Assembly: GCF_006715865.1 (NCBI RefSeq)
Contig: NZ_VFOA01000001.1
Location: 1,550,001-1,614,000 of the forward strand
Reading direction: 5' to 3'
Length of the DNA: 64,000 bases
Origin: Cellulomonas sp. SLBN-39
Lineage (GTDB): Bacteria > Actinomycetota > Actinomycetes > Actinomycetales > Cellulomonadaceae
In this document: positions 1 through 64,000 of the stretch, piece by piece
How the letters are laid out: the number at the start of each line of letters is the position of its first letter
Position numbering within the stretch: the first letter of the stretch is position 1
Translations under genes and position numbers: made by a program
Notes under the pieces: model-generated
Told to the model about the DNA's origin: nothing
Database searches by the model: none
The model's input: only the letters and a program-made list of their open reading frames with translations

Positions 1-387
1 GCCCTGCGCGCCGGGGCCAGCGGGTTCATCGGCAAGGGCGCCGAGCCGGCCGACATCGTCGCGGCCGTGCACGCCGTGCACCGCGGCGACGCCCTGCTCT
101 CGCCCACCGCCACCCGGGCGCTCATCGACCGGTACGTGCTGCCGGTGGCCGCGACGTCCGCCGCCCCGCACCCCGACCTCGCCGAGCTCACCGAGCGGGA
201 GGTCGAGGTGCTCACGCTCGTCGGCACCGGCCTGTCCAACGCGGAGGTCGCCGACCGGCTGGTCATCTCCCCGCACACCGCCAAGACCCACGTGAACCGC
301 ATCATGGCCAAGCTCGGCGCCCACGACCGCGCCCAGCTCGTCATCGCCGCCTACGAGAACGCCCTGGTCCGCGCCGACCCGCGCTGA
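1..387 (+). CDS. Response regulator, NarL/LuxR type (5' end missing)
   Basis: C-terminal part of a two-component response regulator; the window opens inside the gene, in frame from base 1. The visible protein begins with the end of the receiver domain (GASGFIGKGAEP, whose lysine is the conserved receiver Lys), then a short linker, then a LuxR-type helix-turn-helix with the signatures TEREVEVL and SPHTAKTHVNRIMAKL. Proteins of this family bind DNA when a partner sensor kinase phosphorylates the receiver Asp, which lies outside the window. The kinase is presumably upstream. The gene converges with the cellulase gene and is separated from it by hairpins. Identification to family is secure; the target is unknown. 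Confidence 0.93.
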   Translation, partial: ALRAGASGFIGKGAEPADIVAAVHAVHRGDALLSPTATRALIDRYVLPVAATSAAPHPDLAELTEREVEVLTLVGTGLSNAEVADRLVISPHTAKTHVNRIMAKLGAHDRAQLVIAAYENALVRADPR

Positions 388-398
388 CCGGTGCACGG

Positions 399-455
399 CG
401 ACGGCCGCCGGTCACGGGGACCGACGGCCGTCGTCAGGCCCGGGTGCGTCCCGGG
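399..455. terminator. Bidirectional hairpin terminator pair
   Basis: Lies between two convergent genes. A 9-bp stem (399-407 with 425-433, CGACGGCCG) encloses a second 5-bp stem (409-413 with 419-423). It is followed by a 6-bp CCCGGG/CCCGGG hairpin at 439-455. There is no U-tract, as is usual for actinobacterial terminators. Confidence 0.6.
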
Positions 456-465
456 CGTGCACCGC

Positions 466-2733
466 TCAGGAGCAGGTCGAGCCGTTCACGGTGAACGCGG
501 TCGGCGCGGCGTTCGTGCCGCTGTACGAGCCGTTGAACCCGATCGTCGTCGACCCGCCCGGGGCCAGCGCACCGTTCCAGGCGGCGCTCGTCGCGGTCAC
601 GGCCTTCCCCGTCTGGGCCCACGTGGCGCTCCAGCCCTGGGTGACCTGCTGGTCGCCCGGGAACGTGAAGCCCAGCCGCCACGACGACCACGCCGTGCTG
701 CCCGTGTTGGTCACGGTGACCGCGGCGGTGAAGCCGGACGTCCACGAGCTGGCCGTGTACGTGACCTTGCAGGTCGCGGAGGACGTCGGCGTGGGCGTCG
801 GGGTCGGCGTGACCGTGGGGCTGGGCGTGGGCGTCGGCGTCACGGTCGGCGTGGGGGTGGGCGTGACCGTCGGGGTCGGCGTGGGCGTGGGCGTCGGGGT
901 GGGCGTCGTGCCCCCCGCCTGCTCGGCGGCCCACGCGGTCAGCCACACGAGGGCCGAGTTCCAGTTGATCGCGACCTCGTTGACCGAGTACGCCTCGATG
1001 TGGTCCACGAAGCACTTCTGCGCCGCGCACCCGGCCAGCTGGGATGCCGCCAGCGGGTCCTGCAGCTCGCTGTTGGGACCGCCGGAGAACGACCCGGGCG
1101 GGGCGGTCGGCAGCGACGCGTCGGCCTGGTTGGCCCAGAACCGGTGGTGCACGTTGCGCACGGCCTTCTCGCCGTAGCCCGCGACGTACGACTGGTTCAG
1201 CGGGTTGCGGCCCTGGAAGTAGTCGAGCGCTCCGAACACGGCCGTGCGGTACTTGGCCTCACCGGTGAAGTCGTGCGCGAGGGCCAGCACGTTCGCGTTG
1301 TTCGCGACCTGCCCGTTGGAGCCCCAGTAGTAGACGTTGCCCGCGTTGTTCGGTGCGGGGTACGCCTGCGTGGCCAGGCGGGCGAGCGCCGCGTCCGCGA
1401 ACCGCACGATCGCGGCCCGGGTCGCGGTGACGTCGGCGGCGGGCAGGCCCGTCGGGACGAGCGCGAGGGTCGTGTCGCCGAGCCCGCCGGTCCAGCCCCA
1501 GTCGTACCCGCGCTCGGTGAAGCTCGTGCCCCGGTAGAACGACGAGCCCGTGACGTCGGCGCGGTACCCGGCCTCGCCGGTCGTCGCGTACAGCTCGGCC
1601 GCGGCCCAGTAGAACTCGTCGGTGACCGTCTTGTCGCCGTAGGCGCCGCCGCCGGTGCCGTCGGTGTCCGACGCGATGCGGTTCGGGTTGGCCTTCGCCG
1701 CGGCGTACGCGGTGCGCGCGGCGGCCAGCGCCCGGGTCGAGAACGCCGGGTCGTACGTCGCCCACAGGCGCGACGCCTGCGCGGCCACGGCTGCCATGTT
1801 GAGCGTCGCGGCCGTGCTCACGGGGGCCAGCACGCGGCGCTGGGCGTCCTGGGCCGGGATCGTCGGGATGCCCGTCCAGCTCTCGTCGTGCATCTTGTGG
1901 TGCACCATGCCGGCGTCGGTGCGCCCCGCGGGCACCTGCATCCGCAGCAGGAACTCCAGCTCCCAGCGGGCCTCGTCGAGCACGTCCGGCACCCCGTTGG
2001 CCTGCTCCGGGATCGCGGCCGTCCCGTCGCCGAGCGCCGCGCGGTCGGCGCCGGCCACGTGCAGGGTCCGCTCGTACGCGTTCTGCAGCTGCCACGTCGC
2101 GATGCCGCCGTTGACGACGTACTTGCCGTGGTCGCCGGCGTCGTACCAGCCGCCCCGCACGTCCAGGCTGTACCCGCACGACGTGCGGCACGGCACGCTC
2201 GTGTCGCCCTGGTTGGGTGCCACGCCCAGGTGCCCGGCCGCCCGCGCGTACGTGCTGCCGACGTACCGGGACTCGATCGCGATGCCGGAGCGCTGGTGGT
2301 AGAAGAACGCCAGCGAGTCGGCCTTCAGCCGCTCCAGCGGGTCGGCCGAGATGTCGAACGGCAGGCTGCTCGCCCCGCCCGCCGACAGCACGTACCCCGT
2401 GCCCGGGGTGTCGTACGCCGAGAAGTCCACGCGGTGCGTGCGGTCGCCGGACAGCGCGTCCGCGCCCTGCACCGTGGTCGTCCCCTCGGCGACCGTGCGG
2501 CCCGCCGCGTCGCGCAGCGTCCACGCGACCGGCGTGGTCGACGTGCTGACGAGCGTCGCGACCTTGGCGACGCCCGGCACGTACGCGACCTGGTTGACCT
2601 TGACCGCGGTGCCCGGGTCGGGCGCCGCGACGGCGGCGGGCGCGCCGACGCCCGCGACGGTGAGGGCGGTGGCGACCGCGAGACCGGCGGCCCAGCCGCG
2701 GCGCAGGGCACGCCGTGGGGTGATCGGAGACAT
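466..2733 (-). CDS. Secreted GH9 endoglucanase with C-terminal CBM2
   Basis: Cellulase of 755 aa. Residues 1-37 are a signal peptide ending AVAA. An N-terminal immunoglobulin-like CelD_N domain spans about 40-128. The GH9 catalytic (alpha/alpha)6 module is about 135-605, with the catalytic-base motif WYDAGDHGKY (D198/D201), the HHR motif at 529-531 and the proton donor E586 in SVNEVAINWN. A Pro-Thr linker (about 609-652) leads to a family 2 cellulose-binding module (about 655-755) with a Cys at each end (C655, C754). The architecture matches Cellulomonas and Thermobifida GH9 enzymes that cut amorphous cellulose outside the cell. The ATG is preceded by a GAGGA ribosome site. It is monocistronic; possible CelR-like half-sites lie upstream (2747-2820). 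Confidence 0.95.
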   Translation of the reverse strand: MSPITPRRALRRGWAAGLAVATALTVAGVGAPAAVAAPDPGTAVKVNQVAYVPGVAKVATLVSTSTTPVAWTLRDAAGRTVAEGTTTVQGADALSGDRTHRVDFSAYDTPGTGYVLSAGGASSLPFDISADPLERLKADSLAFFYHQRSGIAIESRYVGSTYARAAGHLGVAPNQGDTSVPCRTSCGYSLDVRGGWYDAGDHGKYVVNGGIATWQLQNAYERTLHVAGADRAALGDGTAAIPEQANGVPDVLDEARWELEFLLRMQVPAGRTDAGMVHHKMHDESWTGIPTIPAQDAQRRVLAPVSTAATLNMAAVAAQASRLWATYDPAFSTRALAAARTAYAAAKANPNRIASDTDGTGGGAYGDKTVTDEFYWAAAELYATTGEAGYRADVTGSSFYRGTSFTERGYDWGWTGGLGDTTLALVPTGLPAADVTATRAAIVRFADAALARLATQAYPAPNNAGNVYYWGSNGQVANNANVLALAHDFTGEAKYRTAVFGALDYFQGRNPLNQSYVAGYGEKAVRNVHHRFWANQADASLPTAPPGSFSGGPNSELQDPLAASQLAGCAAQKCFVDHIEAYSVNEVAINWNSALVWLTAWAAEQAGGTTPTPTPTPTPTPTVTPTPTPTVTPTPTPSPTVTPTPTPTPTSSATCKVTYTASSWTSGFTAAVTVTNTGSTAWSSWRLGFTFPGDQQVTQGWSATWAQTGKAVTATSAAWNGALAPGGSTTIGFNGSYSGTNAAPTAFTVNGSTCS

Positions 2734-2746
2734 GGCAGTCCTCGGG

Positions 2747-2820
2747 TGGGAGCGGACGAGGCGGCGGCGCCCGGCAGCGGCCGCCCGACGCTGGGTCGAG
2801 CCGCTGCGGCACCGCTCCCA
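2747..2820. promoter_or_regulatory. Inverted pair of TGGGAGCGG half-sites upstream of the cellulase
   Basis: TGGGAGCGG at 2747-2755 and its exact reverse complement CCGCTCCCA at 2812-2820 flank the cellulase leader. Each resembles one half of TGGGAGCGCTCCCA, the operator of the LacI-family cellobiose regulator CelR of Thermobifida. The 56-bp spacing is not that of a canonical CelR site, so the role is inferred only. Confidence 0.3.
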
Positions 2821-2891
2821 GCACCCTAGGACGACCGCTCGTCGCCCCGACCCCCTGCGCGGCGACGGAAACGATTAGGGCGTGCGCTGCG

Positions 2892-3623
2892 TCAGGGAAC
2901 CGGCACGACGAGGAGCTCGTCGTCACGCCCTACCGCGGTCCGCACGGCCGAGCCGTCGGGCGCCCAGACCCCCGAGCCGCCGGCGGAGCGCTGACCCAGC
3001 GGCCGGCCCGCGGTGTTGGCCGCGACGACGGTCATCGCGTGGTCACGGGCGCGTGCCGCCATGCGCCCGGCCAGGAGGGACTCCTCGCCCTGGGTGTACA
3101 GGACCGAGGTGGCATAGACGTCGGCGCCTGCCGCACGGGCGGCCGCCGCGTGCTCGGGGGCCGCCGTGTCCGCGCAGACGGCGAGCGCCACGCACCAGCC
3201 GTCGACGTCCAGCGTCGTCGGACCGGCCCCAGGGTCGAACCAGCGGACCTCCTCACCGTGGAGGTGGGTCTTCGGGGCGACGACCGTCGACCCGTCCGGC
3301 GCGAGCACCACCGAGGCCAGGTGATGCGCGGCGCCGGTGTCCACGGGCGCGCCGACGACGGTCCACACGCCCCGGTCCGCGCTCAGTGCCCGCAGGCGGT
3401 CGAGGCGTCCGTCGTCCGGCGTGAACCACAGGGTCGCGTCGGCGAGTGCCGCGAGGTCGTACCCGGTCAGCGACAGCTCGGGCAGGACGACGAGCGCCGC
3501 ACCGGCGTCGGACGCCCGCGTGACGACGTCGACCGCGCGTGCGATGTTGCCCGTCACGTCGCCGACCGCGGAGTCGAGCTGCGCGACGCCCACGACGAGG
3601 GGACGGTCGGGGCGCTGCGTCAT
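2892..3623 (-). CDS. Carbon-nitrogen hydrolase (nitrilase superfamily)
   Basis: Cytosolic amidohydrolase of 243 aa, short but within the range of the family. The Glu-Lys-Cys catalytic triad is visible: E49 in VVLPELSLTGY, K118 in APKTH, and C150 in ALAVCADTAAPEH. These enzymes hydrolyse the C-N bond of nitriles, amides or N-carbamoyl compounds; the substrate cannot be read from the sequence. The ATG start is followed by the typical first strand VVGVAQLDS. It lies alone between the cellulase and the kdp operon, on the same strand, 200 bp downstream of kdpE; that gap shows no clear promoter. Family assignment is secure, function general. Confidence 0.9.
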   Translation of the reverse strand: MTQRPDRPLVVGVAQLDSAVGDVTGNIARAVDVVTRASDAGAALVVLPELSLTGYDLAALADATLWFTPDDGRLDRLRALSADRGVWTVVGAPVDTGAAHHLASVVLAPDGSTVVAPKTHLHGEEVRWFDPGAGPTTLDVDGWCVALAVCADTAAPEHAAAARAAGADVYATSVLYTQGEESLLAGRMAARARDHAMTVVAANTAGRPLGQRSAGGSGVWAPDGSAVRTAVGRDDELLVVPVP

Positions 3624-3825
3624 GCCGGCACCGTCCGGTCACGGGTCACGACCGACCTCCGCGTTCACCGCGTGCCGACCGTCCGGCGCGCTCCTGCGCG
3701 GCGGCCCGGCGGGGCCGTCACGACGGTCCCCAGGGTAGGCGGGACGGCCGTCCACCGGGTGCGGATCGGCCCGCCGCGTCCGGTGCCGTCGGGCGGTCGC
3801 GCAGCCGAGCGCACCGGCGCAGCGG

Positions 3826-4506
3826 TCAGGGCTGGAGGCGGTAGCCGAGGCCCGGTTCGGTGAGCAGGTGGCGGGGGTGGGCCGGGTCGGGCTCGAGCTT
3901 GCGGCGCAGCTGGGCCATGTAGACGCGCAGGTAGTGGGACTCGCCGTCGAGGTGGGGGCCGCGCAGCTCGGTGAGCAGCTCGCGGCGGCCGACGACCTTG
4001 CCGGCGTGCCGGGCGAGGACCTCGAGCATGTGCCACTCGGTGGGCGTGAGGCGCACCTCGGTGCCGTCGGCGGTGGTGACGACGTGCCGGCCCAGGTCGA
4101 CGGTGAACGCGGAGGTGGCCACCACGGGCGGGGTCTCGTCCTGGGGGCGGCGGCGCACGGCGGCGCGGATCCGCGCCAGCAGCTCGTCCATGCCGAAGGG
4201 CTTGGTCACGTAGTCGTCGGCGCCCGCGTCGAGGGCCTCGACCTTGTCGTCGCTGGTCTGCCGGGCCGAGAGCACCACCACGGGCACGCCCGACCAGGAG
4301 CGGACGGTGCGCAGCACGTCCATGCCGTCCAGGTCGGGCAGGCCCAGGTCGAGCACCACGACGTCGGGGCGCCAGGACGCCACCGCGTCGAGGGCGGTCG
4401 CGCCGGAGTGGGCGACCGTCGCCTCGTACCGGTGGGCGCGCAGCGTCACCGCCAGCGCACGCGCCAGCGCGGGCTCGTCGTCGACGACGAGGACTCGCGT
4501 GCTCAC
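3826..4506 (-). CDS. kdpE: KdpE response regulator
   Basis: OmpR/PhoB-type response regulator of 226 aa. The receiver domain (1-118) carries the acidic pair D9/D10, phosphoacceptor D53 (VLDLGLPDLD) and K102 (VTKPFG). A winged-helix DNA-binding domain follows (about 130-226, LTPTEWHMLEVLA and YLRVYMAQLRRKLEP). It starts with GTG inside the stop codon of kdpD (GTGA overlap), so the two are translationally coupled. Position in the kdp operon, next to kdpD, supports KdpE, the activator of kdp transcription under potassium limitation or osmotic stress. Confidence 0.96.
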   Translation of the reverse strand: MSTRVLVVDDEPALARALAVTLRAHRYEATVAHSGATALDAVASWRPDVVVLDLGLPDLDGMDVLRTVRSWSGVPVVVLSARQTSDDKVEALDAGADDYVTKPFGMDELLARIRAAVRRRPQDETPPVVATSAFTVDLGRHVVTTADGTEVRLTPTEWHMLEVLARHAGKVVGRRELLTELRGPHLDGESHYLRVYMAQLRRKLEPDPAHPRHLLTEPGLGYRLQP

Positions 4507-7091
4507 GCCCCACCTCCCGGTCCGCGCCCCGGCAGCGGGAGCGTCAGCACCATGGTGAGGCCTCCGCCGGGGGTGTCCTCCGCCTCCAGGGTGCCGCCGT
4601 TGGCGCGGACGAACCCCTGCGCGACCGCCAGGCCCAGGCCCAGGCCGTGCCCGCGGGGCGCGTCGCCGAGACGCTGGAACGCGGCGAACATGCGGTCCTT
4701 GCGGTCGTCGGGCACGCCCGGGCCGTGGTCGACCACCCGCACCACCACGGCGTCCGGCACCTCCTGGGCCACCACGCGCACCGGGCGGCCCGGCGGGCTG
4801 TGCCGCACGGCGTTCTCCACGACGTTGGCCAGCGCGCGCTCCAGCAGGCCCGCGTCGGCGTCCACGAGCGGGAGCTCCTCGGGCACGTCGACGTCGACGG
4901 CGCCCTCCGGCACCGCCCCGAGCGCGCGCAGCACGACCTCGTCGAGCGTCACGGGGTCGGCGTGCACGGCCAGGGCGCCCGCGTCGAGGCGGCTCATGTC
5001 GAGCAGGTTGTCCACCAGGTGCTGCAGCCGGTCGCTCTGGTGGTCCACGTCCGCGAGCAGGTCGTCGCGGTCGGCGGGGGAGATGCGGTCGCCGACGCTG
5101 CGCAGCGCCGTCACGCCCGCCTTGATCGCCGCGAGCGGCGTGCGCAGGTCGTGCGAGACCGCCGCGAGCAGGGCGGTGCGCATCTCGCCGCGCTCCCGCT
5201 CCGCACGGGTCAGGCGCGCCTCCGAGCGCAGCCGGTCACGCTCGACGACGGCCCGCAGCTGCTGCCCCACCGCGGCCACGAACCGCACGTCCTGCGGCGC
5301 CAGCGTGCGTCCGCGCAGCGCCAGCAGCAGGTCGTCGTCCACGGGCACCGTCGCCGTCGCGTCGTCCGCACCCGCCGGGGCGTCGCCCGCCGACGTGCCC
5401 CGCAGCTCCCACCGCGCCGGCGGGCGCCCGTCGCCGGACCGGCCCAGCAGCGCCACGCCGTCCAGGCGCAGCGACTCCCGCAGCTGCTCCAGCACGGCCG
5501 GGACCGTCTCCGGCACGGTCAGCACCGCGCCCGCGATCGCGGTCAGCGTGTCCGCCTCCGCCCGGGCGCGGGCCGCCTCCACCGTGCGCCGCGCGGCGAG
5601 GTCCACGACCGTCGACACCCCCACCGCCACGGCCAGCAGCACCGCGATCGCCAGGGCGTTGCGCGGCTCCGCGATCGACAGCGTGTGCAGCGGCGCCACG
5701 AACAGGAAGTTGCCCAGCAGCCCGCCCAGCACCGCGCTCAGCAGCGCCGGCCGCAGCCCGCCGACCAGCGCCACCCCCACCGTCAGCGCCAGGAACAGCA
5801 TGAGCACCGTCGGCAGCGTCTCGATCCCGCCCGCCGCCCGCAGCAGCGCCGCCAGCACCGGCGGACCCAGCCCCGCCAGCGCCCACGCCAGCGCGACCCG
5901 GCGCACCGACAGCACCCCCCGCGGCCCCGGCCCCCGCACCCCGCGGCCCGCCTCCTCGTGCGTCACCACCAGCACGTCCGTGTCGCCCGAGCCCTGGATC
6001 ACCCGCGCCGTGATCCCCGGCGACAGCGCCGCCGCGACCCGCCGCCGCCGCGTCGCCCCCACCAGCACCTGCGTCGCGTTCACCCCGCGCGCGAAGTCCA
6101 GCACCGCCTGCGCCACGTCGTCGCCGAGCACCGTGTGCCACGACCCGCCCAGCTGCTCCACCAGCGCCCGGTGCCGCCCCAGGGAGTCCGGCGCGACCCC
6201 CGTCAGCCCGTCGCCGCGCAGCACGTGCAGCGCCAGCAGCTCCCCGCCGCTGCCGCGCTGCGCGATCCGCGCCCCGCGGCGCACCAGCGTCTCCGTCTCC
6301 GCACCGCCCGTCACCGCCACCACCACGCGCTCGCGCGCCGGCCACGCCTCGTCGATGCCCTGCTCGCGCCGGTACGCCGCCAGCGCCTCGTCCACCCGGT
6401 CCGCCGTCCACAGCAGCGCCAGCTCCCGCAGCGCCGTGAGGTTGCCCACCCGGAAGTACTGCGTCAGCGCCGCGTCGACCTTCTCCGCCGCGTACACGTT
6501 GCCGTGCGCGAGCCGGCGACGCAGCGACTCCGGGCTCATGTCGACCAGCTCGATCTGGTCCGCCCGGCGCACCACGTCGTCCGGCACCGTCTCCTGCTGA
6601 CGCACCCCCGTGATCGCCTCGACCACGTCGTTCAACGACTCCAGGTGCTGCACGTTCACCGTCGTCACCACGTCGACGCCCGCCGCGAGCAGCTCCTCGA
6701 CGTCCTGCCACCGCTTGGCGTGCCGCGACCCCGGCGCGTTGGTGTGCGCCAGCTCGTCCACCAGCACCAGCGCCGGGCGCCGCGCCAGCACCGCGTCGAC
6801 GTCCATCTCCGTCAGCGTCGCCCCGCGGTGCAGGACCGTGCGCCGCGGCACCACCTCCAGGCCCTCCAGCAGCGCCGCCGTGTGCACCCGCCCGTGCGTC
6901 TCGACCAGCCCCACCACCACGTCGACGCCCCGCTCGGCCCGCCGGTGCCCCTCGTCGAGCATCGCGTACGTCTTGCCGACGCCCGGCGCCGCACCCAGGT
7001 ACACCCGCAGCCGCCCGTGCGGGGACGACCCGTCACCGCGCGCCGCCGCCTGCACCGAGCCGACCTCCTCCGTCGTCGCCGCGCCCCGCAC
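4503..7091 (-). CDS. kdpD: KdpD osmosensitive potassium sensor kinase
   Basis: Membrane histidine kinase of 862 aa. It opens with the KdpD-specific ATP-binding domain (Walker A GAAPGVGKT, about 33-41; ETHGR; DELAHTNAPGSRH), then a Usp-like domain, hydrophobic segments (about 400-500), a GAF-like region, and the kinase core with His647 in AVSHDLRTP, the N-box NVVENA and the G-box GHGLGLGLA. I chose the GTG at 7091, 15 bp after kdpC and with AGGGG about 10 nt upstream. The frame stays open to 7484, but that stretch overlaps kdpC and is Arg/Pro-rich nonsense. KdpD phosphorylates KdpE when potassium is low. Confidence 0.95.
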   Translation of the reverse strand: MRGAATTEEVGSVQAAARGDGSSPHGRLRVYLGAAPGVGKTYAMLDEGHRRAERGVDVVVGLVETHGRVHTAALLEGLEVVPRRTVLHRGATLTEMDVDAVLARRPALVLVDELAHTNAPGSRHAKRWQDVEELLAAGVDVVTTVNVQHLESLNDVVEAITGVRQQETVPDDVVRRADQIELVDMSPESLRRRLAHGNVYAAEKVDAALTQYFRVGNLTALRELALLWTADRVDEALAAYRREQGIDEAWPARERVVVAVTGGAETETLVRRGARIAQRGSGGELLALHVLRGDGLTGVAPDSLGRHRALVEQLGGSWHTVLGDDVAQAVLDFARGVNATQVLVGATRRRRVAAALSPGITARVIQGSGDTDVLVVTHEEAGRGVRGPGPRGVLSVRRVALAWALAGLGPPVLAALLRAAGGIETLPTVLMLFLALTVGVALVGGLRPALLSAVLGGLLGNFLFVAPLHTLSIAEPRNALAIAVLLAVAVGVSTVVDLAARRTVEAARARAEADTLTAIAGAVLTVPETVPAVLEQLRESLRLDGVALLGRSGDGRPPARWELRGTSAGDAPAGADDATATVPVDDDLLLALRGRTLAPQDVRFVAAVGQQLRAVVERDRLRSEARLTRAERERGEMRTALLAAVSHDLRTPLAAIKAGVTALRSVGDRISPADRDDLLADVDHQSDRLQHLVDNLLDMSRLDAGALAVHADPVTLDEVVLRALGAVPEGAVDVDVPEELPLVDADAGLLERALANVVENAVRHSPPGRPVRVVAQEVPDAVVVRVVDHGPGVPDDRKDRMFAAFQRLGDAPRGHGLGLGLAVAQGFVRANGGTLEAEDTPGGGLTMVLTLPLPGRGPGGGA

Positions 7092-7105
7092 GGGACCGGC
7101 GCCCC

Positions 7106-7681
7106 TCACCCGAGCGCCGCCAGGGACGCGTTCAGCTCGACCACGTTCACGCGCGGCTCGCCCAGCACCCCCAGGTCGCGCCCCGCGGTGGCCTGCCCGA
7201 CGAGCGTACGGACGGTCGCCTCGTCGAGCCCGCGCTCGCGGGCGACACGCGGGACCTGCAGCTCCGCGTACGCGGGGGACACGTGGGGGTCGAGGCCGGA
7301 CGCGGACGCGGTGACGGCGTCGGCGGGCACGAGCGCGGGGTCGACACCCTCGCGCGCGGCGACCTCCGCCCGGCGGGCCTCGACCTCCGCCAGCAGGTCG
7401 GGGTTCTCCGGGCCCAGGTTCGACGCGCCCGAGGCCAGGCCGTCGTACCCGTCCCCGGCGGCGGAGGGGCGCGGGTGGAACCACCCGGGCCCGTCGACCG
7501 CCTGGCCGAGCAGGTGCGAGCCGACGACCTGCCCGTCGACCTCGATCAGGGAGCCCTCGGCCCGGTCGGGCACGAGGCGTCCGACCGCCCAGACGGCGGT
7601 CGGGTAGAGCACGCCGAGCACGAGGGTCAGCGCGAGCATCAGCCGCAGCCCCGCGAGGGACTGGCGCAGGAACGGGGTCAT
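7106..7681 (-). CDS. kdpC: KdpC subunit of the potassium-transporting ATPase
   Basis: Small single-span subunit of 191 aa. One N-terminal membrane helix (about 8-36) is followed by a periplasmic-facing domain with the family motifs GPGWFHPRPSAAGDGYD, SGASNLGPENP, GLDPHVSPAYAELQ and RVNVVELNASL. KdpC stabilises the KdpFABC complex and raises its ATP affinity. The ATG at 7681 is followed by the usual hydrophobic segment and lies 20 bp after kdpB. Confidence 0.96.
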   Translation of the reverse strand: MTPFLRQSLAGLRLMLALTLVLGVLYPTAVWAVGRLVPDRAEGSLIEVDGQVVGSHLLGQAVDGPGWFHPRPSAAGDGYDGLASGASNLGPENPDLLAEVEARRAEVAAREGVDPALVPADAVTASASGLDPHVSPAYAELQVPRVARERGLDEATVRTLVGQATAGRDLGVLGEPRVNVVELNASLAALG

Positions 7682-7701
7682 GGTCGCAGGCTCCAGGGGG
7701 T

Positions 7702-9783
7702 TCACAGGCCGGGCAGCAGGGAGACGACGAGGTCGACGGCCTTGATGCCGACGAACGGCACCATCAGCCCGCCGACGCCGTAGACGAGCAGGTTGCGCCG
7801 CAGCAGCGACGCCGCGTCCTGCGCGCGGTAGCGCACGCCCCGCAGCGCGACGGGCACGAGCGCGACGATGACGAGCGCGTTGAACACCACCGCGGAGAGC
7901 ACGGCCGACTGCGGCGAGTGCAGACCCATGACGTTCAGCCGGTCGAGCTGCGGGTACAGGCCGCTGAACATCGCCGGGATGATCGCGAAGTACTTGGCGA
8001 CGTCGTTGGCGATGGAGAACGTGGTGAGCGCGCCGCGCGTGATGAGCAGCTGCTTGCCGATGGCGACGATCTCGATGAGCTTGGTCGGGTCGGAGTCGAG
8101 GTCGACCATGTTCCCGGCCTCCTTGGCGGCCGAGGTGCCGGTGTTCATGGCCACCCCGACGTCCGCCTGCGCGAGCGCGGGGGCGTCGTTCGTCCCGTCG
8201 CCCGTCATCGCGACCATCCGCCCGGCCGCCTGCTCCCGGGTGATCAACGCGAGCTTGTCCTCCGGCGTGGCCTCGGCGAGGAAGTCGTCCACGCCGGCCT
8301 CGTCGGCGATCGCCCGCGCCGTGAGCGCGTTGTCGCCGGTGATCATCACCGTCCGGATGCCCATGCGGCGCAGCTCGGCGAACCGCTCGCCCAGGCCGTG
8401 CTTGACGACGTCCTTGAGGTGGATGACGCCGACGGCCCGCGCGGGCTCCCCGGGCACCTGCTCGGCGACCACGAGCGGCGTGCCGCCGGCGGCGCTGATC
8501 GCGTCGACGGTGCGGGCGACGTCGGCCGACGGCTCGCCGCCGTTCTCGCGCACCCACGCCTGCACCGCCGACGCGGCGCCCTTGCGCACGCGCCGCAGCC
8601 CGGCGTGCTCGGTCACGTCGACCCCGCTCATGCGCGTCTGGGCCGTGAACGGCACGAACGTCGCGTGCGGCAGCTGCGTGCGGAACCCCGTGCGCAGCCC
8701 GTAGCGCTCCTTGGCCAGCACGACGACCGATCGGCCCTCGGGGGTCTCGTCGGCCAGCGACGACAGCTGCGCGGCCTCGGCGAGGTCCTCCTCGCGGACG
8801 CCCTCGGCGGGCACGAGCTCGACGGCCTGCCGGTTGCCGAGCGTGATGGTGCCGGTCTTGTCGAGCAGCAGCACGTCGACGTCGCCCGCCGCCTCGACCG
8901 CGCGGCCCGAGAGCGCGAGCACGTTGCGCTGCACGAGCCGGTCCATGCCGGCGATCCCGATGGCCGACAGCAGCGCGCCGATCGTGGTCGGGATGAGGCA
9001 GACCAGCAGCGCGACCAGCACGACCAGCGGCTGCGCCTGCCCGGAGTAGACGGCGAACGGCTGCAGCGTGACGACCGCGAGCAGGAACACCAGCGTCAGC
9101 GACGCCAGCAGCAGGTTGAGGGCCACCTCGTTGGGCGTGCGCTGGCGCGCGGAGCCCTCGACGAGGCCGATCATCCGGTCGAGGAACGTCTCGCCGGCGC
9201 GCGCCGTGATCCGCACGACGACGCGGTCGGACAGCACGCGGGTGCCGCCCGTGACGGCGCAGCGGTCCCCGCCGGACTCGCGGACCACGGGCGCGGACTC
9301 GCCGGTCACGGCCGACTCGTCGACGCTCGCGACGCCCTCGACGACGTCGCCGTCGCCGGGGATCGTCTCGCCCGCCTCGACGACCACGAGGTCGCCGACC
9401 GCCAGCGCCGGGCCGGGCACCTGCTCCTGCGTGCCGTCGGGCAGCAGCCGGCGGGCGAGGGTGTCGGTGCGGGCCTTGCGCAGCGACGCGGCCTGGGCCT
9501 TGCCGCGGCCCTCCGCGACGGACTCGGCGAGGTTGGCGAAGACCACCGTGGCCCACAGCCAGGCCGCGATGGACCACGCGAACACGGAGGGGTCGAGGAC
9601 GGCCAGGACCGTGGTGGCCACGGACCCGACCCACACGACGAGCATGACGGGCGTGCGGACGAGGTGCCGCGGGTCGAGCTTGCGCAGCGCGTCGGGCAGG
9701 GCCGTCAGCAGCAGCGCGGGGCGGAACGCGCCCGCGCGGACACGGGGCTCGTCGGTGGTGGGGGGCTGGTCGGTGAGCGTCAC
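7702..9783 (-). CDS. kdpB: KdpB, P-type ATPase subunit for potassium uptake
   Basis: Catalytic subunit of 693 aa, full length for the family. It shows the actuator motif TGES (160-163, whose Ser is the inhibitory phosphorylation site in Escherichia coli), the phosphorylated Asp D308 in DKTGT, and the P-domain motif [11 protein letters not shown] (527-537). Membrane helices flank these, including [19 protein letters not shown]. The GTG start lies inside the stop codon of kdpA (GTGA overlap). Energises K+ uptake through KdpA. Confidence 0.97.
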
Positions 9784-11444
9784 AGCAGGGCCTCCGCGAC
9801 AGGGGCGAGAGCGAGAGCGGGGAAGAAGGTCAGGCCGGCGACCACGACGACGACACCGGCGAGGAGCACGGCGAACACCGGTCCGTGGGTCGGCAGGGTG
9901 CCGGGCCCGGCGGGCACGCGGTCCTGGCGGGCGAGGCTGCCCGCGAGCGCCAGCACGAGCACGATCGGCACGAACCGGCCGAGCAGCATGACCAGGCCGA
10001 GGGCCACGTTCTGGTACGGCGTCCCGGCGGAGAACCCGGCGAACGCGGAGCCGTTGTTGTTGGCCGCCGACGCGTAGGCGTAGAGGATCTCGGACAGCCC
10101 GTGCGCGCCGGGCTCCTGCACGGACGCGGCGGTCAGCGCGGGGATGCCGGCGGTGAGGGCGGCCCCCACGAGCACGAGCGTCGGCACCGCCAGCACGTAC
10201 AGGGCGACGAGCGTGACCTGCCGGCGGCCGATCTTCTTGCCGAGGTACTCGGGTGTGCGGCCGACCATGAGCCCGGCGAGGAACACCGCGAGCACGGCCA
10301 TGACGAGCATGCCGTAGAGCCCGGCGCCGACCCCGCCCGGGGCGACCTCGCCGAGCATCATGTTCAGCATCGCGGTGCCGCCACCGAGCGCGGTGAGCGA
10401 GTCGTGCGCGGCGTTGACGGACCCGGTGGACGTCCCGGTGGTGGAGACCGCGAACAGCGCGGACGCGGCGGGCCCGAAGCGGACCTCCTTGCCCTCGAGC
10501 GCCGCACCGGCGGCCTGCGGCACCGTGCCGAGCGCGTGCGTCTCCGCCCACGTCGTCACCGCGACGGCCGCCGCCCACAGCCCGCCCATGACGCCGAGCA
10601 CGGCGAACCCCTGGCGGCGGTCGCCGACCGCGCGGCCGAAGGTCCACGGCAGGCTGAACGGGATCGCGAGCAGCAGGAACACCTCGAGCAGGTTGGTCCA
10701 GGGGCTCGGGTTCTCGAAGGGGTGCGCGGAGTTCGCGTTGAAGAACCCGCCGCCGTTGGTGCCGAGGTCCTTGATCGCCTCCTGCGACGCGACCGGTCCG
10801 AGCGGGACCTGCTGCGTGGCGCCGGAGAGCGTCGTGACCTCCTGCGGGCCGGAGAACGACTGCACGACGCCGCCGAGCAGCAGCACCACCGCGGCGACGA
10901 GCGCCAGCGGCAGCAGCACGCGCACGGTCGCGCGCACGACGTCGACCCAGAAGCTGCCGACCCGGTCGGCGGCGGAGCGGGCGAACCCGCGCACGAGCGC
11001 CGCGGCGACGGCGAGCCCCACGGCCGCGGAGACGAAGTTCTGCACGGTCAGGCCGGCGGCCTGCGCGAGGTGGCCGAGCGTCTGCTCGCCGGAGTACCAC
11101 TGCCAGTTGGTGTTGGTGACGAACGAGACGGCGGTGTTCCAGGCGCCCGCGGGCTCGACGCCCGGCATGCCGAGCGCGAGCGGCAGGTACGCCTGCAGCC
11201 GCAGCAGGGCGTACAGCAGCAGCACCCCGACGGCCGAGAACGCCAGCAGCGAGCGCGCGTACACGGGCCAGGTCTGCTCGGCGTCCGGGTCGATGCCGCC
11301 GGCCCGGTAGAGCACGCGCTCGACCCGCAGGTGCCGGGGGCTGGTCCAGGTGCGCCACAGGTGGTCGCCGAGCGGCACGTGCACCGCGGCCAGCATCAGG
11401 ACGAGCAGGCCGACCTGCAGCCACGCGGCCAGGGTGGCGCTCAC
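9780..11444 (-). CDS. kdpA: KdpA, potassium-translocating subunit
   Basis: Integral membrane protein of 554 aa with about ten helices and the four selectivity-filter-like segments of the superfamily of K+ transporters: [48 protein letters not shown] and [15 protein letters not shown]. It binds and conducts K+ in the KdpFABC complex. The GTG start overlaps the kdpF stop (GTGA). Confidence 0.97.
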
Positions 11445-11533
11445 TCGAACCGCTCCGGCGCGAGGAGGGACGCGAGCAGGTAGGCGGCGAGAACCACCGC
11501 GACGACGAGGGCGACGACGTGCTCCGCGCTCAT
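11441..11533 (-). CDS. kdpF: KdpF, small subunit
   Basis: Thirty-residue single-span peptide, [20 protein letters not shown] followed by LLAPERF, with the characteristic PERF end of KdpF. Its ATG overlaps the stop of the upstream 27-residue gene (ATGA) and its stop overlaps the kdpA start. It sits at the lipid-facing side of KdpA and stabilises the complex. Confidence 0.9.
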
Positions 11534-11613
11534 CGCTCCCGCACCGCCGTCACGAGCAGGGCGAGCAGCGCGAAGACTGCGCAGGTCAGGGCCACGAGGG
11601 CGAGGTCGGCCAC
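11530..11613 (-). CDS. 27-residue membrane peptide heading the kdp operon
   Basis: A short open frame, GTG start, 27 codons: an acidic N-terminus MADLAL, a helix of about 18 hydrophobic residues, and a basic tail AVRER. A good ribosome site, GGGAG, lies 8 nt upstream and the stop overlaps the kdpF ATG (ATGA). Spacing, overlap and membrane topology all argue that it is translated and coupled to kdpF. I recall similar tiny unnamed frames ahead of kdpF in other actinobacteria, but cannot check that here. Possible roles are an extra Kdp subunit or a coupling leader. Confidence 0.7.
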
Positions 11614-11794
11614 AGCAGGGGCTCCCGTCGGTTCTCACGCCGACCGGCGCGCCGGCGGCGGGCGGCCCCGCGGCCGCCGTCCGCCATTCACCTCCCGCCC
11701 GGGTGGGACCGGCGTCCGTCCTGACGCTCCCCGGACGCCCGCCGCGGTGATCCGGACGCGCCCCGGACCCCGTGCCGTCAGGGGCCGTGCGGCG

Positions 11795-12013
11795 TCAGCC
11801 GGAGTCCCCGCTGCGGTAGCCGTTGACCTTGTGGGTGCCGTCGCACCAGGGCGGGATCCCCGTGCCGCCGCACCGGCACAGGGCCACCGTGGCGCGGCGC
11901 CGCTCGACCTCACGGCCCTCGCCGTCGACGATGCGGGCGGGGCCGCGCACCAGCAGCGGCCCGTCGGGGCAGGCGGTCACCGTGACCGGGGCCCGGTCAC
12001 GGGCGTCACCCAC
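11795..12013 (-). CDS. CDGSH-type iron-sulfur protein
   Basis: Small protein of 72 aa with a complete CDGSH [2Fe-2S]-binding motif: C46-x-C48-x2-T51-x3-P55-x-C57-D-G-T-H61. The single motif and the length match bacterial CDGSH proteins, which carry a redox-active, labile cluster ligated by three Cys and one His. Its start overlaps the end of the upstream heme-oxygenase-like gene by 8 bp, so the two are co-translated. The role is probably electron or cluster transfer to that partner (inference). Confidence 0.88.
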   Translation of the reverse strand: MGDARDRAPVTVTACPDGPLLVRGPARIVDGEGREVERRRATVALCRCGGTGIPPWCDGTHKVNGYRSGDSG

Positions 12014-13145
12014 GGGTGCCGCCCGGGACGTCCCGCCACGGGCCCTCCAGCGCGGACCGCCCGGCGGCCCACCGCTCCAGCGCGTGGGCGGCCACGTCGC
12101 CCTCGACGGCCAGGCACACCGCGGCCCCGAGCGCCACGTCGTCGGCGAGCGCGGGCTCGTCCTCGACGAGGCCGCCGGCGAGGTCGCGGGCCGCGATCTG
12201 CTCGTGCACCGCGTCGGCCTCGACGTGCTCGTCGAAGTACCCGGTCGTCGACGCGTCGTGCCCGAGCCGGCGCAGGCCGTTGCCGTACAGCCGGCTCGGC
12301 ACCGACGACGTCATCTCGAACGCGGCCAGGTGCCCCACGGCGGCGCCGCGCAGCCGGCGGTGCAGCCCGAGCAGCGACATGGTGTTCAGCGCGACCAGCA
12401 CCGGGACGGGGACGACGTCGACGTACCGGCCGTAGGTGTCGTCGAGCCCTGCGCCGCGCATCGTCGCCGCGAACAGCTCGGCGTGCATGCGGCCGGCCTG
12501 CCCGCCGCCGTACTCGTCGGCCTGGATCTCCACCAGCGCCGCCTTCGGCCCGCCGGCCAGGCGCGGGACCGCCCACGTGTGCTGGTCCGCCTCGGCGAGC
12601 TGGTAGAGCGACTTCAGGACGAGCAGCTCGCGGACCTGCTCGGCGTCGGCGTGCCGGGCCACGTACCGCGACAGGCTCGGCCCGTCGTCGGCGGCCGCGA
12701 GCGCGAACAGGTGCCGGGCGACGTCGGCGGCACCCGTGGCGGGGCCGCGGGGGTGACCGGCCCGGGCGCGCAGGGCGGCCTCGAACGGGCGCTCGAGCGT
12801 GCGCCGCAGGTGCAGCAGCGCGGGCTCCCACTCCCAGGCGTCGTCGACGCCCTCGACCCCGCGGTGGTGCAGCGCGTAGAGGACGGCGAGGGCGAGCTGG
12901 ACGTCCGCGTCGTGGAGGACCTCGTCACCGGCCCGTGCGGCCGTCGTGGCCAGCGTCTGCGCGGTGGCCAGCCGGTCGTGCGCGTCGTCGTCGGGCGGCC
13001 CGGCGGGCAGGACGGCGAGGAGCGCGGCGCTCAGGGGACCCCGGGGGGCGGGGACGGGCAGGCGGGGCTGGTGCCGGTCGGCGGTGCCGGCGGTGGGGCG
13101 GGTGGCGGGGCGGGTGGCGGGGTGGTCGTGCAGGGTCGAGCTCAT
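12006..13145 (-). CDS. Iron-containing redox enzyme family protein (heme-oxygenase-like fold)
   Basis: Protein of 379 aa whose central and C-terminal parts are all-helical with spaced Glu/His residues (LVEIQADEYGGG, AFEMTSS, YFDEHVEADAVHEQIAARD). These are the signature of the heme-oxygenase-like diiron oxidase superfamily; the EHVEADxxH segment is a likely metal-ligand helix. The first 60 residues are Pro/Thr-rich and probably disordered. The ATG at 13145 has GAGGAG 6 nt upstream; a GTG three bases earlier is also possible. The gene overlaps and precedes a CDGSH gene, a pairing that suggests a diiron enzyme with its electron donor. Substrate unknown. Confidence 0.82.
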   Translation of the reverse strand: MSSTLHDHPATRPATRPTAGTADRHQPRLPVPAPRGPLSAALLAVLPAGPPDDDAHDRLATAQTLATTAARAGDEVLHDADVQLALAVLYALHHRGVEGVDDAWEWEPALLHLRRTLERPFEAALRARAGHPRGPATGAADVARHLFALAAADDGPSLSRYVARHADAEQVRELLVLKSLYQLAEADQHTWAVPRLAGGPKAALVEIQADEYGGGQAGRMHAELFAATMRGAGLDDTYGRYVDVVPVPVLVALNTMSLLGLHRRLRGAAVGHLAAFEMTSSVPSRLYGNGLRRLGHDASTTGYFDEHVEADAVHEQIAARDLAGGLVEDEPALADDVALGAAVCLAVEGDVAAHALERWAAGRSALEGPWRDVPGGTRG

Positions 13146-13288
13146 CACGGGCTCCTCGTCGGGGGGCGGAGGCGCCCGTGCTCGACGCCCCTGCCATCGT
13201 GCGCGTCGTCCGTCCGGTCCGCGACCGGGACGGTGCCGGGGACGGGCGTCGGCGGCGGTGGTGCCCGGCGTGGGGGAGGATCCTGCGC

Positions 13289-13606
13289 ATGGCCCAGCAG
13301 ACGCGCGTGATCATCACCGACGACATCGACGGCACGGAGGGCGCCGCCACGTACCGGTTCGCCTGGCAGGACACGGTCTACGAGGTGGACCTCAACGACG
13401 AGCACCGCGACGAGCTCCTGCGCGCCCTCCAGCCGTACATCGCCGCCGGTCGCCGGGCGGAACGGCCCGGGCGGCGTGCCGCGGCCGCGACCGTGGACCG
13501 TGACCAGTCGAGGGCGGTCCGCGCCTGGGCGCGCGAGAACGGGCACAAGATCACCGACCGGGGGCGCATCCCCGCGTCCGTGCTGGAGGCGTACGAGAAC
13601 CGCTGA
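13289..13606 (+). CDS. lsr2: Lsr2-family nucleoid-associated protein
   Basis: Protein of 105 aa with both Lsr2 domains: an N-terminal dimerisation beta-sheet (MAQQTRVIITDDIDGTEGA, then YEVDLND) and a C-terminal DNA-binding domain ending in ARENGHKITDRGRIPASVLE. The GRIP segment is the AT-hook-like minor-groove insertion. Lsr2 bridges DNA and silences AT-rich, foreign genes in actinobacteria. Start ATG follows GGGGAGGA at 8 nt. Divergent from the CDGSH operon. This may be one of several Lsr2 copies. Confidence 0.95.
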   Translation: MAQQTRVIITDDIDGTEGAATYRFAWQDTVYEVDLNDEHRDELLRALQPYIAAGRRAERPGRRAAAATVDRDQSRAVRAWARENGHKITDRGRIPASVLEAYENR

Positions 13607-13638
13607 CGTCCGGCCCGCGGGTCGGGGCGGGCGGGCGG

Positions 13639-14100
13639 TCAGGTCAGCGGCATCAGGGCCCAGACGTGCTTGGTCGTCTCGGTCGTGTACCAGCCGACCT
13701 CCTGGGAGAGCTTGCGGGCGATCTGCAGGCCGAACCCGCCGCTGCCGACCGCCCGGTCACCGGCCGGCACCGGCCGCGTCGTCAGGTCGTGGTCGGCCAC
13801 GTCGACGAGGTACGCGTCGTCGCCCGTGAAGAGGCGGACGATCGTCGGGGGGATGCCGTGCAGGAGGGCGTTCGTCGCCAGCTCGGTGGCGATGAGCACC
13901 ATCCGCTCACCGATCTGGTCGAGCGCCCCCGGGGTGCGCCCCGTGGCCAGCGTGAGGTCGCGGCGCAACGACGACAGCTGCGCCGTGGTCTCCAGCCGCC
14001 AGGTCTCGACGAGCGCGTAGCCCTCGGGCATCGGTTGGGTGCGCAGGCCCGCGTCGACGTTCGGTCCGTCGGTGGCGCCTGCTGCGCTGGTCCCGGTCAC
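13639..14100 (-). CDS. Anti-sigma-type serine kinase (HATPase_c, RsbW/SpoIIAB-like)
   Basis: Cytosolic GHKL ATPase of 153 aa. The N-box LIATELATNALLHG and the G-boxes VDVADHDL and GSGGFGLQIARKL bind ATP. Such proteins phosphorylate or release anti-sigma-factor antagonists (STAS) and hold sigma factors. The GTG start at 14100 has GAGGGG about 5 nt upstream. It is divergent from the LOV-GAF-PP2C phosphatase gene, the enzyme that would reverse its reaction; together they look like the two arms of a partner-switching module. No STAS-domain gene is seen nearby. A paralogue with the same GFGLQIA..L..VGWYT..xxKHVWA ending lies at 52200-52796. Confidence 0.9.
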   Translation of the reverse strand: MTGTSAAGATDGPNVDAGLRTQPMPEGYALVETWRLETTAQLSSLRRDLTLATGRTPGALDQIGERMVLIATELATNALLHGIPPTIVRLFTGDDAYLVDVADHDLTTRPVPAGDRAVGSGGFGLQIARKLSQEVGWYTTETTKHVWALMPLT

Positions 14101-14331
14101 ACGTGCCCCTCGGTCGGTCTCGCTCGGTCTCGGTGCGGTCGACCGCTCGGCCGCACCGCTCCACGGTAGGTGCGCCCGCGGAGGTCCGCGCGTCGGGGGA
14201 GCGCACTCCGCCGGGGTGCTCCCGGACCGGTGTCCAGCGCTCCCCGTGCCGACCGCGGGCACCCCACCTACGATCGTGATCGTGATGATCGAGCGACGGA
14301 CCCGCCACCAGGCCTGGGGTCGGAGCGGCCG

Positions 14332-16362
14332 GTGACCCCGGTGCCGCCGGCCTACGGGCCCGCCGCCGTGCTGCTCGTGGACGCGCTCACCGACGAGGTC
14401 GTCTACGCCAACGGCGTCGCCCTGCGGATGTCCGGCGCGGTGCACGTGCCGCTCGCGGCGGGGTCCTGGGTCAAGTCCGCCGGGGTGCGCCTCGCGGACG
14501 GCACGCGCCTGGACGACGCCGACCACCGGCTCGTCGACCTGCTCTCCGTCGACGGCGTGCGGCTCGTCGCCCGGCCCGACGCCACGGAGGGCGGGGCGCA
14601 CGACGCGACGCTGTGGGGCATGGCGACCCGCATGGAGGGGGCACCGGGCACGCTGGACCGGCACGTGCTGGTGGTCCTCCTGCCGCAGCGCGACGACGCC
14701 GAGGACGGCGACGGCGCCGACCTGCAGCGGCGCGCGGCCCTCGCGAGCGACCTGGCGTTCACCATCAGCGACCCCCAGCTCCCGGACGACCCGATCGTGT
14801 GGGTCAACCCGTCGTTCACGGCCGTGACGGGCTACACCGCGCAGGAGGTCGTCGGACGCAACTGCCGGTTCCTCCAGGGCGAGGGCACCGACCCGGAGGC
14901 GGTCGCGCGCATCCGCACCGCGTTGTCCGCGGACGTCACGATCGGCGAGACGCTGCTCAACTACCGCAAGGACGGTTCGCCGTTCTGGAACCAGGTGGTG
15001 ATCAGCCCGGTCTTCGACGAGCTCGGCAACGTCACGCACCGCGTGGGCGTCCAGGCCGAGGTCACCGCCCGCGTCGAGGCCGACGCGGCGCGGCGTCGCG
15101 AGCTCGTCGAGGTGCGGGACGAGAAGGACCGCCTCGCCATGATCGCGGGCGTGACGCGGCGGCTGAGCGAGCTGACCGAGCCCGACGCGATCCTGGCCGA
15201 GCTGCCTGCGCTGCTCGCCGCGCACTTCGGCGGCTGGGCGCACGTCGTCACGGTGGGCCGCCGCTCCAAGCCGCGGGCGGTCGTGCGCACGGCCGACGCC
15301 GGTGCGGTCGACGCCGCGGCGATGCTCTCGCGGTCGCCGGAGTGGGCGTTGGAGTCGCTGCCGGTGCTGGACGTGCTGCGCGGCGGCACCCGGTTCACGC
15401 TGGCGCCCTTCGACATCGGCGGCGACCTGCTGGCCGTGCACGGGTCGGCCGAGCAGCGGGCCGCGATGGTGCTGCTCGGGCTCGGCTCGGCGATGGTCGT
15501 GCCCCTGCGCGCCCGGCACGAGGTGCTCGGGTCGGTCGCCGTCGTCTCCGCCAGGCCGGGGGCGTTCAGCGCGGCCGACATGGCCACCCTCGCCGACATC
15601 GGTCACCGGGCAGGCCTCGCGTACGACAACGCGCGCCTCTACGTCCAGGAGCGGCAGGCGGCCACCGCGCTGCAGGACCGGATGCTCCCGCGCCTGACGC
15701 CCGTGCCGGGGCTGCAGACCGCGGCGACGTACCTGCCGGCGTCCCGCCTGGCCGCGGTCGGCGGCGACTGGTTCGACGTCATCGCCCTGCCCGACGGCAG
15801 CACGGGGCTGATGATCGGCGACGTCGTGGGCCACGACATGCACGCCGCCGCGTCGATGGGGCAGCTCCGGTCCGTGCTGCGCACGCTGGCCTGGGAGGGC
15901 CGTGAGCCGGTCGACGTCGTCGACCGCCTGGACGACCTCGTGCGGGCCCTGGACATCGGCGACCTGGCCACGCTCGTCGTCGCGCGCCTCACCGGCGAGC
16001 CCGGGACCGTGCGCCGCCTGGCGTACGCCCGCGCCGGCCACCTGCCGCCGCTGCTGCGGCTGCCCGACGGGCGGCTGCAGGTGCTCGACGGGGCCCTGCG
16101 CACCCCCGTGGGGATCCGACCGATCGACGCCCTGACCGAGCGCGTCGTCGACGTGCCGCCCGGTGCGCTGCTCGTGCTCTACACCGACGGCCTCGTCGAG
16201 CGGTACGACCGCTCGCAGCGCGACGGGCTGCACCTCCTGCAGGACGTGGTCGCCGGGCTCCCGGCCGGCGTCGACGCCGAGGAGGCCCGCCGCCTCGTCC
16301 TGGCCGCGATGGTCGGCGAGGCCCACGACGACGACCTCTGCCTCCTGGTGGTCCGCGCCTGA
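14332..16362 (+). CDS. LOV-GAF-PP2C (SpoIIE/RsbU-type) phosphatase, probable blue-light sensor
   Basis: Protein of 676 aa. After a degenerate PAS-like N-terminus comes a canonical LOV domain (about 135-247): the flavin-adduct motif GRNCRFLQ with C178, the second flavin motif NYRKDGSPFWN, and the terminal Gln241 in VGVQAEVT. A GAF domain follows (about 265-425), then a SpoIIE-type PP2C phosphatase (about 445-676) with metal ligands in GGDWFDV, IGDVVGHDM and HDDDLCLLVV. It should dephosphorylate a STAS anti-anti-sigma factor in response to blue light. The start GTG has GGAG at 6 nt. A TACGAT -10-like box is at 14269-14274. The gene is divergent from an anti-sigma kinase. Confidence 0.93.
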   Translation: MTPVPPAYGPAAVLLVDALTDEVVYANGVALRMSGAVHVPLAAGSWVKSAGVRLADGTRLDDADHRLVDLLSVDGVRLVARPDATEGGAHDATLWGMATRMEGAPGTLDRHVLVVLLPQRDDAEDGDGADLQRRAALASDLAFTISDPQLPDDPIVWVNPSFTAVTGYTAQEVVGRNCRFLQGEGTDPEAVARIRTALSADVTIGETLLNYRKDGSPFWNQVVISPVFDELGNVTHRVGVQAEVTARVEADAARRRELVEVRDEKDRLAMIAGVTRRLSELTEPDAILAELPALLAAHFGGWAHVVTVGRRSKPRAVVRTADAGAVDAAAMLSRSPEWALESLPVLDVLRGGTRFTLAPFDIGGDLLAVHGSAEQRAAMVLLGLGSAMVVPLRARHEVLGSVAVVSARPGAFSAADMATLADIGHRAGLAYDNARLYVQERQAATALQDRMLPRLTPVPGLQTAATYLPASRLAAVGGDWFDVIALPDGSTGLMIGDVVGHDMHAAASMGQLRSVLRTLAWEGREPVDVVDRLDDLVRALDIGDLATLVVARLTGEPGTVRRLAYARAGHLPPLLRLPDGRLQVLDGALRTPVGIRPIDALTERVVDVPPGALLVLYTDGLVERYDRSQRDGLHLLQDVVAGLPAGVDAEEARRLVLAAMVGEAHDDDLCLLVVRA

Positions 16363-16387
16363 CCCGTGCTCGTGGCCGCGGGCGTTC

Positions 16388-17521
16388 TCATCCTTCGCCG
16401 TGACGGCGGTTGATGTACGAGGCCATGTGCGGGACGGTGAACGCCAGCTCCGCACGGGCCGACGCGTAGATGAGGCCCTTGGAGATCAGGTCACGGCGCG
16501 CGACGGAGAGATCGGACGGCTTGCGCTTGCGCAGTCGCTCGACCAGGTCGGTCAGGAGGCTCGGTGTGTCGTGGTCGGCGGCCATGGCACGCATGAACCG
16601 CTGCTCGGCGCGCGTCGCCCGCTCCCACCGCGCTCGGAAGAACCCGGCGTCGAGAGCGTCGATGCCCGCTGACGCCGCGAGTCGTGCGTCGTCGTCCGTG
16701 ATGAGGTCGGGGCCAGGGGCGAGCTGCCAGGCCTGGAAGCCCAGCTCCTGGATGAAGTAGGGGTAGCCGCCCGACGCGTCGACCAGGAGCTTGAGGGCCT
16801 CCGGGGTGAAGGAGGCGCCGGCGGTCCGGGCGGGCCCGGCGAACGCCTCGGTGGCGTCGTCCGCGCCCAGGCGGTCGATGCTGCGGTACTCGAACTGCCG
16901 CTCGGCATACGAGCGTGCTTCGGAGAGGACGGCAGGGACGCTGGGAAGGCCCGCGCCGAAGACCGAGAACGGCCAGCCCCGCTGCGCCGCCTGGTGCTGC
17001 ACAGCCAGCAGCGCCGTCAGCGTCGATGCCTCGAGGTCCTGGATCTCGTCGACGAAGACCGCGAGCCCGATGCCCGCGTCGCGCAGTGCCGGCGTGAGGT
17101 CCTCCACGAGCTCGACCAGATCGAGCTCGAGCACGCCTGTGTCGGCCCGACCCCGAGCCGGCTGCAGGTTGGCGCCGAGCGTGACCCCCGCTCCCACCGA
17201 GAGGCTGAACGAGGTGAGGGTCGACAACGCCGACGCGAGGGTGTCCGACAGGCGCTCCGAGCGGCTGGCCAGGCGCCTTGCACCGGCCAGCAGCCCTCGT
17301 TCCAGCTGCTGCCGGGCGAGTGCCCGAGCATCGGGGTCCCGTTGCGCCTCGACAGCCACCGTCAGCCACCCACGACGGTCGAGCTCGTGCTGGAGCGCGC
17401 GCAGCAGGACGGTCTTCCCGACCCCGCGGAGCCCATGGAGCATCAGGCTGCGACCAGTGAGCCCGTTCCGGGTCCGCACGGCGAGCACACGCGCGGACTC
17501 GATCTCGCTCCCCCGTCCCAC
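16388..17521 (-). CDS. AAA ATPase (Orc/Cdc6-like P-loop protein)
   Basis: P-loop ATPase of at least 377 aa: Walker A LRGVGKTVLL (about 31-40), Walker B VFVDEIQDLE, sensor-like VFGAGLP, then a C-terminal winged-helix region (LTDLVERLRKRKPSDLSVARR). G+C is visibly lower than in neighbours. The start is unclear. GTG at 17521 opens with GRGSEIES, but the N-terminal sequence usual for this family (NPYTPGAG...ALVGR) is encoded in frame upstream. There only GTC/ATC codons follow an in-frame TGA, with GAGAGGA 4 nt ahead of an ATC. Either a rare ATC start is used or the N-terminus has been lost. Function unknown; such ATPases occur in mobile or defence-like contexts. Confidence 0.82.
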   Translation of the reverse strand: MGRGSEIESARVLAVRTRNGLTGRSLMLHGLRGVGKTVLLRALQHELDRRGWLTVAVEAQRDPDARALARQQLERGLLAGARRLASRSERLSDTLASALSTLTSFSLSVGAGVTLGANLQPARGRADTGVLELDLVELVEDLTPALRDAGIGLAVFVDEIQDLEASTLTALLAVQHQAAQRGWPFSVFGAGLPSVPAVLSEARSYAERQFEYRSIDRLGADDATEAFAGPARTAGASFTPEALKLLVDASGGYPYFIQELGFQAWQLAPGPDLITDDDARLAASAGIDALDAGFFRARWERATRAEQRFMRAMAADHDTPSLLTDLVERLRKRKPSDLSVARRDLISKGLIYASARAELAFTVPHMASYINRRHGEG

Positions 17522-17602
17522 CAGGGCGACGGGGGTCGCCCCGGCACCAGGGGTGTAGGGGTTCGTCTCGGCGTCGATGATGACGTCCTCTCACATCAAA
17601 TC

Positions 17603-17625
17603 ATGAATTTCTTAGATCAATTCAT
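17603..17625. promoter_or_regulatory. AT-rich inverted repeat upstream of the AAA ATPase
   Basis: A 7-bp perfect inverted repeat, ATGAATT (17603-17609) and AATTCAT (17619-17625), around a 9-bp AT-rich centre. It sits in the only clearly AT-rich patch for several kb (17590-17630), between the ATPase and lysG 3' end. It is a likely promoter/operator, and also the kind of sequence Lsr2 binds. Confidence 0.5.
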
Positions 17626-17661
17626 ACACTGTGAGACCTGCGGGGGCCAGCACGAGGGTCG

Positions 17662-18534
17662 TCAGGTCAGTGCGCCACGTGCTGCGGTGCGGACGTGGTC
17701 GGCGACGGCGTCGAGGGCCGCGGTGCGCAGCGACCACTGCTGCCAGTGCAGGGGCACGTCGATCCAGTCGTCGCCCGCGATCGGGACCAGGCGGCCCGCC
17801 GCCTCGTCGGCGCCGGACTGCTGGGCGGGGAGCATGCCCCAGCCCCAGCCGAGCCGCACGGCCGTCGCGAAGTCCGCGGACGCGGGCACCAGGTGCCGCA
17901 GAGGGGCGGCCGGGTCGACGCCCTGGGCGCGCAGCCAGCGGTCCTGCAGGCGGTCGTCGGCGTCGAACACCACGACGGGCGCGGCGGCCAGCGAGGCCGC
18001 GTCGACGCCCGCCGCGAACCACCGGGCCACGAACGCGGGCGTGGCCAGCGGCCGGTAGCGCATCGTGCCCAGGGGCTCGGCGGTGCACCCCTGCACGGCG
18101 CGCGCCTGCGTCGTCACCGCCGCCATCGCCCGGCCGTCCCGCAGCAGCTCGGCCGTGACGTCCTGGTCCTCGCGCACGATCTCGATCGCGACGTCCGCGG
18201 CCAGCGGTGCCAGGGCGGGCAGCACCCAGGTGGTGAGGGAGTCGCCGTTGACCGCGAGGGTGACGCGCGGGGTGCGGGCGGCGACCAGGTGCCGGGTCGC
18301 GTCGGCCGTGAGCGCGTCGACCTGCCGGGCCAGGCGCACGAAGGGCTCGCCGGCCGGCGTCGGGCGCACGGGCCGGTCACGGTGCAGCAGCACGGCGCCG
18401 GTCTGCTGCTCCAGGGCCTTGATCCGCTGGCTCACCGCCGACGGGGTGACGTGCAGCGCGCGGGCGGCGGCATCGAACGTGCCGAGCTCGACCGCGGCGG
18501 CGAGCGCGCGGAGCTGGCCGAGGTCCCAGTCCAT
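17662..18534 (-). CDS. lysG: LysR-family regulator, LysG/ArgP type
   Basis: LysR-type activator of 290 aa: N-terminal winged helix (LGQLRALAAAVELGTFDAAA, VTPSAVSQRIKALE) and a C-terminal effector domain. It is divergent from a LysE-family exporter gene, 70 bp away, the classic LysG-LysE arrangement in which the regulator turns on export when basic amino acids accumulate. The ATG at 18534 lies 6 nt after a TAGCGT box, so its mRNA is probably leaderless. Confidence 0.9.
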   Translation of the reverse strand: MDWDLGQLRALAAAVELGTFDAAARALHVTPSAVSQRIKALEQQTGAVLLHRDRPVRPTPAGEPFVRLARQVDALTADATRHLVAARTPRVTLAVNGDSLTTWVLPALAPLAADVAIEIVREDQDVTAELLRDGRAMAAVTTQARAVQGCTAEPLGTMRYRPLATPAFVARWFAAGVDAASLAAAPVVVFDADDRLQDRWLRAQGVDPAAPLRHLVPASADFATAVRLGWGWGMLPAQQSGADEAAGRLVPIAGDDWIDVPLHWQQWSLRTAALDAVADHVRTAARGALT

Positions 18535-18540
18535 GAAGCC

Positions 18541-18597
18541 ACGCTAACGGCACGTCAGGAACTTTCGCTGGCCTGCACCCGTGGCGGCACCTAGCGT
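18541..18597. promoter_or_regulatory. Divergent lysG/lysE promoters
   Basis: Back-to-back -10-like boxes TAGCGT: one on the minus strand (18541-18546), 6 nt before the lysG ATG, the other on the plus strand (18592-18597), 7 nt before the lysE ATG. Both spacings predict leaderless transcripts. The LysG operator should lie in the 45 bp between them. Confidence 0.6.
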
Positions 18598-18604
18598 CGT
18601 CGCC

Positions 18605-19243
18605 ATGGGAACGGGGTGGACGTCCGCGCTGGCCGGGCTCGTGTTCGGGCTCGGTCTGATCGTGGCGATCGGCGCGCAGAACGCGCACGTGCTGCGGCAG
18701 GGGCTGCGGCGCGAGCACGTCGCCGTCGTCGTGGCTGTGTGCGCGCTGTCCGACGTCGTGCTCATCGCCGTCGGCACCGCCGGGGTCGGGGCACTCGTCG
18801 CCGCCAGCCCCGTCGTCACCGCCGTCGCCACGCTGCTCGGCGCCGCCGTCCTGCTGGTCTACGGCGCACTCGCGGCGCGGCGTGCGCTGCACCCCGGTGC
18901 GCTGGTCGCCGACGACGACCGGCCGGCGGGCGCCACCGCCCCCGTCGTGCCCGTCCTGCTGGTGACGCTCGCGCTGACGTGGCTCAACCCGCACGTGTAC
19001 CTCGACACCGTCGTCCTGCTCGGGGCGGTCTCCGCCGGGCACGGGGACGCCCGCTGGTGGTTCGCCGCCGGGGCCGCCGTGGGCAGCGTCGCGTGGTTCA
19101 GCGCCCTCGGCTTCGGTGCGGCCCTGCTGCGCCCGGTGTTCGCGCGCCCCGGGGCGTGGCGCGTGCTCGACGCCGGTGTCGCCGTGGTCATGGTCGCGAT
19201 CGCCGCCGGCCTCGTCGTCGACCTCGTCGCCGGTGCGCACTGA
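18605..19243 (+). CDS. lysE: LysE/ArgO-family amino-acid exporter
   Basis: Inner-membrane protein of 212 aa with six predicted helices. It carries the family signatures GLIVAIGAQNAHVLRQGLRREH near the N-terminus (shown here in part as IGAQNAHVLRQGL) and LTWLNPHVYLDTVVL in the middle. It exports lysine, arginine or related amino acids. Divergent from its likely regulator lysG. Confidence 0.92.
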   Translation: MGTGWTSALAGLVFGLGLIVAIGAQNAHVLRQGLRREHVAVVVAVCALSDVVLIAVGTAGVGALVAASPVVTAVATLLGAAVLLVYGALAARRALHPGALVADDDRPAGATAPVVPVLLVTLALTWLNPHVYLDTVVLLGAVSAGHGDARWWFAAGAAVGSVAWFSALGFGAALLRPVFARPGAWRVLDAGVAVVMVAIAAGLVVDLVAGAH

Positions 19244-19349
19244 GCCCGGTCCGCCGGACGTGTGAACGGGACGGACGGGACATAGCGGTCCGGGCTACTC
19301 TCGACGTCGGCCGTTCACGGCCCCTCCAGCAGCCGACGGACGAGGACCC

Positions 19350-19838
19350 ATGGGATTCTTCAACAAGCCGACCGCCACCCCCGGCAGCGCCCTGCCGCCC
19401 CTGAGCGCCGAGCGGATCACCGCCTGCCTCGACGCGCGCGAGATGCGGTACGGCATCGACGACGACGGTGACGTCGGCGGGTACTGGGACGGTCACCTCT
19501 TCTACTTCTTCCGGATCGGCCAGGACCAGGAGTACCTCCAGGTCCGCGGGCGCTGGAACCGCCAGGTCGGCCTCGACGAGCTCGCCACCGTCAGCGCCAA
19601 GGTCAACGACTGGAACGCCGACCGCCTGTGGCCCAAGGTCTACGTGCGCGTCGAGGACGACCGCCTGGGCGTCTACGCCGAGCACACGGTCGACTACGAG
19701 CACGGCCTGACCGACGAGCAGCTCGACGTGCACCTCGCGTGCGGGATCAGCACCGCGCTCTCGTTCTTCGAGGCCCTCGACGAGGCGTACCCGGAGCAGG
19801 CCGCCGCCGCGAAGGCCGCCGAGGCCGAGCAGGAGTGA
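19350..19838 (+). CDS. YbjN-domain protein
   Basis: Protein of 162 aa with the YbjN fold (ERITACLDAREMRYGIDDDG, then GHLFYFFRIGQDQEYLQVRG and WNRQVGLDELA...NDWN). This alpha/beta domain resembles type III secretion chaperones, and its biochemical role in actinobacteria is unsettled. It is the first gene of an operon: its TGA overlaps the GTG of the Hsp90-like gene. A possible -10 box TACTCT is at 19296-19301. The acidic, Ala-rich C-terminus is probably flexible. Confidence 0.87.
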   Translation: MGFFNKPTATPGSALPPLSAERITACLDAREMRYGIDDDGDVGGYWDGHLFYFFRIGQDQEYLQVRGRWNRQVGLDELATVSAKVNDWNADRLWPKVYVRVEDDRLGVYAEHTVDYEHGLTDEQLDVHLACGISTALSFFEALDEAYPEQAAAAKAAEAEQE

Positions 19839-21703
19839 GCACCGCCCCCGCAGCGGGGGGTGACGAGCTCGGGCAGGCGTTCCAGGTCGACCTGCGCGGC
19901 GTCGTCGACCTGCTCGCCCGCCACCTGTACTCCGGGCCGCGCGTGTACGTGCGCGAGCTCCTCCAGAACGCCGTCGACGCGGTCACGGCGCGCCGGGCCC
20001 ACGAGCCCGGCGCGCCGGGCCGGGTCCGGCTGCGCCCGCTCGACGGGGGTGGCCTCGAGGTCACCGACACCGGCGTCGGCCTGACGCCCGACGACGCGCG
20101 CGAGCTGCTCGCCACCGTGGGGCGCAGCTCCAAGCGGGACCTCGACCTCGGGGTCGGGCGCACCGAGTTCCTCGGGCAGTTCGGCATCGGCCTGCTGTCC
20201 GCGTTCATGGTCGCCGAGCGCATCGAGCTCGAGTCGCGCTCGGCCACCGACCCCGACGCCCCGGGCGTGCGGTGGGTCGGGCACCCCGACGGCACGTACG
20301 ACCTCACCGTGCTGCCGCGCGACCCGTCCGACCCGGTCGGCTCGACCGTGCGGCTGCACCCGCGCCGCGACATGGAGCACTGGACGGCCGCCGAGACGGT
20401 CGCGGCGCTCGCCACGGAGTACGGCGCGCTGCTGCCGCTCGACGTGGCCGTCGAGGTGCCGCTCGGCAACGGCGAGACGGCCTGGCGCCGCGTCACCGAG
20501 CACGAGCTGCCGTGGCGTGCGACCTACGCGGACGACGCGGCGCGCTCGGCCGCGCTCGTGCGGTACGCGGAGCGGACCCTGGGCTTCACGCCGCTCGCGC
20601 ACCTCGACCTCGACGTGCCGCTCACCGGCCTGACGGGTGTCGCGTACGTGCTGCCCGCCGCGGTGCCGCCCGGCGGCGGCAGCACCCACCGCGTGCACCT
20701 CAAGCGCATGCTGCTGGGCGAGCGCGTCGACACGCTGCTGCCCGGCTGGGCGTTCTACGTGCGCTGCGTCGTCGACGCCGACGGCCTGCGCCCCACGGCC
20801 TCGCGCGAGGCGCTGTACGACGACGAGGCGCTGCTGGTCACGCGCGACGCGCTGGCCGCGCAGGTGCGCGCCTGGACCCTGGCGACGCTGCAGGCTGGCG
20901 GCCGGCTGGCCCAGGAGTTCGTCCGCACGCACCACCTGGCGCTGCGCTCGCTCGCGCTCGTCGACGACGAGGTCCTCGACATCGCCGCGCAGGTGCTGCC
21001 GTTCGAGACGACGGACGGCACGCGCACCCTCGCCGAGGTCCGCGACGCGGTCGGCACGGTCGTGCACACCACCAGCGTCGAGGAGTTCCGCCGGGTCGCG
21101 CCCGTGGCCCGCGCGCAGGGCCTGCTCGTGGTCAACGCCGGGTACGTCTACGACGGCGACCTGCTGGCCCGACTCACCGGGCGGCGCGGCTGGGACGTGC
21201 GCGCGCTGCGCACGCAGGACGTCGCCCAGGTGCTCGGCACGCTCGAGCCCGAGCGGGAGCTCGAGCTCATCGACGTCGTCCCCGCCGCCACCGCAGCCGT
21301 GCGCGACCTCGACTGCGAGGTCGTCGTGCGGCGCTTCGAGCCCGACGACCTGCCCGCGGTGATGCTCGACGACCGCGAGGACCAGCACCGGCGCGAGGTC
21401 GAGCGGACCGTGCAGGAGGCCGACGACCTGTGGGGCGGCGTCCTCGCCGGGTTCTCCGGCACCCCCGCGGCCGCCCGCCGCCTCGTGCTCAACGACGCCA
21501 ACCCCACCGTGCGCCACCTGCTGGCCGGCGCGCACCGCCCCGAGGTGTTCGCCGCGGGGCTGCGGTCGATGTACGTCACCGCGCTGCTGCTGGCCGGCGA
21601 GCCGCTGCGCGCGCGGGACGCCCAGACCATGACCACGTCGATGTCGGTCCTGCTGCAGGCGGGGCTCGGCGCGACGGACCCGGACGAGGAGGACGCGCGG
21701 TGA
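19835..21703 (+). CDS. Hsp90/HtpG-family chaperone paralogue
   Basis: Protein of 622 aa with the GHKL ATPase pocket of Hsp90: E41, N45 and D48 in RELLQNAVDAV, D78xGxG in VTDTGVGL, and the lid-end motif GQFGIGLLSAFMV (115-127). A middle domain (SREALYDD, HRVHLKRMLLGERVDTLLP) and a divergent C-terminal region follow. The usual charged linker is missing and the C-terminus is unlike HtpG of Escherichia coli. It overlaps both neighbours by GTGA, so the YbjN protein, this chaperone and the TPR protein should be made together. It may be a dedicated rather than general chaperone (inference). Confidence 0.9.
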   Translation: MSTAPAAGGDELGQAFQVDLRGVVDLLARHLYSGPRVYVRELLQNAVDAVTARRAHEPGAPGRVRLRPLDGGGLEVTDTGVGLTPDDARELLATVGRSSKRDLDLGVGRTEFLGQFGIGLLSAFMVAERIELESRSATDPDAPGVRWVGHPDGTYDLTVLPRDPSDPVGSTVRLHPRRDMEHWTAAETVAALATEYGALLPLDVAVEVPLGNGETAWRRVTEHELPWRATYADDAARSAALVRYAERTLGFTPLAHLDLDVPLTGLTGVAYVLPAAVPPGGGSTHRVHLKRMLLGERVDTLLPGWAFYVRCVVDADGLRPTASREALYDDEALLVTRDALAAQVRAWTLATLQAGGRLAQEFVRTHHLALRSLALVDDEVLDIAAQVLPFETTDGTRTLAEVRDAVGTVVHTTSVEEFRRVAPVARAQGLLVVNAGYVYDGDLLARLTGRRGWDVRALRTQDVAQVLGTLEPERELELIDVVPAATAAVRDLDCEVVVRRFEPDDLPAVMLDDREDQHRREVERTVQEADDLWGGVLAGFSGTPAAARRLVLNDANPTVRHLLAGAHRPEVFAAGLRSMYVTALLLAGEPLRARDAQTMTTSMSVLLQAGLGATDPDEEDAR

Positions 21704-23655
21704 GCCGCACGCTGGACGAGGTCAACCGCGAGATCGCCCGGATCCGCTCGCTGCCCTACGGGGTCGCGCGCACGCAGGCCGCGGAGCTGCAGGCACGCCT
21801 GGTCGAGGCCGAGGGCCCGGACCAGGCGCGCGCGTACGCGCTGTCGGTGCTCGTGGAGTCGATGGTGTGGGCCGGCGAGGTCGACCGCGCCTACCTGCCG
21901 TTCACGCAGCTCGTGCGCTGGTGGGACGAGCACCCGGAGCACTTCGACGAGGTCGACAAGCACGCGATGTTCTGGTCGTTCAAGTGGATGGTCGGCCACC
22001 TCGGCGACTTCCCGAGCGTGCCCGCCACGCAGATCGGGGCCACGCTCGACGACATGGAGCGCCGGTACGCGCTCGCCGGGCTCGGTCGCGACGCCGTCGC
22101 CTACTCGCGGTTCGCGTGGGCCGCCCGGCGCGGCGCGCCCGACGTCGAGGACCTGTACGCCACCTGGGTGGCGACGCCGCGCGACGAGTACTCCCAGTGC
22201 GAGGTCTGCGACCCGGGCGACCGGGCGTCCTACCTGTTCGAGACCGGCCGCACGGCCGAGGGCGTCCGGCTCGTCGAGGAGACCCTCGACCGTGGCCTGA
22301 CGTGCGCGACCGAGCCCGCGGACATGCTCGCCGGCCTCGCGCTGGCGTACCTGGACCTGGGCCGGCCGGCCGACGCGGTGCGGACCCACCGCCGTGCCGT
22401 CGCCGCCCTCGCCGAGACGAGCAGCGACATGGCCGCGGCGCGCGGCGAGCGCATCGAGCTGCTGGGGCGCGCGGGCCACCCCGCACGCGTCGTCCGCGCC
22501 GTCGAGCAGGACCAGCGCCTCCTGACCGGTGCCGACACCCCGCGGGCGCGCCTGGACCTGCTGCTCGGCGTCGTCGCCGGGACCGCGGCCCTGCTGCCCG
22601 CCCACGCGGACGTCGCCGTGCGTCTGGCGGACGTCCCGGCCGCGACCCTCGGCGAGCTGCACGCGTGGGCCGCGGCGCAGGCCCGGACCCTGGCGGAGGC
22701 GTTCGACGCCCGCAACGGCAGCACCCGCATGGCCGGCAAGCTCGCCGACGCGCTCGCGACGCAGGGCGAGCCCGAGCCGCTCGACCTCGACGTCGTGCGT
22801 CTTCCCGCCGCACCGGTCGAGGTCGGTCCAGGTGCGACCGCCGTGGCGGAGCCCGACGGTCCCGCTGCGGCACCCGTCCCGACCGGGGGCGCCCCCACGG
22901 ACGAGCCGGCCCTGGCGCGTGCCGAGCGGCTGCTGGCCGCGGGCGACACGGAGGGCGCCGCCCAGGCGTACGTCGAGGCCGCCGGGCAGGCCGAGGCCGC
23001 CGGACTGCTGGTCGACGCCGGCTACGCGCTCGCCGAGGCGGCCGCGTGCGCGCAGGTCCTCGGCGACGAGGACACCTCCGCGCGCCTGTTCGAGCGGGGT
23101 GCGGCCCGGCTGCGGGCCGGCGGCGCGGACCCTGTCGACCTGGTCCCCGTGCTGGTGGCGTGGGCGCCGGCGGCGGGCACCACCGGTGAGGTGGACCCGT
23201 TCCTCGCGGCCGTCGACGCGACGCGCGCGACCCTCGTCGAGGAGCCCGAGGCCGACGCGGCGCCGGAGCAGGCCGCCCTGGCGGAGCGTCGCAAGGGCGA
23301 CCGGCGCCGCGCGCTGGCCGACGTGGACGACGCCGCCGCCCGCGTGCTCGCCACGACCGGCGGCGACGAGCGGCTGCAGGACGCGGTGGTGCGCGCCGGC
23401 CGGGCCGCGGAGGCGTACGCCGGGGTCGGTGCCGTGGCGGACGCCGCGCACGCGTTCTGGCTGGCCGGGCGCCTGCTCGACTCCCTGGACCGCACCGAGG
23501 ACGCGGCCTGGCACCTGGAGTCGGCGGTCGAGGGCTTCGGTGTCGCCCGTGCCCGCGAGCCCCGCACCCAGGCGGCCGACGACCTCGTCGCGCTCCTGCG
23601 CCGCACGGGCCATGACGACCGCGCCGAGGAGATCCTCCGCTCCCTGACCCGCTGA
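21700..23655 (+). CDS. Large helical TPR-like protein, co-translated with the Hsp90 paralogue
   Basis: Cytosolic protein of 651 aa, almost entirely alpha-helical, with TPR-like helix pairs such as LAGLALAYLDLGRPADAVRTH, AERLLAAGDTEGAAQAYVEAA and AFWLAGRLLDSLDRTEDAAWHLESA (each read in parts). A CEVC motif occurs near residue 165, and an Ala/Pro-rich hinge at about 370-405 divides it in two. TPR proteins are common Hsp90 cochaperones, which fits the GTGA overlap with the upstream chaperone gene. No enzymatic motif was found. Function unknown. Confidence 0.85.
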   Translation: MSRTLDEVNREIARIRSLPYGVARTQAAELQARLVEAEGPDQARAYALSVLVESMVWAGEVDRAYLPFTQLVRWWDEHPEHFDEVDKHAMFWSFKWMVGHLGDFPSVPATQIGATLDDMERRYALAGLGRDAVAYSRFAWAARRGAPDVEDLYATWVATPRDEYSQCEVCDPGDRASYLFETGRTAEGVRLVEETLDRGLTCATEPADMLAGLALAYLDLGRPADAVRTHRRAVAALAETSSDMAAARGERIELLGRAGHPARVVRAVEQDQRLLTGADTPRARLDLLLGVVAGTAALLPAHADVAVRLADVPAATLGELHAWAAAQARTLAEAFDARNGSTRMAGKLADALATQGEPEPLDLDVVRLPAAPVEVGPGATAVAEPDGPAAAPVPTGGAPTDEPALARAERLLAAGDTEGAAQAYVEAAGQAEAAGLLVDAGYALAEAAACAQVLGDEDTSARLFERGAARLRAGGADPVDLVPVLVAWAPAAGTTGEVDPFLAAVDATRATLVEEPEADAAPEQAALAERRKGDRRRALADVDDAAARVLATTGGDERLQDAVVRAGRAAEAYAGVGAVADAAHAFWLAGRLLDSLDRTEDAAWHLESAVEGFGVARAREPRTQAADDLVALLRRTGHDDRAEEILRSLTR

Positions 23656-23687
23656 CGGGCACGCCGGGCGGAGCCGGGCCGGAGGGC

Positions 23688-24008
23688 TCAGCCGAGCCCG
23701 GCGAGCAGGAGGACCAGGCCCGCGAGGAGCGTGAGGGTCAGCACCGCGGCGAGCACGACGGGTGCGCGGCCGTGCGGGCGCCGGTGGCGCAGGGCGATGG
23801 CCAGGGGTCCGATCGGTTGCACGGCTGCTCCTCGGGTGCGGGTGGTCCAGGCGGTGCGCCACGCGGCGGTGGCGACGGAGAGCGGGCTGACCTCGACCTC
23901 GGCGGCGCCGTCGACGTCCGCGAGCCACTCCTCGCGCCGTCGGGCGCGTTCGGCGGCCGGCGCGAGCGCGGCGGCGGCCCGGACGAGCGCCCGGGCGAGG
24001 CCGCTCAT
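23688..24008 (-). CDS. Small membrane protein, partner of the PadR regulator
   Basis: Protein of 106 aa: helical, charged N-terminal half (RREEWLADVDGAAE, a segment found in permease-prefix-type proteins) and one C-terminal membrane helix (VVLAAVLTLTLLAGLVLLLA). Its ATG overlaps the stop of the upstream PadR gene (ATGA). Small membrane proteins paired in this way are frequent PadR targets. Exact role unknown. Confidence 0.75.
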   Translation of the reverse strand: MSGLARALVRAAAALAPAAERARRREEWLADVDGAAEVEVSPLSVATAAWRTAWTTRTRGAAVQPIGPLAIALRHRRPHGRAPVVLAAVLTLTLLAGLVLLLAGLG

Positions 24009-24337
24009 GCCGTCCCCTCCGCGGGTGCGGCGGCCGCGCCCGCGCGGGCGGTGCGCCCGGCGGCGACGGTGCGGGACGTGACGATCTCGAGGGCGGCGGC
24101 GGCGCCGTCCGGCGTGAAGCGGTAGAGCCGCCGCCGGGGGCCGGGCCGCGCGTCGTCCTGCTCCCAGTCCGAGGTGAGCCACCCGGCGCGCTCGAGCCGT
24201 TCCAGCACGGGGTAGACCGTCCCCGCGGGGCGCTGCGACAGCTTGACGACGCGCAGGCCCCAGACGTCGGGGCCCTCGGCCCGCAGCGCCCGGAGCACGT
24301 CGACGGTGGCGGGGGTGACTCTCGTGAGCTGCTCCAC
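24005..24337 (-). CDS. PadR-family transcriptional regulator
   Basis: Winged-helix repressor of 110 aa with the family signatures VWGLRVVKLSQRPAGTVYPVLERLERAGWLTS (read in parts) and GPRRRLYRFTPDGAAAALE. The GTG at 24337 is 6 nt downstream of a TAGATT box and a TCTATATAGA palindrome, consistent with a leaderless, self-repressed transcript. The Ala-rich tail is short, suggesting a PadR-s1-type protein without long C-terminal helices. It forms an operon with the small membrane protein. Confidence 0.88.
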   Translation of the reverse strand: MEQLTRVTPATVDVLRALRAEGPDVWGLRVVKLSQRPAGTVYPVLERLERAGWLTSDWEQDDARPGPRRRLYRFTPDGAAAALEIVTSRTVAAGRTARAGAAAAPAEGTA

Positions 24338-24343
24338 CCCTCA

Positions 24344-24359
24344 AATCTATCTATATAGA
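24344..24359 (-). promoter_or_regulatory. PadR promoter and operator
   Basis: The -10-like box TAGATT (minus strand, 24344-24349) ends 6 nt before the GTG. It adjoins a perfect 10-bp palindrome, TCTATATAGA (24350-24359), in otherwise GC-rich DNA. AT-rich palindromes of this kind are typical PadR operators. Confidence 0.6.
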
Positions 24360-24552
24360 GATGGAGTCGCCAGAGGGCGCCCGTCCCGGGTCGACCGGCT
24401 CTCCGGGCCATCAGGGCCCCGGGCGCGCCTGGGCGGGTGGTGTGGAGGTCCTGTGGTGTCCGGTGTCCGTTACGTCCCTTCTGCGAAGATCCGGGCTTCG
24501 TGACGTGCGCCGCCCGCGGAGCGGGTCAGGACCAGCACCGAAGGAGACGACC

Positions 24553-26325
24553 GTGTCGTTGCAGCACCCCTCACCGCCCCCCGCCCGGCGGTCCGCCGGC
24601 CGCCTGACCGCCGCGGTCGCCGTGCTCGCCGTGGCCCTCGCCGGTGCCTTCGGCCTCGCCACCGCCGCCCCCGGCACCGCCGCGGAGCCCGGCGACGGCG
24701 AGGGCGACGTCATCCTCACCATGTTCCAGTGGACGTGGGACGCCGTCGCCGACGAGTGCGCGACGGTCGGGGAGGCCGGCTTCGGCTACGTGCAGGTCTC
24801 GCCCCCGCAGGAGAACCTGCGCGGGTCGGCGTGGTGGACGTCGTACCAGGTGGTCAGCTACCAGGTGGAGTCGAAGCTCGGCACGCGGGCCGAGTTCGCG
24901 GCGATGGTCGAGCAGTGCCGCGCGGCCGGCGTCGGCGTGATCGCCGACGCCGTCATCAACCACACCACGGGTGCCGACATGGGCTCCGGCACGGGCGTCG
25001 CGGGCTCGGCCTACGGCATCGACAGCGCCCCGGCGGTCCCGTACGGCGCCGGCGACTTCAACGCCTGCCGCACGAACGTCGCGGACTACCAGGACGCGGC
25101 CGAGGTCCAGGGGTGCCGCCTGGTCGGGCTGCAGGACCTGCGCACCGGCTCCGAGCACGTGCGCGACGCGATCGCCGCGTACCTCGACGACCTGGTGGAC
25201 CTGGGTGTGGCCGGGTTCCGCATCGACGCGGCCAAGCACATCCCCGCCGCGGACCTCGCGGCGATCAAGGGACGCATGGAGCACCCAGACGTCTACTGGG
25301 TGCAGGAGGTCGTCGGCTCGTCCCCGGGCATCGCGATGTCCGACTACGCCGGCACGGGGGACGTGCACGAGTTCTCCTACGCGACCCGCCTGCGGTCGGC
25401 GTTCGAGGGCAGCCTCACCAGCCTGCGGACGATCGGCCAGGGGCTGCTGCCGTCCGCGCAGGCCGGCGTCTTCGTCGACAACCACGACACCGAGCGCAAC
25501 GGCGAGACGCTGAACTACACCGATGGTGACGCGTACCTGCTGGCCAACGTCTTCATGCTCGCCCACCCGTACGGCGCCCCGGCGGTGTACACCGGCTACA
25601 CGTTCACCGACAAGGACGCCGGCGCCCCCGGCGCGACCTCCACGTCGGTGCCCGACGCGAGCTGCGACGACGCCGCGTGGACGTGCACGCACCGGATCCC
25701 CGAGATCGCGGGCATCGTCGGCTTCCACGACGCGGTCGCGGGCACCGCGCTGACCGACTGGTACGACGACGGCGTGGACCTCGTCGCGTTCGGCCGCGAG
25801 GACCGCGGGCACGTCGTCATCAACGACCGCGACGGCTCCCAGGTCCGCACGTTCACCACGGCGCTGCCCGACGGCACGTACTGCGACGTCGTCGCGTCGG
25901 CCACGTGCTCGCGCACCGTCACGGTCGCCGGCGGCCGGTTCACCACCGTGGTCCCGGCGCACGGCGCGGTGGCACTGCACGTCGACGCCCGCACGGGCGC
26001 CTCCCCGATGCCGACGCCGTCCGCGACCGCCGCCACGGGCCTGGGCTTCGCCGCCGACGTGACGACGGTCTGGGGCCAGAACGTCTTCGTGGTGGGCGAC
26101 GTGCCCGAGCTCGGGGCGTGGGAGCCGACGGAGGGTGTCGCGCTCTCGTCGGCGACGTACCCGGTCTGGCGGGGGAGCGTCGTCCTCGCGCCCGGGACCC
26201 GCGTCGAGTACAAGTACGTGCACCTCGACGAGACGGGGAAGGTGACCTGGGAGACGGGCGCGAACCGCGTCGTGACGGTTCCGGCGTCCGGCGTCCTCAC
26301 CCTGACGGACACCTGGCGCGACTGA
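24553..26325 (+). CDS. Secreted alpha-amylase, GH13 with C-terminal CBM20
   Basis: Extracellular starch-degrading enzyme of 590 aa. Signal peptide about 1-43; GH13 barrel (about 52-400) with nucleophile D225 (GFRIDAAKH), acid/base E252 (YWVQE) and D312 (FVDNHDTE). A C-terminal all-beta domain follows, then a family 20 starch-binding module (about 490-590, GLGFAADVTTVWGQNVFVVG, WRGSVVLAPGTRVEYKYVH). I chose GTG 24553 because GAAGGAGA lies 5 nt upstream and the signal peptide follows. It is a close paralogue of the amylase at 33153-34979 but lacks the CTTGCAG repeats found there. An inverted repeat CGAAG-N7-CTTCG is at 24484-24500. Confidence 0.95.
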   Translation: MSLQHPSPPPARRSAGRLTAAVAVLAVALAGAFGLATAAPGTAAEPGDGEGDVILTMFQWTWDAVADECATVGEAGFGYVQVSPPQENLRGSAWWTSYQVVSYQVESKLGTRAEFAAMVEQCRAAGVGVIADAVINHTTGADMGSGTGVAGSAYGIDSAPAVPYGAGDFNACRTNVADYQDAAEVQGCRLVGLQDLRTGSEHVRDAIAAYLDDLVDLGVAGFRIDAAKHIPAADLAAIKGRMEHPDVYWVQEVVGSSPGIAMSDYAGTGDVHEFSYATRLRSAFEGSLTSLRTIGQGLLPSAQAGVFVDNHDTERNGETLNYTDGDAYLLANVFMLAHPYGAPAVYTGYTFTDKDAGAPGATSTSVPDASCDDAAWTCTHRIPEIAGIVGFHDAVAGTALTDWYDDGVDLVAFGREDRGHVVINDRDGSQVRTFTTALPDGTYCDVVASATCSRTVTVAGGRFTTVVPAHGAVALHVDARTGASPMPTPSATAATGLGFAADVTTVWGQNVFVVGDVPELGAWEPTEGVALSSATYPVWRGSVVLAPGTRVEYKYVHLDETGKVTWETGANRVVTVPASGVLTLTDTWRD

Positions 26326-26327
26326 AC

Positions 26328-26366
26328 GTGGCGGGGCGCGGCGGTCCTGCCGCTGCGCCCCGCCAC
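26328..26366. terminator. Hairpin terminator after amylase 1
   Basis: Perfect 12-bp stem GTGGCGGGGCGC (26328-26339) with 26355-26366, loop 15 nt. It starts 3 bp after the amylase stop and serves the convergent oxidoreductase gene as well. Confidence 0.75.
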
Positions 26367-26396
26367 CGTGGCCGAGGTGCCCCCGGCCGACGCTCG

Positions 26397-26975
26397 TCAG
26401 CGCGCGACGGCGAACCCGCCCGTCCACGGCAGCTTCTCGCCCACGGCGAGGGTGAGCTGCAGGAAGCCGATCGCCTCGAGCTCGTGGGCGCGGGAGAGCG
26501 CACCCGCGTCGACGGCCCCGACGCCGGCGGCCGTGACGGCCGCGACGAGGGTCTCCTTGGCGGCCGCGTCGTCGCCGGCGACGAGCACGGTCGTGGGTGC
26601 GTCGCCGACCTGCTTGCTCGCGAGCGTCGCGGCGAAGTTCGTGTTGAACGCCTTGAGCACCGAGCTGCTGGGGAGCTTGGCCTGGATCTGGGCGGCCGCC
26701 GAGCTGCCCGCGGGCACGACCAGCGAGTCGAACGTGCTGAAGTCGAGCGGGTTCGTGATGTCGACGACGACCTTGCCCGCCAGCTGGTCGCCGTACGCCG
26801 CGAGCACGGAGTCGACGGCCGGGTAGGGGATCGCGAGGACGACGACGTCGCCCGTCAGGGGTGCGCTGCCCACCTGGTCGTGGCTGACGTGCGTGACGTC
26901 GCTGCCGCCCGCGGCGAGGAGCCCGCCGATGGCGCTGCCCATGCTGCCTGTCCCGATGATCGTGAAGCTCGTCAT
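26397..26975 (-). CDS. NADPH-dependent F420 reductase-like oxidoreductase
   Basis: Rossmann-fold protein of 192 aa. The nucleotide-binding loop IIGTGSMGSAIGGLL starts at residue 6, followed by VVVLAIPYPAV, VVDITNPLDF and KAFNTNF, which are the signatures of NpdG-type F420H2:NADP oxidoreductases and their close relatives (ferric-reductase-like NAD-binding domain). The ATG at 26975 has GGAGG 7 nt upstream. It is divergent from a MarR gene whose operator lies between them, suggesting control by oxidative or electrophile stress (inference). Confidence 0.85.
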   Translation of the reverse strand: MTSFTIIGTGSMGSAIGGLLAAGGSDVTHVSHDQVGSAPLTGDVVVLAIPYPAVDSVLAAYGDQLAGKVVVDITNPLDFSTFDSLVVPAGSSAAAQIQAKLPSSSVLKAFNTNFAATLASKQVGDAPTTVLVAGDDAAAKETLVAAVTAAGVGAVDAGALSRAHELEAIGFLQLTLAVGEKLPWTGGFAVAR

Positions 26976-27006
26976 GGCCAACCTCCAGATAGATGCCGAG
27001 GAATGC

Positions 27007-27060
27007 TTGTAGCCACAACCATACAACTTCTAGTTGAAGATGCAACTACCCCTGTAGGCT
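27007..27060. promoter_or_regulatory. MarR operator region and leaderless promoter
   Basis: AT-rich divergent region with TTGT-AGCC-ACAA (27007-27018) and the inverted repeat CAACT-TCT-AGTTG (27024-27036), followed by another CAACT. TAGGCT at 27055-27060 ends 6 nt before the marR ATG. The arrangement fits an autoregulating MarR protein that also controls the divergent oxidoreductase. Confidence 0.6.
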
Positions 27061-27066
27061 GCGGCC

Positions 27067-27618
27067 ATGGACGGACTGGGTCGCGCCGAGCAGGCGGCCG
27101 TGGAACGGGTCAACGCGCTGCTGGAGCTCCTCCCACCGGCGCTCGACCGGCACCTCGCGCCTACGGGTCTGACCCTCTTCGAGATCACGCTCCTCGGCCG
27201 GCTCCACGCGAGCGCGCAGCGGCGGCTGCGGCTGACCGTGCTGGCTGCGCGCACCAGCGCCACGCTGCCGCGGCTGTCCCGGGTGGTCACCCGGCTGGAG
27301 CGCCGAGGCCTGGTCGTGCGTCGACCCTGCGAGGAGGACGCCCGAGCCACGAACGCGCTGCTGACGGACGCGGGCGCGGCGGCCTACGAGCGCGCACAGC
27401 TCACCTATCACGCGGTCGTCCGCGACCTGATCCTCGGGGGGCTCTCCGCCCAGGACGTCGAGCGGCTCGGGATGCTCGCCCACACCCTCGTCTCGAGGCT
27501 GGAACCCCAGGAACCCGCGCGTGCGCAGGGTGGCGCCGCACGGCAGCCCTGGGAGCCGGCCTCGGGCGGTGCGGGATCCTCCTCCCGCACCGCCCGAGGG
27601 GTCACGGGGCCGGGGTGA
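27067..27618 (+). CDS. MarR-family regulator
   Basis: Winged-helix regulator of 183 aa. The DNA-binding core is LTLFEITLLGRLHASAQ, ARTSATLPRLSRVVTRLERRGLV and RRPCEEDARATNALLTDAG (wing). The C-terminal 40 residues are Pro/Ala-rich and unusual for the family. ATG follows a TAGGCT box at 6 nt, so it is probably leaderless. The 3' end overlaps the convergent cysteine-hydrolase-like gene by 17 bp. Confidence 0.87.
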   Translation: MDGLGRAEQAAVERVNALLELLPPALDRHLAPTGLTLFEITLLGRLHASAQRRLRLTVLAARTSATLPRLSRVVTRLERRGLVVRRPCEEDARATNALLTDAGAAAYERAQLTYHAVVRDLILGGLSAQDVERLGMLAHTLVSRLEPQEPARAQGGAARQPWEPASGGAGSSSRTARGVTGPG

Positions 27619-28219
27619 GCGCTGCGACGACCTCGGCGGTGGTTGCGACGGTGACGATGTTGGTCAGGGCGAAGCCGAGCGCAGCCTCCTGCCACTGCGC
27701 GTTGATCGACGACGTCGCGTCGGACACCACGACCACCTCGTACCCGAGGTCGGCCGCGTCGCGTGCGCTGTGCTCGACCGCCATGTTCGTCCACACGCCG
27801 GTGACGACCACGGTGGTCACGCCGAGGTTGCGCAGGATCGTGTCGAGGGACGTGCCGTGGAAGGCCGACATCCGGATGCGGTCGAGCACGATCTCGTCAC
27901 CCACGGGCTCGGCACCCGTGATCGGGTCGGCGCCCCAGGTGCCCAGCAGCAGGGACTCCGGGCCGAGCATGCGGAAGATCGGTGCGTTCGTCCCGCCGGT
28001 CGGTCGGCCCGGGTAGACGACGATCCGGTTGTGGACCACGGGTGCGGACGCCGCGCGGGCGGCCGCGAGGATCGCGCCCACGTGCGCCACGACGTCCTGC
28101 TCGGCGGCGTGGTCGGCCGCACCCGTCGCGGCGAACGCGCCGTCGGGGTGGAGGTTGTCGTTCTGCATGTCGATCACGAGGACCGCGGTGGTGGTGGGGT
28201 CGAGCGTCAGGTCGGTCAT
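27602..28219 (-). CDS. Isochorismatase-fold protein lacking the catalytic Cys
   Basis: Protein of 205 aa with the cysteine-hydrolase fold: AVLVIDMQND with D17, RMSAFHGTSLDTILRNLGV, and VVVTGVWTNMAVEHSARDAA. The nucleophile of the family lies in TNxCVE; here that position is Ala147 (TNMAVE). The usual Lys four residues before SAF is Arg114. So only the Asp of the Asp-Lys-Cys triad remains, and ordinary amidase or isochorismatase chemistry is unlikely. It ends the OpuC-type operon (49 bp after the binding-protein gene). It could be a binding or regulatory protein. Confidence 0.83.
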   Translation of the reverse strand: MTDLTLDPTTTAVLVIDMQNDNLHPDGAFAATGAADHAAEQDVVAHVGAILAAARAASAPVVHNRIVVYPGRPTGGTNAPIFRMLGPESLLLGTWGADPITGAEPVGDEIVLDRIRMSAFHGTSLDTILRNLGVTTVVVTGVWTNMAVEHSARDAADLGYEVVVVSDATSSINAQWQEAALGFALTNIVTVATTAEVVAALTPAP

Positions 28220-28268
28220 GGGGTGTCCTTCTCCTCGGGGTGGAGACGTGCGTGCGGGCCGGCGGCGG

Positions 28269-29183
28269 TCAGTCCAGGCCCTTCTCGGCCAGCCAGTCGG
28301 CGGCGATGGTGGCGGCGGGGAGCTGCTCGTCGACGCTGCGGGCGTTGAGCGCGACGAGGTCGGCGGCCGACATGGCTGCGCTGACCTCGTCGATGACTGC
28401 CGCCGCGTCGTCGTCCACCCGGTCGCTGACGAGCGGGACCACGTGCGAGGCGAGGAACAGCCCGGCCGTGTCCTCCAGGGTGACCAGGTCGTTCTCGGCG
28501 ATCGACGGGTCGGCGGTGTAGATGATCGCGAGCTGGACGGTGCCGTCCTGGAGCGCCTTGACGGTCAGCGGGCCGCCGCCGTCCTCGATCGGCGTGAACG
28601 CGACGTCGACGCCGTAGGCCTTCTTCAGGCCGTCCGGGCCGTTCGGCCGGTCGAGACCCTCGGAGTTGCCGCCCAGGGTCAGCGGCACGGTGACGTCGGC
28701 CAGGTCGGCGACGGTGGTCAGGTCCCACTCCTCGGCGAACGCGCGGGTGACGGTGTAGGAGTCCTGGTCGGTCGCGGGCGACTGGTCGAGCACGCGCAGC
28801 CCGTCCGGCGTCGCCTCCTGGAGCGCGGCGTACACGTCGTCGGCCAGGCGCGCCTCGGTCTCGGGCTGCCAGTACTGCAGCACGGGGCCGGTGTACTCCG
28901 GGAACACGTCGATCTCGCCGGCCTCGATCTCGGGCAGGTACGCCTCCCGCTGCCCGATCCGGAGCTCCCGGTCGACGGTGCGCCCCGACGCCTCCAGGGC
29001 CTGGGCGTAGACCTCGGCGAGGATCTCGTTCGAGTAGTAGTCCTGCGAGCCGACCACGAGCACGTCGTCGGAGCCGGTGGCGTCGCCCGTCGTGCTCAGC
29101 GGGTCCGTGGTGGCGCAGGCGACCAGGGCGAGCGCCGTCCCGGTGAGCACGGCCGTGCGTGCGAGGTGTCGTGCGGGATGCAT
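28269..29183 (-). CDS. Osmolyte ABC transporter, substrate-binding lipoprotein (OpuCC/ProX type)
   Basis: Lipoprotein of 304 aa: signal peptide with lipobox LVAC (C23), then the OpuAC-type binding fold (VVGSQDYYSNEILAEVYAQALE, YLPEIEAGEIDVFPEYTGPVLQYW, GTVQLAIIYTADPSI). This family delivers glycine betaine, choline or carnitine. Its ATG overlaps the permease stop by one base. Last transporter gene of a tightly overlapping operon. Confidence 0.9.
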   Translation of the reverse strand: MHPARHLARTAVLTGTALALVACATTDPLSTTGDATGSDDVLVVGSQDYYSNEILAEVYAQALEASGRTVDRELRIGQREAYLPEIEAGEIDVFPEYTGPVLQYWQPETEARLADDVYAALQEATPDGLRVLDQSPATDQDSYTVTRAFAEEWDLTTVADLADVTVPLTLGGNSEGLDRPNGPDGLKKAYGVDVAFTPIEDGGGPLTVKALQDGTVQLAIIYTADPSIAENDLVTLEDTAGLFLASHVVPLVSDRVDDDAAAVIDEVSAAMSAADLVALNARSVDEQLPAATIAADWLAEKGLD

Positions 29184-29887
29184 CAGGGTTCCTCTCGTGG
29201 GGTGGCCGGGCGCTGCGCGCGCCGGCGGCCGGGGGAGCGGCGACGTGAGGTCGCCGCGCGGTGGATGCCTGCGACGAGGCCGTCGACGGCAAGGGCGAGG
29301 ACGATCACCACGAGGGCGCCGGCCAGCATCTGGGGGTAGTCGCGGGACTTCAGCCCGCCCATCACGTAGCGGCCGAGCCCGACGTCCGCCACGTAGGCCA
29401 CCAGGGTCGCGGTCGCGATGACCTGGAGCGTCGCGGCACGCACCGCGCCGACGACCACGGGCGCGGCGAGCGGCAGCTCGACGCGCACGACGACCTGCCC
29501 CTCGGTGAACCCGCTCGCCCGGGCGGCGTCGACCGCGACGGGGTCGACGCCGCGCACGCCCGCCGCCGTGCCGGCGAGCAGCGACGGGACGGCAAGGACG
29601 ACGAGCGCGACGAGGGGTGCGCCCACGCCGATCCCGAGGGCCAGGGCCAGCAGCGTCAGCAGACCCAGCGTCGGCACGGCACGCGCCGCGCCCGCGAGGG
29701 CGACCACCACCAGCCGGCCGCGCCGGGTGTGCCCGACGGCGACGCCGACAGGCAGGGCGACGGCCGCCGCGACGAGCATCGCCACCGCCGTCACGAGCAG
29801 GTGCTCGCCCGCACGGACGGGCACGGAGCCGTCGCCGACCCACCGGGCGGGGTCGGCGAGCCACGTGAGCGCGTCGAGGAGCAGCAT
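29183..29887 (-). CDS. Osmolyte ABC transporter permease (OpuCD type)
   Basis: Inner-membrane protein of 234 aa with five to six helices and the ABC permease EAA-like loop AVDAARASGFTEGQVVVRVELPLA (shown in part: ASGFTEGQVVVRVELPLA). The extended Arg-rich C-terminus is cytosolic. ATG at 29887 overlaps the preceding stop by one base (TGATG), as does its own stop with the binding-protein start. Confidence 0.9.
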   Translation of the reverse strand: MLLLDALTWLADPARWVGDGSVPVRAGEHLLVTAVAMLVAAAVALPVGVAVGHTRRGRLVVVALAGAARAVPTLGLLTLLALALGIGVGAPLVALVVLAVPSLLAGTAAGVRGVDPVAVDAARASGFTEGQVVVRVELPLAAPVVVGAVRAATLQVIATATLVAYVADVGLGRYVMGGLKSRDYPQMLAGALVVIVLALAVDGLVAGIHRAATSRRRSPGRRRAQRPATPREEP

Positions 29888-30558
29888 CACCCGGCACCGC
29901 CGTCGCGGGCCCTGGACCGGTGCGGTGCCGGACGGTCCCACCGGGTCAGCGCACGACCGACGAGCGCGCACGTGCCGTCGAGCGCCAGGCCGAGCGCGAC
30001 GGTGGCGAGGATGCCGGTGACGATCTCCGCGGGGATCCCGCGCTGGAACCCGTCGGTGAACAGCGTCCCGAGCGACGGCACCCCGACGAGGGCGCCGATC
30101 GTCACGAGGCCGACCGTGCTCACGCACAGCACGCGGGCCCCGGCGACGAGCGCGGGCGTGGCCAGCGGCAGGTCGACGTGCCACCACAGCGACCACCGGG
30201 AGTGGCCCACGGCCTCGGCCGCCTGCCGCACACCCGGGTCGACCGCGGTGAAGCCGTCGGCGGCGGAGCGGACCATGAGCGCGACGCCGTAGCAGGTCAG
30301 GGCGGCGACGACGGTCGCGGACGAGCGCAGCGGCGTGCCCAGCACGACGGGTATCACGACGAGCAGGGGCAGCGCCGGGATCGCGTAGAGGACCGACATG
30401 GTCGACGTGACGGCGGCGCCGAGGCGTGGCCGACGGGCGGCGAGGTAGCCGAGCGGGACGGCGAGGACGACGCTGGCGACGACGGCCAGGGCGGACAGCG
30501 CGAGGTGCGCGCGGCCGAGGTCGAGGACCTGGGGCCACGCGTGGGTCAGCCACGTCAC
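29887..30558 (-). CDS. Osmolyte ABC transporter permease (OpuCB type)
   Basis: Inner-membrane protein of 223 aa. Helices include LALSALAVVASVVLAVPLGY and IPALPLLVVIPVVLG, with the coupling loop AVDPGVRQAAEAVGHSRWSL (last part of the EAA loop). It pairs with the second permease to form the channel. GTG at 30558 overlaps the ATPase stop (GTGA). Confidence 0.9.
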   Translation of the reverse strand: MTWLTHAWPQVLDLGRAHLALSALAVVASVVLAVPLGYLAARRPRLGAAVTSTMSVLYAIPALPLLVVIPVVLGTPLRSSATVVAALTCYGVALMVRSAADGFTAVDPGVRQAAEAVGHSRWSLWWHVDLPLATPALVAGARVLCVSTVGLVTIGALVGVPSLGTLFTDGFQRGIPAEIVTGILATVALGLALDGTCALVGRALTRWDRPAPHRSRARDGGAG

Positions 30559-31370
30559 GTCGCGAGCACTCCCGCCGGGTGCCCGGCCCCGTCGACGAGG
30601 ACCGTGACGCCGTCGACCACGGCGGTGCGCAGCGCGCGCCGGTCGTCGTCCAGGCCGACGAACCGGCGGACGAACCCGTCGGCCGGGTGCGCCATGATCT
30701 GCGTCGGCGACCCGGCCTGCGCGACCTGCGCGCGCTCGCGCAGGATGACGACGTCGTCGGCCAGGGCGAACGCCTCGTCGACGTCGTGCGTCACCAGCAG
30801 CACGGTCTTGCCCAGGTCGCGCTGGAGGCGACGCAGCTCGCCCTGGAGCTCCCGGCGCACGATGGGGTCGACCGCGCCGAACGGCTCGTCCATCAGCAGG
30901 ATGTCGGGGTCTGCCGCGAGTGCCCGTGCCACGCCGACGCGCTGCTGCTGGCCGCCCGACAGCTCCCCGGGGTACGCGTCCGCACGGGCGGGGTCGATGC
31001 CGACGAGGTCGAGCACCTCGCGGGCGCGGCGCGCGACGCGGGCGCGGTCGGGGCGCCGCTCGAGGAGCGGCACCGTCATGACGTTCTCCAGCACGGTCCG
31101 GTGGGGGAGCAGCCCGCCGGCCTGCAGCACGTACCCGACGGACCGTCGGAGCCGGACCTTGTCGACCGTGGCGACGTCGACGCCGTCGATCCGCACGCTG
31201 CCGGCCGTCGGGTCGACCATGCGGTTGACCATCCGCAGCAGCGTCGTCTTGCCCGAGCCGGACGAGCCGACGAGGGCCACGGTGGTGCGCGACGGCACGG
31301 TGAGGCTGAAGCGTTCGACCGCGACGGTGCCGTCCGGGTAGGTCATCGAGACGTCGTCGAGCTCGATCAC
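30555..31370 (-). CDS. Osmolyte ABC transporter ATPase (OpuCA type)
   Basis: ABC ATPase of 271 aa: Walker A GSSGSGKTT, Q-loop, signature LSGGQQQRVGVARAL, Walker B ILLMDEPFGAVD and switch His in LLVTHDVDEA. The C-terminus ends soon after the core, without the paired CBS domains of longer OpuCA proteins, so ionic-strength gating through CBS is not expected. GTG at 31370 overlaps the stop of the oxidoreductase gene. Confidence 0.92.
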   Translation of the reverse strand: MIELDDVSMTYPDGTVAVERFSLTVPSRTTVALVGSSGSGKTTLLRMVNRMVDPTAGSVRIDGVDVATVDKVRLRRSVGYVLQAGGLLPHRTVLENVMTVPLLERRPDRARVARRAREVLDLVGIDPARADAYPGELSGGQQQRVGVARALAADPDILLMDEPFGAVDPIVRRELQGELRRLQRDLGKTVLLVTHDVDEAFALADDVVILRERAQVAQAGSPTQIMAHPADGFVRRFVGLDDDRRALRTAVVDGVTVLVDGAGHPAGVLAT

Positions 31371-32350
31371 AGGAGCACCACGCCCTTGCCCCCGACGACG
31401 CCGGCCTCCATGTCGCGGTGGGCGTCGGCGATCTGGTCGAGGCGGTACACGCGTCCGAGCGGCACGCGGGCGCGCCCGGCGGCGACGGCGTCGAGGAACT
31501 CCTGCAGCACCGCGGCGGGCAGGTCGGCGGCCTCGCCGGAGTACGCCGTGAGGCGCACACCGTTGGGCAGCCAGTCCATCGGGTAGAACTCCGGGACGGT
31601 CCACCGGTCGGAGAGCATGCCCGTGAAGCAGACCGTCCCCCCGGGGCGGACCGCGCGGAGCGTGTCGTGGAGGGTGTCGACCCCGACCAGCTCGACCGCA
31701 CCGTCGGCGCCGCCCGGGACGAGCTCGCGCACCTGCGCCGCCAGATGGCCGTCGTCGACGAGGACGTGGTCGGCGCCGACCTGCTCCAGGAGCCCTCGAC
31801 GGGCGTGCGAGCGGGTCGTCGCGAGGACGGTGAGGCCCTGCAGCCGCCCGAGGACGATCAACGCCATGCCGACCGAGGACGTCCCGCCCCGGACGAGCAG
31901 GGTCTGCCCGGGCTCGGGTCGCACGCCGACCGCGAGCGAGCCGTGGGCGGTCTGCAGCATCTCGGGGACCGCGCCGAGGACCTCCCACGGGAGGTCGCTG
32001 ACGAAGGGGATGACCTGCGTGGCCGGCACCACCACGCGCTCGGCGTAGCCGCCGTCGCGCGTGCGGCCCATCCCGCCCATCATCGTGACGACCTGGGAGC
32101 CGACGAGCTGCTCGTTCCCGGGGGCCTCCTCGACGACGCCGGTGGCCTCGATGCCGGGCACGCGCGGGAACGAGCCCGTCGAGGCCTGCCCGCGGCGGAA
32201 GTGCAGCTCGGACCGGTTCAGCCCGCTCGCGCGCACGGCGACGAGCACCTCGCCCGGTCCGGGACGCGGTGCGGGGACCTCGCGGACGGTCAGCACCTCC
32301 GGCCCGCCGGGGGCGACGACGACGGCGGCGCGCATCGTCGCGCGCGTCAT
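31367..32350 (-). CDS. Medium-chain dehydrogenase/quinone oxidoreductase (no zinc ligands)
   Basis: NADPH-dependent MDR-superfamily protein of 327 aa: GroES-like N-terminus (GEVLVAVRASGLNRSELHFR, VPGIEATGVV) and Rossmann domain (LLVRGGTSSVGMALI). The zinc-binding Cys residues of alcohol dehydrogenases are absent, which fits the quinone-oxidoreductase branch. It is the first full gene of an operon leading by overlaps into an osmolyte ABC transporter, an unusual combination. Its ATG overlaps the stop of a 24-codon leader frame, and a MarR gene lies just upstream on the same strand. Confidence 0.88.
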   Translation of the reverse strand: MTRATMRAAVVVAPGGPEVLTVREVPAPRPGPGEVLVAVRASGLNRSELHFRRGQASTGSFPRVPGIEATGVVEEAPGNEQLVGSQVVTMMGGMGRTRDGGYAERVVVPATQVIPFVSDLPWEVLGAVPEMLQTAHGSLAVGVRPEPGQTLLVRGGTSSVGMALIVLGRLQGLTVLATTRSHARRGLLEQVGADHVLVDDGHLAAQVRELVPGGADGAVELVGVDTLHDTLRAVRPGGTVCFTGMLSDRWTVPEFYPMDWLPNGVRLTAYSGEAADLPAAVLQEFLDAVAAGRARVPLGRVYRLDQIADAHRDMEAGVVGGKGVVLL

Positions 32351-32421
32351 CGGGCGGTCCGGGTCGGCGTCACGTCACCCGACGGGACGAGGGGGTGGGC
32401 GTCCCACGCAGCGGTGTCCAT
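32347..32421 (-). CDS. Possible 24-residue leader peptide coupled to the oxidoreductase
   Basis: Open frame of 24 codons, ATG to TGA, peptide beginning MDTAAWDAHPLVPSGD, with GAGGG about 6 nt upstream. Its stop overlaps the ATG of the oxidoreductase gene (ATGA), and a TATACT box (minus strand, 32448-32453) lies upstream at a suitable distance. It has no similarity I recognise. It may simply couple translation, or it may be regulatory. Confidence 0.45.
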   Translation of the reverse strand: MDTAAWDAHPLVPSGDVTPTRTAR

Positions 32422-32445
32422 GGCCACCCTCAACCGCATGCATCA

Positions 32446-32456
32446 GAAGTATATTC
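32446..32456 (-). promoter_or_regulatory. Promoter/operator of the oxidoreductase-OpuC operon
   Basis: GAAGTATATTC, a small AT-rich imperfect dyad in GC-rich DNA, containing a near-consensus -10 TATACT on the minus strand (32448-32453). It lies between the marR stop and the leader peptide, and is a plausible MarR target. Confidence 0.45.
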
Positions 32457-32497
32457 CGCGGCATCCATCTGCGCCCGGAAGGTGGCCGGGCGGGGCG

Positions 32498-32932
32498 TCA
32501 GGCGGGCGTGCCGTCCAGCCGCGAGAGCAGGCGGGACAGCAGGGCGCCCGCCGCGTCGAGGCCGGGCTCGCCCGCCAGGTGCGCGGCCAGCATCGCCTCG
32601 AGCGCGGCGAGCCCTGCGCTGCGGGCCTGCGCACCGGTGCGCGTGAGCCCGACGAGCGACGAGCGGCGGTCGTGGGGGTGGGGGGTGCGGACCACGTGGC
32701 CGTCGCGCTCCAGCCGGTCGACGACCTTGCTCGCGGCCCCCACGGTGATGCCGAGGTCCTGGCGGATCTCCTGCACGCGGCACGAGCCTGCGTGCCGTCC
32801 GACGACGTCGAGCGTCATGAGCGTGGGGAGCGGGACGAGGCCCTCCGTGCGCAGCTGGGCGTCGAGCTGGTTCCACAGGCGCGTCTCGTACCGCACGAGG
32901 GTGGCGAACAGCTGCAGGTCGGAGGTGGCCAT
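32498..32932 (-). CDS. MarR-family regulator
   Basis: Winged-helix protein of 144 aa: LQLFATLVRYETRLWNQLDA, LGITVGAASKVVDRLERDGHV and the wing PHPHDRRSSLVGLTRTG. A TACGGT box (minus strand, 32939-32944) ends 6 nt before the ATG, predicting a leaderless mRNA. It lies immediately upstream of the oxidoreductase/OpuC operon on the same strand and is its most likely regulator. Confidence 0.9.
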   Translation of the reverse strand: MATSDLQLFATLVRYETRLWNQLDAQLRTEGLVPLPTLMTLDVVGRHAGSCRVQEIRQDLGITVGAASKVVDRLERDGHVVRTPHPHDRRSSLVGLTRTGAQARSAGLAALEAMLAAHLAGEPGLDAAGALLSRLLSRLDGTPA

Positions 32933-33045
32933 GCGGGGACCGTAGCCGCACCGCACCGCGCGTCGACGGCGTGCGGGGTCACGGCTGCGCGTGTCCGCCG
33001 TCACACCACCCCCTCGACGCGGCGCGCGCGGGTTGGTACGTTGCG

Positions 33046-33082
33046 TGCAAGCGCGCTGAGAACTTGCAGAGAAGCCTTGCAG
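33046..33082 (+). promoter_or_regulatory. CTTGCA repeats upstream of amylase 2
   Basis: Three copies of one hexamer: TGCAAG (inverted) at 33046-33051, then CTTGCAG at 33063-33069 and again at 33076-33082, the direct pair 13 bp apart. From memory, CTTGCAG-type repeats are the operators of MalR/Reg1, the LacI-family maltose/amylase regulators of Streptomyces. The paralogous amylase at 24553 lacks them. Confidence 0.6.
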
Positions 33083-33152
33083 TCCCGACGTGGGGACCGC
33101 GCCGACGGGCGCACGCGGGGCTCTGCGACCAGCCACCGAGAGGGAGCCGACG

Positions 33153-34979
33153 ATGACGTCGCACCACGCACCACCGCGCCCCGGGGCGCTCACCGCACCC
33201 CGCGGCACCCGCCGCAGCACCCCCGTGATCGCCGCGCTCGCCGCGCTGGCCACGGTCCTGGCCGGGCTCGTCGGCGTCGTGAACGCCGACCGCAGCCGGG
33301 CGTCGGCCCCCGTCAAGGGTGACGGGGACGTCGTCCTCAACATGTTCCAGTGGACGTGGGACGCCGTGGCCGCCGAGTGCGCGACCATCGGCGACGCCGG
33401 GTTCGGCTACGTGCAGGTGTCGCCCCCGCAGGAGCACGTCACCGGGGCGCAGTGGTGGACCTCGTACCAACCGGTCAGCTACCGCGTGGACTCCAAGCTG
33501 GGCACGCGCGCGGAGTTCGCCGCGATGAACGCCGCCTGCGAGGCGGCCGGCGTGGGCGTCATCGCCGACGCCGTCATCAACCACACCACCGGCGCGGACC
33601 GCGGGTCGGGCACCGGCGTGGCCGGCACGGCCTTCGGCGTCGACTCGTTCCCCGGCGTGCCGTACGGGCCGAACGACTTCAACGACTGCCGCACGAACAT
33701 CACGAACTACAGCGACCGCTACCAGGTGCAGAACTGCCGCCTGGTCTCCCTGCAGGACCTGCGCACGGGCTCGGACTACGTGCGCGGCAAGATCGCGGCC
33801 TACCTCAACGACCTCATCGGCCTGGGCGTCGACGGGTTCCGCATCGACGCGGCCAAGCACATGCCCGCCGCCGACCTCGCGGCCATCAAGCAGCGGCTGT
33901 CCCGGCCGGACGTCTACTGGGTGCAGGAGGTCATCGGCGCCGCGGGCGAGCCGATCCGCCCCGCCGAGTACGTGGGCAGCGGCGACGTGCACGAGTTCGA
34001 CTACGCGCGTCGCCTCAAGCAGCGGTTCGACGGCAGCATCAAGGACCTGCGGACCGTCGGCGACGGTCTGCTGCCCTCCGCGCAGGCCGGCGTCTTCGTC
34101 GACAACCACGACACCGAGCGCAACGGCGAGACCATGACCTACGCGTGGGGTGCCAAGTACGTCCTGGCCAACACGTTCATGCTCGCCTACCCCTACGGCT
34201 CGCCGTCGGTCTACACCGGCTACCGGTTCACCGACAAGGACGCGGGCGCACCCGGCGCCACCGCGACGACCGTGCCCGACGCGAGCTGCGCGAACAGCCA
34301 GTGGACGTGCACGCACCGCATGACCGAGGTGCGGGGCATGGTCGGCTTCCACAACGCCGTCGCCGGCACCGACCTGACGAACTGGTGGGACGACGGCGGC
34401 AACCTCGTCGCGTTCGGCCGCGGCGCCAAGGGCCACGTGGTGCTCAACAACACCGCGTCCGCGCAGAGCCGCACCTACACGACGTCGCTGCCCGACGGCA
34501 CGTACTGCGACGTCGTCGCGTCCAGCACGTGCGCGCGCACCGTCGCCGTCTCCGGCGGCCGGTTCACCGCGTCGGTGCCGGCCTACGGCGCGCTCGCGCT
34601 GCACGTCGGCGCCCGCAGCGGGTCGACGCCCACGGCGACGCCGACCGCCACGCCCACCGCGAGCCCGACCCCCTCGCCCACGGGCGCCACCGGTCTGGCG
34701 TTCGCGGTGAATGCCACGACCGTCTGGGGCCAGAACATCTACGCGGTCGGCGACCAGCCGGCTCTCGGTTCGTGGAACCCGTCGTCGGGTGTCGCGCTGT
34801 CCGCATCCACGTACCCCGTCTGGCGGGGGACCGTCACGCTCCCGCCGGGCACCCGGGTGGAGTACAAGTACGTCCGCATCGACGGCTCGGGCGGCGTCAC
34901 CTGGGAGACCGGGGCCAACCGGGTGGTCACCGTGCCCGCCTCGGGCAGGCTCACGCTGAACGACACCTGGCGCGGCTGA
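33153..34979 (+). CDS. Secreted alpha-amylase, GH13 with linker and CBM20
   Basis: Extracellular amylase of 608 aa. Signal peptide about 1-45; GH13 barrel with D232 (GFRIDAAKH), E259 (YWVQE) and D320 (FVDNHD). A Thr/Pro linker (about 495-517) precedes a CBM20 starch-binding module (about 520-608). ATG at 33153 follows GAGAGGGAG. It differs from the first amylase by the longer PT linker and by upstream CTTGCAG repeats, so the two copies are probably regulated differently. It is followed by a 17-bp hairpin terminator. Confidence 0.95.
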   Translation: MTSHHAPPRPGALTAPRGTRRSTPVIAALAALATVLAGLVGVVNADRSRASAPVKGDGDVVLNMFQWTWDAVAAECATIGDAGFGYVQVSPPQEHVTGAQWWTSYQPVSYRVDSKLGTRAEFAAMNAACEAAGVGVIADAVINHTTGADRGSGTGVAGTAFGVDSFPGVPYGPNDFNDCRTNITNYSDRYQVQNCRLVSLQDLRTGSDYVRGKIAAYLNDLIGLGVDGFRIDAAKHMPAADLAAIKQRLSRPDVYWVQEVIGAAGEPIRPAEYVGSGDVHEFDYARRLKQRFDGSIKDLRTVGDGLLPSAQAGVFVDNHDTERNGETMTYAWGAKYVLANTFMLAYPYGSPSVYTGYRFTDKDAGAPGATATTVPDASCANSQWTCTHRMTEVRGMVGFHNAVAGTDLTNWWDDGGNLVAFGRGAKGHVVLNNTASAQSRTYTTSLPDGTYCDVVASSTCARTVAVSGGRFTASVPAYGALALHVGARSGSTPTATPTATPTASPTPSPTGATGLAFAVNATTVWGQNIYAVGDQPALGSWNPSSGVALSASTYPVWRGTVTLPPGTRVEYKYVRIDGSGGVTWETGANRVVTVPASGRLTLNDTWRG

Positions 34980-34997
34980 CCAGCGCCACCGCCCCCG

Positions 34998-35039
34998 CGC
35001 CCGGTCGCGGCCGCTCTGCACGGCGGCCGCGACCGGGCG
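34998..35039 (+). terminator. Strong hairpin terminator after amylase 2
   Basis: Perfect 17-bp stem, CGCCCGGTCGCGGCCGC at 34998-35014 with 35023-35039, loop 8 nt, beginning 18 bp after the amylase stop. No U-tract. Confidence 0.8.
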
Positions 35040-35367
35040 TCGCGCGTCGCACCCCAGGGACGGAGGTCCCAGCGGGCCCGACGAACCCCTCCCGGCTGCT
35101 CCGACCGGGTGCATGACGTCCGTCACGTGCCCCTGACCTCGTGTGCTGCGCGGCCCGCGCCGATGTAACGTCCACGGGCTGCCGTCGGACCACGGTCCGC
35201 CGGCCCGGCGCCACCGCACCGCCCCACGGGCGGGCACGCGCCGCCGTGCGACGGTCCGCCGTCGCCGACCCCGTGGTCGCCCACCGTCGTGCCTCGTCCC
35301 CCCGGGGGACGGGGTCGTCGTCGTGCGTCCACGACCAGCACAGGCCACGAGCGAGGATGTCCACGAG
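35040..35367. other. Intergenic region before the lipoprotein gene
   Basis: About 330 bp with no convincing gene. The long frames crossing it are rich in Arg/Pro and have no ribosome site. A GATGTAACGTCC segment near 35161 is the most promoter-like part. Nothing else is seen. Confidence 0.4.
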
Positions 35368-35955
35368 ATGCGAACGACGAGCGTGACCAGGGCCGCCACC
35401 GCGGCTGCGGTCGCCCTGGTGACCCTGACCCTGACCGCCTGCGGCGGCGACGCCGTCGCCCAGGGTTCCGACCGGCAGCCCACGGTCGCCCAGCACACGC
35501 AGAGCTCGACGGAGGCGCCCGTCACCGTCGCGCCCACGGCCGAGGAGGTCGACGCCGTCACCCGCGTCGACGCGTCCGGCCCCGGCGAGCACGCGTTCGT
35601 GCTCAGCGACGGCCGCGAGGTCCTCGTCGTCGACGGCGAGCCCCTGCCCGAGGAGGTCGTCGCCGACGTCCTCGCCCCCGTCCTCGCGGCGGAGGAGGAG
35701 CTCGGCGAGCGCCCCGACGTGAACGGCGTGCTCGAGGCCGCGGCCCGTGAGGCGGTCGCCCGCATCAACGACGGCACCGGTGTGCAGGCGGTCGTCGCGT
35801 ACCACGGCGCCGACGCCGCCGGGGCGTACTACGTCGCGCTCGACGTGGCCGAGCCCACCCGCTCGCGCGGCGAGGCCCTCACCGCGGCCCGCACGTTCAT
35901 CGACGGCCAGGCCGACCCGTCCGCGTGGGTCCTGCTGGACGCCACGGAGGACTGA
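35368..35955 (+). CDS. Putative lipoprotein of unknown function
   Basis: Protein of 195 aa. Signal peptide with lipobox LTAC, so it should be lipid-anchored on the outer face of the membrane. A Thr/Ser-rich spacer is followed by an acidic globular part (VDAVTRVDASGPGEHAFVLSDGREVLVVDG, seen in parts) without recognised domain. ATG at 35368 has GAGGA about 10 nt upstream. It is monocistronic, convergent with the phosphofructokinase gene. I do not recognise a family. Confidence 0.75.
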   Translation: MRTTSVTRAATAAAVALVTLTLTACGGDAVAQGSDRQPTVAQHTQSSTEAPVTVAPTAEEVDAVTRVDASGPGEHAFVLSDGREVLVVDGEPLPEEVVADVLAPVLAAEEELGERPDVNGVLEAAAREAVARINDGTGVQAVVAYHGADAAGAYYVALDVAEPTRSRGEALTAARTFIDGQADPSAWVLLDATED

Positions 35956-35963
35956 CCGGACGG

Positions 35964-36013
35964 GGGCCGGGCGCGCGCGGCGCGACCCGGCCCGCCCTCC
36001 GCCGTGGCGGAGG
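35964..36013. terminator. Bidirectional terminator hairpins
   Basis: GGGCCGGG (35964-35971) pairs with CCCGGCCC (35986-35993), followed by the palindrome CCTCCGCC-GT-GGCGGAGG (35996-36013). Located between the convergent lipoprotein and phosphofructokinase genes. Confidence 0.6.
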
Positions 36014-36016
36014 CCG

Positions 36017-37150
36017 TCAGTCGCCCAGGCCGGTGCCGACCTGGCGGGCGGCCTGGATCCAGGCGTGGTCCAGGGGCACGAGCTTGACCTTGCCGGCCAC
36101 GTCCTCGAGCGGCACGGCCTCGGTGCTCTCGCCCCGGGCGGCGACCATGACACCGAACTCCCCGCGCGCGACGAGGTCCGCGGCGGCCGCGCCCAGGCGG
36201 GTCGCGAGCAGCCGGTCGGCGGCGCAGGGGGTGCCGCCGCGCTGCACGTAGCCGAGGATCGTCACGCGCGACTCCAGGCCCGTGGCGGCCTCGAGCTCGC
36301 GGGCGAGGCGGAACGAGTGCTCGCGCTGGGCGTCCTCGACGTGGGCGAGGTGCGCCTTGGCGGCGCGCTTGGCCTCGGGCGTCTTGGCGGCCTTCACCAG
36401 CAGCTGCGCGGCCTGGTAGTCGGACGTGTCGTCGACGTCGCGGGCGCCCTCGGCCACGGCGATCACGGAGAACGAGCTGCCGCGGGCGGTGCGGGCCTTG
36501 ATCGTCTCCGCCACCGACTCCACCGTGTACGGGATCTCGGGGATGAGGACGATGTCGGCGCCGCCGGCGAGGCCCGCGGCCAGCGTCAGCCACCCGGCGC
36601 GGTGCCCCATGATCTCGGTGAGGATGATCCGGTGGTGGCTGTGCGCCGTGGAGTGCACCCGGTCCACGGCGTCCGTCGCGATCTCCGTGGCGGTCGCGAA
36701 GCCGAACGACGTGTCGGTCTCGGCGATGTCGTTGTCGATGGTCTTGGGCAGGTGCACCACGTTGAGCCCGGCGTCGAGCAGACGCTTGGCGTTCTTCGCA
36801 GTGCCGCCGCCGCCCAGCATGATCAGCGCGTCCAGGCCCAGCGCCCGGTAGTTCTCCACGACGGTCGGCACCATGTCCTGCGGCTCGCCGTCGACCGGGA
36901 AGCGGTGCACCTTGTCCCGGCTCGTGCCGAGGATCGTGCCGCCGACGGTGAGGATGCCCGACAGGGCCTTGCCGTCGAGCTCGACGTACCGGTTCTCGAC
37001 CAGGCCGGTGATGCCGTCGCGGAAGCCGAACAGCTCCATGCCGTAGTGCCCGATCGCGGTCTTGCCGAACCCGCGGATCGCCGCGTTGAGGCCGGGGCTG
37101 TCCCCGCCCGCGGTGAGGATGCCCACCTTGCGGGTCGTCGTGCGTGCCAT
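36017..37150 (-). CDS. 6-phosphofructokinase
   Basis: Glycolytic enzyme of 377 aa that phosphorylates fructose 6-phosphate. Signatures: [18 protein letters not shown], the nucleotide loop [11 protein letters not shown] (113-117 GGGGT) and [17 protein letters not shown] (135-141). In this family the Gly at the fourth position of GGxG favours ATP, whereas Asp favours pyrophosphate; the Lys in PKTIDND is typical of the pyrophosphate/mixed-substrate branch. The usual Asp of GGDG is Gly here. It therefore belongs to the group III enzymes, and donor specificity is best tested. ATG at 37150. Confidence 0.93.
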
Positions 37151-37464
37151 CGTGCGCCTCCGCTGCTCCGAGCGTCGGCGGTGTGCGCCGACCTGTTCGC
37201 GCACACTCTCGTGCACGCGCACCACCTGGCACAACGCGCGCGCGGACGGGCACGGGCGGCGCCCGGCGGCGTGTCGCCCGCCGGACGGCGCCCGTGCGCC
37301 GCATGATCGTGCGGGAGAGGGCCCGTGGGGCCGTCCCGGTGAACGTCTGCTTCATCCTGTGCCGAGCTCGCCCGACGGGTCTACCGTGGTCGTGCGCGGG
37401 CGGTGCCGTCCGCGTCCGGGGCCGGGCGACGACGCCCGCGACCGGCTCGCTCGGGGGGGTTCGG
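37151..37464. other. Divergent promoter region, phosphofructokinase and small gene
   Basis: About 310 bp without a supported gene. It must hold the phosphofructokinase promoter (minus strand). On the plus strand a TACCGT -10-like box is at 37382-37387, about 80 bp before the GTG of the next gene. Nothing else is recognised. Confidence 0.45.
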
Positions 37465-37764
37465 GTGGACACGTCGTACGAGACGCAGACCGATCCGGTG
37501 CTGGCGTCGCTGCTCCAGGAGGTCGCACGGACCGCGTCCGCGGTCGACCTCGCACGGTCGGAGGTCGAGCGCCACCAGGGCGCCGGCAGCTACTCCGAGC
37601 TGCTCGCCCTGCGCACGTTGCAGGGTGCCGAGGCCGCGCACCGCGCTGCGGTCGACAGCTACGGGCGCCAGCTCGAGAGGGTCGAGCGCGCCCGCGCGGG
37701 CGGCGCCGCGCACGCACCGGTGCGCGCGGCGGTACCGCGACGCGGCGTCACCGGGGTGGCGTAG
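37465..37764 (+). CDS. Small hypothetical protein
   Basis: Ninety-nine residues, GTG start with a GGGGGG ribosome site about 4 nt upstream. The middle is helical and heptad-like (VLASLLQEVARTASAVDLARSEVE, read in parts, then LLALRTLQGAEAAHRAAVDS), probably a short coiled coil, with a basic Ala-rich tail. Codon usage is consistent with a real gene. No family recognised. Confidence 0.55.
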   Translation: MDTSYETQTDPVLASLLQEVARTASAVDLARSEVERHQGAGSYSELLALRTLQGAEAAHRAAVDSYGRQLERVERARAGGAAHAPVRAAVPRRGVTGVA

Positions 37765-37801
37765 ACCTCGACGGCACGGCACCGCCGGGCCGGCGGGTCG
37801 G

Positions 37802-38665
37802 TCAGGCGTGCCCGCCGAATCGGGCGGAGAACGCGCCCGGCGTCATGCCGGTGACGCGGCGGAAGTCGCGGGAGAGGTGCGCCTCGTCGGCGTAGCCGAG
37901 GCGCGCGGCGACCTCGGCGAGCGTCGTGGTGCGCCCGCGCAGCGCCCCGGCGGCCTCGTGCAGCCGGCGGCGCTGCACGAGCCACCGGGGCGTGATCCCC
38001 AGCCGTCGGCGGACGAGACGCTGGAGCGTGCGCTCCGGCGTGCCGAACCGCTCGCACAGCTGCGCGACCCGGACGATCCCCGGGTCGTCCTCGACCGCGG
38101 CGACGACGGCGTTGACGAGCAGGCCCTCGTCGTCGACGGGCAGCCACCGGCGCAGGAGGTCCCCGACCAGGTCCGTCGCCGCGTGCTGGCGGACGGGGTC
38201 GGCGGGCCCCGGCGTCATCGTGGCGCGGACGGCGGCGACGCACGTCTCGAGCACGGTGCGCGGGGCGGTCGCGGCCAGCGTGTCGACGATCGGCGCGTGC
38301 CGCCCGGCCCACCCGGCGAGCGGCCCGCCGAGCAGCAGCGCACCCGCCGCGGGGCGCAGCATCACCCCGACCGCCCACCCCGTGCCGCGCAGCGTCGTCG
38401 TCGACAGGCCGGGCGTCACGCCGTACAGCCGTGCGTACGAGTCCGCCACGACGAGCAGGCACGCGGGGTGCTGGAGGACCTGCTGCTCGGCCTCCTGCCC
38501 CGCCGGCACCGACCAGGTCGGCACCCAGTAGCGACGCACCAGGTCGCGCAGGTCGTCGTCGGGGGCCCACCGGCCGATCCGGTAGGTGCGGTCCGCGGGG
38601 TCGACGAGGTGCGCGCGCTCGACGTCGTCGTGCCGCGGTGCCGTCGCGGTGTCGGGTTCGTTCAA
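37802..38665 (-). CDS. AraC-family transcriptional regulator
   Basis: Regulator of 287 aa with an N-terminal ligand-type domain (DUF6597-like, YRIGRWAPDDDLRDLVRRYW) and a C-terminal pair of helix-turn-helix motifs (IVRVAQLCERFGTPERTLQR, TLAEVAARLGYADEAHLSRDF). The start is TTG at 38665, supported by AGGAGGT 5 nt upstream. Divergent from the DinB-like gene, 35 bp away, which it may control. Confidence 0.9.
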   Translation of the reverse strand: MNEPDTATAPRHDDVERAHLVDPADRTYRIGRWAPDDDLRDLVRRYWVPTWSVPAGQEAEQQVLQHPACLLVVADSYARLYGVTPGLSTTTLRGTGWAVGVMLRPAAGALLLGGPLAGWAGRHAPIVDTLAATAPRTVLETCVAAVRATMTPGPADPVRQHAATDLVGDLLRRWLPVDDEGLLVNAVVAAVEDDPGIVRVAQLCERFGTPERTLQRLVRRRLGITPRWLVQRRRLHEAAGALRGRTTTLAEVAARLGYADEAHLSRDFRRVTGMTPGAFSARFGGHA

Positions 38666-38687
38666 GGCGCACCTCCTGCCACCCGCC

Positions 38688-38693
38688 TAGCGT
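38688..38693 (+). promoter_or_regulatory. Leaderless promoter of the DinB-like gene
   Basis: TAGCGT ends exactly 7 nt before the ATG at 38701, so transcription should begin at or next to the start codon. Confidence 0.55.
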
Positions 38694-38700
38694 GCCTGCC

Positions 38701-39285
38701 ATGACCGGAACCGCACCCGCCCCCACGCCGCAGGCCGTCCGCGACGCGTACGCCGACCGCTCCGCCGGCCTGCAGGCCGTGCTCGACGCCGTGCGCCCCG
38801 CCGCCTGGGACGCGCCGTCGCCGTGCGACGGCTGGACCGGCCGCGACGTCGTCGCGCACGTCCTCGACACCCAGCGCGACTTCCTCGCCGGCCACGGCGT
38901 CGACCTCGGGCCCCGGCCGGACCTCGCCGACCCGGCGGACGCGTGGCGGTCGCACGCCACGGCCGTCCAGGCCCTGCTGGCCGACCCGGCGCTCGCCGCG
39001 CGCGGCTACGACGGCTTCACCGGACCCACGACCGTCGGCGCCACGCTGCACCTGTTCTACGGCTTCGACATGGTCGCGCACCGGTGGGACGTGGCTGCCG
39101 CCGACGGCCGGTCGCACGTCTTCACGGACGCGGACCTCGACGTCCTCGAGGGCATGGTCGCCGCGATGGGCGAGCACCTCTACGGCGACGGCGTGTGCGC
39201 GGCACCGCTCGACGTCCCCGCCGACGCCGACCGCCAGACCCGGGCGCTGGCCGCGCTCGGCCGGCGCGCCACGGTCCCCGCCTGA
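38701..39285 (+). CDS. TIGR03086/DinB-like metal-binding protein (mycothiol-dependent type)
   Basis: Protein of 194 aa with the MDMPI_N/DinB four-helix fold: SPCDGWTGRDVVAHVLDTQRDFL and TLHLFYGFDMVAHRWD. The spaced His residues usually bind a divalent metal and the family includes mycothiol-dependent maleylpyruvate isomerases and DNA-damage-inducible proteins. Substrate unknown. Probably leaderless; divergent from an AraC regulator. Confidence 0.85.
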   Translation: MTGTAPAPTPQAVRDAYADRSAGLQAVLDAVRPAAWDAPSPCDGWTGRDVVAHVLDTQRDFLAGHGVDLGPRPDLADPADAWRSHATAVQALLADPALAARGYDGFTGPTTVGATLHLFYGFDMVAHRWDVAAADGRSHVFTDADLDVLEGMVAAMGEHLYGDGVCAAPLDVPADADRQTRALAALGRRATVPA

Positions 39286-39420
39286 GGGGACCCGCGGACC
39301 CTGCGTCCCCGCCGTGCGGGAGCGCGCGGACAGGCCTACCGTCGGGAGGACGCGGGGCCGGCGGCCGGGCGTGGGCGGTGCCGGGACGACCCCGGCCGAG
39401 CCCACGACCAGGAGGTAGCC

Positions 39421-39954
39421 GTGACCAGCACCACCGACCGCCCCGACGTCCCCGTCGACGTGCCGACCGACCTGCAGAACGCCGAGAACGGCTTCACCGC
39501 CTCGACCCGGCTGGGCGACCACCTGCAGGCCGTGCTCGCCGACCTCGTCGAGCTGGCGAACCTGGGCAAGCAGGCCCACTGGAACGTGGTCGGCCCGAAC
39601 TTCCGCGACACGCACCTGCACCTGGACGAGATCGTCGAGGAGGCGCGCGAGCACGCGGACGTCGTCGCCGAGCGCATGCGTGCCCTGCACTTCGTGCCCG
39701 ACGGGCGCACCGCGACCGTCGCGCAGACCACGACGGTGGCGCCGTACCCGGCGGGGGAGGTGTCGACGCGGCAGACGGTGGACCTCGTCACGGCGGCAGT
39801 CGAGCGCACGGTGCAGACGATGCGCCGGGTGCACGACGACGTCGACCAGGAGGACCCGACGTCGGCCGACCTGCTGCACGCGGCGATCGCCGAGCTCGAG
39901 AAGCTCGCGTGGATGCTCGCGGCGGAGAACCGCACCCCGGACCCCGTCGAGTGA
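39421..39954 (+). CDS. dps: Dps, DNA-protecting ferritin-like protein
   Basis: Protein of 177 aa with the Dps four-helix core and the intersubunit ferroxidase residues in LGKQAHWNVVGPNFRDTHLHLDE followed by EIVEEAREHADVVAER (read in parts). The dodecamer stores iron oxidised by peroxide and protects DNA. GTG start with GAGG about 8 nt upstream; TACCGT -10-like box at 39337-39342. Monocistronic. Confidence 0.94.
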   Translation: MTSTTDRPDVPVDVPTDLQNAENGFTASTRLGDHLQAVLADLVELANLGKQAHWNVVGPNFRDTHLHLDEIVEEAREHADVVAERMRALHFVPDGRTATVAQTTTVAPYPAGEVSTRQTVDLVTAAVERTVQTMRRVHDDVDQEDPTSADLLHAAIAELEKLAWMLAAENRTPDPVE

Positions 39955-39976
39955 CCGGCGGACGAACGCACGGCGT

Positions 39977-39991
39977 GATTGTGTAACAATC
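39977..39991. promoter_or_regulatory. Palindromic operator overlapping the EamA promoter
   Basis: GATTGT-GTA-ACAATC, a perfect 15-bp inverted repeat ending 5 bp before the GTG of the EamA gene. Its core TTGTGTAACAA fits GntR/FCD-type operators. The AACAAT half also sits where a -10 box would be for a leaderless transcript. Likely target of the GntR protein encoded in the same operon. Confidence 0.65.
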
Positions 39992-39996
39992 GCGCC

Positions 39997-40926
39997 GTGC
40001 GCCCCGTCCTCGCCGTCCTCCTCGCGGCGGTCTGCTTCGGCACGACCGGCACCGCCCAGGCCCTGGGCCCCGACGCGCCCGCGCTCGCGCTCGGCGCCGC
40101 CCGGATCGCCGTCGGCGGGCTCGCGCTCGGCGCCGTCGCGCTGGTCCTCGCCCGACGCCGGCCCCCTGCCGTCCCGGTGCCCGCCCCGCTGCCCGTCCCC
40201 GCGGCCGCCCGCGCGGCCGCGGTCGTCGTCGGCGCGCTCGGGGTGCTCGCGTACCAGCCCGCGTTCTTCGTCGGCACGGCCCGCAACGGCGTCGCCGTCG
40301 GCACCGTCGTCGCGCTCGGTGCGGCCCCCGTGATCACGGGACTGCTCGCCTGGGCGCTGCGCCGCGAGCGGCCCGGTGCGTCGTGGATGCTCGCCACCGC
40401 GCTCGCGACGGCCGGTGTCGCGGTGCTCGGGCTCGGCGGGGGAGAGGCCGCCGCCGCGGGCGCGGTCGACCCCGTCGGCGTCCTCGCGTCCCTGGGCGCG
40501 GGCACCGCGTACGCCGCCTACACGCTGGCCGGCAAGGCGCTCATCGACCAGGGCTGGGACGCCACCAGCAGCATGGGGACGATGTTCGGCACGGCAGGGG
40601 TGGTGAGCGTGGGCGTGCTCGCCGCGGGGGACACGTCCTGGCTGGTCGACGGCCTGGTCACGGTGCTCTGGCTCGGTCTGGTCACCACCACCGGCGCCTA
40701 CGTGCTCTTCGGGTACGGCCTGGCCCGGCTCGCGGCACCGACGGTGGCCACCCTCACCCTCGCGGAGCCGCTCACGGCCACCGTCCTGGGCCTCGCGGTG
40801 CTCGGGGAGCGGCTGTCCGTGGCGTCGGTGCTCGGCCTGGGCGTCCTCGCGGCCGGCCTCGTGGTGCTCGCCCTCGGGGCGCGCCGCAGGTCGCCGCTGC
40901 CCGTCGTCGCCGGGACCGTCGCGTGA
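39997..40926 (+). CDS. EamA-family (DMT) transporter
   Basis: Inner-membrane protein of 309 aa with ten predicted helices in two EamA repeats (ending PVITGLLAWAL and LAEPLTATVLGLAVLGE). Such permeases export amino acids or other metabolites. I placed the start at GTG 39997, directly after the palindrome; an in-frame TTG at 39979 would lie inside the operator. Overlaps the GntR gene by GTGA. Confidence 0.88.
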   Translation: MRPVLAVLLAAVCFGTTGTAQALGPDAPALALGAARIAVGGLALGAVALVLARRRPPAVPVPAPLPVPAAARAAAVVVGALGVLAYQPAFFVGTARNGVAVGTVVALGAAPVITGLLAWALRRERPGASWMLATALATAGVAVLGLGGGEAAAAGAVDPVGVLASLGAGTAYAAYTLAGKALIDQGWDATSSMGTMFGTAGVVSVGVLAAGDTSWLVDGLVTVLWLGLVTTTGAYVLFGYGLARLAAPTVATLTLAEPLTATVLGLAVLGERLSVASVLGLGVLAAGLVVLALGARRRSPLPVVAGTVA

Positions 40927-41558
40927 GCCCCGCCCGCGCCACGTCGGCCCGTGCGGTCGCCGAGGCCGTCCGTGCCGACGTGCTGGCCGGGCGGCTCGCT
41001 CCCGGCACGCCGCTGCGCGAGGAGGCGCTCGCCGCCGCGCACGGGGTCTCCCGCCACACGGTGCGGTCCGCGCTCGCGGTCCTCGTCGCTGAGCGCCTGG
41101 TCACCTACGAGGAGTTCCGCGGCGCCCGGGTCGCCCGGCTCGACGACGACGAGGTGCGCGCCCTGCAGGACCTGCGCGCGGCGCTCGAGTGCGAGGCCGT
41201 GCGCCTGCTCGCCACCCGGCACCCGGACGGCTGGCCGCCGTCCGTGACGCAGGTGCTGACCGCGGCGGTCGACGCGCTCGGCGCGACGGACCCGGACGAC
41301 TGGCCCGCCGTCGAGCGTGCCCACGCGCAGGTGCACGTCGCGCTGGTCGAGGCCGCGGGCTCGCCGCGGATCACCGAGGCGTACCGGGCGCTGACCGCCG
41401 AGATGCACCTGCTGCTGCTGCACGCGCGCCGGCACTACGACGTGCCCGCCCTGGTCGCCGAGCACACGGCGTACCTGGCCGACGTCCGGCGCCGCGGCCC
41501 GGCGGCCGTGCGCGAGCACCTCACGCACCTGGCCGCGCTGCTGCGCACCGGCCGCTGA
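40923..41558 (+). CDS. GntR-family regulator, FCD subfamily
   Basis: Regulator of 211 aa: N-terminal winged helix (VAEAVRADVLAGRLAPGTPLREEALAAAHG read in parts, VSRHTVRSALAVL) and a C-terminal helical FCD ligand domain with possible metal-binding His residues (HAQVHVALVEAAGS, HLLLLHARRHYD, EHTAYL). Co-translated with the EamA exporter and likely to bind the palindrome at 39977-39991. Confidence 0.9.
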   Translation: MSPARATSARAVAEAVRADVLAGRLAPGTPLREEALAAAHGVSRHTVRSALAVLVAERLVTYEEFRGARVARLDDDEVRALQDLRAALECEAVRLLATRHPDGWPPSVTQVLTAAVDALGATDPDDWPAVERAHAQVHVALVEAAGSPRITEAYRALTAEMHLLLLHARRHYDVPALVAEHTAYLADVRRRGPAAVREHLTHLAALLRTGR

Positions 41559-41588
41559 CCGCCGCCGTCACCGGTCAGCCCGGCGCGG

Positions 41589-42263
41589 TCAGCCCAGCGC
41601 GGTCCGGACGGCGAGCACCAGCACCACGGCTGCACCCACCAGGCCTGTCCACCGCCGCCCGCGGGGCCCGGCCAGCAGGGTGCCACCCCACCCGCCGGCC
41701 GTGCCGAGCACGAGCTGCCACGCCGCCGACGCGACCAGGGCCCCGACGGCGAACGCCGCGCGCTGCCCACCCGTCGTCAGCGTCGTCGTCGCCGACCCCG
41801 CGGTGAGGGCGACGAAGTAGACGACCGTCGTCGGGTTGACGACCGTCGCGCCCAGGACGAGCCAGAACGCCCGGGCCGGCGTCATGGCGCGGGTCGCGAC
41901 GCCTGCCGAGGGGGCGGCGCCCGGTGCGGCGGGTGCGCCGTCCGCCGGGGTGGACGGGTCGGCGGCGTCGGCCGCGGGGGAGCGCAGGAGCAGCGCCGCC
42001 ACGACGACGAGGACGGCCGCCGCGAGCCACCGGACGGCGTCACCGGCCTGCAGCAGCACCGGGGCCAGCGCGGCGCCGGCCACCACCGCGACGGTCGCGT
42101 ACGCGCCGTCGACGACCGCGGCCCCGAGCCCGCCCGCGCAGCCGGTGCGCCACCCGTGCCGGGCGCCGAGGAGCACGATCATCACGCTGACGGCACCGAC
42201 GGGCACGGCGATCGCCCAGCCGGCGAGGAGCCCGGCGAGGGCGGCGGGGGCGAGGTCGGGCAC
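41589..42263 (-). CDS. LysE-family exporter
   Basis: Membrane protein of 224 aa, six helices, with the LysE/RhtB features AGWAIAVPVGAVSVMIVLLG at the N-terminus and LVLGATVVNPTTVVYFVAL in the middle. A Pro/Ala-rich cytosolic loop (about 100-120) separates the halves. Substrate unknown. GTG start. It is divergent from a small gene plus ArsR regulator across a perfect 20-bp inverted repeat. Confidence 0.85.
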   Translation of the reverse strand: MPDLAPAALAGLLAGWAIAVPVGAVSVMIVLLGARHGWRTGCAGGLGAAVVDGAYATVAVVAGAALAPVLLQAGDAVRWLAAAVLVVVAALLLRSPAADAADPSTPADGAPAAPGAAPSAGVATRAMTPARAFWLVLGATVVNPTTVVYFVALTAGSATTTLTTGGQRAAFAVGALVASAAWQLVLGTAGGWGGTLLAGPRGRRWTGLVGAAVVLVLAVRTALG

Positions 42264-42310
42264 GGCACGAGGATGGCGCCCGGCACGGGCGTGCGTCACG
42301 CGCAATGACC

Positions 42311-42356
42311 GTGCAACACCTCTTGCGCAACAACCATTGCGCAAGAGGTGTTGCAC
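42311..42356. repeat. Perfect 20-bp inverted repeat (probable paired operators)
   Basis: Left arm GTGCAACACCTCTTGCGCAA (42311-42330), 6-bp spacer, right arm its exact reverse complement (42337-42356). Each arm is itself dyad-like, TGCAA-N6-TTGCG. It sits between the divergent exporter and the small gene/ArsR operon, which favours two mirrored operators over an RNA terminator. Confidence 0.85.
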
Positions 42357-42411
42357 GCGTAGGGTCGGTCCTGCCGCCGCACCCGGCGACCAGGAACGAG
42401 AGGGGACCGCC

Positions 42412-42561
42412 ATGCACCGCCCGCCGCGCCGCACCCGCACCGCTCGCACCACCGACCGCACGACCGACCGCCGACCCGGCTTCGACCCCGTCGCCGAGCG
42501 CGACGCCCTCCGCCGCGACCGGCTCGCCGCCGAGGCCCAGCTCCGCCACCGCCCGTTCTGA
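42412..42561 (+). CDS. Small basic protein ahead of the ArsR gene
   Basis: Forty-nine residues, highly Arg/Thr-rich, ending ERDALRRDRLAAEAQLRHRPF. ATG with GAGAGGGG 7 nt upstream. Lies 41 bp before the ArsR gene, same strand, and downstream of the inverted repeat. No family recognised; the good ribosome site and position support expression. Confidence 0.55.
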   Translation: MHRPPRRTRTARTTDRTTDRRPGFDPVAERDALRRDRLAAEAQLRHRPF

Positions 42562-42602
42562 CGCCCCCGCCCCGACACCCACGCCCGAGGAGCGCCCGAC
42601 CC

Positions 42603-43172
42603 GTGGCCGACCCCGCCCGCACCCTGCAGACCTCCGACCCCGCGGTCCTCCGTGCGCTCGCCCACCCCCTGCGCGTCGAGATCCTCGAGCTCCTCGACGA
42701 CGACGGCGAGCTCACGGCCAGCGACGTCGCCGCCCGCACCGGCCACACCGTCGCCAACTGCTCGTTCCACCTGCGCCAGCTCGAGAAGGCCGGCTACGTG
42801 GAGCGGGCGACGCCCCGCGGGCGCGAGAAGCCCTGGCGCGCCGCGCACGCCCAGCGCCGCATGCAGGCCGACGTGGACGACCCGGCCTCCGTGGCCGGCG
42901 TCGCCGCCGTCGCGGCGCTCGTCGTCCAGCGCGAGGCCGCCCGCCTCGTCGACCACTTCGCGCACCCCGAGGACTACGACCCCGACTGGGTCAGCGCGAC
43001 CACCCTCACCACGGCCCGGTTCTGGGCCACCCGGGACGAGCTCGCGGAGCTGTGCCGGGCCGTCGAGTCGCTCACCGAGCGGTTCGCCGGCCGGTCCGAC
43101 GACCCCGCGCTCCGCCCGCCCGGCGCCCGCCCCGCCCGCCTGTTCGCCGCCGCCCACCCCGAGGACGGCTGA
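42603..43172 (+). CDS. ArsR-type winged-helix regulator (HTH_20)
   Basis: Regulator of 189 aa: VLRALAHPLRVEILELLDDDG, ASDVAARTGHTVANCSFHLRQLEKAGYVE (read in parts) and the wing RGREKPWRA. There are no Cys-box metal ligands of the classic ArsR type, except the lone Cys in ANCSFH. The C-terminal half is helical. Likely ligand-responsive repressor of the divergent LysE-type exporter, acting at 42311-42356. GTG start. Confidence 0.88.
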   Translation: MADPARTLQTSDPAVLRALAHPLRVEILELLDDDGELTASDVAARTGHTVANCSFHLRQLEKAGYVERATPRGREKPWRAAHAQRRMQADVDDPASVAGVAAVAALVVQREAARLVDHFAHPEDYDPDWVSATTLTTARFWATRDELAELCRAVESLTERFAGRSDDPALRPPGARPARLFAAAHPEDG

Positions 43173-43194
43173 CGCATTCCAGGCGCGGCGCGCG

Positions 43195-43743
43195 TCAGGA
43201 CGCGTCCGCGGGCGGGACCCCCGCACCCGGGCCCAGCGCGCGCTGCACCTTCGTCACGTCGCGCCACGCCCCGAGCTTCCAGCCCACCGCGCGGAACGTG
43301 CCCGCGGGCTCGAAGCCCAGCGACGCGTGCAGGCCCGCGCTCGCCGGGTTCGGCAGGGTGTAGCCCGCGACGACCTGCCGGAAGCCCCGCTCGGTCAGCC
43401 GGTCCAGCAGCGCCGTGTACAGGATCCGGCCCAGCCCCCGCCCGCGGGCCGCCGGGGCGAGGTACACGCTCGTCTCGCACGCCCACCGGTACGCCTCGCG
43501 CGCCGCGTACGGGCCCGCGTACGCGTAGCCGACCGTCACGCCGCCCACCTCCGCGACGAGGAACGCGTGCGACGCGAGCGCCGCCCCCACCCGTCGGGCC
43601 ATCTCGTCGACGCCCGGCGGCTCGACCTCGAACGACACGGTCGTGCCCTCGACGTACGGCGCGTAGATCGCGGCGCACGCGGCCGCGTCGGCGGTCGTGG
43701 CGTCGCGCACCACGACGGGCTCGTGGCCTGCGGGGCTGCTCAT
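43195..43743 (-). CDS. GNAT N-acetyltransferase, phosphinothricin-acetyltransferase-like
   Basis: Acetyl-CoA-dependent enzyme of 182 aa. It shows the PAT-type N-terminus VRDATTADAAACAAIYAPYVEGTTVSFE (in parts), motif A RGRGLGRILYTALL, and the C-terminal AGYTLPNPASAGLHASLGFEPAGTFR (in parts). Relatives acetylate phosphinothricin or methionine derivatives. TACCCT (minus strand, 43751-43756) ends 7 nt before the ATG, so the mRNA is probably leaderless. Confidence 0.9.
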   Translation of the reverse strand: MSSPAGHEPVVVRDATTADAAACAAIYAPYVEGTTVSFEVEPPGVDEMARRVGAALASHAFLVAEVGGVTVGYAYAGPYAAREAYRWACETSVYLAPAARGRGLGRILYTALLDRLTERGFRQVVAGYTLPNPASAGLHASLGFEPAGTFRAVGWKLGAWRDVTKVQRALGPGAGVPPADAS

Positions 43744-43857
43744 GGGCGGCAGGGTAGCCGCCCCGGGCGCGGCACGGGCCCGCCTCCACCGGCGGTGCGG
43801 GCGCCGGTCCTAGGGTGGGCGCACCGGTCGAGGACCGGCCCGCGCGAGGAGGACCAC

Positions 43858-45183
43858 GTGACGCCGCAGGACGACCCCCAGCACCGACCGGCCGCCGAGC
43901 CGACCGACCGGCCGGCCACCCCGCCGGCCACCCCGGGCGCGACGGGCACCGCCGTCGACGACGCCCCGGCACCCGCCCCGATGATCGGCGCCCCCGCCGC
44001 ACCGGGCGACGAGGGGACCCGTCCCCTGCAGCACGACGCCCGCCGCCCGCCGCGCTGGTGGGGCAAGGGGCTGGCCATGGCCGTCGCGGCCGTGTTCGTC
44101 GGCGTGTGGGCGTGGGGCGCGGTCGCCGCGCTGCAGGGCCTGCTCGTCAACCTGCTCATCGCCGCGTTCATCGCCCTCGCGCTCGAGCCGATCGTCGTCT
44201 GGCTGGTCCGGCACGGCTGGAAGCGCGGGGCGGCCGCGGCCGTCGCGCTGCTCGGCGGCCTCGTCGCCGTCGTCGTGGTGCTCGCGCTGTTCGGCAACCT
44301 GTTCGTGCAGCAGCTCGTCCAGCTCATCCGCAACGTGCCCGACGCGTACGCGGGCGTGCAGGACCTGGTGCGCGACCGCTTCGGCGTCGAGGTGCCGCGC
44401 GTCGAGGACCTGCTGCAGCAGGCGGCCGAGGAGTGGGGCTCCGAGGTCGCCGGTCAGGCGCTGGCCATCGGGTCGAGCGTGCTGGGCGCGGTCTTCGCGT
44501 CGCTGACGATCGGCCTGGTGACGTACTACCTGCTGGCCGCGGGCCCACGGTTCCGGGCGTCGATCTGCCGCTGGCTCACCCCGAACCGGCAGCAGGAGGT
44601 GCTGCGGCTGTGGGAGATCACGCAGGTCAAGGTCTCGGACTTCATCAACACCCGCATCGTGCTGGCCGCGATCTCCACGGTCGCGACGTTCGCGTTCCTC
44701 GCCGTGCTCGGCACCCCGTACTCCGTGCCGCTCGCGGTGTTCGTCGGCCTGACCTCGCAGTTCGTGCCCACGATCGGCACGTACCTGGGCGGTGCGCTGC
44801 CCATCGTCGTCGCGCTGACCTCGCAGGGCGTGCCGCAGGCGGTGGCCGTCCTCGTGTTCGTCGTGGCGTACCAGCAGGTCGAGAACCTGTGGCTGTCGCC
44901 GAAGATCTCCGCGCGTGCCCTGGAGATGAACCCGGCGGTGTCGTTCGTGGTCGTGCTCGCGTTCGGCGCCGTGTTCGGTGCGCTCGGTGCGTTCCTGGCC
45001 CTGCCGGTCGCGGCGACGATCCAGGCCGTCGCCAACACGTACGTCCAGCGGCACGAGCTCGTCCAGTCCCACATGCTCCAGGATCCGGTGGGTGACGGGC
45101 CGCCGCGCGAGCGCGGCGACGCCGGCAAGGCGCGTGCCGCGGCCGACGAGGTCGAGCGACGCAGGACCGACGACCAGCGCTGA
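43858..45183 (+). CDS. AI-2E-family (PerM/TqsA-type) membrane protein
   Basis: Membrane protein of 441 aa. A disordered Pro/Thr-rich N-terminus (about 65 residues) precedes the eight-helix AI-2E transporter core (LLIAAFIALALEPIVVWLVR, VFVGLTSQFVPTIGTYLGGA, QQVENLWLSPKISARALEMNP). Members export small molecules or ions; some release the AI-2 signal. GTG with GAGGAGG 7 nt upstream; TAGGGT -10-like box at 43811-43816. Confidence 0.9.
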   Translation: MTPQDDPQHRPAAEPTDRPATPPATPGATGTAVDDAPAPAPMIGAPAAPGDEGTRPLQHDARRPPRWWGKGLAMAVAAVFVGVWAWGAVAALQGLLVNLLIAAFIALALEPIVVWLVRHGWKRGAAAAVALLGGLVAVVVVLALFGNLFVQQLVQLIRNVPDAYAGVQDLVRDRFGVEVPRVEDLLQQAAEEWGSEVAGQALAIGSSVLGAVFASLTIGLVTYYLLAAGPRFRASICRWLTPNRQQEVLRLWEITQVKVSDFINTRIVLAAISTVATFAFLAVLGTPYSVPLAVFVGLTSQFVPTIGTYLGGALPIVVALTSQGVPQAVAVLVFVVAYQQVENLWLSPKISARALEMNPAVSFVVVLAFGAVFGALGAFLALPVAATIQAVANTYVQRHELVQSHMLQDPVGDGPPRERGDAGKARAAADEVERRRTDDQR

Positions 45184-45207
45184 GCGGGCCGACCGCCGCA
45201 GGACGGA

Positions 45208-45244
45208 CGAGCCCGCCCCGGCCGTGGAGGTCGGGGCGGGCTCG
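45208..45244. terminator. Bidirectional terminator
   Basis: Perfect 13-bp stem CGAGCCCGCCCCG (45208-45220) with 45232-45244, loop 11 nt, between the convergent AI-2E and GH62 genes. Confidence 0.8.
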
Positions 45245-45262
45245 TGCGCTGCGGGGAAGGCG

Positions 45263-46861
45263 TCAGCAGGTGGAGTTCGTCTGCGTGAGCAGACCCATCC
45301 GCCAGGGCAGGAGCAGGTAGTCGCCCGAGGCGGACGGGCTCTGCCCCTGGTAGACGTACTGCAGCCGGCACGGGCTGATCGGCAGCGTCTGGTCGTTGCC
45401 GGACCGCACGAGCTCGCCGTGGCTGATGTCCTGCGTCCACGTGCCCTCGGGGAAGGTCACGTTGGCGCGGCCCGCGAACGGGTTGGACTCCGTGGCGGCG
45501 AGCGGCGTCCACGCGCCCGTCAGGCTCGTCGCCGTCCAGGACCGGAAGTAGCGGCGGCCGGTGGAGCCGATCGCCTCGACGACCATGAGGTACTGGTTCT
45601 TCCCGGCGACCTTGTAGACGTTGGCGCCCTCGAAGTTGTTGTTCGGCTTGTCGGTCATGACGATCTGGACGTTGCCGAAGCCGTTCGGGAAGTTCGCCAG
45701 CGCCGTCTGGGCCCGGTACGTGTGGCCGTTGTCGTCGCTGAAGAACAGGTAGCAATTCTGGGCGTCGCAGATGTTCCAGAAGTCGATCCAGGTGCCGTTG
45801 CCCTTGTTCTGCGACACGATCGCGGGCTCGTTGGCGATGAGCTTCTTCGGCGCGGACCACGACAGCGGGTCGGCGGGGTTCTTCGTCGTGGAGTAGGTCG
45901 GCGGACCGGTCTGGTAGACCATGTACCACAGGTCCTGCGGCGCGAAGTAGAACACCTGGGGAGCGGCGCGGTAGCCGGCCCCGATGCCCGAGCGGTCGAG
46001 GTACGTGTGCGTCGCGGACGACGCCTGCGACCAGTCGCTGAACGCGTAGTGCACCAGGCCCCAGCCCTTGCTGCTGGCCGTCGTGGCGTACACGTGCCAC
46101 TTGTCCTGGTAGCGGATCACGGAGAAGTCCTTGACCGCGACCGCGGGGTGGCTGGCGTCGGGCTTCGGGCCGGCGAGGACGCCGCTGGAGCTCCAGCGGA
46201 AGCTCGACGGGAGCGACCCGGTGGCCGTCGGTGCGGACGCCGAGGCCGACGGGGACGGCGTCGGAGCCGGGCTGGTGGCCGTGCCGACGCGGACGAGCTG
46301 CCACTGCTGGTTGGTGCCGCCCCAGCTGTCGTACTGGACGACCGCGCCGCCGTCGGCGGTCGAGGCGCCCTGGACCTCCAGCGCCTTGCCGGAGTTCCGG
46401 TTCTGCAGCGTCACGTAGCCGTTGCTCGTGTCGACCAGCCGGAACTGCTGGTTGGTCTGGTTGCGGTCCGTGTACTGGGTGATCGCGGCGCCGTTGGCGG
46501 TCGAGAAGTTCAGGACGTCGAGGACCTTGCCCGACAGCCGCGACTTCAGCCGGTAGTAGCCGCCCCCGGAGTCCACGAACTGCCACTGCTGCTGCGTGCC
46601 GTCGTTGCGCGACCACTGCACGATCTTCGCGCCGTCGTTCGTCGCCATGTTGTACACGTCGAGGGCCTTGCCGCTGCCGCGGTTGACCAGCACGTACGAC
46701 GCGGACGTGTCGACCGTCGCGGCCGAGGCGTCCTGCGCCCGCACGAGCCCCACGGCGCCCACGACCGCCACCGTCGTCACCGCCACCGCGGCCACGAACC
46801 GCCGTGACACGCGCCCCGCGTGGAACCGCGGCGGGCGGGACCTGCTCCCTGCTGAACTCAT
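45263..46861 (-). CDS. Secreted GH62 alpha-L-arabinofuranosidase with N-terminal CBM13
   Basis: Extracellular enzyme of 532 aa that removes arabinose side chains from arabinoxylan. Signal/anchor segment about 20-48; ricin-type beta-trefoil CBM13 (about 50-192) with three QxW-type repeats (QQQW, NQQF, NQQW); Pro/Ser/Thr linker (195-217); GH62 catalytic domain (about 218-532) with the conserved acids D245 (VKDFSVIRYQDKWHVYAT), D360 (GTWIDFWNICD) and E411 (NNFEGANVYK). ATG 46861 follows GAGGAGA. It lies downstream of the GH10 xylanase gene; the two enzymes act together on xylan. Its CBM13 is nearly a copy of the one in that xylanase. Confidence 0.95.
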   Translation of the reverse strand: MSSAGSRSRPPRFHAGRVSRRFVAAVAVTTVAVVGAVGLVRAQDASAATVDTSASYVLVNRGSGKALDVYNMATNDGAKIVQWSRNDGTQQQWQFVDSGGGYYRLKSRLSGKVLDVLNFSTANGAAITQYTDRNQTNQQFRLVDTSNGYVTLQNRNSGKALEVQGASTADGGAVVQYDSWGGTNQQWQLVRVGTATSPAPTPSPSASASAPTATGSLPSSFRWSSSGVLAGPKPDASHPAVAVKDFSVIRYQDKWHVYATTASSKGWGLVHYAFSDWSQASSATHTYLDRSGIGAGYRAAPQVFYFAPQDLWYMVYQTGPPTYSTTKNPADPLSWSAPKKLIANEPAIVSQNKGNGTWIDFWNICDAQNCYLFFSDDNGHTYRAQTALANFPNGFGNVQIVMTDKPNNNFEGANVYKVAGKNQYLMVVEAIGSTGRRYFRSWTATSLTGAWTPLAATESNPFAGRANVTFPEGTWTQDISHGELVRSGNDQTLPISPCRLQYVYQGQSPSASGDYLLLPWRMGLLTQTNSTC

Positions 46862-46889
46862 CGTCGTCTCCTCGAAGGGTGCGGGTGCC

Positions 46890-46920
46890 GGGTGCCGGCC
46901 GCCCCTCGCGGCCGGCACCC
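46890..46920 (-). terminator. Hairpin between xylanase and arabinofuranosidase genes
   Basis: Perfect 13-bp stem GGGTGCCGGCCGC (46890-46902) with 46908-46920, loop 5 nt, 9 bp after the xylanase stop. It may end or attenuate the xylanase transcript before the GH62 gene. Confidence 0.75.
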
Positions 46921-46928
46921 GGCGGGGG

Positions 46929-48927
<1,999 letters not shown>

Positions 48928-50466
48928 TCAGGGCGCGGGAGGCGGGCGCAGCACGAAGGACGCCTCGCCGGCGGCCTCCTCCTGCGCGTCGGGCACGTCG
49001 ACCCACACGCCGTCGTCGCGCACGTGCACGACGAGGTACTCGTAGTTGCTGGTCCGCAGCGTCACGGTGCCGTCCGCGGAGCCCGGCTCCGGGCAGAACG
49101 TCGCGTCCTGCCGGAAGAGCTCCGTGCCGTCGGCGGGCTCGACCCGCAGCTGCAGCTCACGGTGGCGCAGGTGCTGGCCGTCGGGCGCCGTGAACGTCGT
49201 GCACGACGGGTCCGCCAGGCCGGGGCCGGCGACGAAGGTCGCGGCCTCGCGGGTCGCGGCGTCGGACGCCGGGACGGGCTGCAGCGCCACGGCCTGGCCC
49301 GCGTCGACGAGGAAGAGGCCGGGGCTCTGCACCGACTCCAGCCACCACGTCCCCGCGGGCACCAGCCCGGTCGGCTCGGGCGACGGGGAAGGGGTCGGGG
49401 ACGGCGTCGGCGGTGCCGCGGGTGCGGAGGTCCGCGGCGCCGGCGCGGGCGTCGCGGTGGGTGTCGGCGCCTCGACGACGACGGGCGGCGGCTCGGGTGC
49501 CGGCTCGACCACCTGCGGGACCACCACGCCGGCGACGACCAGCGCACCGGTGGCGGTGCTGGCGGCCGGGTGCGCCGCCACGAGCTGCGCGAGGCGGCCC
49601 AGCAGCGAGGCGGCCGGCTCGGCGGCCGAGGCCGCGGCCCCCGACGCGGCGGCGACCTGGGCGGCGGTCGCACCTTCTGCGCCCAGCCGCGCGGCCAGGG
49701 CCGCCGGGACGACCACCGGGGCGAGCCCGGCGAGCAGCCGGTCGGGAGACGTGCGCCCGGCGCTCGTGGCCAGGCACACCGGGCAGCCGCGCGCGTGGCG
49801 GTGGATCCGCTTGCGCCACACCGGCGCCGGGCGGCCGTCCCACCGGGCCAGGAGGCCGTCGAGCTCGGTGCACCGCGGCGTCGCCTCCAGCGCGGCGACC
49901 ACGTCGCGCGCCACGACGAGCTGCTGGCGCACGCGCTGGCGCCGCACCCGCAGGTGCGCGCCGCTCGCACCCGCGGCCTCCGCCACCTCGGAGCGGGTCA
50001 GCCCGCCCGCCTCCTCCTGCACCCACAGGGCGAGCAGGGTGCGTGCGCCGTCGTCGAGCCAGCGCGTCGCGGCGAGCAGCTCGCGGCGCTGCTGCGCCAG
50101 GTGCAGGCGGCCGACGACGTCGCCCTCCACGTCGTCCTCGGCGGGCACGGCGTCGGCCTCGGGCAGCGGGGCCAGGGTGTCGAGCGCGCTCCGGCGCCGC
50201 CGGTGGTGGCTCGCGACCTGGCGGACCGTGATCGCGACCAGCCAGGAGCGGAACGACTCCGGCCGCCGCAGCCGCGGCAGCTCACGGACCGCCCGCACGA
50301 AGGTGTCCTGCACGACGTCGTCGACGTCCGCGTGCCCGCCGAGGGCCCGGGCGACGATGCCGTAGACCAGCGGCAGGTGCTCGGCGACGAGCCGGTCGAG
50401 CGCCTCGTCGTCGCCCGCCTGCGCCACGACGACGAGCTGCAGGGTGGCTGTGTCGGTCGTCGTCAT
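48928..50466 (-). CDS. ECF sigma factor fused to zinc-finger, membrane helix and AbfB sugar-binding domain
   Basis: Protein of 512 aa combining four parts: sigma-70 regions 2 (about 25-95, VVQDTFVRAVRELPRLRRPESFRSWL in parts) and 4 (about 128-185, LTRSEVAEAAGASGAHLRVRRQRVRQQL in parts); a cytosolic H224-x3-C228-x2-C231 motif of the anti-sigma zinc-binding type, with C199 before it; one membrane helix (about 303-320); a Pro/Thr-rich stalk (321-366); and an external AbfB/CBM42-like beta-trefoil (about 368-508) with HLRHRELQLRVEPADGTELF and RQDATFCPEPG. Sigma, anti-sigma and sensor thus seem joined in one chain. It sits beside arabinoxylan-degrading genes, suggesting arabinose-side-chain sensing. 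TAGAGT box (minus, 50534-50539). Confidence 0.9.
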   Translation of the reverse strand: MTTTDTATLQLVVVAQAGDDEALDRLVAEHLPLVYGIVARALGGHADVDDVVQDTFVRAVRELPRLRRPESFRSWLVAITVRQVASHHRRRRSALDTLAPLPEADAVPAEDDVEGDVVGRLHLAQQRRELLAATRWLDDGARTLLALWVQEEAGGLTRSEVAEAAGASGAHLRVRRQRVRQQLVVARDVVAALEATPRCTELDGLLARWDGRPAPVWRKRIHRHARGCPVCLATSAGRTSPDRLLAGLAPVVVPAALAARLGAEGATAAQVAAASGAAASAAEPAASLLGRLAQLVAAHPAASTATGALVVAGVVVPQVVEPAPEPPPVVVEAPTPTATPAPAPRTSAPAAPPTPSPTPSPSPEPTGLVPAGTWWLESVQSPGLFLVDAGQAVALQPVPASDAATREAATFVAGPGLADPSCTTFTAPDGQHLRHRELQLRVEPADGTELFRQDATFCPEPGSADGTVTLRTSNYEYLVVHVRDDGVWVDVPDAQEEAAGEASFVLRPPPAP

Positions 50467-50620
50467 CGCGGCCTGCTCCGCCCTGTCCGATCGGTCCCGC
50501 GGCGCCGGCGGTCGAACGGCCGGTCCGCGCGGGACTCTAGCCCACGGGGTGCGGGTGCCCCGGCTCGGCTGCGGCCCGCTCGGGTGGGGGTGGCGCACCG
50601 GAGCGAGCAGGCGTACGGTA

Positions 50621-50632
50621 CCGATATATCGG
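50621..50632. promoter_or_regulatory. PadR operator palindrome
   Basis: CCGATATATCGG, a perfect 12-bp palindrome 43 bp before the ATG of the PadR gene and also upstream of the divergent sigma gene. It is the only AT-rich spot in the intergenic region. Probable autoregulatory site. Confidence 0.6.
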
Positions 50633-50674
50633 AACGCATCACAAGGGCGCGTCCGCGACGAGAGGGCACCTCCC

Positions 50675-51403
50675 ATGAGGGCGAACGACATGCGACACCT
50701 GCTCGGCGGCGACGGTACCCGCCGCCCCCGCCGCGGCCCCCGGCCCGGCGACGACGCACCCGGTGGCGGGGACCCGCGCGGCGGGCACGGGCACGGGCGC
50801 GGCGACCACGACGGCCTCCACCACGACGGCCCCCACCGGGGCGGTCGCGGGCGGGGCCCCGGTTTCGGACCGGGCTTCGGCCCCGGCTTCGGACCGGGCT
50901 TCGGACCGATGGGCGGCGGCCCCGGCCACGGCGGCCCGCACGGGCCGCGGGGTCGTGGACGGGCGCGCCGCGGTGACGTCCGGGCCGCGATCCTCGCGCT
51001 GCTGGCGGACGGGCCGTCCAACGGGTACGGCCTGATCAAGGGCATCGCCGAGCGCACCGGCGGGGTGTGGCGGCCCAGCCCCGGCTCGGTCTACCCCACG
51101 CTCCAGCAGCTCACCGACGAGGGCCTCGTCGCGCCCGTCGACCCGACGAGCCCGCGGACGGACCACGCGCTGACCGACGCCGGGCACGCGTACGTCGCCG
51201 AGCACCCCGACGAGCTCGAGGCCGCGTGGGGCCCGGCCGCGCAGCGCTGGGAGGAGCACGGCGAGCTGCTGGCCGCGTCCGGCAAGCTCTTCGGCGTGCT
51301 CCGCCAGGTGCAGGCCGAGGGGTCGACCGACCAGCGGGCCCGTGCGGTCGCCCAGGTCGACGCGCTGCGCCGCGAGCTGTACCGGATGCTCGGCGAGGAG
51401 TGA
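50675..51403 (+). CDS. PadR-family regulator with His/Gly-rich N-terminus
   Basis: Regulator of 242 aa. The first 95 residues are low-complexity: His/Gly/Asp-rich (GGHGHGRGDHDGLHHDGPH) then four GFGP repeats encoded by 12-bp tandem repeats (about 50868-50910). The PadR winged helix follows (RAAILALLADGPSNGYGLIK, WRPSPGSVYPTLQQLTDEGL), then C-terminal dimerisation helices. The His-rich tail could bind metal. ATG has GAGAGGG about 10 nt upstream. Confidence 0.88.
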   Translation: MRANDMRHLLGGDGTRRPRRGPRPGDDAPGGGDPRGGHGHGRGDHDGLHHDGPHRGGRGRGPGFGPGFGPGFGPGFGPMGGGPGHGGPHGPRGRGRARRGDVRAAILALLADGPSNGYGLIKGIAERTGGVWRPSPGSVYPTLQQLTDEGLVAPVDPTSPRTDHALTDAGHAYVAEHPDELEAAWGPAAQRWEEHGELLAASGKLFGVLRQVQAEGSTDQRARAVAQVDALRRELYRMLGEE

Positions 51404-51405
51404 GC

Positions 51406-52203
51406 TCAGGCTCCCGGGGAGGACGGCGCGCCGTCGGCCGCCAGGGCGCCGTGCACGAGCGCGAGCACGCCGTGCAGGGCGGTCGCGTCGACCTGGCCGG
51501 GGGCGCTCGCCGCGCCCACGGACCCGAAGGTCAGCGCCGAGCCGACGACCTCGCCGGCCAGGCGCGTGACCACGCCCAGCCCGCCCATCGCCATGGTCGC
51601 CGCCGGGCGCGCGGCGTCGCGCGCGAAGTCCGCGGTCGCGCCGAGCAGCGCGAGGACGTCGTCCACGTCGCGCGGCATGACGGCGATCTTGCACAGGTCG
51701 GCGCCCGCCGTGGCCTGCTCCCGCAGCAGCGCGAGGAGCCGCTCCCGCGGGGGTGTCGCGGCGAAGTCGTGGTGCGAGAGCACGACCGCGGCACCGGCGT
51801 CGTGGGCCCGCCGCACCAGGTCGGCGCGGTGCGCTGCGGCGAGCTCGACGTCGACGGCGTCGGCCTGCCCGCCCGCGAGCACGGCCGCCACGAGGGCGGC
51901 GTAGGCGTCCTCGTCGGCGGGCTGGACGCCGCCCTCACGGACCGTGCGGAACGTCGCGAGCAGCGGGGTGCCGTCCGGCAGGGCTGCCCGCACGTCGGTG
52001 ACGGCCCGCACGGCGACACCGGGGTCCGTCGCGCTGCCGGTCAGGTGGTCGAGACGCAGCTCGACGACGTCGGCGGCACCCGCCGGGAGGGCGGCGACGC
52101 CCCGGGCCGCGTCCGCGGGCGTCCGCTCGACGACGGGCACGCACACGGCCGGCCGGCCGGCGCCCAGCGTGACCGAGCGCAGCGTCAGCGTGGGGGTGCT
52201 CAC
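51406..52203 (-). CDS. aroD: 3-dehydroquinate dehydratase, type I
   Basis: Shikimate-pathway enzyme of 265 aa with the type I (Schiff-base) residues: VVELRLDHL, the catalytic His in VVLSHHDF and the Schiff-base Lys in CKIAVMPR. It dehydrates 3-dehydroquinate to 3-dehydroshikimate. Many actinobacteria use the unrelated type II enzyme instead. GTG start overlaps the stop of the anti-sigma-type kinase gene (GTGA), an odd pairing. Ends 2 bp from the convergent PadR gene. Confidence 0.92.
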   Translation of the reverse strand: MSTPTLTLRSVTLGAGRPAVCVPVVERTPADAARGVAALPAGAADVVELRLDHLTGSATDPGVAVRAVTDVRAALPDGTPLLATFRTVREGGVQPADEDAYAALVAAVLAGGQADAVDVELAAAHRADLVRRAHDAGAAVVLSHHDFAATPPRERLLALLREQATAGADLCKIAVMPRDVDDVLALLGATADFARDAARPAATMAMGGLGVVTRLAGEVVGSALTFGSVGAASAPGQVDATALHGVLALVHGALAADGAPSSPGA

Positions 52204-52796
52204 CGCCGCCGGGGCCCGGAGAACGTCGCCCACACGTGCTTGAGGCCGGACTCGGTGTACCAGCCGACGTCGAGGGACAGGCGGCGGGCGATCTGCAGGC
52301 CGAACCCGCCCTCGCCCGGCCCGCGGCCCTCGGCCAGGTGCGGGTGGTGCGTCAGGTCGGAGTCCGTGACGTCGAGCAGGAAGTCGTGGCCGTGCTGCCA
52401 CAGGCGCACCTGGGTCGGCGGCTCGCCGTGCGCGAGGGCGTTCGTCGCCAGCTCGGACGCGACGAGGACGACCTTCTCCTCGATGTCGCCGAGCGTGCGC
52501 GAGCCGTCGGACGTCGCCGCGGCGAGCTGCTCGCGGAGCTCGCCGCGCAGGGCGCGCAGCTCGGCGGCGCCCGCGAGGACCCACCGGCGCACCGCGACGA
52601 ACTCCTCCGGGGGCCGGGCGGCGGGCAGCAGCCGGCCGCGGGGCGAGGGGACCGTCGGGTCGTCGGACGGCAGCTGGGCCGGGGCGGTCGTACCCGCCTC
52701 GGGGTCCGTCGCCGGGTCGGAGACCACGGGTGCGGGCCGGGCCAGCGTGGCGGGCGGCGCGACGGGTGCCGGTGCCGTCCGCTGGTCGTCCGTCAC
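52200..52796 (-). CDS. Anti-sigma-type serine kinase (HATPase_c)
   Basis: Protein of 198 aa. A Pro/Ala-rich, disordered first 65 residues precede a GHKL ATPase domain: N-box VVLVASELATNALAHG, then LDVTDSDL and GEGGFGLQIARRLSLDVGWYTE (in parts). It is a paralogue of the kinase at 13639-14100. The start chosen is GTG 52796 with GGAGA 6 nt upstream; the frame continues upstream without a ribosome site. Co-translated with aroD. Confidence 0.87.
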   Translation of the reverse strand: MTDDQRTAPAPVAPPATLARPAPVVSDPATDPEAGTTAPAQLPSDDPTVPSPRGRLLPAARPPEEFVAVRRWVLAGAAELRALRGELREQLAAATSDGSRTLGDIEEKVVLVASELATNALAHGEPPTQVRLWQHGHDFLLDVTDSDLTHHPHLAEGRGPGEGGFGLQIARRLSLDVGWYTESGLKHVWATFSGPRRR

Positions 52797-52945
52797 GCGC
52801 CGTCTCCGTCCGTTTCGGCAGGCGCCGCGGGCCCGGTGCCCACGGCTCTCCTCACGACGGTAGGCGTCCGGGTTCGATCGCACCACAGGCCGTGGTCCGC
52901 CGCCCCTGGTCTGGACGGACGTTCACCCGGAGGAACCGCCGCGGG

Positions 52946-54418
52946 TCATGGTGCCAGACGCGGGGTGGTGCCGACGTCGAACACCTGCCGCAGGGCGCGT
53001 CGGGCCGCGAACCAGCCGGGCATCCCGTGCACCCCCGGACCCGGCGGTGTCGCGGACGAGCACAGGTACACGCCCTCGGCGAGTCGGTAGGGGTCCGGGG
53101 CCGCCGTGGGGCGCACGACGACCTGCCGCAGGTCGACCGCGCCCGCCGAGATGTCGCCCCCGACGTAGTTCGCGTCGTGCTCGGCCATCCGTGACGCGGG
53201 GATGCAGCGGGACGCCACGACGAGGTCCCGCACGCCCGGCGCCGCGCCCTCCAGCTGGTCGAGCACCTGCTCGGTGACGTCCATGTCGGACCCCGCGGGC
53301 ACGTGCGCGTACGTCCAGAGGGGGCGCAGGCCGCCGACGACGCGGCCCGGGTCGGCGACGGAGGGGTCGCTGACCAGCACCACCGGGGCCGCCGCGTGGC
53401 GCCCCGCCGCGACGTCGGCCTCGGCCGCGGCCAGCTGCGCGCGGGTGCCGCCGAGGTGCACGGTCCCCGCCAGGCCCACCTCCGGCGCCCGCCACGGCAC
53501 GGGCCCCGACAGCACGAGGTCGACCTTCGCGGCGCCGTCGCCGTGCCGGAACCGGCGCAGGGCCCGGGCGGTGCGCGCGGGCAGCCGATCGCCCAGCAGG
53601 TCCGCGGCGGCACCGGCGCCGGTGCTGAGCAGGACGCAGCGGGCCGGCGGCAGGTCCGCCCACCCGCGCACGGGCCGGTCGGTGAGCACCCGGCCGCCGT
53701 GCGCCTCGAGGTCGGCGCGCAGCGCCGCCACGATCGCTCCCGAGCCCCCGCGCGGCACCGGCCAGCCGTCGCCGGCGTGCGCGAGCGACGCCAGCAGCAG
53801 GGCCGTGCCCGCGGCGGCGGGCGACGGCAGCCGGCTGATCGCGTGCGCACCCACGCCGGTCAGCAGCGCGGGGGCGACGTCGTCGACGAACCGGTGCGAC
53901 CACAGCGCGGTGCCCTGCTCGAGCACCCCGCGCGCCAGGTGCAGCGCCGTGGGCACCCCGCGCGGGAGCACACCGGCCGGGACGCTGCGCTTGTCGCCCA
54001 GCGTGAGCGCCACGAGGGTGCCGACGTCGCGCACGAGCGGCCCGAGCAGGCGCCGCCACGCCGTGCCGTCGACGCCCAGGTGCTCGGCCGTGCGGTCGAG
54101 GTCGCGGTACGCGACGCCCGCCCGCCCGCCGGGCAGCGGGTGCGCGTACTGCGCCGGCGGGGTGAGCAGGTCGACGCCCCGGGCCGGCAGGTCGAACTCC
54201 TGGAAGAACGGCGACGCCCACGCCAGCGGGTGCACCGCCGAGCAGATGTCGTGCACCACCCCGTCCGCGAGGCCCAGGTCGAGCGTGCGGGCGCCGCCGC
54301 CGGCGGTGGGCTGCTCCTCCAGCACGAGCACCCCCAGCCCGGCGCGGGCGCACGTCACCGCCGCCGCGAGCCCGTTGGGCCCCGACCCGACCACCACCAC
54401 GTCCACCGGTGCGCCCAC
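52946..54418 (-). CDS. Phytoene-desaturase-like FAD oxidoreductase
   Basis: Flavoprotein of 490 aa with an N-terminal dinucleotide-binding motif VVVGSGPNGLAAAVTCARAG and GGGARTLDL, and a C-terminal FAD-contact segment YLCSSATPPGPGVHGMPGWFAAR (in parts). This is the carotenoid-desaturase/isomerase-like branch of amine-oxidase-fold enzymes, though no other carotenoid gene is nearby. GTG at 54418. Divergent from the flavin monooxygenase-like gene. Confidence 0.88.
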   Translation of the reverse strand: MGAPVDVVVVGSGPNGLAAAVTCARAGLGVLVLEEQPTAGGGARTLDLGLADGVVHDICSAVHPLAWASPFFQEFDLPARGVDLLTPPAQYAHPLPGGRAGVAYRDLDRTAEHLGVDGTAWRRLLGPLVRDVGTLVALTLGDKRSVPAGVLPRGVPTALHLARGVLEQGTALWSHRFVDDVAPALLTGVGAHAISRLPSPAAAGTALLLASLAHAGDGWPVPRGGSGAIVAALRADLEAHGGRVLTDRPVRGWADLPPARCVLLSTGAGAAADLLGDRLPARTARALRRFRHGDGAAKVDLVLSGPVPWRAPEVGLAGTVHLGGTRAQLAAAEADVAAGRHAAAPVVLVSDPSVADPGRVVGGLRPLWTYAHVPAGSDMDVTEQVLDQLEGAAPGVRDLVVASRCIPASRMAEHDANYVGGDISAGAVDLRQVVVRPTAAPDPYRLAEGVYLCSSATPPGPGVHGMPGWFAARRALRQVFDVGTTPRLAP

Positions 54419-54605
54419 CGTGCTCCTCCCGTCGGTCCGCCCCTGCCCCACCCTGCCCCACCCCGTGCCGCCCCGCCGCCGTGCCCGCCGTCCCGTCGGA
54501 CCCCGCCGCGTCGTCCGGGCACGGAGGCGGGTGTCGGCGGCCCGTCCTACCGTGGCGCCAGGGGTGCGGCACGGGCGCGGCACGTGGACGACGAGGGGGA
54601 CGACG

Positions 54606-55505
54606 GTGCGGATCGGGTTCGTCGGGAGCTTCGGCACGGTGCACGAGGTCGTGCAGATGGCGGTCGAGGCCGAGCAGCACGGCTGGGACGGGTTCTTCAC
54701 GTGGGACGGCGTCGACCTCGGCGGCGCGATGGGCGACACGTCCTTCCCCGTCTGGGACCCCTGGGCGGTGCTCGCGGCGGCCGCCGTGCGGACGGAGCGG
54801 ATCACCCTCGGCGCGCTCGTCTTCGCGGTGCCGCGCCGCCGCCCCTGGGTGCTGGCCAAGCAGGCCGTCACCGTCGACCACCTCTCCGGCGGGCGGCTCG
54901 TGCTGCCGGTCGGCCTGGGCGTCCCGGACGACCGCGCGGTCGCCGGCGTGCGCGGGGAGGCCGTCGGCGTGCGGGAGCGGGCGGAGCGCCTCGACGACGC
55001 GCTCGCGCTGCTCGACCGCTCGTGGGGCGGCGAGACGTTCGACCTCGACGGCACGCACCTGCACGTCGAGGGCATGCGGCTGCTGCCGCGTCCGGTCGAG
55101 CGGCCCGACGGGCGGCTCCGGATCCCGGTGTGGCCGGTCGCGGCCTTCCCCAGCGCGCGGTCCATGGGCCGGGCCGTGCGCTGGGACGGCGTCGTGCCCC
55201 AGCTGCGCGGCGACCGCGCCATGGACCCGATGAGCCCGCAGGACGTCGCCGAGGTCGTCGCGTGGTCGCAGGAGCACCGCGACCCGGCGGCCGGTCCCTT
55301 CGACGTCGTCGTGCAGGGCGTCCTGCCGGACGACCCGGCGGAGGCCGCCGACCTGGTGGGCGGGCTCGCGCAGGCCGGTGCGACGTGGTTCGTCGACTCC
55401 CGGTGGGACCCGCAGACCGCGACGCCCGAGCAGCTGCTCGCACGTCTGCGCCTCGGCCCGCCCGACCTCGGCCCGTCCGACCCCGCCCCGGTCACGTCGG
55501 GCTGA
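54606..55505 (+). CDS. LLM-class flavin-dependent oxidoreductase
   Basis: Luciferase-like TIM-barrel protein of 299 aa: IGFVGSFGTVHEVVQMAVEAE, GWDGFFTWDGV, TERITLGALVFAVPRRRPW and LSGGRLVLPVGLG. It uses FMN or F420; the substrate is unknown. GTG at 54606 with GAGGGGG about 6 nt upstream; TACCGT -10-like box at 54548-54553. Followed by an SDR gene on the same strand, 120 bp away. Confidence 0.9.
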   Translation: MRIGFVGSFGTVHEVVQMAVEAEQHGWDGFFTWDGVDLGGAMGDTSFPVWDPWAVLAAAAVRTERITLGALVFAVPRRRPWVLAKQAVTVDHLSGGRLVLPVGLGVPDDRAVAGVRGEAVGVRERAERLDDALALLDRSWGGETFDLDGTHLHVEGMRLLPRPVERPDGRLRIPVWPVAAFPSARSMGRAVRWDGVVPQLRGDRAMDPMSPQDVAEVVAWSQEHRDPAAGPFDVVVQGVLPDDPAEAADLVGGLAQAGATWFVDSRWDPQTATPEQLLARLRLGPPDLGPSDPAPVTSG

Positions 55506-55625
55506 ACCGCCGCGGCCGAGCCGGTCGGGGCGTGCGCGTCGGCGTGCGCCGGCCCGCGACCTCGCGCACCATCACGGCACGGCCCCGGGACCGGGGCCGG
55601 TCGGGGCACGAGGCCGGAGGCGTGG

Positions 55626-56477
55626 ATGAGCGGCAGGACGATCGTGGTCACGGGGGCCAGCGACGGGATCGGGGCGGCGGCGGCACGGGCGCTCGCGGCG
55701 GACGGGCACACCGTCGTCGTCGTGGGCCGGTCGCCGACGCGCACCCGCCAGGTCGCCGCCGAGGTGGGCGGGCCGGCGCACGTGGCCGACTTCGCGCGCC
55801 TCGACGAGGTCCGTGGGCTGGCCGCCGACCTGCTCGCCGCGTACGAGCGCATCGACGTGCTCGTCAACAACGCGGGCGGGGTGTTCGGCGAGCGCACCGT
55901 CACCCCGGACGGCCTCGAGGCGACCTTCCAGGTCGACCACCTCGCGCACTTCCTGCTCACGAACCTGCTCATGGACCGGCTGCTGGCCTCGCGCGCGACC
56001 GTCCTCGCCACGTCGAGCGTCGCGTCACGGGCGTCCCGCATGACCGTCGAGGACGCGCGCCGGGCCGGCGAGCCCGCGCCGGAGGGCCGGTACTCGTCGC
56101 TGCGCGCGTACGCCGACGCCAAGCTGGCGAACGTCCTGCACGTGCGCGAGCTCGACCGGCGGTACGGCGACGCGGGCCTCGCCACGGCGGCCGTGCACCC
56201 CGGCGGCGTCGCCACGAGCTTCGCGGCCACGTCCGCCGACCTGTCGGGCTGGTTCTACCGCTCCCGGCTCGGGAGGCGGCTCATGCGCACGCCCGAGCAG
56301 GGTGCCGCGACGCTCGTGCGCCTCGCCCGCACCACGCCCGGCGTGGACTGGCCGACGGGCGGCTACTGGTCGGACGACCGTCCGGCCCGCGGCAACCCCC
56401 GGGCGCACGACCCGGCGCTCGCCCGCGCCCTGTGGGAGCGCAGCGAGCAGCTCGTGGCCGCGTCGGTCACGGGCTGA
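55626..56477 (+). CDS. Short-chain dehydrogenase/reductase
   Basis: NAD(P)-dependent enzyme of 283 aa: TGASDGIGAAAARAL cofactor loop, NNAGG, and the catalytic YxxxK in RAYADAKLANVLHV. The C-terminus is of the retinol-dehydrogenase-like type. Ends 4 bp from the convergent acetyltransferase gene. Substrate unknown. Confidence 0.92.
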   Translation: MSGRTIVVTGASDGIGAAAARALAADGHTVVVVGRSPTRTRQVAAEVGGPAHVADFARLDEVRGLAADLLAAYERIDVLVNNAGGVFGERTVTPDGLEATFQVDHLAHFLLTNLLMDRLLASRATVLATSSVASRASRMTVEDARRAGEPAPEGRYSSLRAYADAKLANVLHVRELDRRYGDAGLATAAVHPGGVATSFAATSADLSGWFYRSRLGRRLMRTPEQGAATLVRLARTTPGVDWPTGGYWSDDRPARGNPRAHDPALARALWERSEQLVAASVTG

Positions 56478-56481
56478 GCGC

Positions 56482-57132
56482 TCACCCGGCGGCTGTGCCG
56501 GCGGTGCCGTGCTCGTCCGCCGCGGGGCGCGTCATCGGGTAGATCCACGGGCCCTGCGACGAGATCGGCACGTGCTCGCCGATCTCGTCGTACCCGCGCG
56601 CCAGGTAGTAGCCGACGTTGTCGGGCTTGGTGGTCTCCAGGTACGACGGCTCGCGCCGCCCGTCGGCGAGCTCGCCGAACGCCCGCATGAGGACCGACCC
56701 CCGGCCCTCGCGCTGCCGGTCGGGCCGCACGCCGAACGCCTCGACGTACCAGGCGTCGCGCGGCACGCCCTTCGACGTCAGGGCACCGAACCGGATGATC
56801 CCCGGGCTGTGCTCGCGGGCGATCACCGCGATCCGCAGCACCCGGTGCGCCTGCCGCACCCACCGCCACCAGGCCATCGGGTAGGCGCCGGGGCCGTAGA
56901 GCACCAGCACGCCGGTGATCTCCCCGTCGTGGCTGGTCACGAGCACGTGCCCGTACCGCAGCGCGTCCGCGAGCGTGAGCCGGTACACCGCGCGCAGCTC
57001 GCGCTGACGGCGGGCCGGGTCGCGGAAGATGTGGCTGAACCCCGGGTCCTCACCCAGTGCCGCGGCCAGCACCGCGGCCGCCTCGGTGCGGTCCTGCGGT
57101 CTGAGCCGGCCCACCTGGTCGGGTGGTGGCAT
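56482..57132 (-). CDS. GNAT acetyltransferase
   Basis: Protein of 216 aa with GNAT motif A DRQREGRGSVLMRAFGELA and an adjoining PSYLETTKPDNVGYYLARGYD segment. The ATG at 57132 has AGCAGG 7 nt upstream; an in-frame ATG at 57165 would add 11 residues. The acyl acceptor is unknown. Confidence 0.85.
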   Translation of the reverse strand: MPPPDQVGRLRPQDRTEAAAVLAAALGEDPGFSHIFRDPARRQRELRAVYRLTLADALRYGHVLVTSHDGEITGVLVLYGPGAYPMAWWRWVRQAHRVLRIAVIAREHSPGIIRFGALTSKGVPRDAWYVEAFGVRPDRQREGRGSVLMRAFGELADGRREPSYLETTKPDNVGYYLARGYDEIGEHVPISSQGPWIYPMTRPAADEHGTAGTAAG

Positions 57133-57405
57133 GCGTGCGCCTGCTGGGCGTCCCCCTGCGTCCATGTCCGGATCGTCGTCCGGACGTGCGTCCAGGTGCA
57201 ACCGCGCGGGCGTGTCGGGGCGGGTGTCGGCCGGGTGAAATCTCCTGGTTGCCGCCCCGCGACCCCCCCTGACGGCCCGTGACGACCCGGACGACCCCGA
57301 CGTGGCCTGGGGAGGACGCGTGAAGATCGGCGCGGCCCGCCCCGGGGCCCGCCCGACGCTGCCAGGCTGCATGACCGCAGGACCAGCGACGACGAGGGGG
57401 CACGG

Positions 57406-59430
57406 GTGCGCGACGCGACGGCACGGGCGACGGACGGACGAGCAGGCCACGCGCGGGGGGTGCCCGGCTCCCGACCGGTCCGTGGGCTGCTCGTCACGCT
57501 GACCGTCGGCGCCCTCGGCACCGTCGGCCTCACGGCCTGCACCCCCGACCGCCCCGACCCGGCGCCCGCCGTCCAGGCCCTCGCCGACGCGCTCGTCGCC
57601 GGCCAGTTCGACGACGTCCCGCTCGACGCCCGGTCCGCGGGCGCCGACGCGATCGAGGCCCGGCGCGCCGAGGTCGTCGCCGGGCTGGGCGAGGCCACGG
57701 CGGCCGTCGCGGCGGGCGACGTCACCGTCGCGGAGGAGGGCGAGAGCGCGACGGCGCCCCTCACCGTCACGTGGGACCTGCCGGGCACCGACGAGGACTG
57801 GAGCTACGAGGCGACCGCGAACGTCGTGCTCGACGACGAGGACGTGTGGCGGGTGGTGTGGCAGGACGCGCTCCTCGCGCCCGACCTCATGGACGGCGAG
57901 ACCCTGCGCCTGACCCGCACGACCGCCGAGCGCGGCCGCGTGCTCGGCGCGGACGGCGCCGTGGTCGTCGAGCCGCGCGCCGTGAAGCGTGTCGGCATCG
58001 ACAAGACCCGCGTCGAGGCCGGGCAGGCGGGGGCCGCGGCGACCGCGCTCGCGCAGGCCCTGGAGATCGACCCGGCCGAGTACGCGACCCGCGTCGAGGG
58101 CGCGGGCGAGCAGGCCTTCGTCGAGGCGATCGTCGTGCGCGCCGACGACCCCGCGTACGACGTGGCCGCGCTCGCGGCGCTGCCCGGGGTTCTGGTGCAG
58201 GACGACGAGCTGCCGCTGGCGCCGACGCGCACGTTCGCCCGGCCGCTGCTCGGCACCGTCGGGCTGGCGACCGCGGAGATCGTCGAGGACTCGGCCGGGG
58301 AGATCGCGGCGGGGGACCTGACCGGTCTGTCGGGCCTGCAGCGCCAGTACGACGACCTGCTGCGCGGTGCGCCCGGCGTCACGGTCGAGGCCGTGCCGGC
58401 CGAGGGCGACGCGGTCCGGCAGCTGTTCACCACGGAGCCGGTCGCGGGCGGCGACCTGCGCCTGACGCTCGACGTCGGGCTGCAGGAGCGCGCGGAGGCC
58501 GTGCTCGCGGGCGTGGCCCCCGCGTCGGCGGTCGTCGCGATCCGCCCGTCGACGGGCGAGGTCGTGGCCGCGGCCAGCGGTGCGGGCGGCGAGGGGCTGT
58601 CCACCGCGACCGTCGGGCAGTACCCGCCGGGCTCGACGTTCAAGGTCGCGTCCGCCCTGGCGTACCTGCGCGGCGGGCTCACGCCGGACGCCACGGTGAG
58701 CTGCCCGGCGACCGTGACGGTCGACGGCCGCACGTTCCAGAACTTCCCCGGGTACCCGGCCGCGGCGTCCGGCGACGTGCCGTTCCGCACGGCGTTCGCC
58801 AACTCCTGCAACACGGCCTTCATCGGCGCCCGGGACACGACGACCCCGGCCGGCATCGTCGAGGCGGCGCGCTCGCTCGGCCTGGAGCCGGACGTGCAGC
58901 TGGGCTTCCCCGCGTTCCTCGGCGAGGTCCCCGCGGACGCGTCGGGCACGGCGCTGGCGGCGACGGTCATCGGTCAGGGCCAGGTGCTCGCGTCGCCGCT
59001 CGGCATGGCGACGGTCGCGGCGTCGGTCGGCGCGGGCCGCACGGTGACGCCCGTGCTGGTCGTGGAAGCGGCCGGCGGCGCTGCGGGTGACGACGCGACG
59101 GGCGAGGCCGCGGACGCGCCCACCGAGACCGCCGCGCAGGAGGCCCCGTCGACCCCGGCCACGCCCCTGACGGAGGACGAGGCGGCCGCGCTGCGCGACA
59201 TGATGCGGGCCGTCGTCACCGAGGGCGGCGCGACCCTGCTCGCCGACGTGCCCGGGGGGCCGGTGATCGCCAAGACCGGCACGGCGCAGTTCGGCACGGG
59301 CGACGACCTGCGCAACCACGTGTGGATGATCGCGGTCCAGGGTGACCTCGCGGTGTCGGTGTTCGTCGCCGAGGGCGACTACGGTTCGACGACGGCGGGC
59401 CCGCTGATGCGCGCGTTCCTCGTCGGCTGA
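57406..59430 (+). CDS. Penicillin-binding protein (transpeptidase), lipoprotein type
   Basis: Cell-wall transpeptidase of 674 aa. An N-terminal signal with lipobox LTAC (C45) rather than an uncleaved anchor, an NTF2-like MecA_N domain (about 50-160), a PBP dimer domain, and the transpeptidase domain with S410TFK413, S467CN469 and K623TG625. The lipobox and MecA_N domain resemble PBP2a-like, low-affinity class B enzymes. GTG with GAGGGGG 6 nt upstream. Extracytoplasmic, crosslinks peptidoglycan. Confidence 0.92.
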   Translation: MRDATARATDGRAGHARGVPGSRPVRGLLVTLTVGALGTVGLTACTPDRPDPAPAVQALADALVAGQFDDVPLDARSAGADAIEARRAEVVAGLGEATAAVAAGDVTVAEEGESATAPLTVTWDLPGTDEDWSYEATANVVLDDEDVWRVVWQDALLAPDLMDGETLRLTRTTAERGRVLGADGAVVVEPRAVKRVGIDKTRVEAGQAGAAATALAQALEIDPAEYATRVEGAGEQAFVEAIVVRADDPAYDVAALAALPGVLVQDDELPLAPTRTFARPLLGTVGLATAEIVEDSAGEIAAGDLTGLSGLQRQYDDLLRGAPGVTVEAVPAEGDAVRQLFTTEPVAGGDLRLTLDVGLQERAEAVLAGVAPASAVVAIRPSTGEVVAAASGAGGEGLSTATVGQYPPGSTFKVASALAYLRGGLTPDATVSCPATVTVDGRTFQNFPGYPAAASGDVPFRTAFANSCNTAFIGARDTTTPAGIVEAARSLGLEPDVQLGFPAFLGEVPADASGTALAATVIGQGQVLASPLGMATVAASVGAGRTVTPVLVVEAAGGAAGDDATGEAADAPTETAAQEAPSTPATPLTEDEAAALRDMMRAVVTEGGATLLADVPGGPVIAKTGTAQFGTGDDLRNHVWMIAVQGDLAVSVFVAEGDYGSTTAGPLMRAFLVG

Positions 59431-59494
59431 CGTCGACGGCGCGCCCGGCCGCGGGCGCAGACGGACGACGGCAGGCCCTGAGACGGAGACGACG

Positions 59495-60472
59495 ATGCCC
59501 GTACCCCACGTGCCCGGCGGTGCCGGGTGGATGCGCCCCCTGCCCGGGACGTCCCTGACGGTCAGCGCCCTCTGCCTGGGCGGCGGGCCGCTGGGGAGCA
59601 TGCCCGAGCTGTTCGGCGAGGACGTCTCCCCGGAGCGCGGCATCAGCACGGTGCTCGCGGCCCTGCGCAGCGACGTCCGCTTCGTCGACACGTCCAACGG
59701 GTACTCCGGCGGCGAGAGCGAGCGGCGGATCGGGGCCGCGCTCACGGCGCACGGCGGGCTGCCCGCGGACGTCGTGGTCGCCACCAAGGTGGACCCGGAG
59801 GGCTCGGACTACTCGGGCGAGCGCGTGCGCCGCTCCGTCGACGAGTCGCGGCGCCGCCTGGGCCTGGACCACCTGCCGCTGGTGCACCTGCACGACCCGG
59901 AGCGGCACGAGTTCGACGACCTCACGGCGCCGGACGGTGCGGTCGAGGCGCTCGTCGAGCTGCGGGAGTCCGGTGCGGTGGGGGCGATCGGCCTCGCGGG
60001 CGGGCGCGTGCAGGAGATGGCCCGGTACCTCGCACTCGGGGTGTTCGACGTGCTGCTGGTCCACAACCGCTGGACGCTGGTCGACCGGTCCGCCGACGCG
60101 CTCGTGGCCGAGGCCCGCGCGCGCGGCATGGGGGTGCTCAACGCCGCGGTGCTCGGCGGCGGCGTGCTCGCCCACCAGGAGGGCGGCCCCACCACGTACG
60201 GCTACCGCCCCGCCCCGCCCGAGGTGCTCGACGCCGTCGCGCGCATGCGTGCGGTGTGCGCCGCGCACGGCACGGACCTGCGCACGGCCGCCCTGCAGGT
60301 CTCGCTGCGCGACGACCGGTTCACGTCGACGATCGTGGGGATGTCCCGCCCGGAGCGGGTCGCCCAGACGCTCGCCGCGGCGGCGACGCCGCTGCCGCAG
60401 GAGCTGTTCGACGAGCTCGCGACGCTCCTGCCCCCGTCGCGCACGTGGCTCGACGCGCCCTTCGACGCCTGA
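59495..60472 (+). CDS. Aldo/keto reductase
   Basis: NAD(P)-dependent (beta/alpha)8 enzyme of 325 aa: FVDTSNGYSGGESERRIG with the catalytic Tyr, VVVATKVDPEG with Lys, and LVHLHDPE with His. It is closest by eye to the D-threo-aldose/L-fucose dehydrogenase branch. ATG after GAGACGGAGA. A sugar or sugar-alcohol substrate is plausible but unproven. Confidence 0.9.
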   Translation: MPVPHVPGGAGWMRPLPGTSLTVSALCLGGGPLGSMPELFGEDVSPERGISTVLAALRSDVRFVDTSNGYSGGESERRIGAALTAHGGLPADVVVATKVDPEGSDYSGERVRRSVDESRRRLGLDHLPLVHLHDPERHEFDDLTAPDGAVEALVELRESGAVGAIGLAGGRVQEMARYLALGVFDVLLVHNRWTLVDRSADALVAEARARGMGVLNAAVLGGGVLAHQEGGPTTYGYRPAPPEVLDAVARMRAVCAAHGTDLRTAALQVSLRDDRFTSTIVGMSRPERVAQTLAAAATPLPQELFDELATLLPPSRTWLDAPFDA

Positions 60473-60559
60473 GCGACGCGCCGGGCCGGACGACGCAAGG
60501 GGCGTCGGTCCCATCGGCTAGCGTCCCTCTCACCTGACCCCTGCTGCGACGGGACCACG

Positions 60560-61171
60560 ATGAGCACGCGCACGACCCTGGCCCGGGCGTACTGGGCGGT
60601 CAGCCGCTGGACGCTGCGCACCGAGCGGCTGCCCCGGGACGGTGCCGGGGTGCTCCTCGGGGCGCCGCACACCTCGAACTGGGACTTCGTCCTGATGCTC
60701 GCCATCGGCGCCGAGCAGGACCTGCCGTTCCGGTGGCTCGGCAAGCACACGCTGTTCCGGGGGATCGGCGGCCCGGTCATGCGCGCGCTCGGCGGCATCC
60801 CCGTGGACCGCCGCGACCCGGCGGGGCTGGTCGACGACCTGGTCGCGCGGATCGCGTCGGGGGAGCGGTTCTACCTCGTGGTGACGCCGGAGGGCACCCG
60901 CTCGGGCAGCGGCTGGAAGTCCGGCTTCTACCGCATCGCGCGGGCGACGGGGCTGCCGGTGACGCTCGGCTACGTGGACCGTACGACCATGACGACGGGC
61001 CTGGGCCCGACGATCACGCTCACCGGCGACGTGCGGGCCGACATGGACGTGGTCCGTGCGTTCTACGCCGACAAGTCCGGGCTGGTGCCGGCGCGTCGCA
61101 CGGAGCCGCGCCTGCGCGACGAGCCGTCGGGCCCGCCCGCTCCGGATGCGGACGGCGCCCCGGCCGCCTAG
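60560..61171 (+). CDS. 1-acylglycerol-3-phosphate acyltransferase-like (PlsC family)
   Basis: Membrane-associated acyltransferase of 203 aa with the HX4D motif H37TSNWD42 and the phosphate-binding VTPEGTRSGSGW (109-120), followed by SGFYRIARATGLPV. Acylates a glycerophosphate or related acceptor. TAGCGT -10-like box at 60519-60524. Confidence 0.92.
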   Translation: MSTRTTLARAYWAVSRWTLRTERLPRDGAGVLLGAPHTSNWDFVLMLAIGAEQDLPFRWLGKHTLFRGIGGPVMRALGGIPVDRRDPAGLVDDLVARIASGERFYLVVTPEGTRSGSGWKSGFYRIARATGLPVTLGYVDRTTMTTGLGPTITLTGDVRADMDVVRAFYADKSGLVPARRTEPRLRDEPSGPPAPDADGAPAA

Positions 61172-61230
61172 CGTCGTCGGGACGCGCCGCGACGACCCTC
61201 GCGCACGGCGCACCGACGAAGGAGGCCGCC

Positions 61231-61401
61231 ATGGGACTGGACGACAAGGCGAAGCACGCTGCCGAGGAGACCGCGGGCAAGGCCAAGGAGGCCTGGGGCA
61301 AGCTCACGGACGACGAGCGCCTCGAGGCCGAGGGCAAGGCAGACCAGAGCAAGGCCAACCTCAAGCAGGCCGGCGACGACGTCAAGGACGCCGTGCGCTG
61401 A
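61231..61401 (+). CDS. CsbD-family stress protein
   Basis: Fifty-six residues, Lys/Ala/Glu-rich and helical (GLDDKAKHAAEETAGKAKEA, then DERLEAEGKADQ), the CsbD signature. General-stress proteins of unknown mechanism. ATG with AAGGAGG 6 nt upstream; TAGCGT -10-like box at 61169-61174. Followed by a hairpin. Confidence 0.92.
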   Translation: MGLDDKAKHAAEETAGKAKEAWGKLTDDERLEAEGKADQSKANLKQAGDDVKDAVR

Positions 61402-61419
61402 GCGCTGCCGCAGCATCCT

Positions 61420-61451
61420 GCGCCCCGCGGACCTGCTGGTTCGCGGGGCGC
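61420..61451 (+). terminator. Terminator after csbD-like gene
   Basis: Perfect 10-bp stem GCGCCCCGCG (61420-61429) with 61442-61451, loop 12 nt; a second short hairpin GTCCGGG/CCCGGAC follows at 61457-61474. Confidence 0.7.
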
Positions 61452-61583
61452 GGTGCGTCCGGGGGACCCCGGACGGACCTGTGCACGCTTCCGGCCCGGC
61501 GTGTCGGTCCCCCGTGCGGGTGAATTGGGCGGCGGTCCAGTATTTCCCCGGGTGGACTCTTCCCACGGTCGTCGCGGCCGGGC

Positions 61584-61589
61584 TAGGGT
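61584..61589 (+). promoter_or_regulatory. Promoter of the riboswitch transcript
   Basis: TAGGGT, a good actinobacterial -10, ends 7 nt before the predicted 5' end of the aptamer (about 61597). Confidence 0.55.
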
Positions 61590-61596
61590 CGACGAC

Positions 61597-61675
61597 GTCA
61601 GCGAAACGGCAAACCCTCCGCAAGGCGGGGACGCAAAGCCACGGGACCTACTGGGTCAGCCGGGCTACCGAACGA
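61597..61675 (+). promoter_or_regulatory. Cyclic-di-GMP-I (GEMM) riboswitch
   Basis: All diagnostic elements of the GEMM-I aptamer are present in order: GGCAAACC (61608-61615), the P2 stem capped by the GNRA tetraloop GCAA (CCGCAAGG), GGGGACGCAAAGCC (61627-61640), a P3 arm CGGGACC-UACU-GGGUC, and the closing CCGGGCTACCGA. A weak P1 (UCAGCG with CGAUGA) closes the domain. A GAGAGG ribosome site and a short gene follow within 15 nt, so control of translation is likely. Confidence 0.93.
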
Positions 61676-61688
61676 TGAGAGGTCGATC

Positions 61689-61826
61689 ATGGACCAGCGT
61701 GGATCTGCGGCGGACAAGTCGCGCACCGATCTCCCCACCACCCGCCTGAGCGCCTGGGCCGCCCTGGCTGCCCGCCTCGAGGCGTCCGCGACCATCCCCG
61801 TGCAGCGCGAGAGCATGGCCGCCTGA
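61689..61826 (+). CDS. 45-residue orphan protein under the c-di-GMP riboswitch
   Basis: ATG to TGA, 45 codons, beginning MDQRGSAADKSRTDLPTTR and ending PVQRESMAA, with one amphipathic helix in the middle (LSAWAALAARLEAS). GAGAGG lies 6 nt upstream, immediately after the riboswitch, and a 12-bp hairpin terminator follows 13 nt after the stop. It is therefore the only gene of this transcript. No signal peptide or membrane helix; no family recognised. Confidence 0.75.
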   Translation: MDQRGSAADKSRTDLPTTRLSAWAALAARLEASATIPVQRESMAA

Positions 61827-61839
61827 ACCCAGCACCACC

Positions 61840-61875
61840 CGTCGAGCGCCGTCCCTGCCGGGGCGGCGCTCGACG
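61840..61875 (+). terminator. Terminator of the riboswitch transcript
   Basis: Perfect 12-bp stem CGTCGAGCGCCG (61840-61851) with 61864-61875, loop 12 nt. Confidence 0.8.
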
Positions 61876-61925
61876 CGTCTGAGGGCTCGTCGGGGGGCGC
61901 GTCGGACGGCACCGACGAGGTCGCC

Positions 61926-61956
61926 TCACGGCGTGGCGTGCCGCGACACGCCGTGA
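61926..61956. repeat. 10-bp inverted repeat upstream of the PLDc_N/SHOCT gene
   Basis: TCACGGCGTG (61926-61935) and its exact reverse complement at 61947-61956, 11-bp spacer. The arms are two helical turns apart, which suits a protein operator; a hairpin is also possible. Confidence 0.5.
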
Positions 61957-62007
61957 TTCCGCGCGCGTCCCTGTAGTGCCGACCCCCTCGGTCCTAGTGT
62001 CGCGAGC

Positions 62008-62433
62008 ATGGCGCCCGCCTACGGCGCGGGCGATGAGCCGGGGGGTTCGACCGTGGACACGCTGTGGGAGTGGTTCCTCGTCCTGATGTACTGGTTCTTC
62101 TTCTTCGCCTACCTCGTCATCCTGTGGCAGATCCTCGGTGACCTGTTCCGCGATCGCGAGGCGAGCGGGTGGGCGAAGGCCGGCTGGGTCGTCTTCCTCA
62201 TCGTCCTGCCGTACCTGGCGGCTCTCGTGTACCTGATCGCCCGCGGCAAGGGCATGGCGGAGCGGCACGCGCAGGCCGTGCAGCAGGTCAGGGCGGAGAC
62301 GGACCAGTACATCCGCACCGTGGCCGGCACGTCGCCGGCCGAGCAGATCGCCACCGCCAAGCAGCTGCTGGACTCCGGGGCGATCGACGCCGCCGAGTTC
62401 GCGCAGCTGAAGTCGCGGGCGCTGGCGGCCTGA
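62008..62433 (+). CDS. PLDc_N/SHOCT-domain membrane protein
   Basis: Protein of 141 aa: two membrane helices (WFLVLMYWFFFFAYLVILWQ, WVVFLIVLPYLAALVYLI) forming a phospholipase D N-terminal-type domain, then a C-terminal SHOCT motif (SPAEQIATAKQLLDSGAIDA, EFAQLKSRAL). The ATG at 62008 lies 7 nt after TAGTGT (leaderless); GTG 62053 with GGGGGG upstream is the alternative and would give 126 aa. Role unknown, probably envelope-related. Confidence 0.85.
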   Translation: MAPAYGAGDEPGGSTVDTLWEWFLVLMYWFFFFAYLVILWQILGDLFRDREASGWAKAGWVVFLIVLPYLAALVYLIARGKGMAERHAQAVQQVRAETDQYIRTVAGTSPAEQIATAKQLLDSGAIDAAEFAQLKSRALAA

Positions 62434-62437
62434 CACG

Positions 62438-62478
62438 ACCGGCGCGGGCCCGGGCGACGCGTCCGGGCCCGCGCCGGT
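62438..62478. terminator. Bidirectional terminator
   Basis: Perfect 16-bp stem ACCGGCGCGGGCCCGG (62438-62453) with 62463-62478, loop 9 nt, between convergent genes. Confidence 0.8.
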
Positions 62479-62479
62479 G

Positions 62480-64000
62480 TCAGAGCTCGCCGACGCGCTG
62501 CAGGTACCGCATCGCCACCCAGCCGAACGGGATGCGCAGCCAGAAGGTCATCACGCGGAACAGGATCGCGACGGTCCCCGCGACACCGGCGTTGACCCCG
62601 GCGGCCGTGGTCAGGCCCAGGGCGAGCGCCGTCTCGACCGTGCCGATGCCGCCCGGGGTGGGGATGAGCGCCCCGCCGGCGTTGCCCGCGAGGTACACCA
62701 GGGCGACCTGCACGAGGCTCGCGCTCTGGCCCAGGGCCGCGAGCGCCGCGTCGAAGGCCAGCACGTAGCCCATGGTCATGAGCACGTTGCCGCCGAGGGC
62801 CAGCGCGAGGCGCCACGGCTGTCCGAGCACCTCGATGAGCCGGGGGAGCGTCTGGCGGACCGTCGGCCCGACCTTGGCGGTGACCCACGCGCGCACCTGC
62901 GGGAACAGCAGCGAGGCCCCGACGAGCAGGGCCACGACGGCGAGCGCGACGAGCGCCGCGGGCGGGACCGTGAACGGGTCGTCGGAGCCGACGCCCGAGG
63001 TCAGCGTGAGCACGAGCAGCAGCAGCAGCGTGACGACGAACTGGCTGACCTGCACGAGGGCGACGGTCGCGGCGGCCAGCGACGACGAGACGCCGCGCCG
63101 CGTGAGCATCCGCAGGTTGAGGGCCGCCGGGCCGATCCCGGCGGGGGCGGCCAGCGCGACGAAGGTCGCGGCGGTCTGCACGAGCGTGGCGCGCCAGACG
63201 GGCAGGCGTACGGGGGAGAACGCGACGAACGCGAGCGCCGCCCCCAGGAGCGTGACCAGCCCGAACGCGAAGGACAGCGCGCTGTAGCGCCAGTCGCTCT
63301 CGGCCAGCACCTCGGTGATCGTCGCGACGTTGATGGTCGCGAGGATGATGAACACCGCGACGACGGTGACGAAGATCGTGAAGATCGTCCGCGCACCGAA
63401 CCGGACGACCTGGACCGGCTCGAGGTCGGCGGCGGCGGGCAGCCGCTCGATGAGGACGGTGCGCAGGTCGGCGAGGACGTCCCGGTGCGCGCGCAGCTCG
63501 TCGCGGGTGCGGCGCGGCAGCGTGACGGTCTGCAGCAGGGGGCCGACCCCGGCGAGCTCGGTCTCGGTCAGGGCCCGCGCCGCGGACGCGACCGTGCGGG
63601 AGGCGCCGACCCGCAGCGCGAGCAGGGCCACGAGCTGGGTCACGTCGAGGCGCCGGGCCAGCTCGGAAGACGCGACGTCGCCGAGCTCCCAGCCCGTGAT
63701 CCACACCTGCGGGCCGTCGGGCGTGCGCTCGACGAGCACGACGTCGCTGGTCAGGGCGCGGTGCGCGAGGCCGGCGGCGTGCGCGCGGCGCAGCTGGACC
63801 CAGATCTCGTCGAGCTCGCGGTCGTCGAGGTCGTCCAGCTCCGAGACGGGCACGGCGTCGCCGGGTCGCTCCTGCACGAGCAGCAGCGAGTCGTCGACCT
63901 CGGCGATGCGCAGCAGCTGCGGGGTGCGCACGCCCGCGGCGGCGGCCGCGTACGCGAGCAGGGCGGCGCGCTCGGTGGCCTGGCGCAGCGACAGGGCCGA
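62480..64000 (-). CDS. Kinase-like domain fused to LPG-synthase-type flippase (5' end missing)
   Basis: At least 506 codons; the start lies beyond the window. The visible N-terminal part looks like the C-lobe of a protein-kinase fold (LRRAHAAGLAHRALTSDVVL, where a catalytic-loop HRD would be, here HRA), without a clear DFG. About ten membrane helices of the lysylphosphatidylglycerol-synthase/UPF0104 flippase family follow (FVALAAPAGIGPAALNLRML, LVYLAGNAGGALIPTPGGIG, VAILFRVMTFWLRIPFGW). No lysyl-transferase domain is seen. Probably moves a lipid or lipid-linked sugar across the membrane, with a degenerate kinase-like regulator. Confidence 0.85.
   Translation of the reverse strand, partial: SALSLRQATERAALLAYAAAAAGVRTPQLLRIAEVDDSLLLVQERPGDAVPVSELDDLDDRELDEIWVQLRRAHAAGLAHRALTSDVVLVERTPDGPQVWITGWELGDVASSELARRLDVTQLVALLALRVGASRTVASAARALTETELAGVGPLLQTVTLPRRTRDELRAHRDVLADLRTVLIERLPAAADLEPVQVVRFGARTIFTIFVTVVAVFIILATINVATITEVLAESDWRYSALSFAFGLVTLLGAALAFVAFSPVRLPVWRATLVQTAATFVALAAPAGIGPAALNLRMLTRRGVSSSLAAATVALVQVSQFVVTLLLLLVLTLTSGVGSDDPFTVPPAALVALAVVALLVGASLLFPQVRAWVTAKVGPTVRQTLPRLIEVLGQPWRLALALGGNVLMTMGYVLAFDAALAALGQSASLVQVALVYLAGNAGGALIPTPGGIGTVETALALGLTTAAGVNAGVAGTVAILFRVMTFWLRIPFGWVAMRYLQRVGEL

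Follow-up and report, generated by a model that had tools for sequence, protein, structure and literature searches.

We found that in Cellulomonas a whole transcription unit is given to one tiny protein, and that this unit is conserved genus-wide and beyond. Its frame of 45 codons, which follows a riboswitch aptamer, is a genuine coding gene under selection. The aptamer belongs to a known family; its combination with a solitary mini-protein and with a motif common to three regulators is new. A first-pass annotation of this DNA had proposed the protein as a candidate effector of c-di-GMP signalling. This proposal can be sharpened, as the protein carries a short terminal motif that is also present in FliA, WhiG and BldC; ligand and direction of switching remain inference. 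In the reading that we favour, the riboswitch would determine how much of the mini-protein is made, and the mini-protein would vie with these three regulators for a shared docking partner or take their place there. We prefer this reading only tentatively and would give it somewhat less than an even chance.

A solitary transcription unit conserved in Cellulomonas

The window, i.e. the whole stretch of 64,000 nucleotides that was analysed, comprises bases 1,550,001-1,614,000 of a single-contig genome of 4.15 Mb. The features of the unit are listed in Table 1. Upstream of it lie genes for an acyltransferase and a CsbD protein, downstream those for a SHOCT/PLDc_N protein and an LPG-synthase-type membrane protein. 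The order acyltransferase-(CsbD)-aptamer-peptide-SHOCT-LPG synthase is maintained in many Cellulomonas, and almost all orthologues of the aptamer-peptide unit are monocistronic. A leader peptide of the downstream gene was therefore rejected for the unit in the window, the more so as a hairpin often follows the stop codon in the orthologues.

Table 1. Features of the aptamer-peptide unit and its immediate upstream neighbour (positions within the window)
Feature	Position	Strand	Basis
CsbD-family stress protein gene (small), directly upstream of the unit	61231-61401		Pfam PF05532
CTTCCC, -35-like promoter element	61559-61564	+	CTTCC(G) and TAATGT separated by about 18-19 nt in orthologous loci
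TAGGGT, -10-like element	61584-61589	+	Sequence and upstream regions of relatives (mostly TAATGT)
c-di-GMP-I-GGC aptamer with conserved 5' extension GUCAGCGA	61597-61674	+	RF03167 match 61600-61673
Shine-Dalgarno GAGAGG, about 4 nt from the aptamer	61677-61682	+	Sequence
45-aa small protein MDQRGSAADKSRTDLPTTRLSAWAALAARLEASATIPVQRESMAA	61689-61826	+	Open reading frame, ATG at 61689
Codons 35-40 (TIPVQR), the [VIL]PxQR terminal motif	61791-61808	+	Common to FliA, WhiG and BldC
15-bp G+C-rich hairpin, candidate terminator without U-run	61841-61874	+	Folding versus shuffles, z -6.7

That such a solitary unit serves a peptide of no recognised family, as the first-pass annotation had it, was borne out across Cellulomonas. 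Pfam holds no family for the peptide (a single match at chance level among 16 members), which also excludes FlgM anti-sigma-28, and NCBIfam has no matching family either. With both libraries blank no known family could be assigned, and neither the libraries nor the literature that we searched describe this protein family.

The small open reading frame is under purifying selection

Searching with the 45 residues alone gave matches in 58 of the 82 genus genomes. With an alignment of 16 members the protein was found in 79/82 Cellulomonas genomes (one of them marginal) and in further genera of the family; a DNA-pattern search returned named relatives that are almost all Cellulomonas. A GGC aptamer lies directly upstream of the peptide in 89 of 90 matches, 81 by coordinates and 8 by inspection, the ninetieth not having been examined. 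The 76 distinct coding sequences encode 67 distinct peptides. For pairs at 75-97% identity the median dN/dS is about 0.22, i.e. purifying selection, and third codon positions dominate the changes (793, 620 and 2108 at positions 1, 2 and 3). A frame lost to stops or frameshifts behind homologous aptamers had been named beforehand as refuting evidence; instead it is conserved there, and this, together with the dN/dS value and the dominance of third-position changes, places it beyond chance.

It might be argued that the RNA is the product, as a riboswitch-controlled small RNA whose reading frame is incidental or is a leader carried along when the cassette moves before other genes. The transcript is indeed short with a strong hairpin at its end, and in two genomes (G000 and G029) the peptide frame lies ahead of a sigma factor gene. 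We consider this explanation very improbable, as it accounts neither for the dN/dS of 0.22 nor for the codon-position pattern, and almost every orthologous unit is monocistronic, with nothing left downstream for a leader to lead into.

Six residues (M1, R19, W23, A27, P37 and Q39) are invariant in an alignment of 39 rows. AlphaFold2 predicts one main helix (residues 15-34) with a mean pLDDT of 90 for residues 21-30 and low confidence at both ends; in this model R19, W23 and A27 fall on one face. The protein is best read as one amphipathic helix, with R19, W23 and A27 on its face, between a disordered N-terminus and the [VIL]PxQR motif at the C-terminus.

Aptamer, promoter and mode of control

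The absence of a covariance match would have refuted the aptamer, which had been annotated as GEMM-I. A match was obtained: the complete c-di-GMP-I-GGC model (RF03167, positions 1-80) aligns to 61600-61673 on the plus strand with 59.4 bits (E 1.7e-11), the sole Rfam match in the window. The assignment holds for the c-di-GMP-I clan, but the family is the GGC variant and not the main c-di-GMP-I model. With a gathering score of 59 bits the window aptamer barely passes; those of orthologues mostly reach 59-73 bits and those of relatives up to 74. In relatives GTCAGCGA is kept in the 5' region of the aptamer. The G of GGCAAAC and the C of ACCGA are present, which we take to be positions 20 and 92 of Vc2, the guanine- and cytosine-contacting ligand residues, an equivalence that does not rest on a structure alignment. 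GGDEF domains occur in 82/82 genus genomes (15 in the genome of the window), so that c-di-GMP is very probably made. Nevertheless, c-di-GMP as the ligand, its binding, a change in expression and the direction of switching are all inferred.

A -10 box seven bases before the aptamer had been proposed. TAGGGT does stand seven bases 5' of 61597, the first conserved base of GUCAGCGA and probably the transcript start, and most orthologous loci have CTTCC, about 18 nt and then TAATGT at the equivalent position. A generic sigma-70 scan of the start region, however, gave no match, and CTTCCC is not a consensus sigma-70 site. The ribosome site expected after the aptamer was confirmed as GAGAGG 6 nt ahead of the ATG; in relatives the distance from aptamer to ATG is mostly 12-18 nt. 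Since only about 4 nt separate the aptamer from the Shine-Dalgarno sequence, which leaves no space for a terminator, translational control is the simplest mode. This is an inference, as no alternative pairing could be shown. In particular, a conserved hairpin that sequesters the Shine-Dalgarno sequence was rejected: the linker is less stable than its shuffles (-4.4 versus -6.3 kcal/mol) and no platform could be shown.

The hairpin after the frame had been described as a 12-bp structure that ends the transcript. It is strong (-32.8 kcal/mol), but has 15 bp including one G-U, and as no U-run was found behind it termination is plausible, not proven. Among 76 relatives, 59% have a hairpin after the stop codon that exceeds the 95th percentile of shuffles.

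A terminal motif common to the peptide, FliA, WhiG and BldC

The motif [VIL]PxQ is located near the C-terminus in 66 of 67 peptides compared with 1.9% of shuffles. BldC ends in G[VI]PQQR (GVPQQR), also in the solved Streptomyces protein, and WhiG of Cellulomonas carries a conserved GTAPxGVIPQQR or near variant, sometimes twice, in its disordered N-terminus; WhiG is usually not under riboswitch control. In the FliA tails of the family (L357, L360-L407) a conserved extension, GVAERRRQxYFAAVAARA, reaches beyond region 4 and is followed by [VIL]Px[QP] in 44/44 loci (3.5% of shuffles). The strict Q is present in 24 of these 44, about half having P instead; the FliA of the genome of the window has the tail RRRQGYFAAIAARAALAPAAPEGTVPTQR.

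Profile-profile comparison (hhalign) of the peptide with the FliA tail gave P 2.1e-4, over 11 columns only. As single sequences, peptide and own FliA tail are only weakly alike, since 413 of 20,000 shuffles score equally high. Against the BldC profile the PxQR tail alone aligns, without significance (P 0.043), and the peptide as a whole was rejected as a BldC homologue. Outside Cellulomonas the FliA PxQ/PxP motif is found in 8/8 genomes with GGC aptamers and in 0/8 genomes from genera that lack them (Fisher 1.6e-4), a contrast at genus level that is neither phylogenetically independent nor corrected; the FliA helix is widely retained across the other genera of the family. Of the aptamer-bearing genomes, 8 were readable at the WhiG N-terminus and 7 of these have the motif there; among three genomes without an aptamer none has it clearly. 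Judged from sequence alone, the sharing of the motif and its co-occurrence with the aptamer across genera are shown. The motif is short, though, and was recognised after the fact. As a genome-wide DNA pattern VPxQR is common by chance at high GC and not enriched (49 matches versus 65 for the reversed control). A peptide-WhiG fusion was dropped as proof of interaction, since the N-terminus of WhiG has the motif also in genes that lack a riboswitch upstream, which weakens the argument; we retain it as motif sharing.

Possibly the peptide is controlled by c-di-GMP and its partner has nothing to do with FliA, WhiG or BldC, PxQR being a convergence in alanine-rich tails. The likeness of about 11 columns, the weak individual scores and the retention of the peptide in flagellin-negative species would all fit. 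Against this, the motif tracks the aptamer across genera in FliA and mostly in WhiG, and the same riboswitch also drives bldC and, in some species, sigma factors. On balance we regard an unrelated partner as only somewhat less likely than the reading that we favour. A further explanation is that all these proteins share the motif as a signal for degradation or localisation, the peptide being a saturable decoy of a protease or adaptor that, when made, stabilises FliA, WhiG and BldC. The motif is terminal in peptide, BldC and FliA, and 43/67 peptides end in AA, reminiscent of ssrA-type tails. Yet in WhiG it is N-terminal and internal, no link to a protease was seen and proteins ending in alanine are common at high GC. 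Such a decoy thus seems unlikely.

Other genes behind GGC aptamers

GGC aptamers were found in 80/82 genus genomes, usually two in each. Where no strong peptide match follows, bldC lies downstream of 44 of the 52 parsed aptamers; the remainder are found ahead of genes for secreted proteins, for a STAS-like protein, for two sigma factors or for two divergent peptides. This position before bldC in most Cellulomonas suggests that a riboswitch directly controls this developmental regulator. In our literature search no paper was found that joins riboswitch, BldC and c-di-GMP. The genome of the window has four GGC aptamers, ahead of bldC (L001, G000:C1:3225186-3225260), a peptide paralogue plus a FliA-type sigma factor, the unit described here and a secreted protein. 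The second arrangement, i.e. aptamer, a 48-aa peptide paralogue and an extra FliA-type sigma factor (L086/L358, G000:C1:2403085-2404100), recurs in G029 (L293); these extra sigma factors have their own C-terminal tail with GFVPTQ. In G013 and G027 (L217 and L233) the aptamer stands directly ahead of the WhiG orthologue, the N-terminus of which has IPTQR/IPAQR motifs.

In other genera GGC aptamers are followed by peptides with an equal terminal motif and different N-termini, some beside CheY-/CheX-like genes. In genus g9 (L100, L102 and L103) the aptamer-peptide unit is near CheY-like, CheX-like and lipoprotein-like genes. The genus of G156 has up to nine aptamers per genome; two of them, on one strand and about 360 bp apart (G156:C31:119790-119864 and 120226-120300), possibly belong to neighbouring units. 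Large secreted proteins, some with a GTG/TTG start, follow the aptamers at L061, L063, L076, L078, L182, L203 and L215, and a STAS/SpoIIAA-like protein (..HPKFRIWLRQDGVVHLVWAP..), assigned by a look at the sequence only, those at L228 (G079) and L251 (G094).

A possible mechanism

In our preferred reading the c-di-GMP-I-GGC riboswitch at the extreme 5' end of the mRNA would control translation of the one small protein, which would then act in trans, its helix and its PxQR tail engaging a site also used by FliA, WhiG and BldC. The c-di-GMP level could thereby be linked to motility and to WhiG and BldC output in trans. Here c-di-GMP as ligand, the translational mode and the competition at a shared partner are inferred, and the identity of the partner is unknown. 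As FliA ends in like order (YFAAVAARA helix, then VPTQR) and WhiG and BldC have VIPQQR and GVPQQR, the mini-protein, if it acts at this site, most likely competes or substitutes. Whether FliA, WhiG and BldC would be blocked or helped cannot be told from these data.

A strictly flagellar function was rejected. The peptide is retained in 21 genus genomes without flagellin, therefore FliA cannot be the sole target; in such species the docking site would be left to WhiG and BldC. All 82 genus genomes have a sigma factor of the WhiG/FliA class, nearly all of them a high-identity WhiG orthologue. In unicellular Rubrobacter WhiG controls type IV pili and not spores (PMC8325347), so a link to WhiG needs neither flagella nor sporulation. 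The motif shared by the three regulators would suggest that actinobacteria use one docking hub for both development and motility, a hub that apparently is undescribed in the literature searched. That the protein is a soluble copy of their docking motif, by which one RNA sensor resets a c-di-GMP-linked regulator network through an unknown hub, remains possible, but we hold this wider idea with distinctly limited confidence.

Comparison with known systems

Riboswitches for c-di-GMP are mostly located ahead of enzyme, adhesin or motility genes. The aptamer described here resembles its family in the full-length covariance match and the conserved GGCAAACC...GACGCAAAGCC...ACCGA blocks, and differs in that its target is a solitary small-protein gene. 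In the literature that we found, the name c-di-GMP-I-GGC is merely listed as a covariance model. Among proteins, CrsL is a disordered 5.7-kDa protein that binds CarD and RNA polymerase and is encoded in a crsL-otsA operon (PMC12709188). It shows that a very small, disordered protein of actinobacteria can act on transcription and is a precedent for the proposed action; however, its partner is CarD and no riboswitch has been reported. A CrsL-like identity was rejected, as the crsL-otsA context was not seen at the unit in the window.

RsiG is the c-di-GMP-loaded anti-sigma factor of WhiG and binds c-di-GMP by E(X)3S(X)2R(X)3Q(X)3D motifs in a coiled coil (PMC8325347). It is likewise a small actinobacterial regulator that connects c-di-GMP to WhiG-type sigma factors, whereas here the mRNA and not the protein would sense the ligand; the binding motif is absent from the 45 residues, which excludes RsiG itself. 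BldC shares with the peptide the riboswitch family upstream and, with its G[VI]PQQR end, the tail. In its structure (6AMA) alpha3 extends to residue 60, and the contacts listed for the oligomer lie upstream of the tail (PMC5859096). In contrast to BldC the peptide has no DNA-binding winged helix, and it is too short for this MerR-like winged helix-turn-helix family. The FliA/sigma-28 tail of Cellulomonadaceae has the same succession of a YFAAVAARA-type helix and [VIL]PxQR, but in FliA it is appended to sigma region 4, whereas here it is a free mini-protein.
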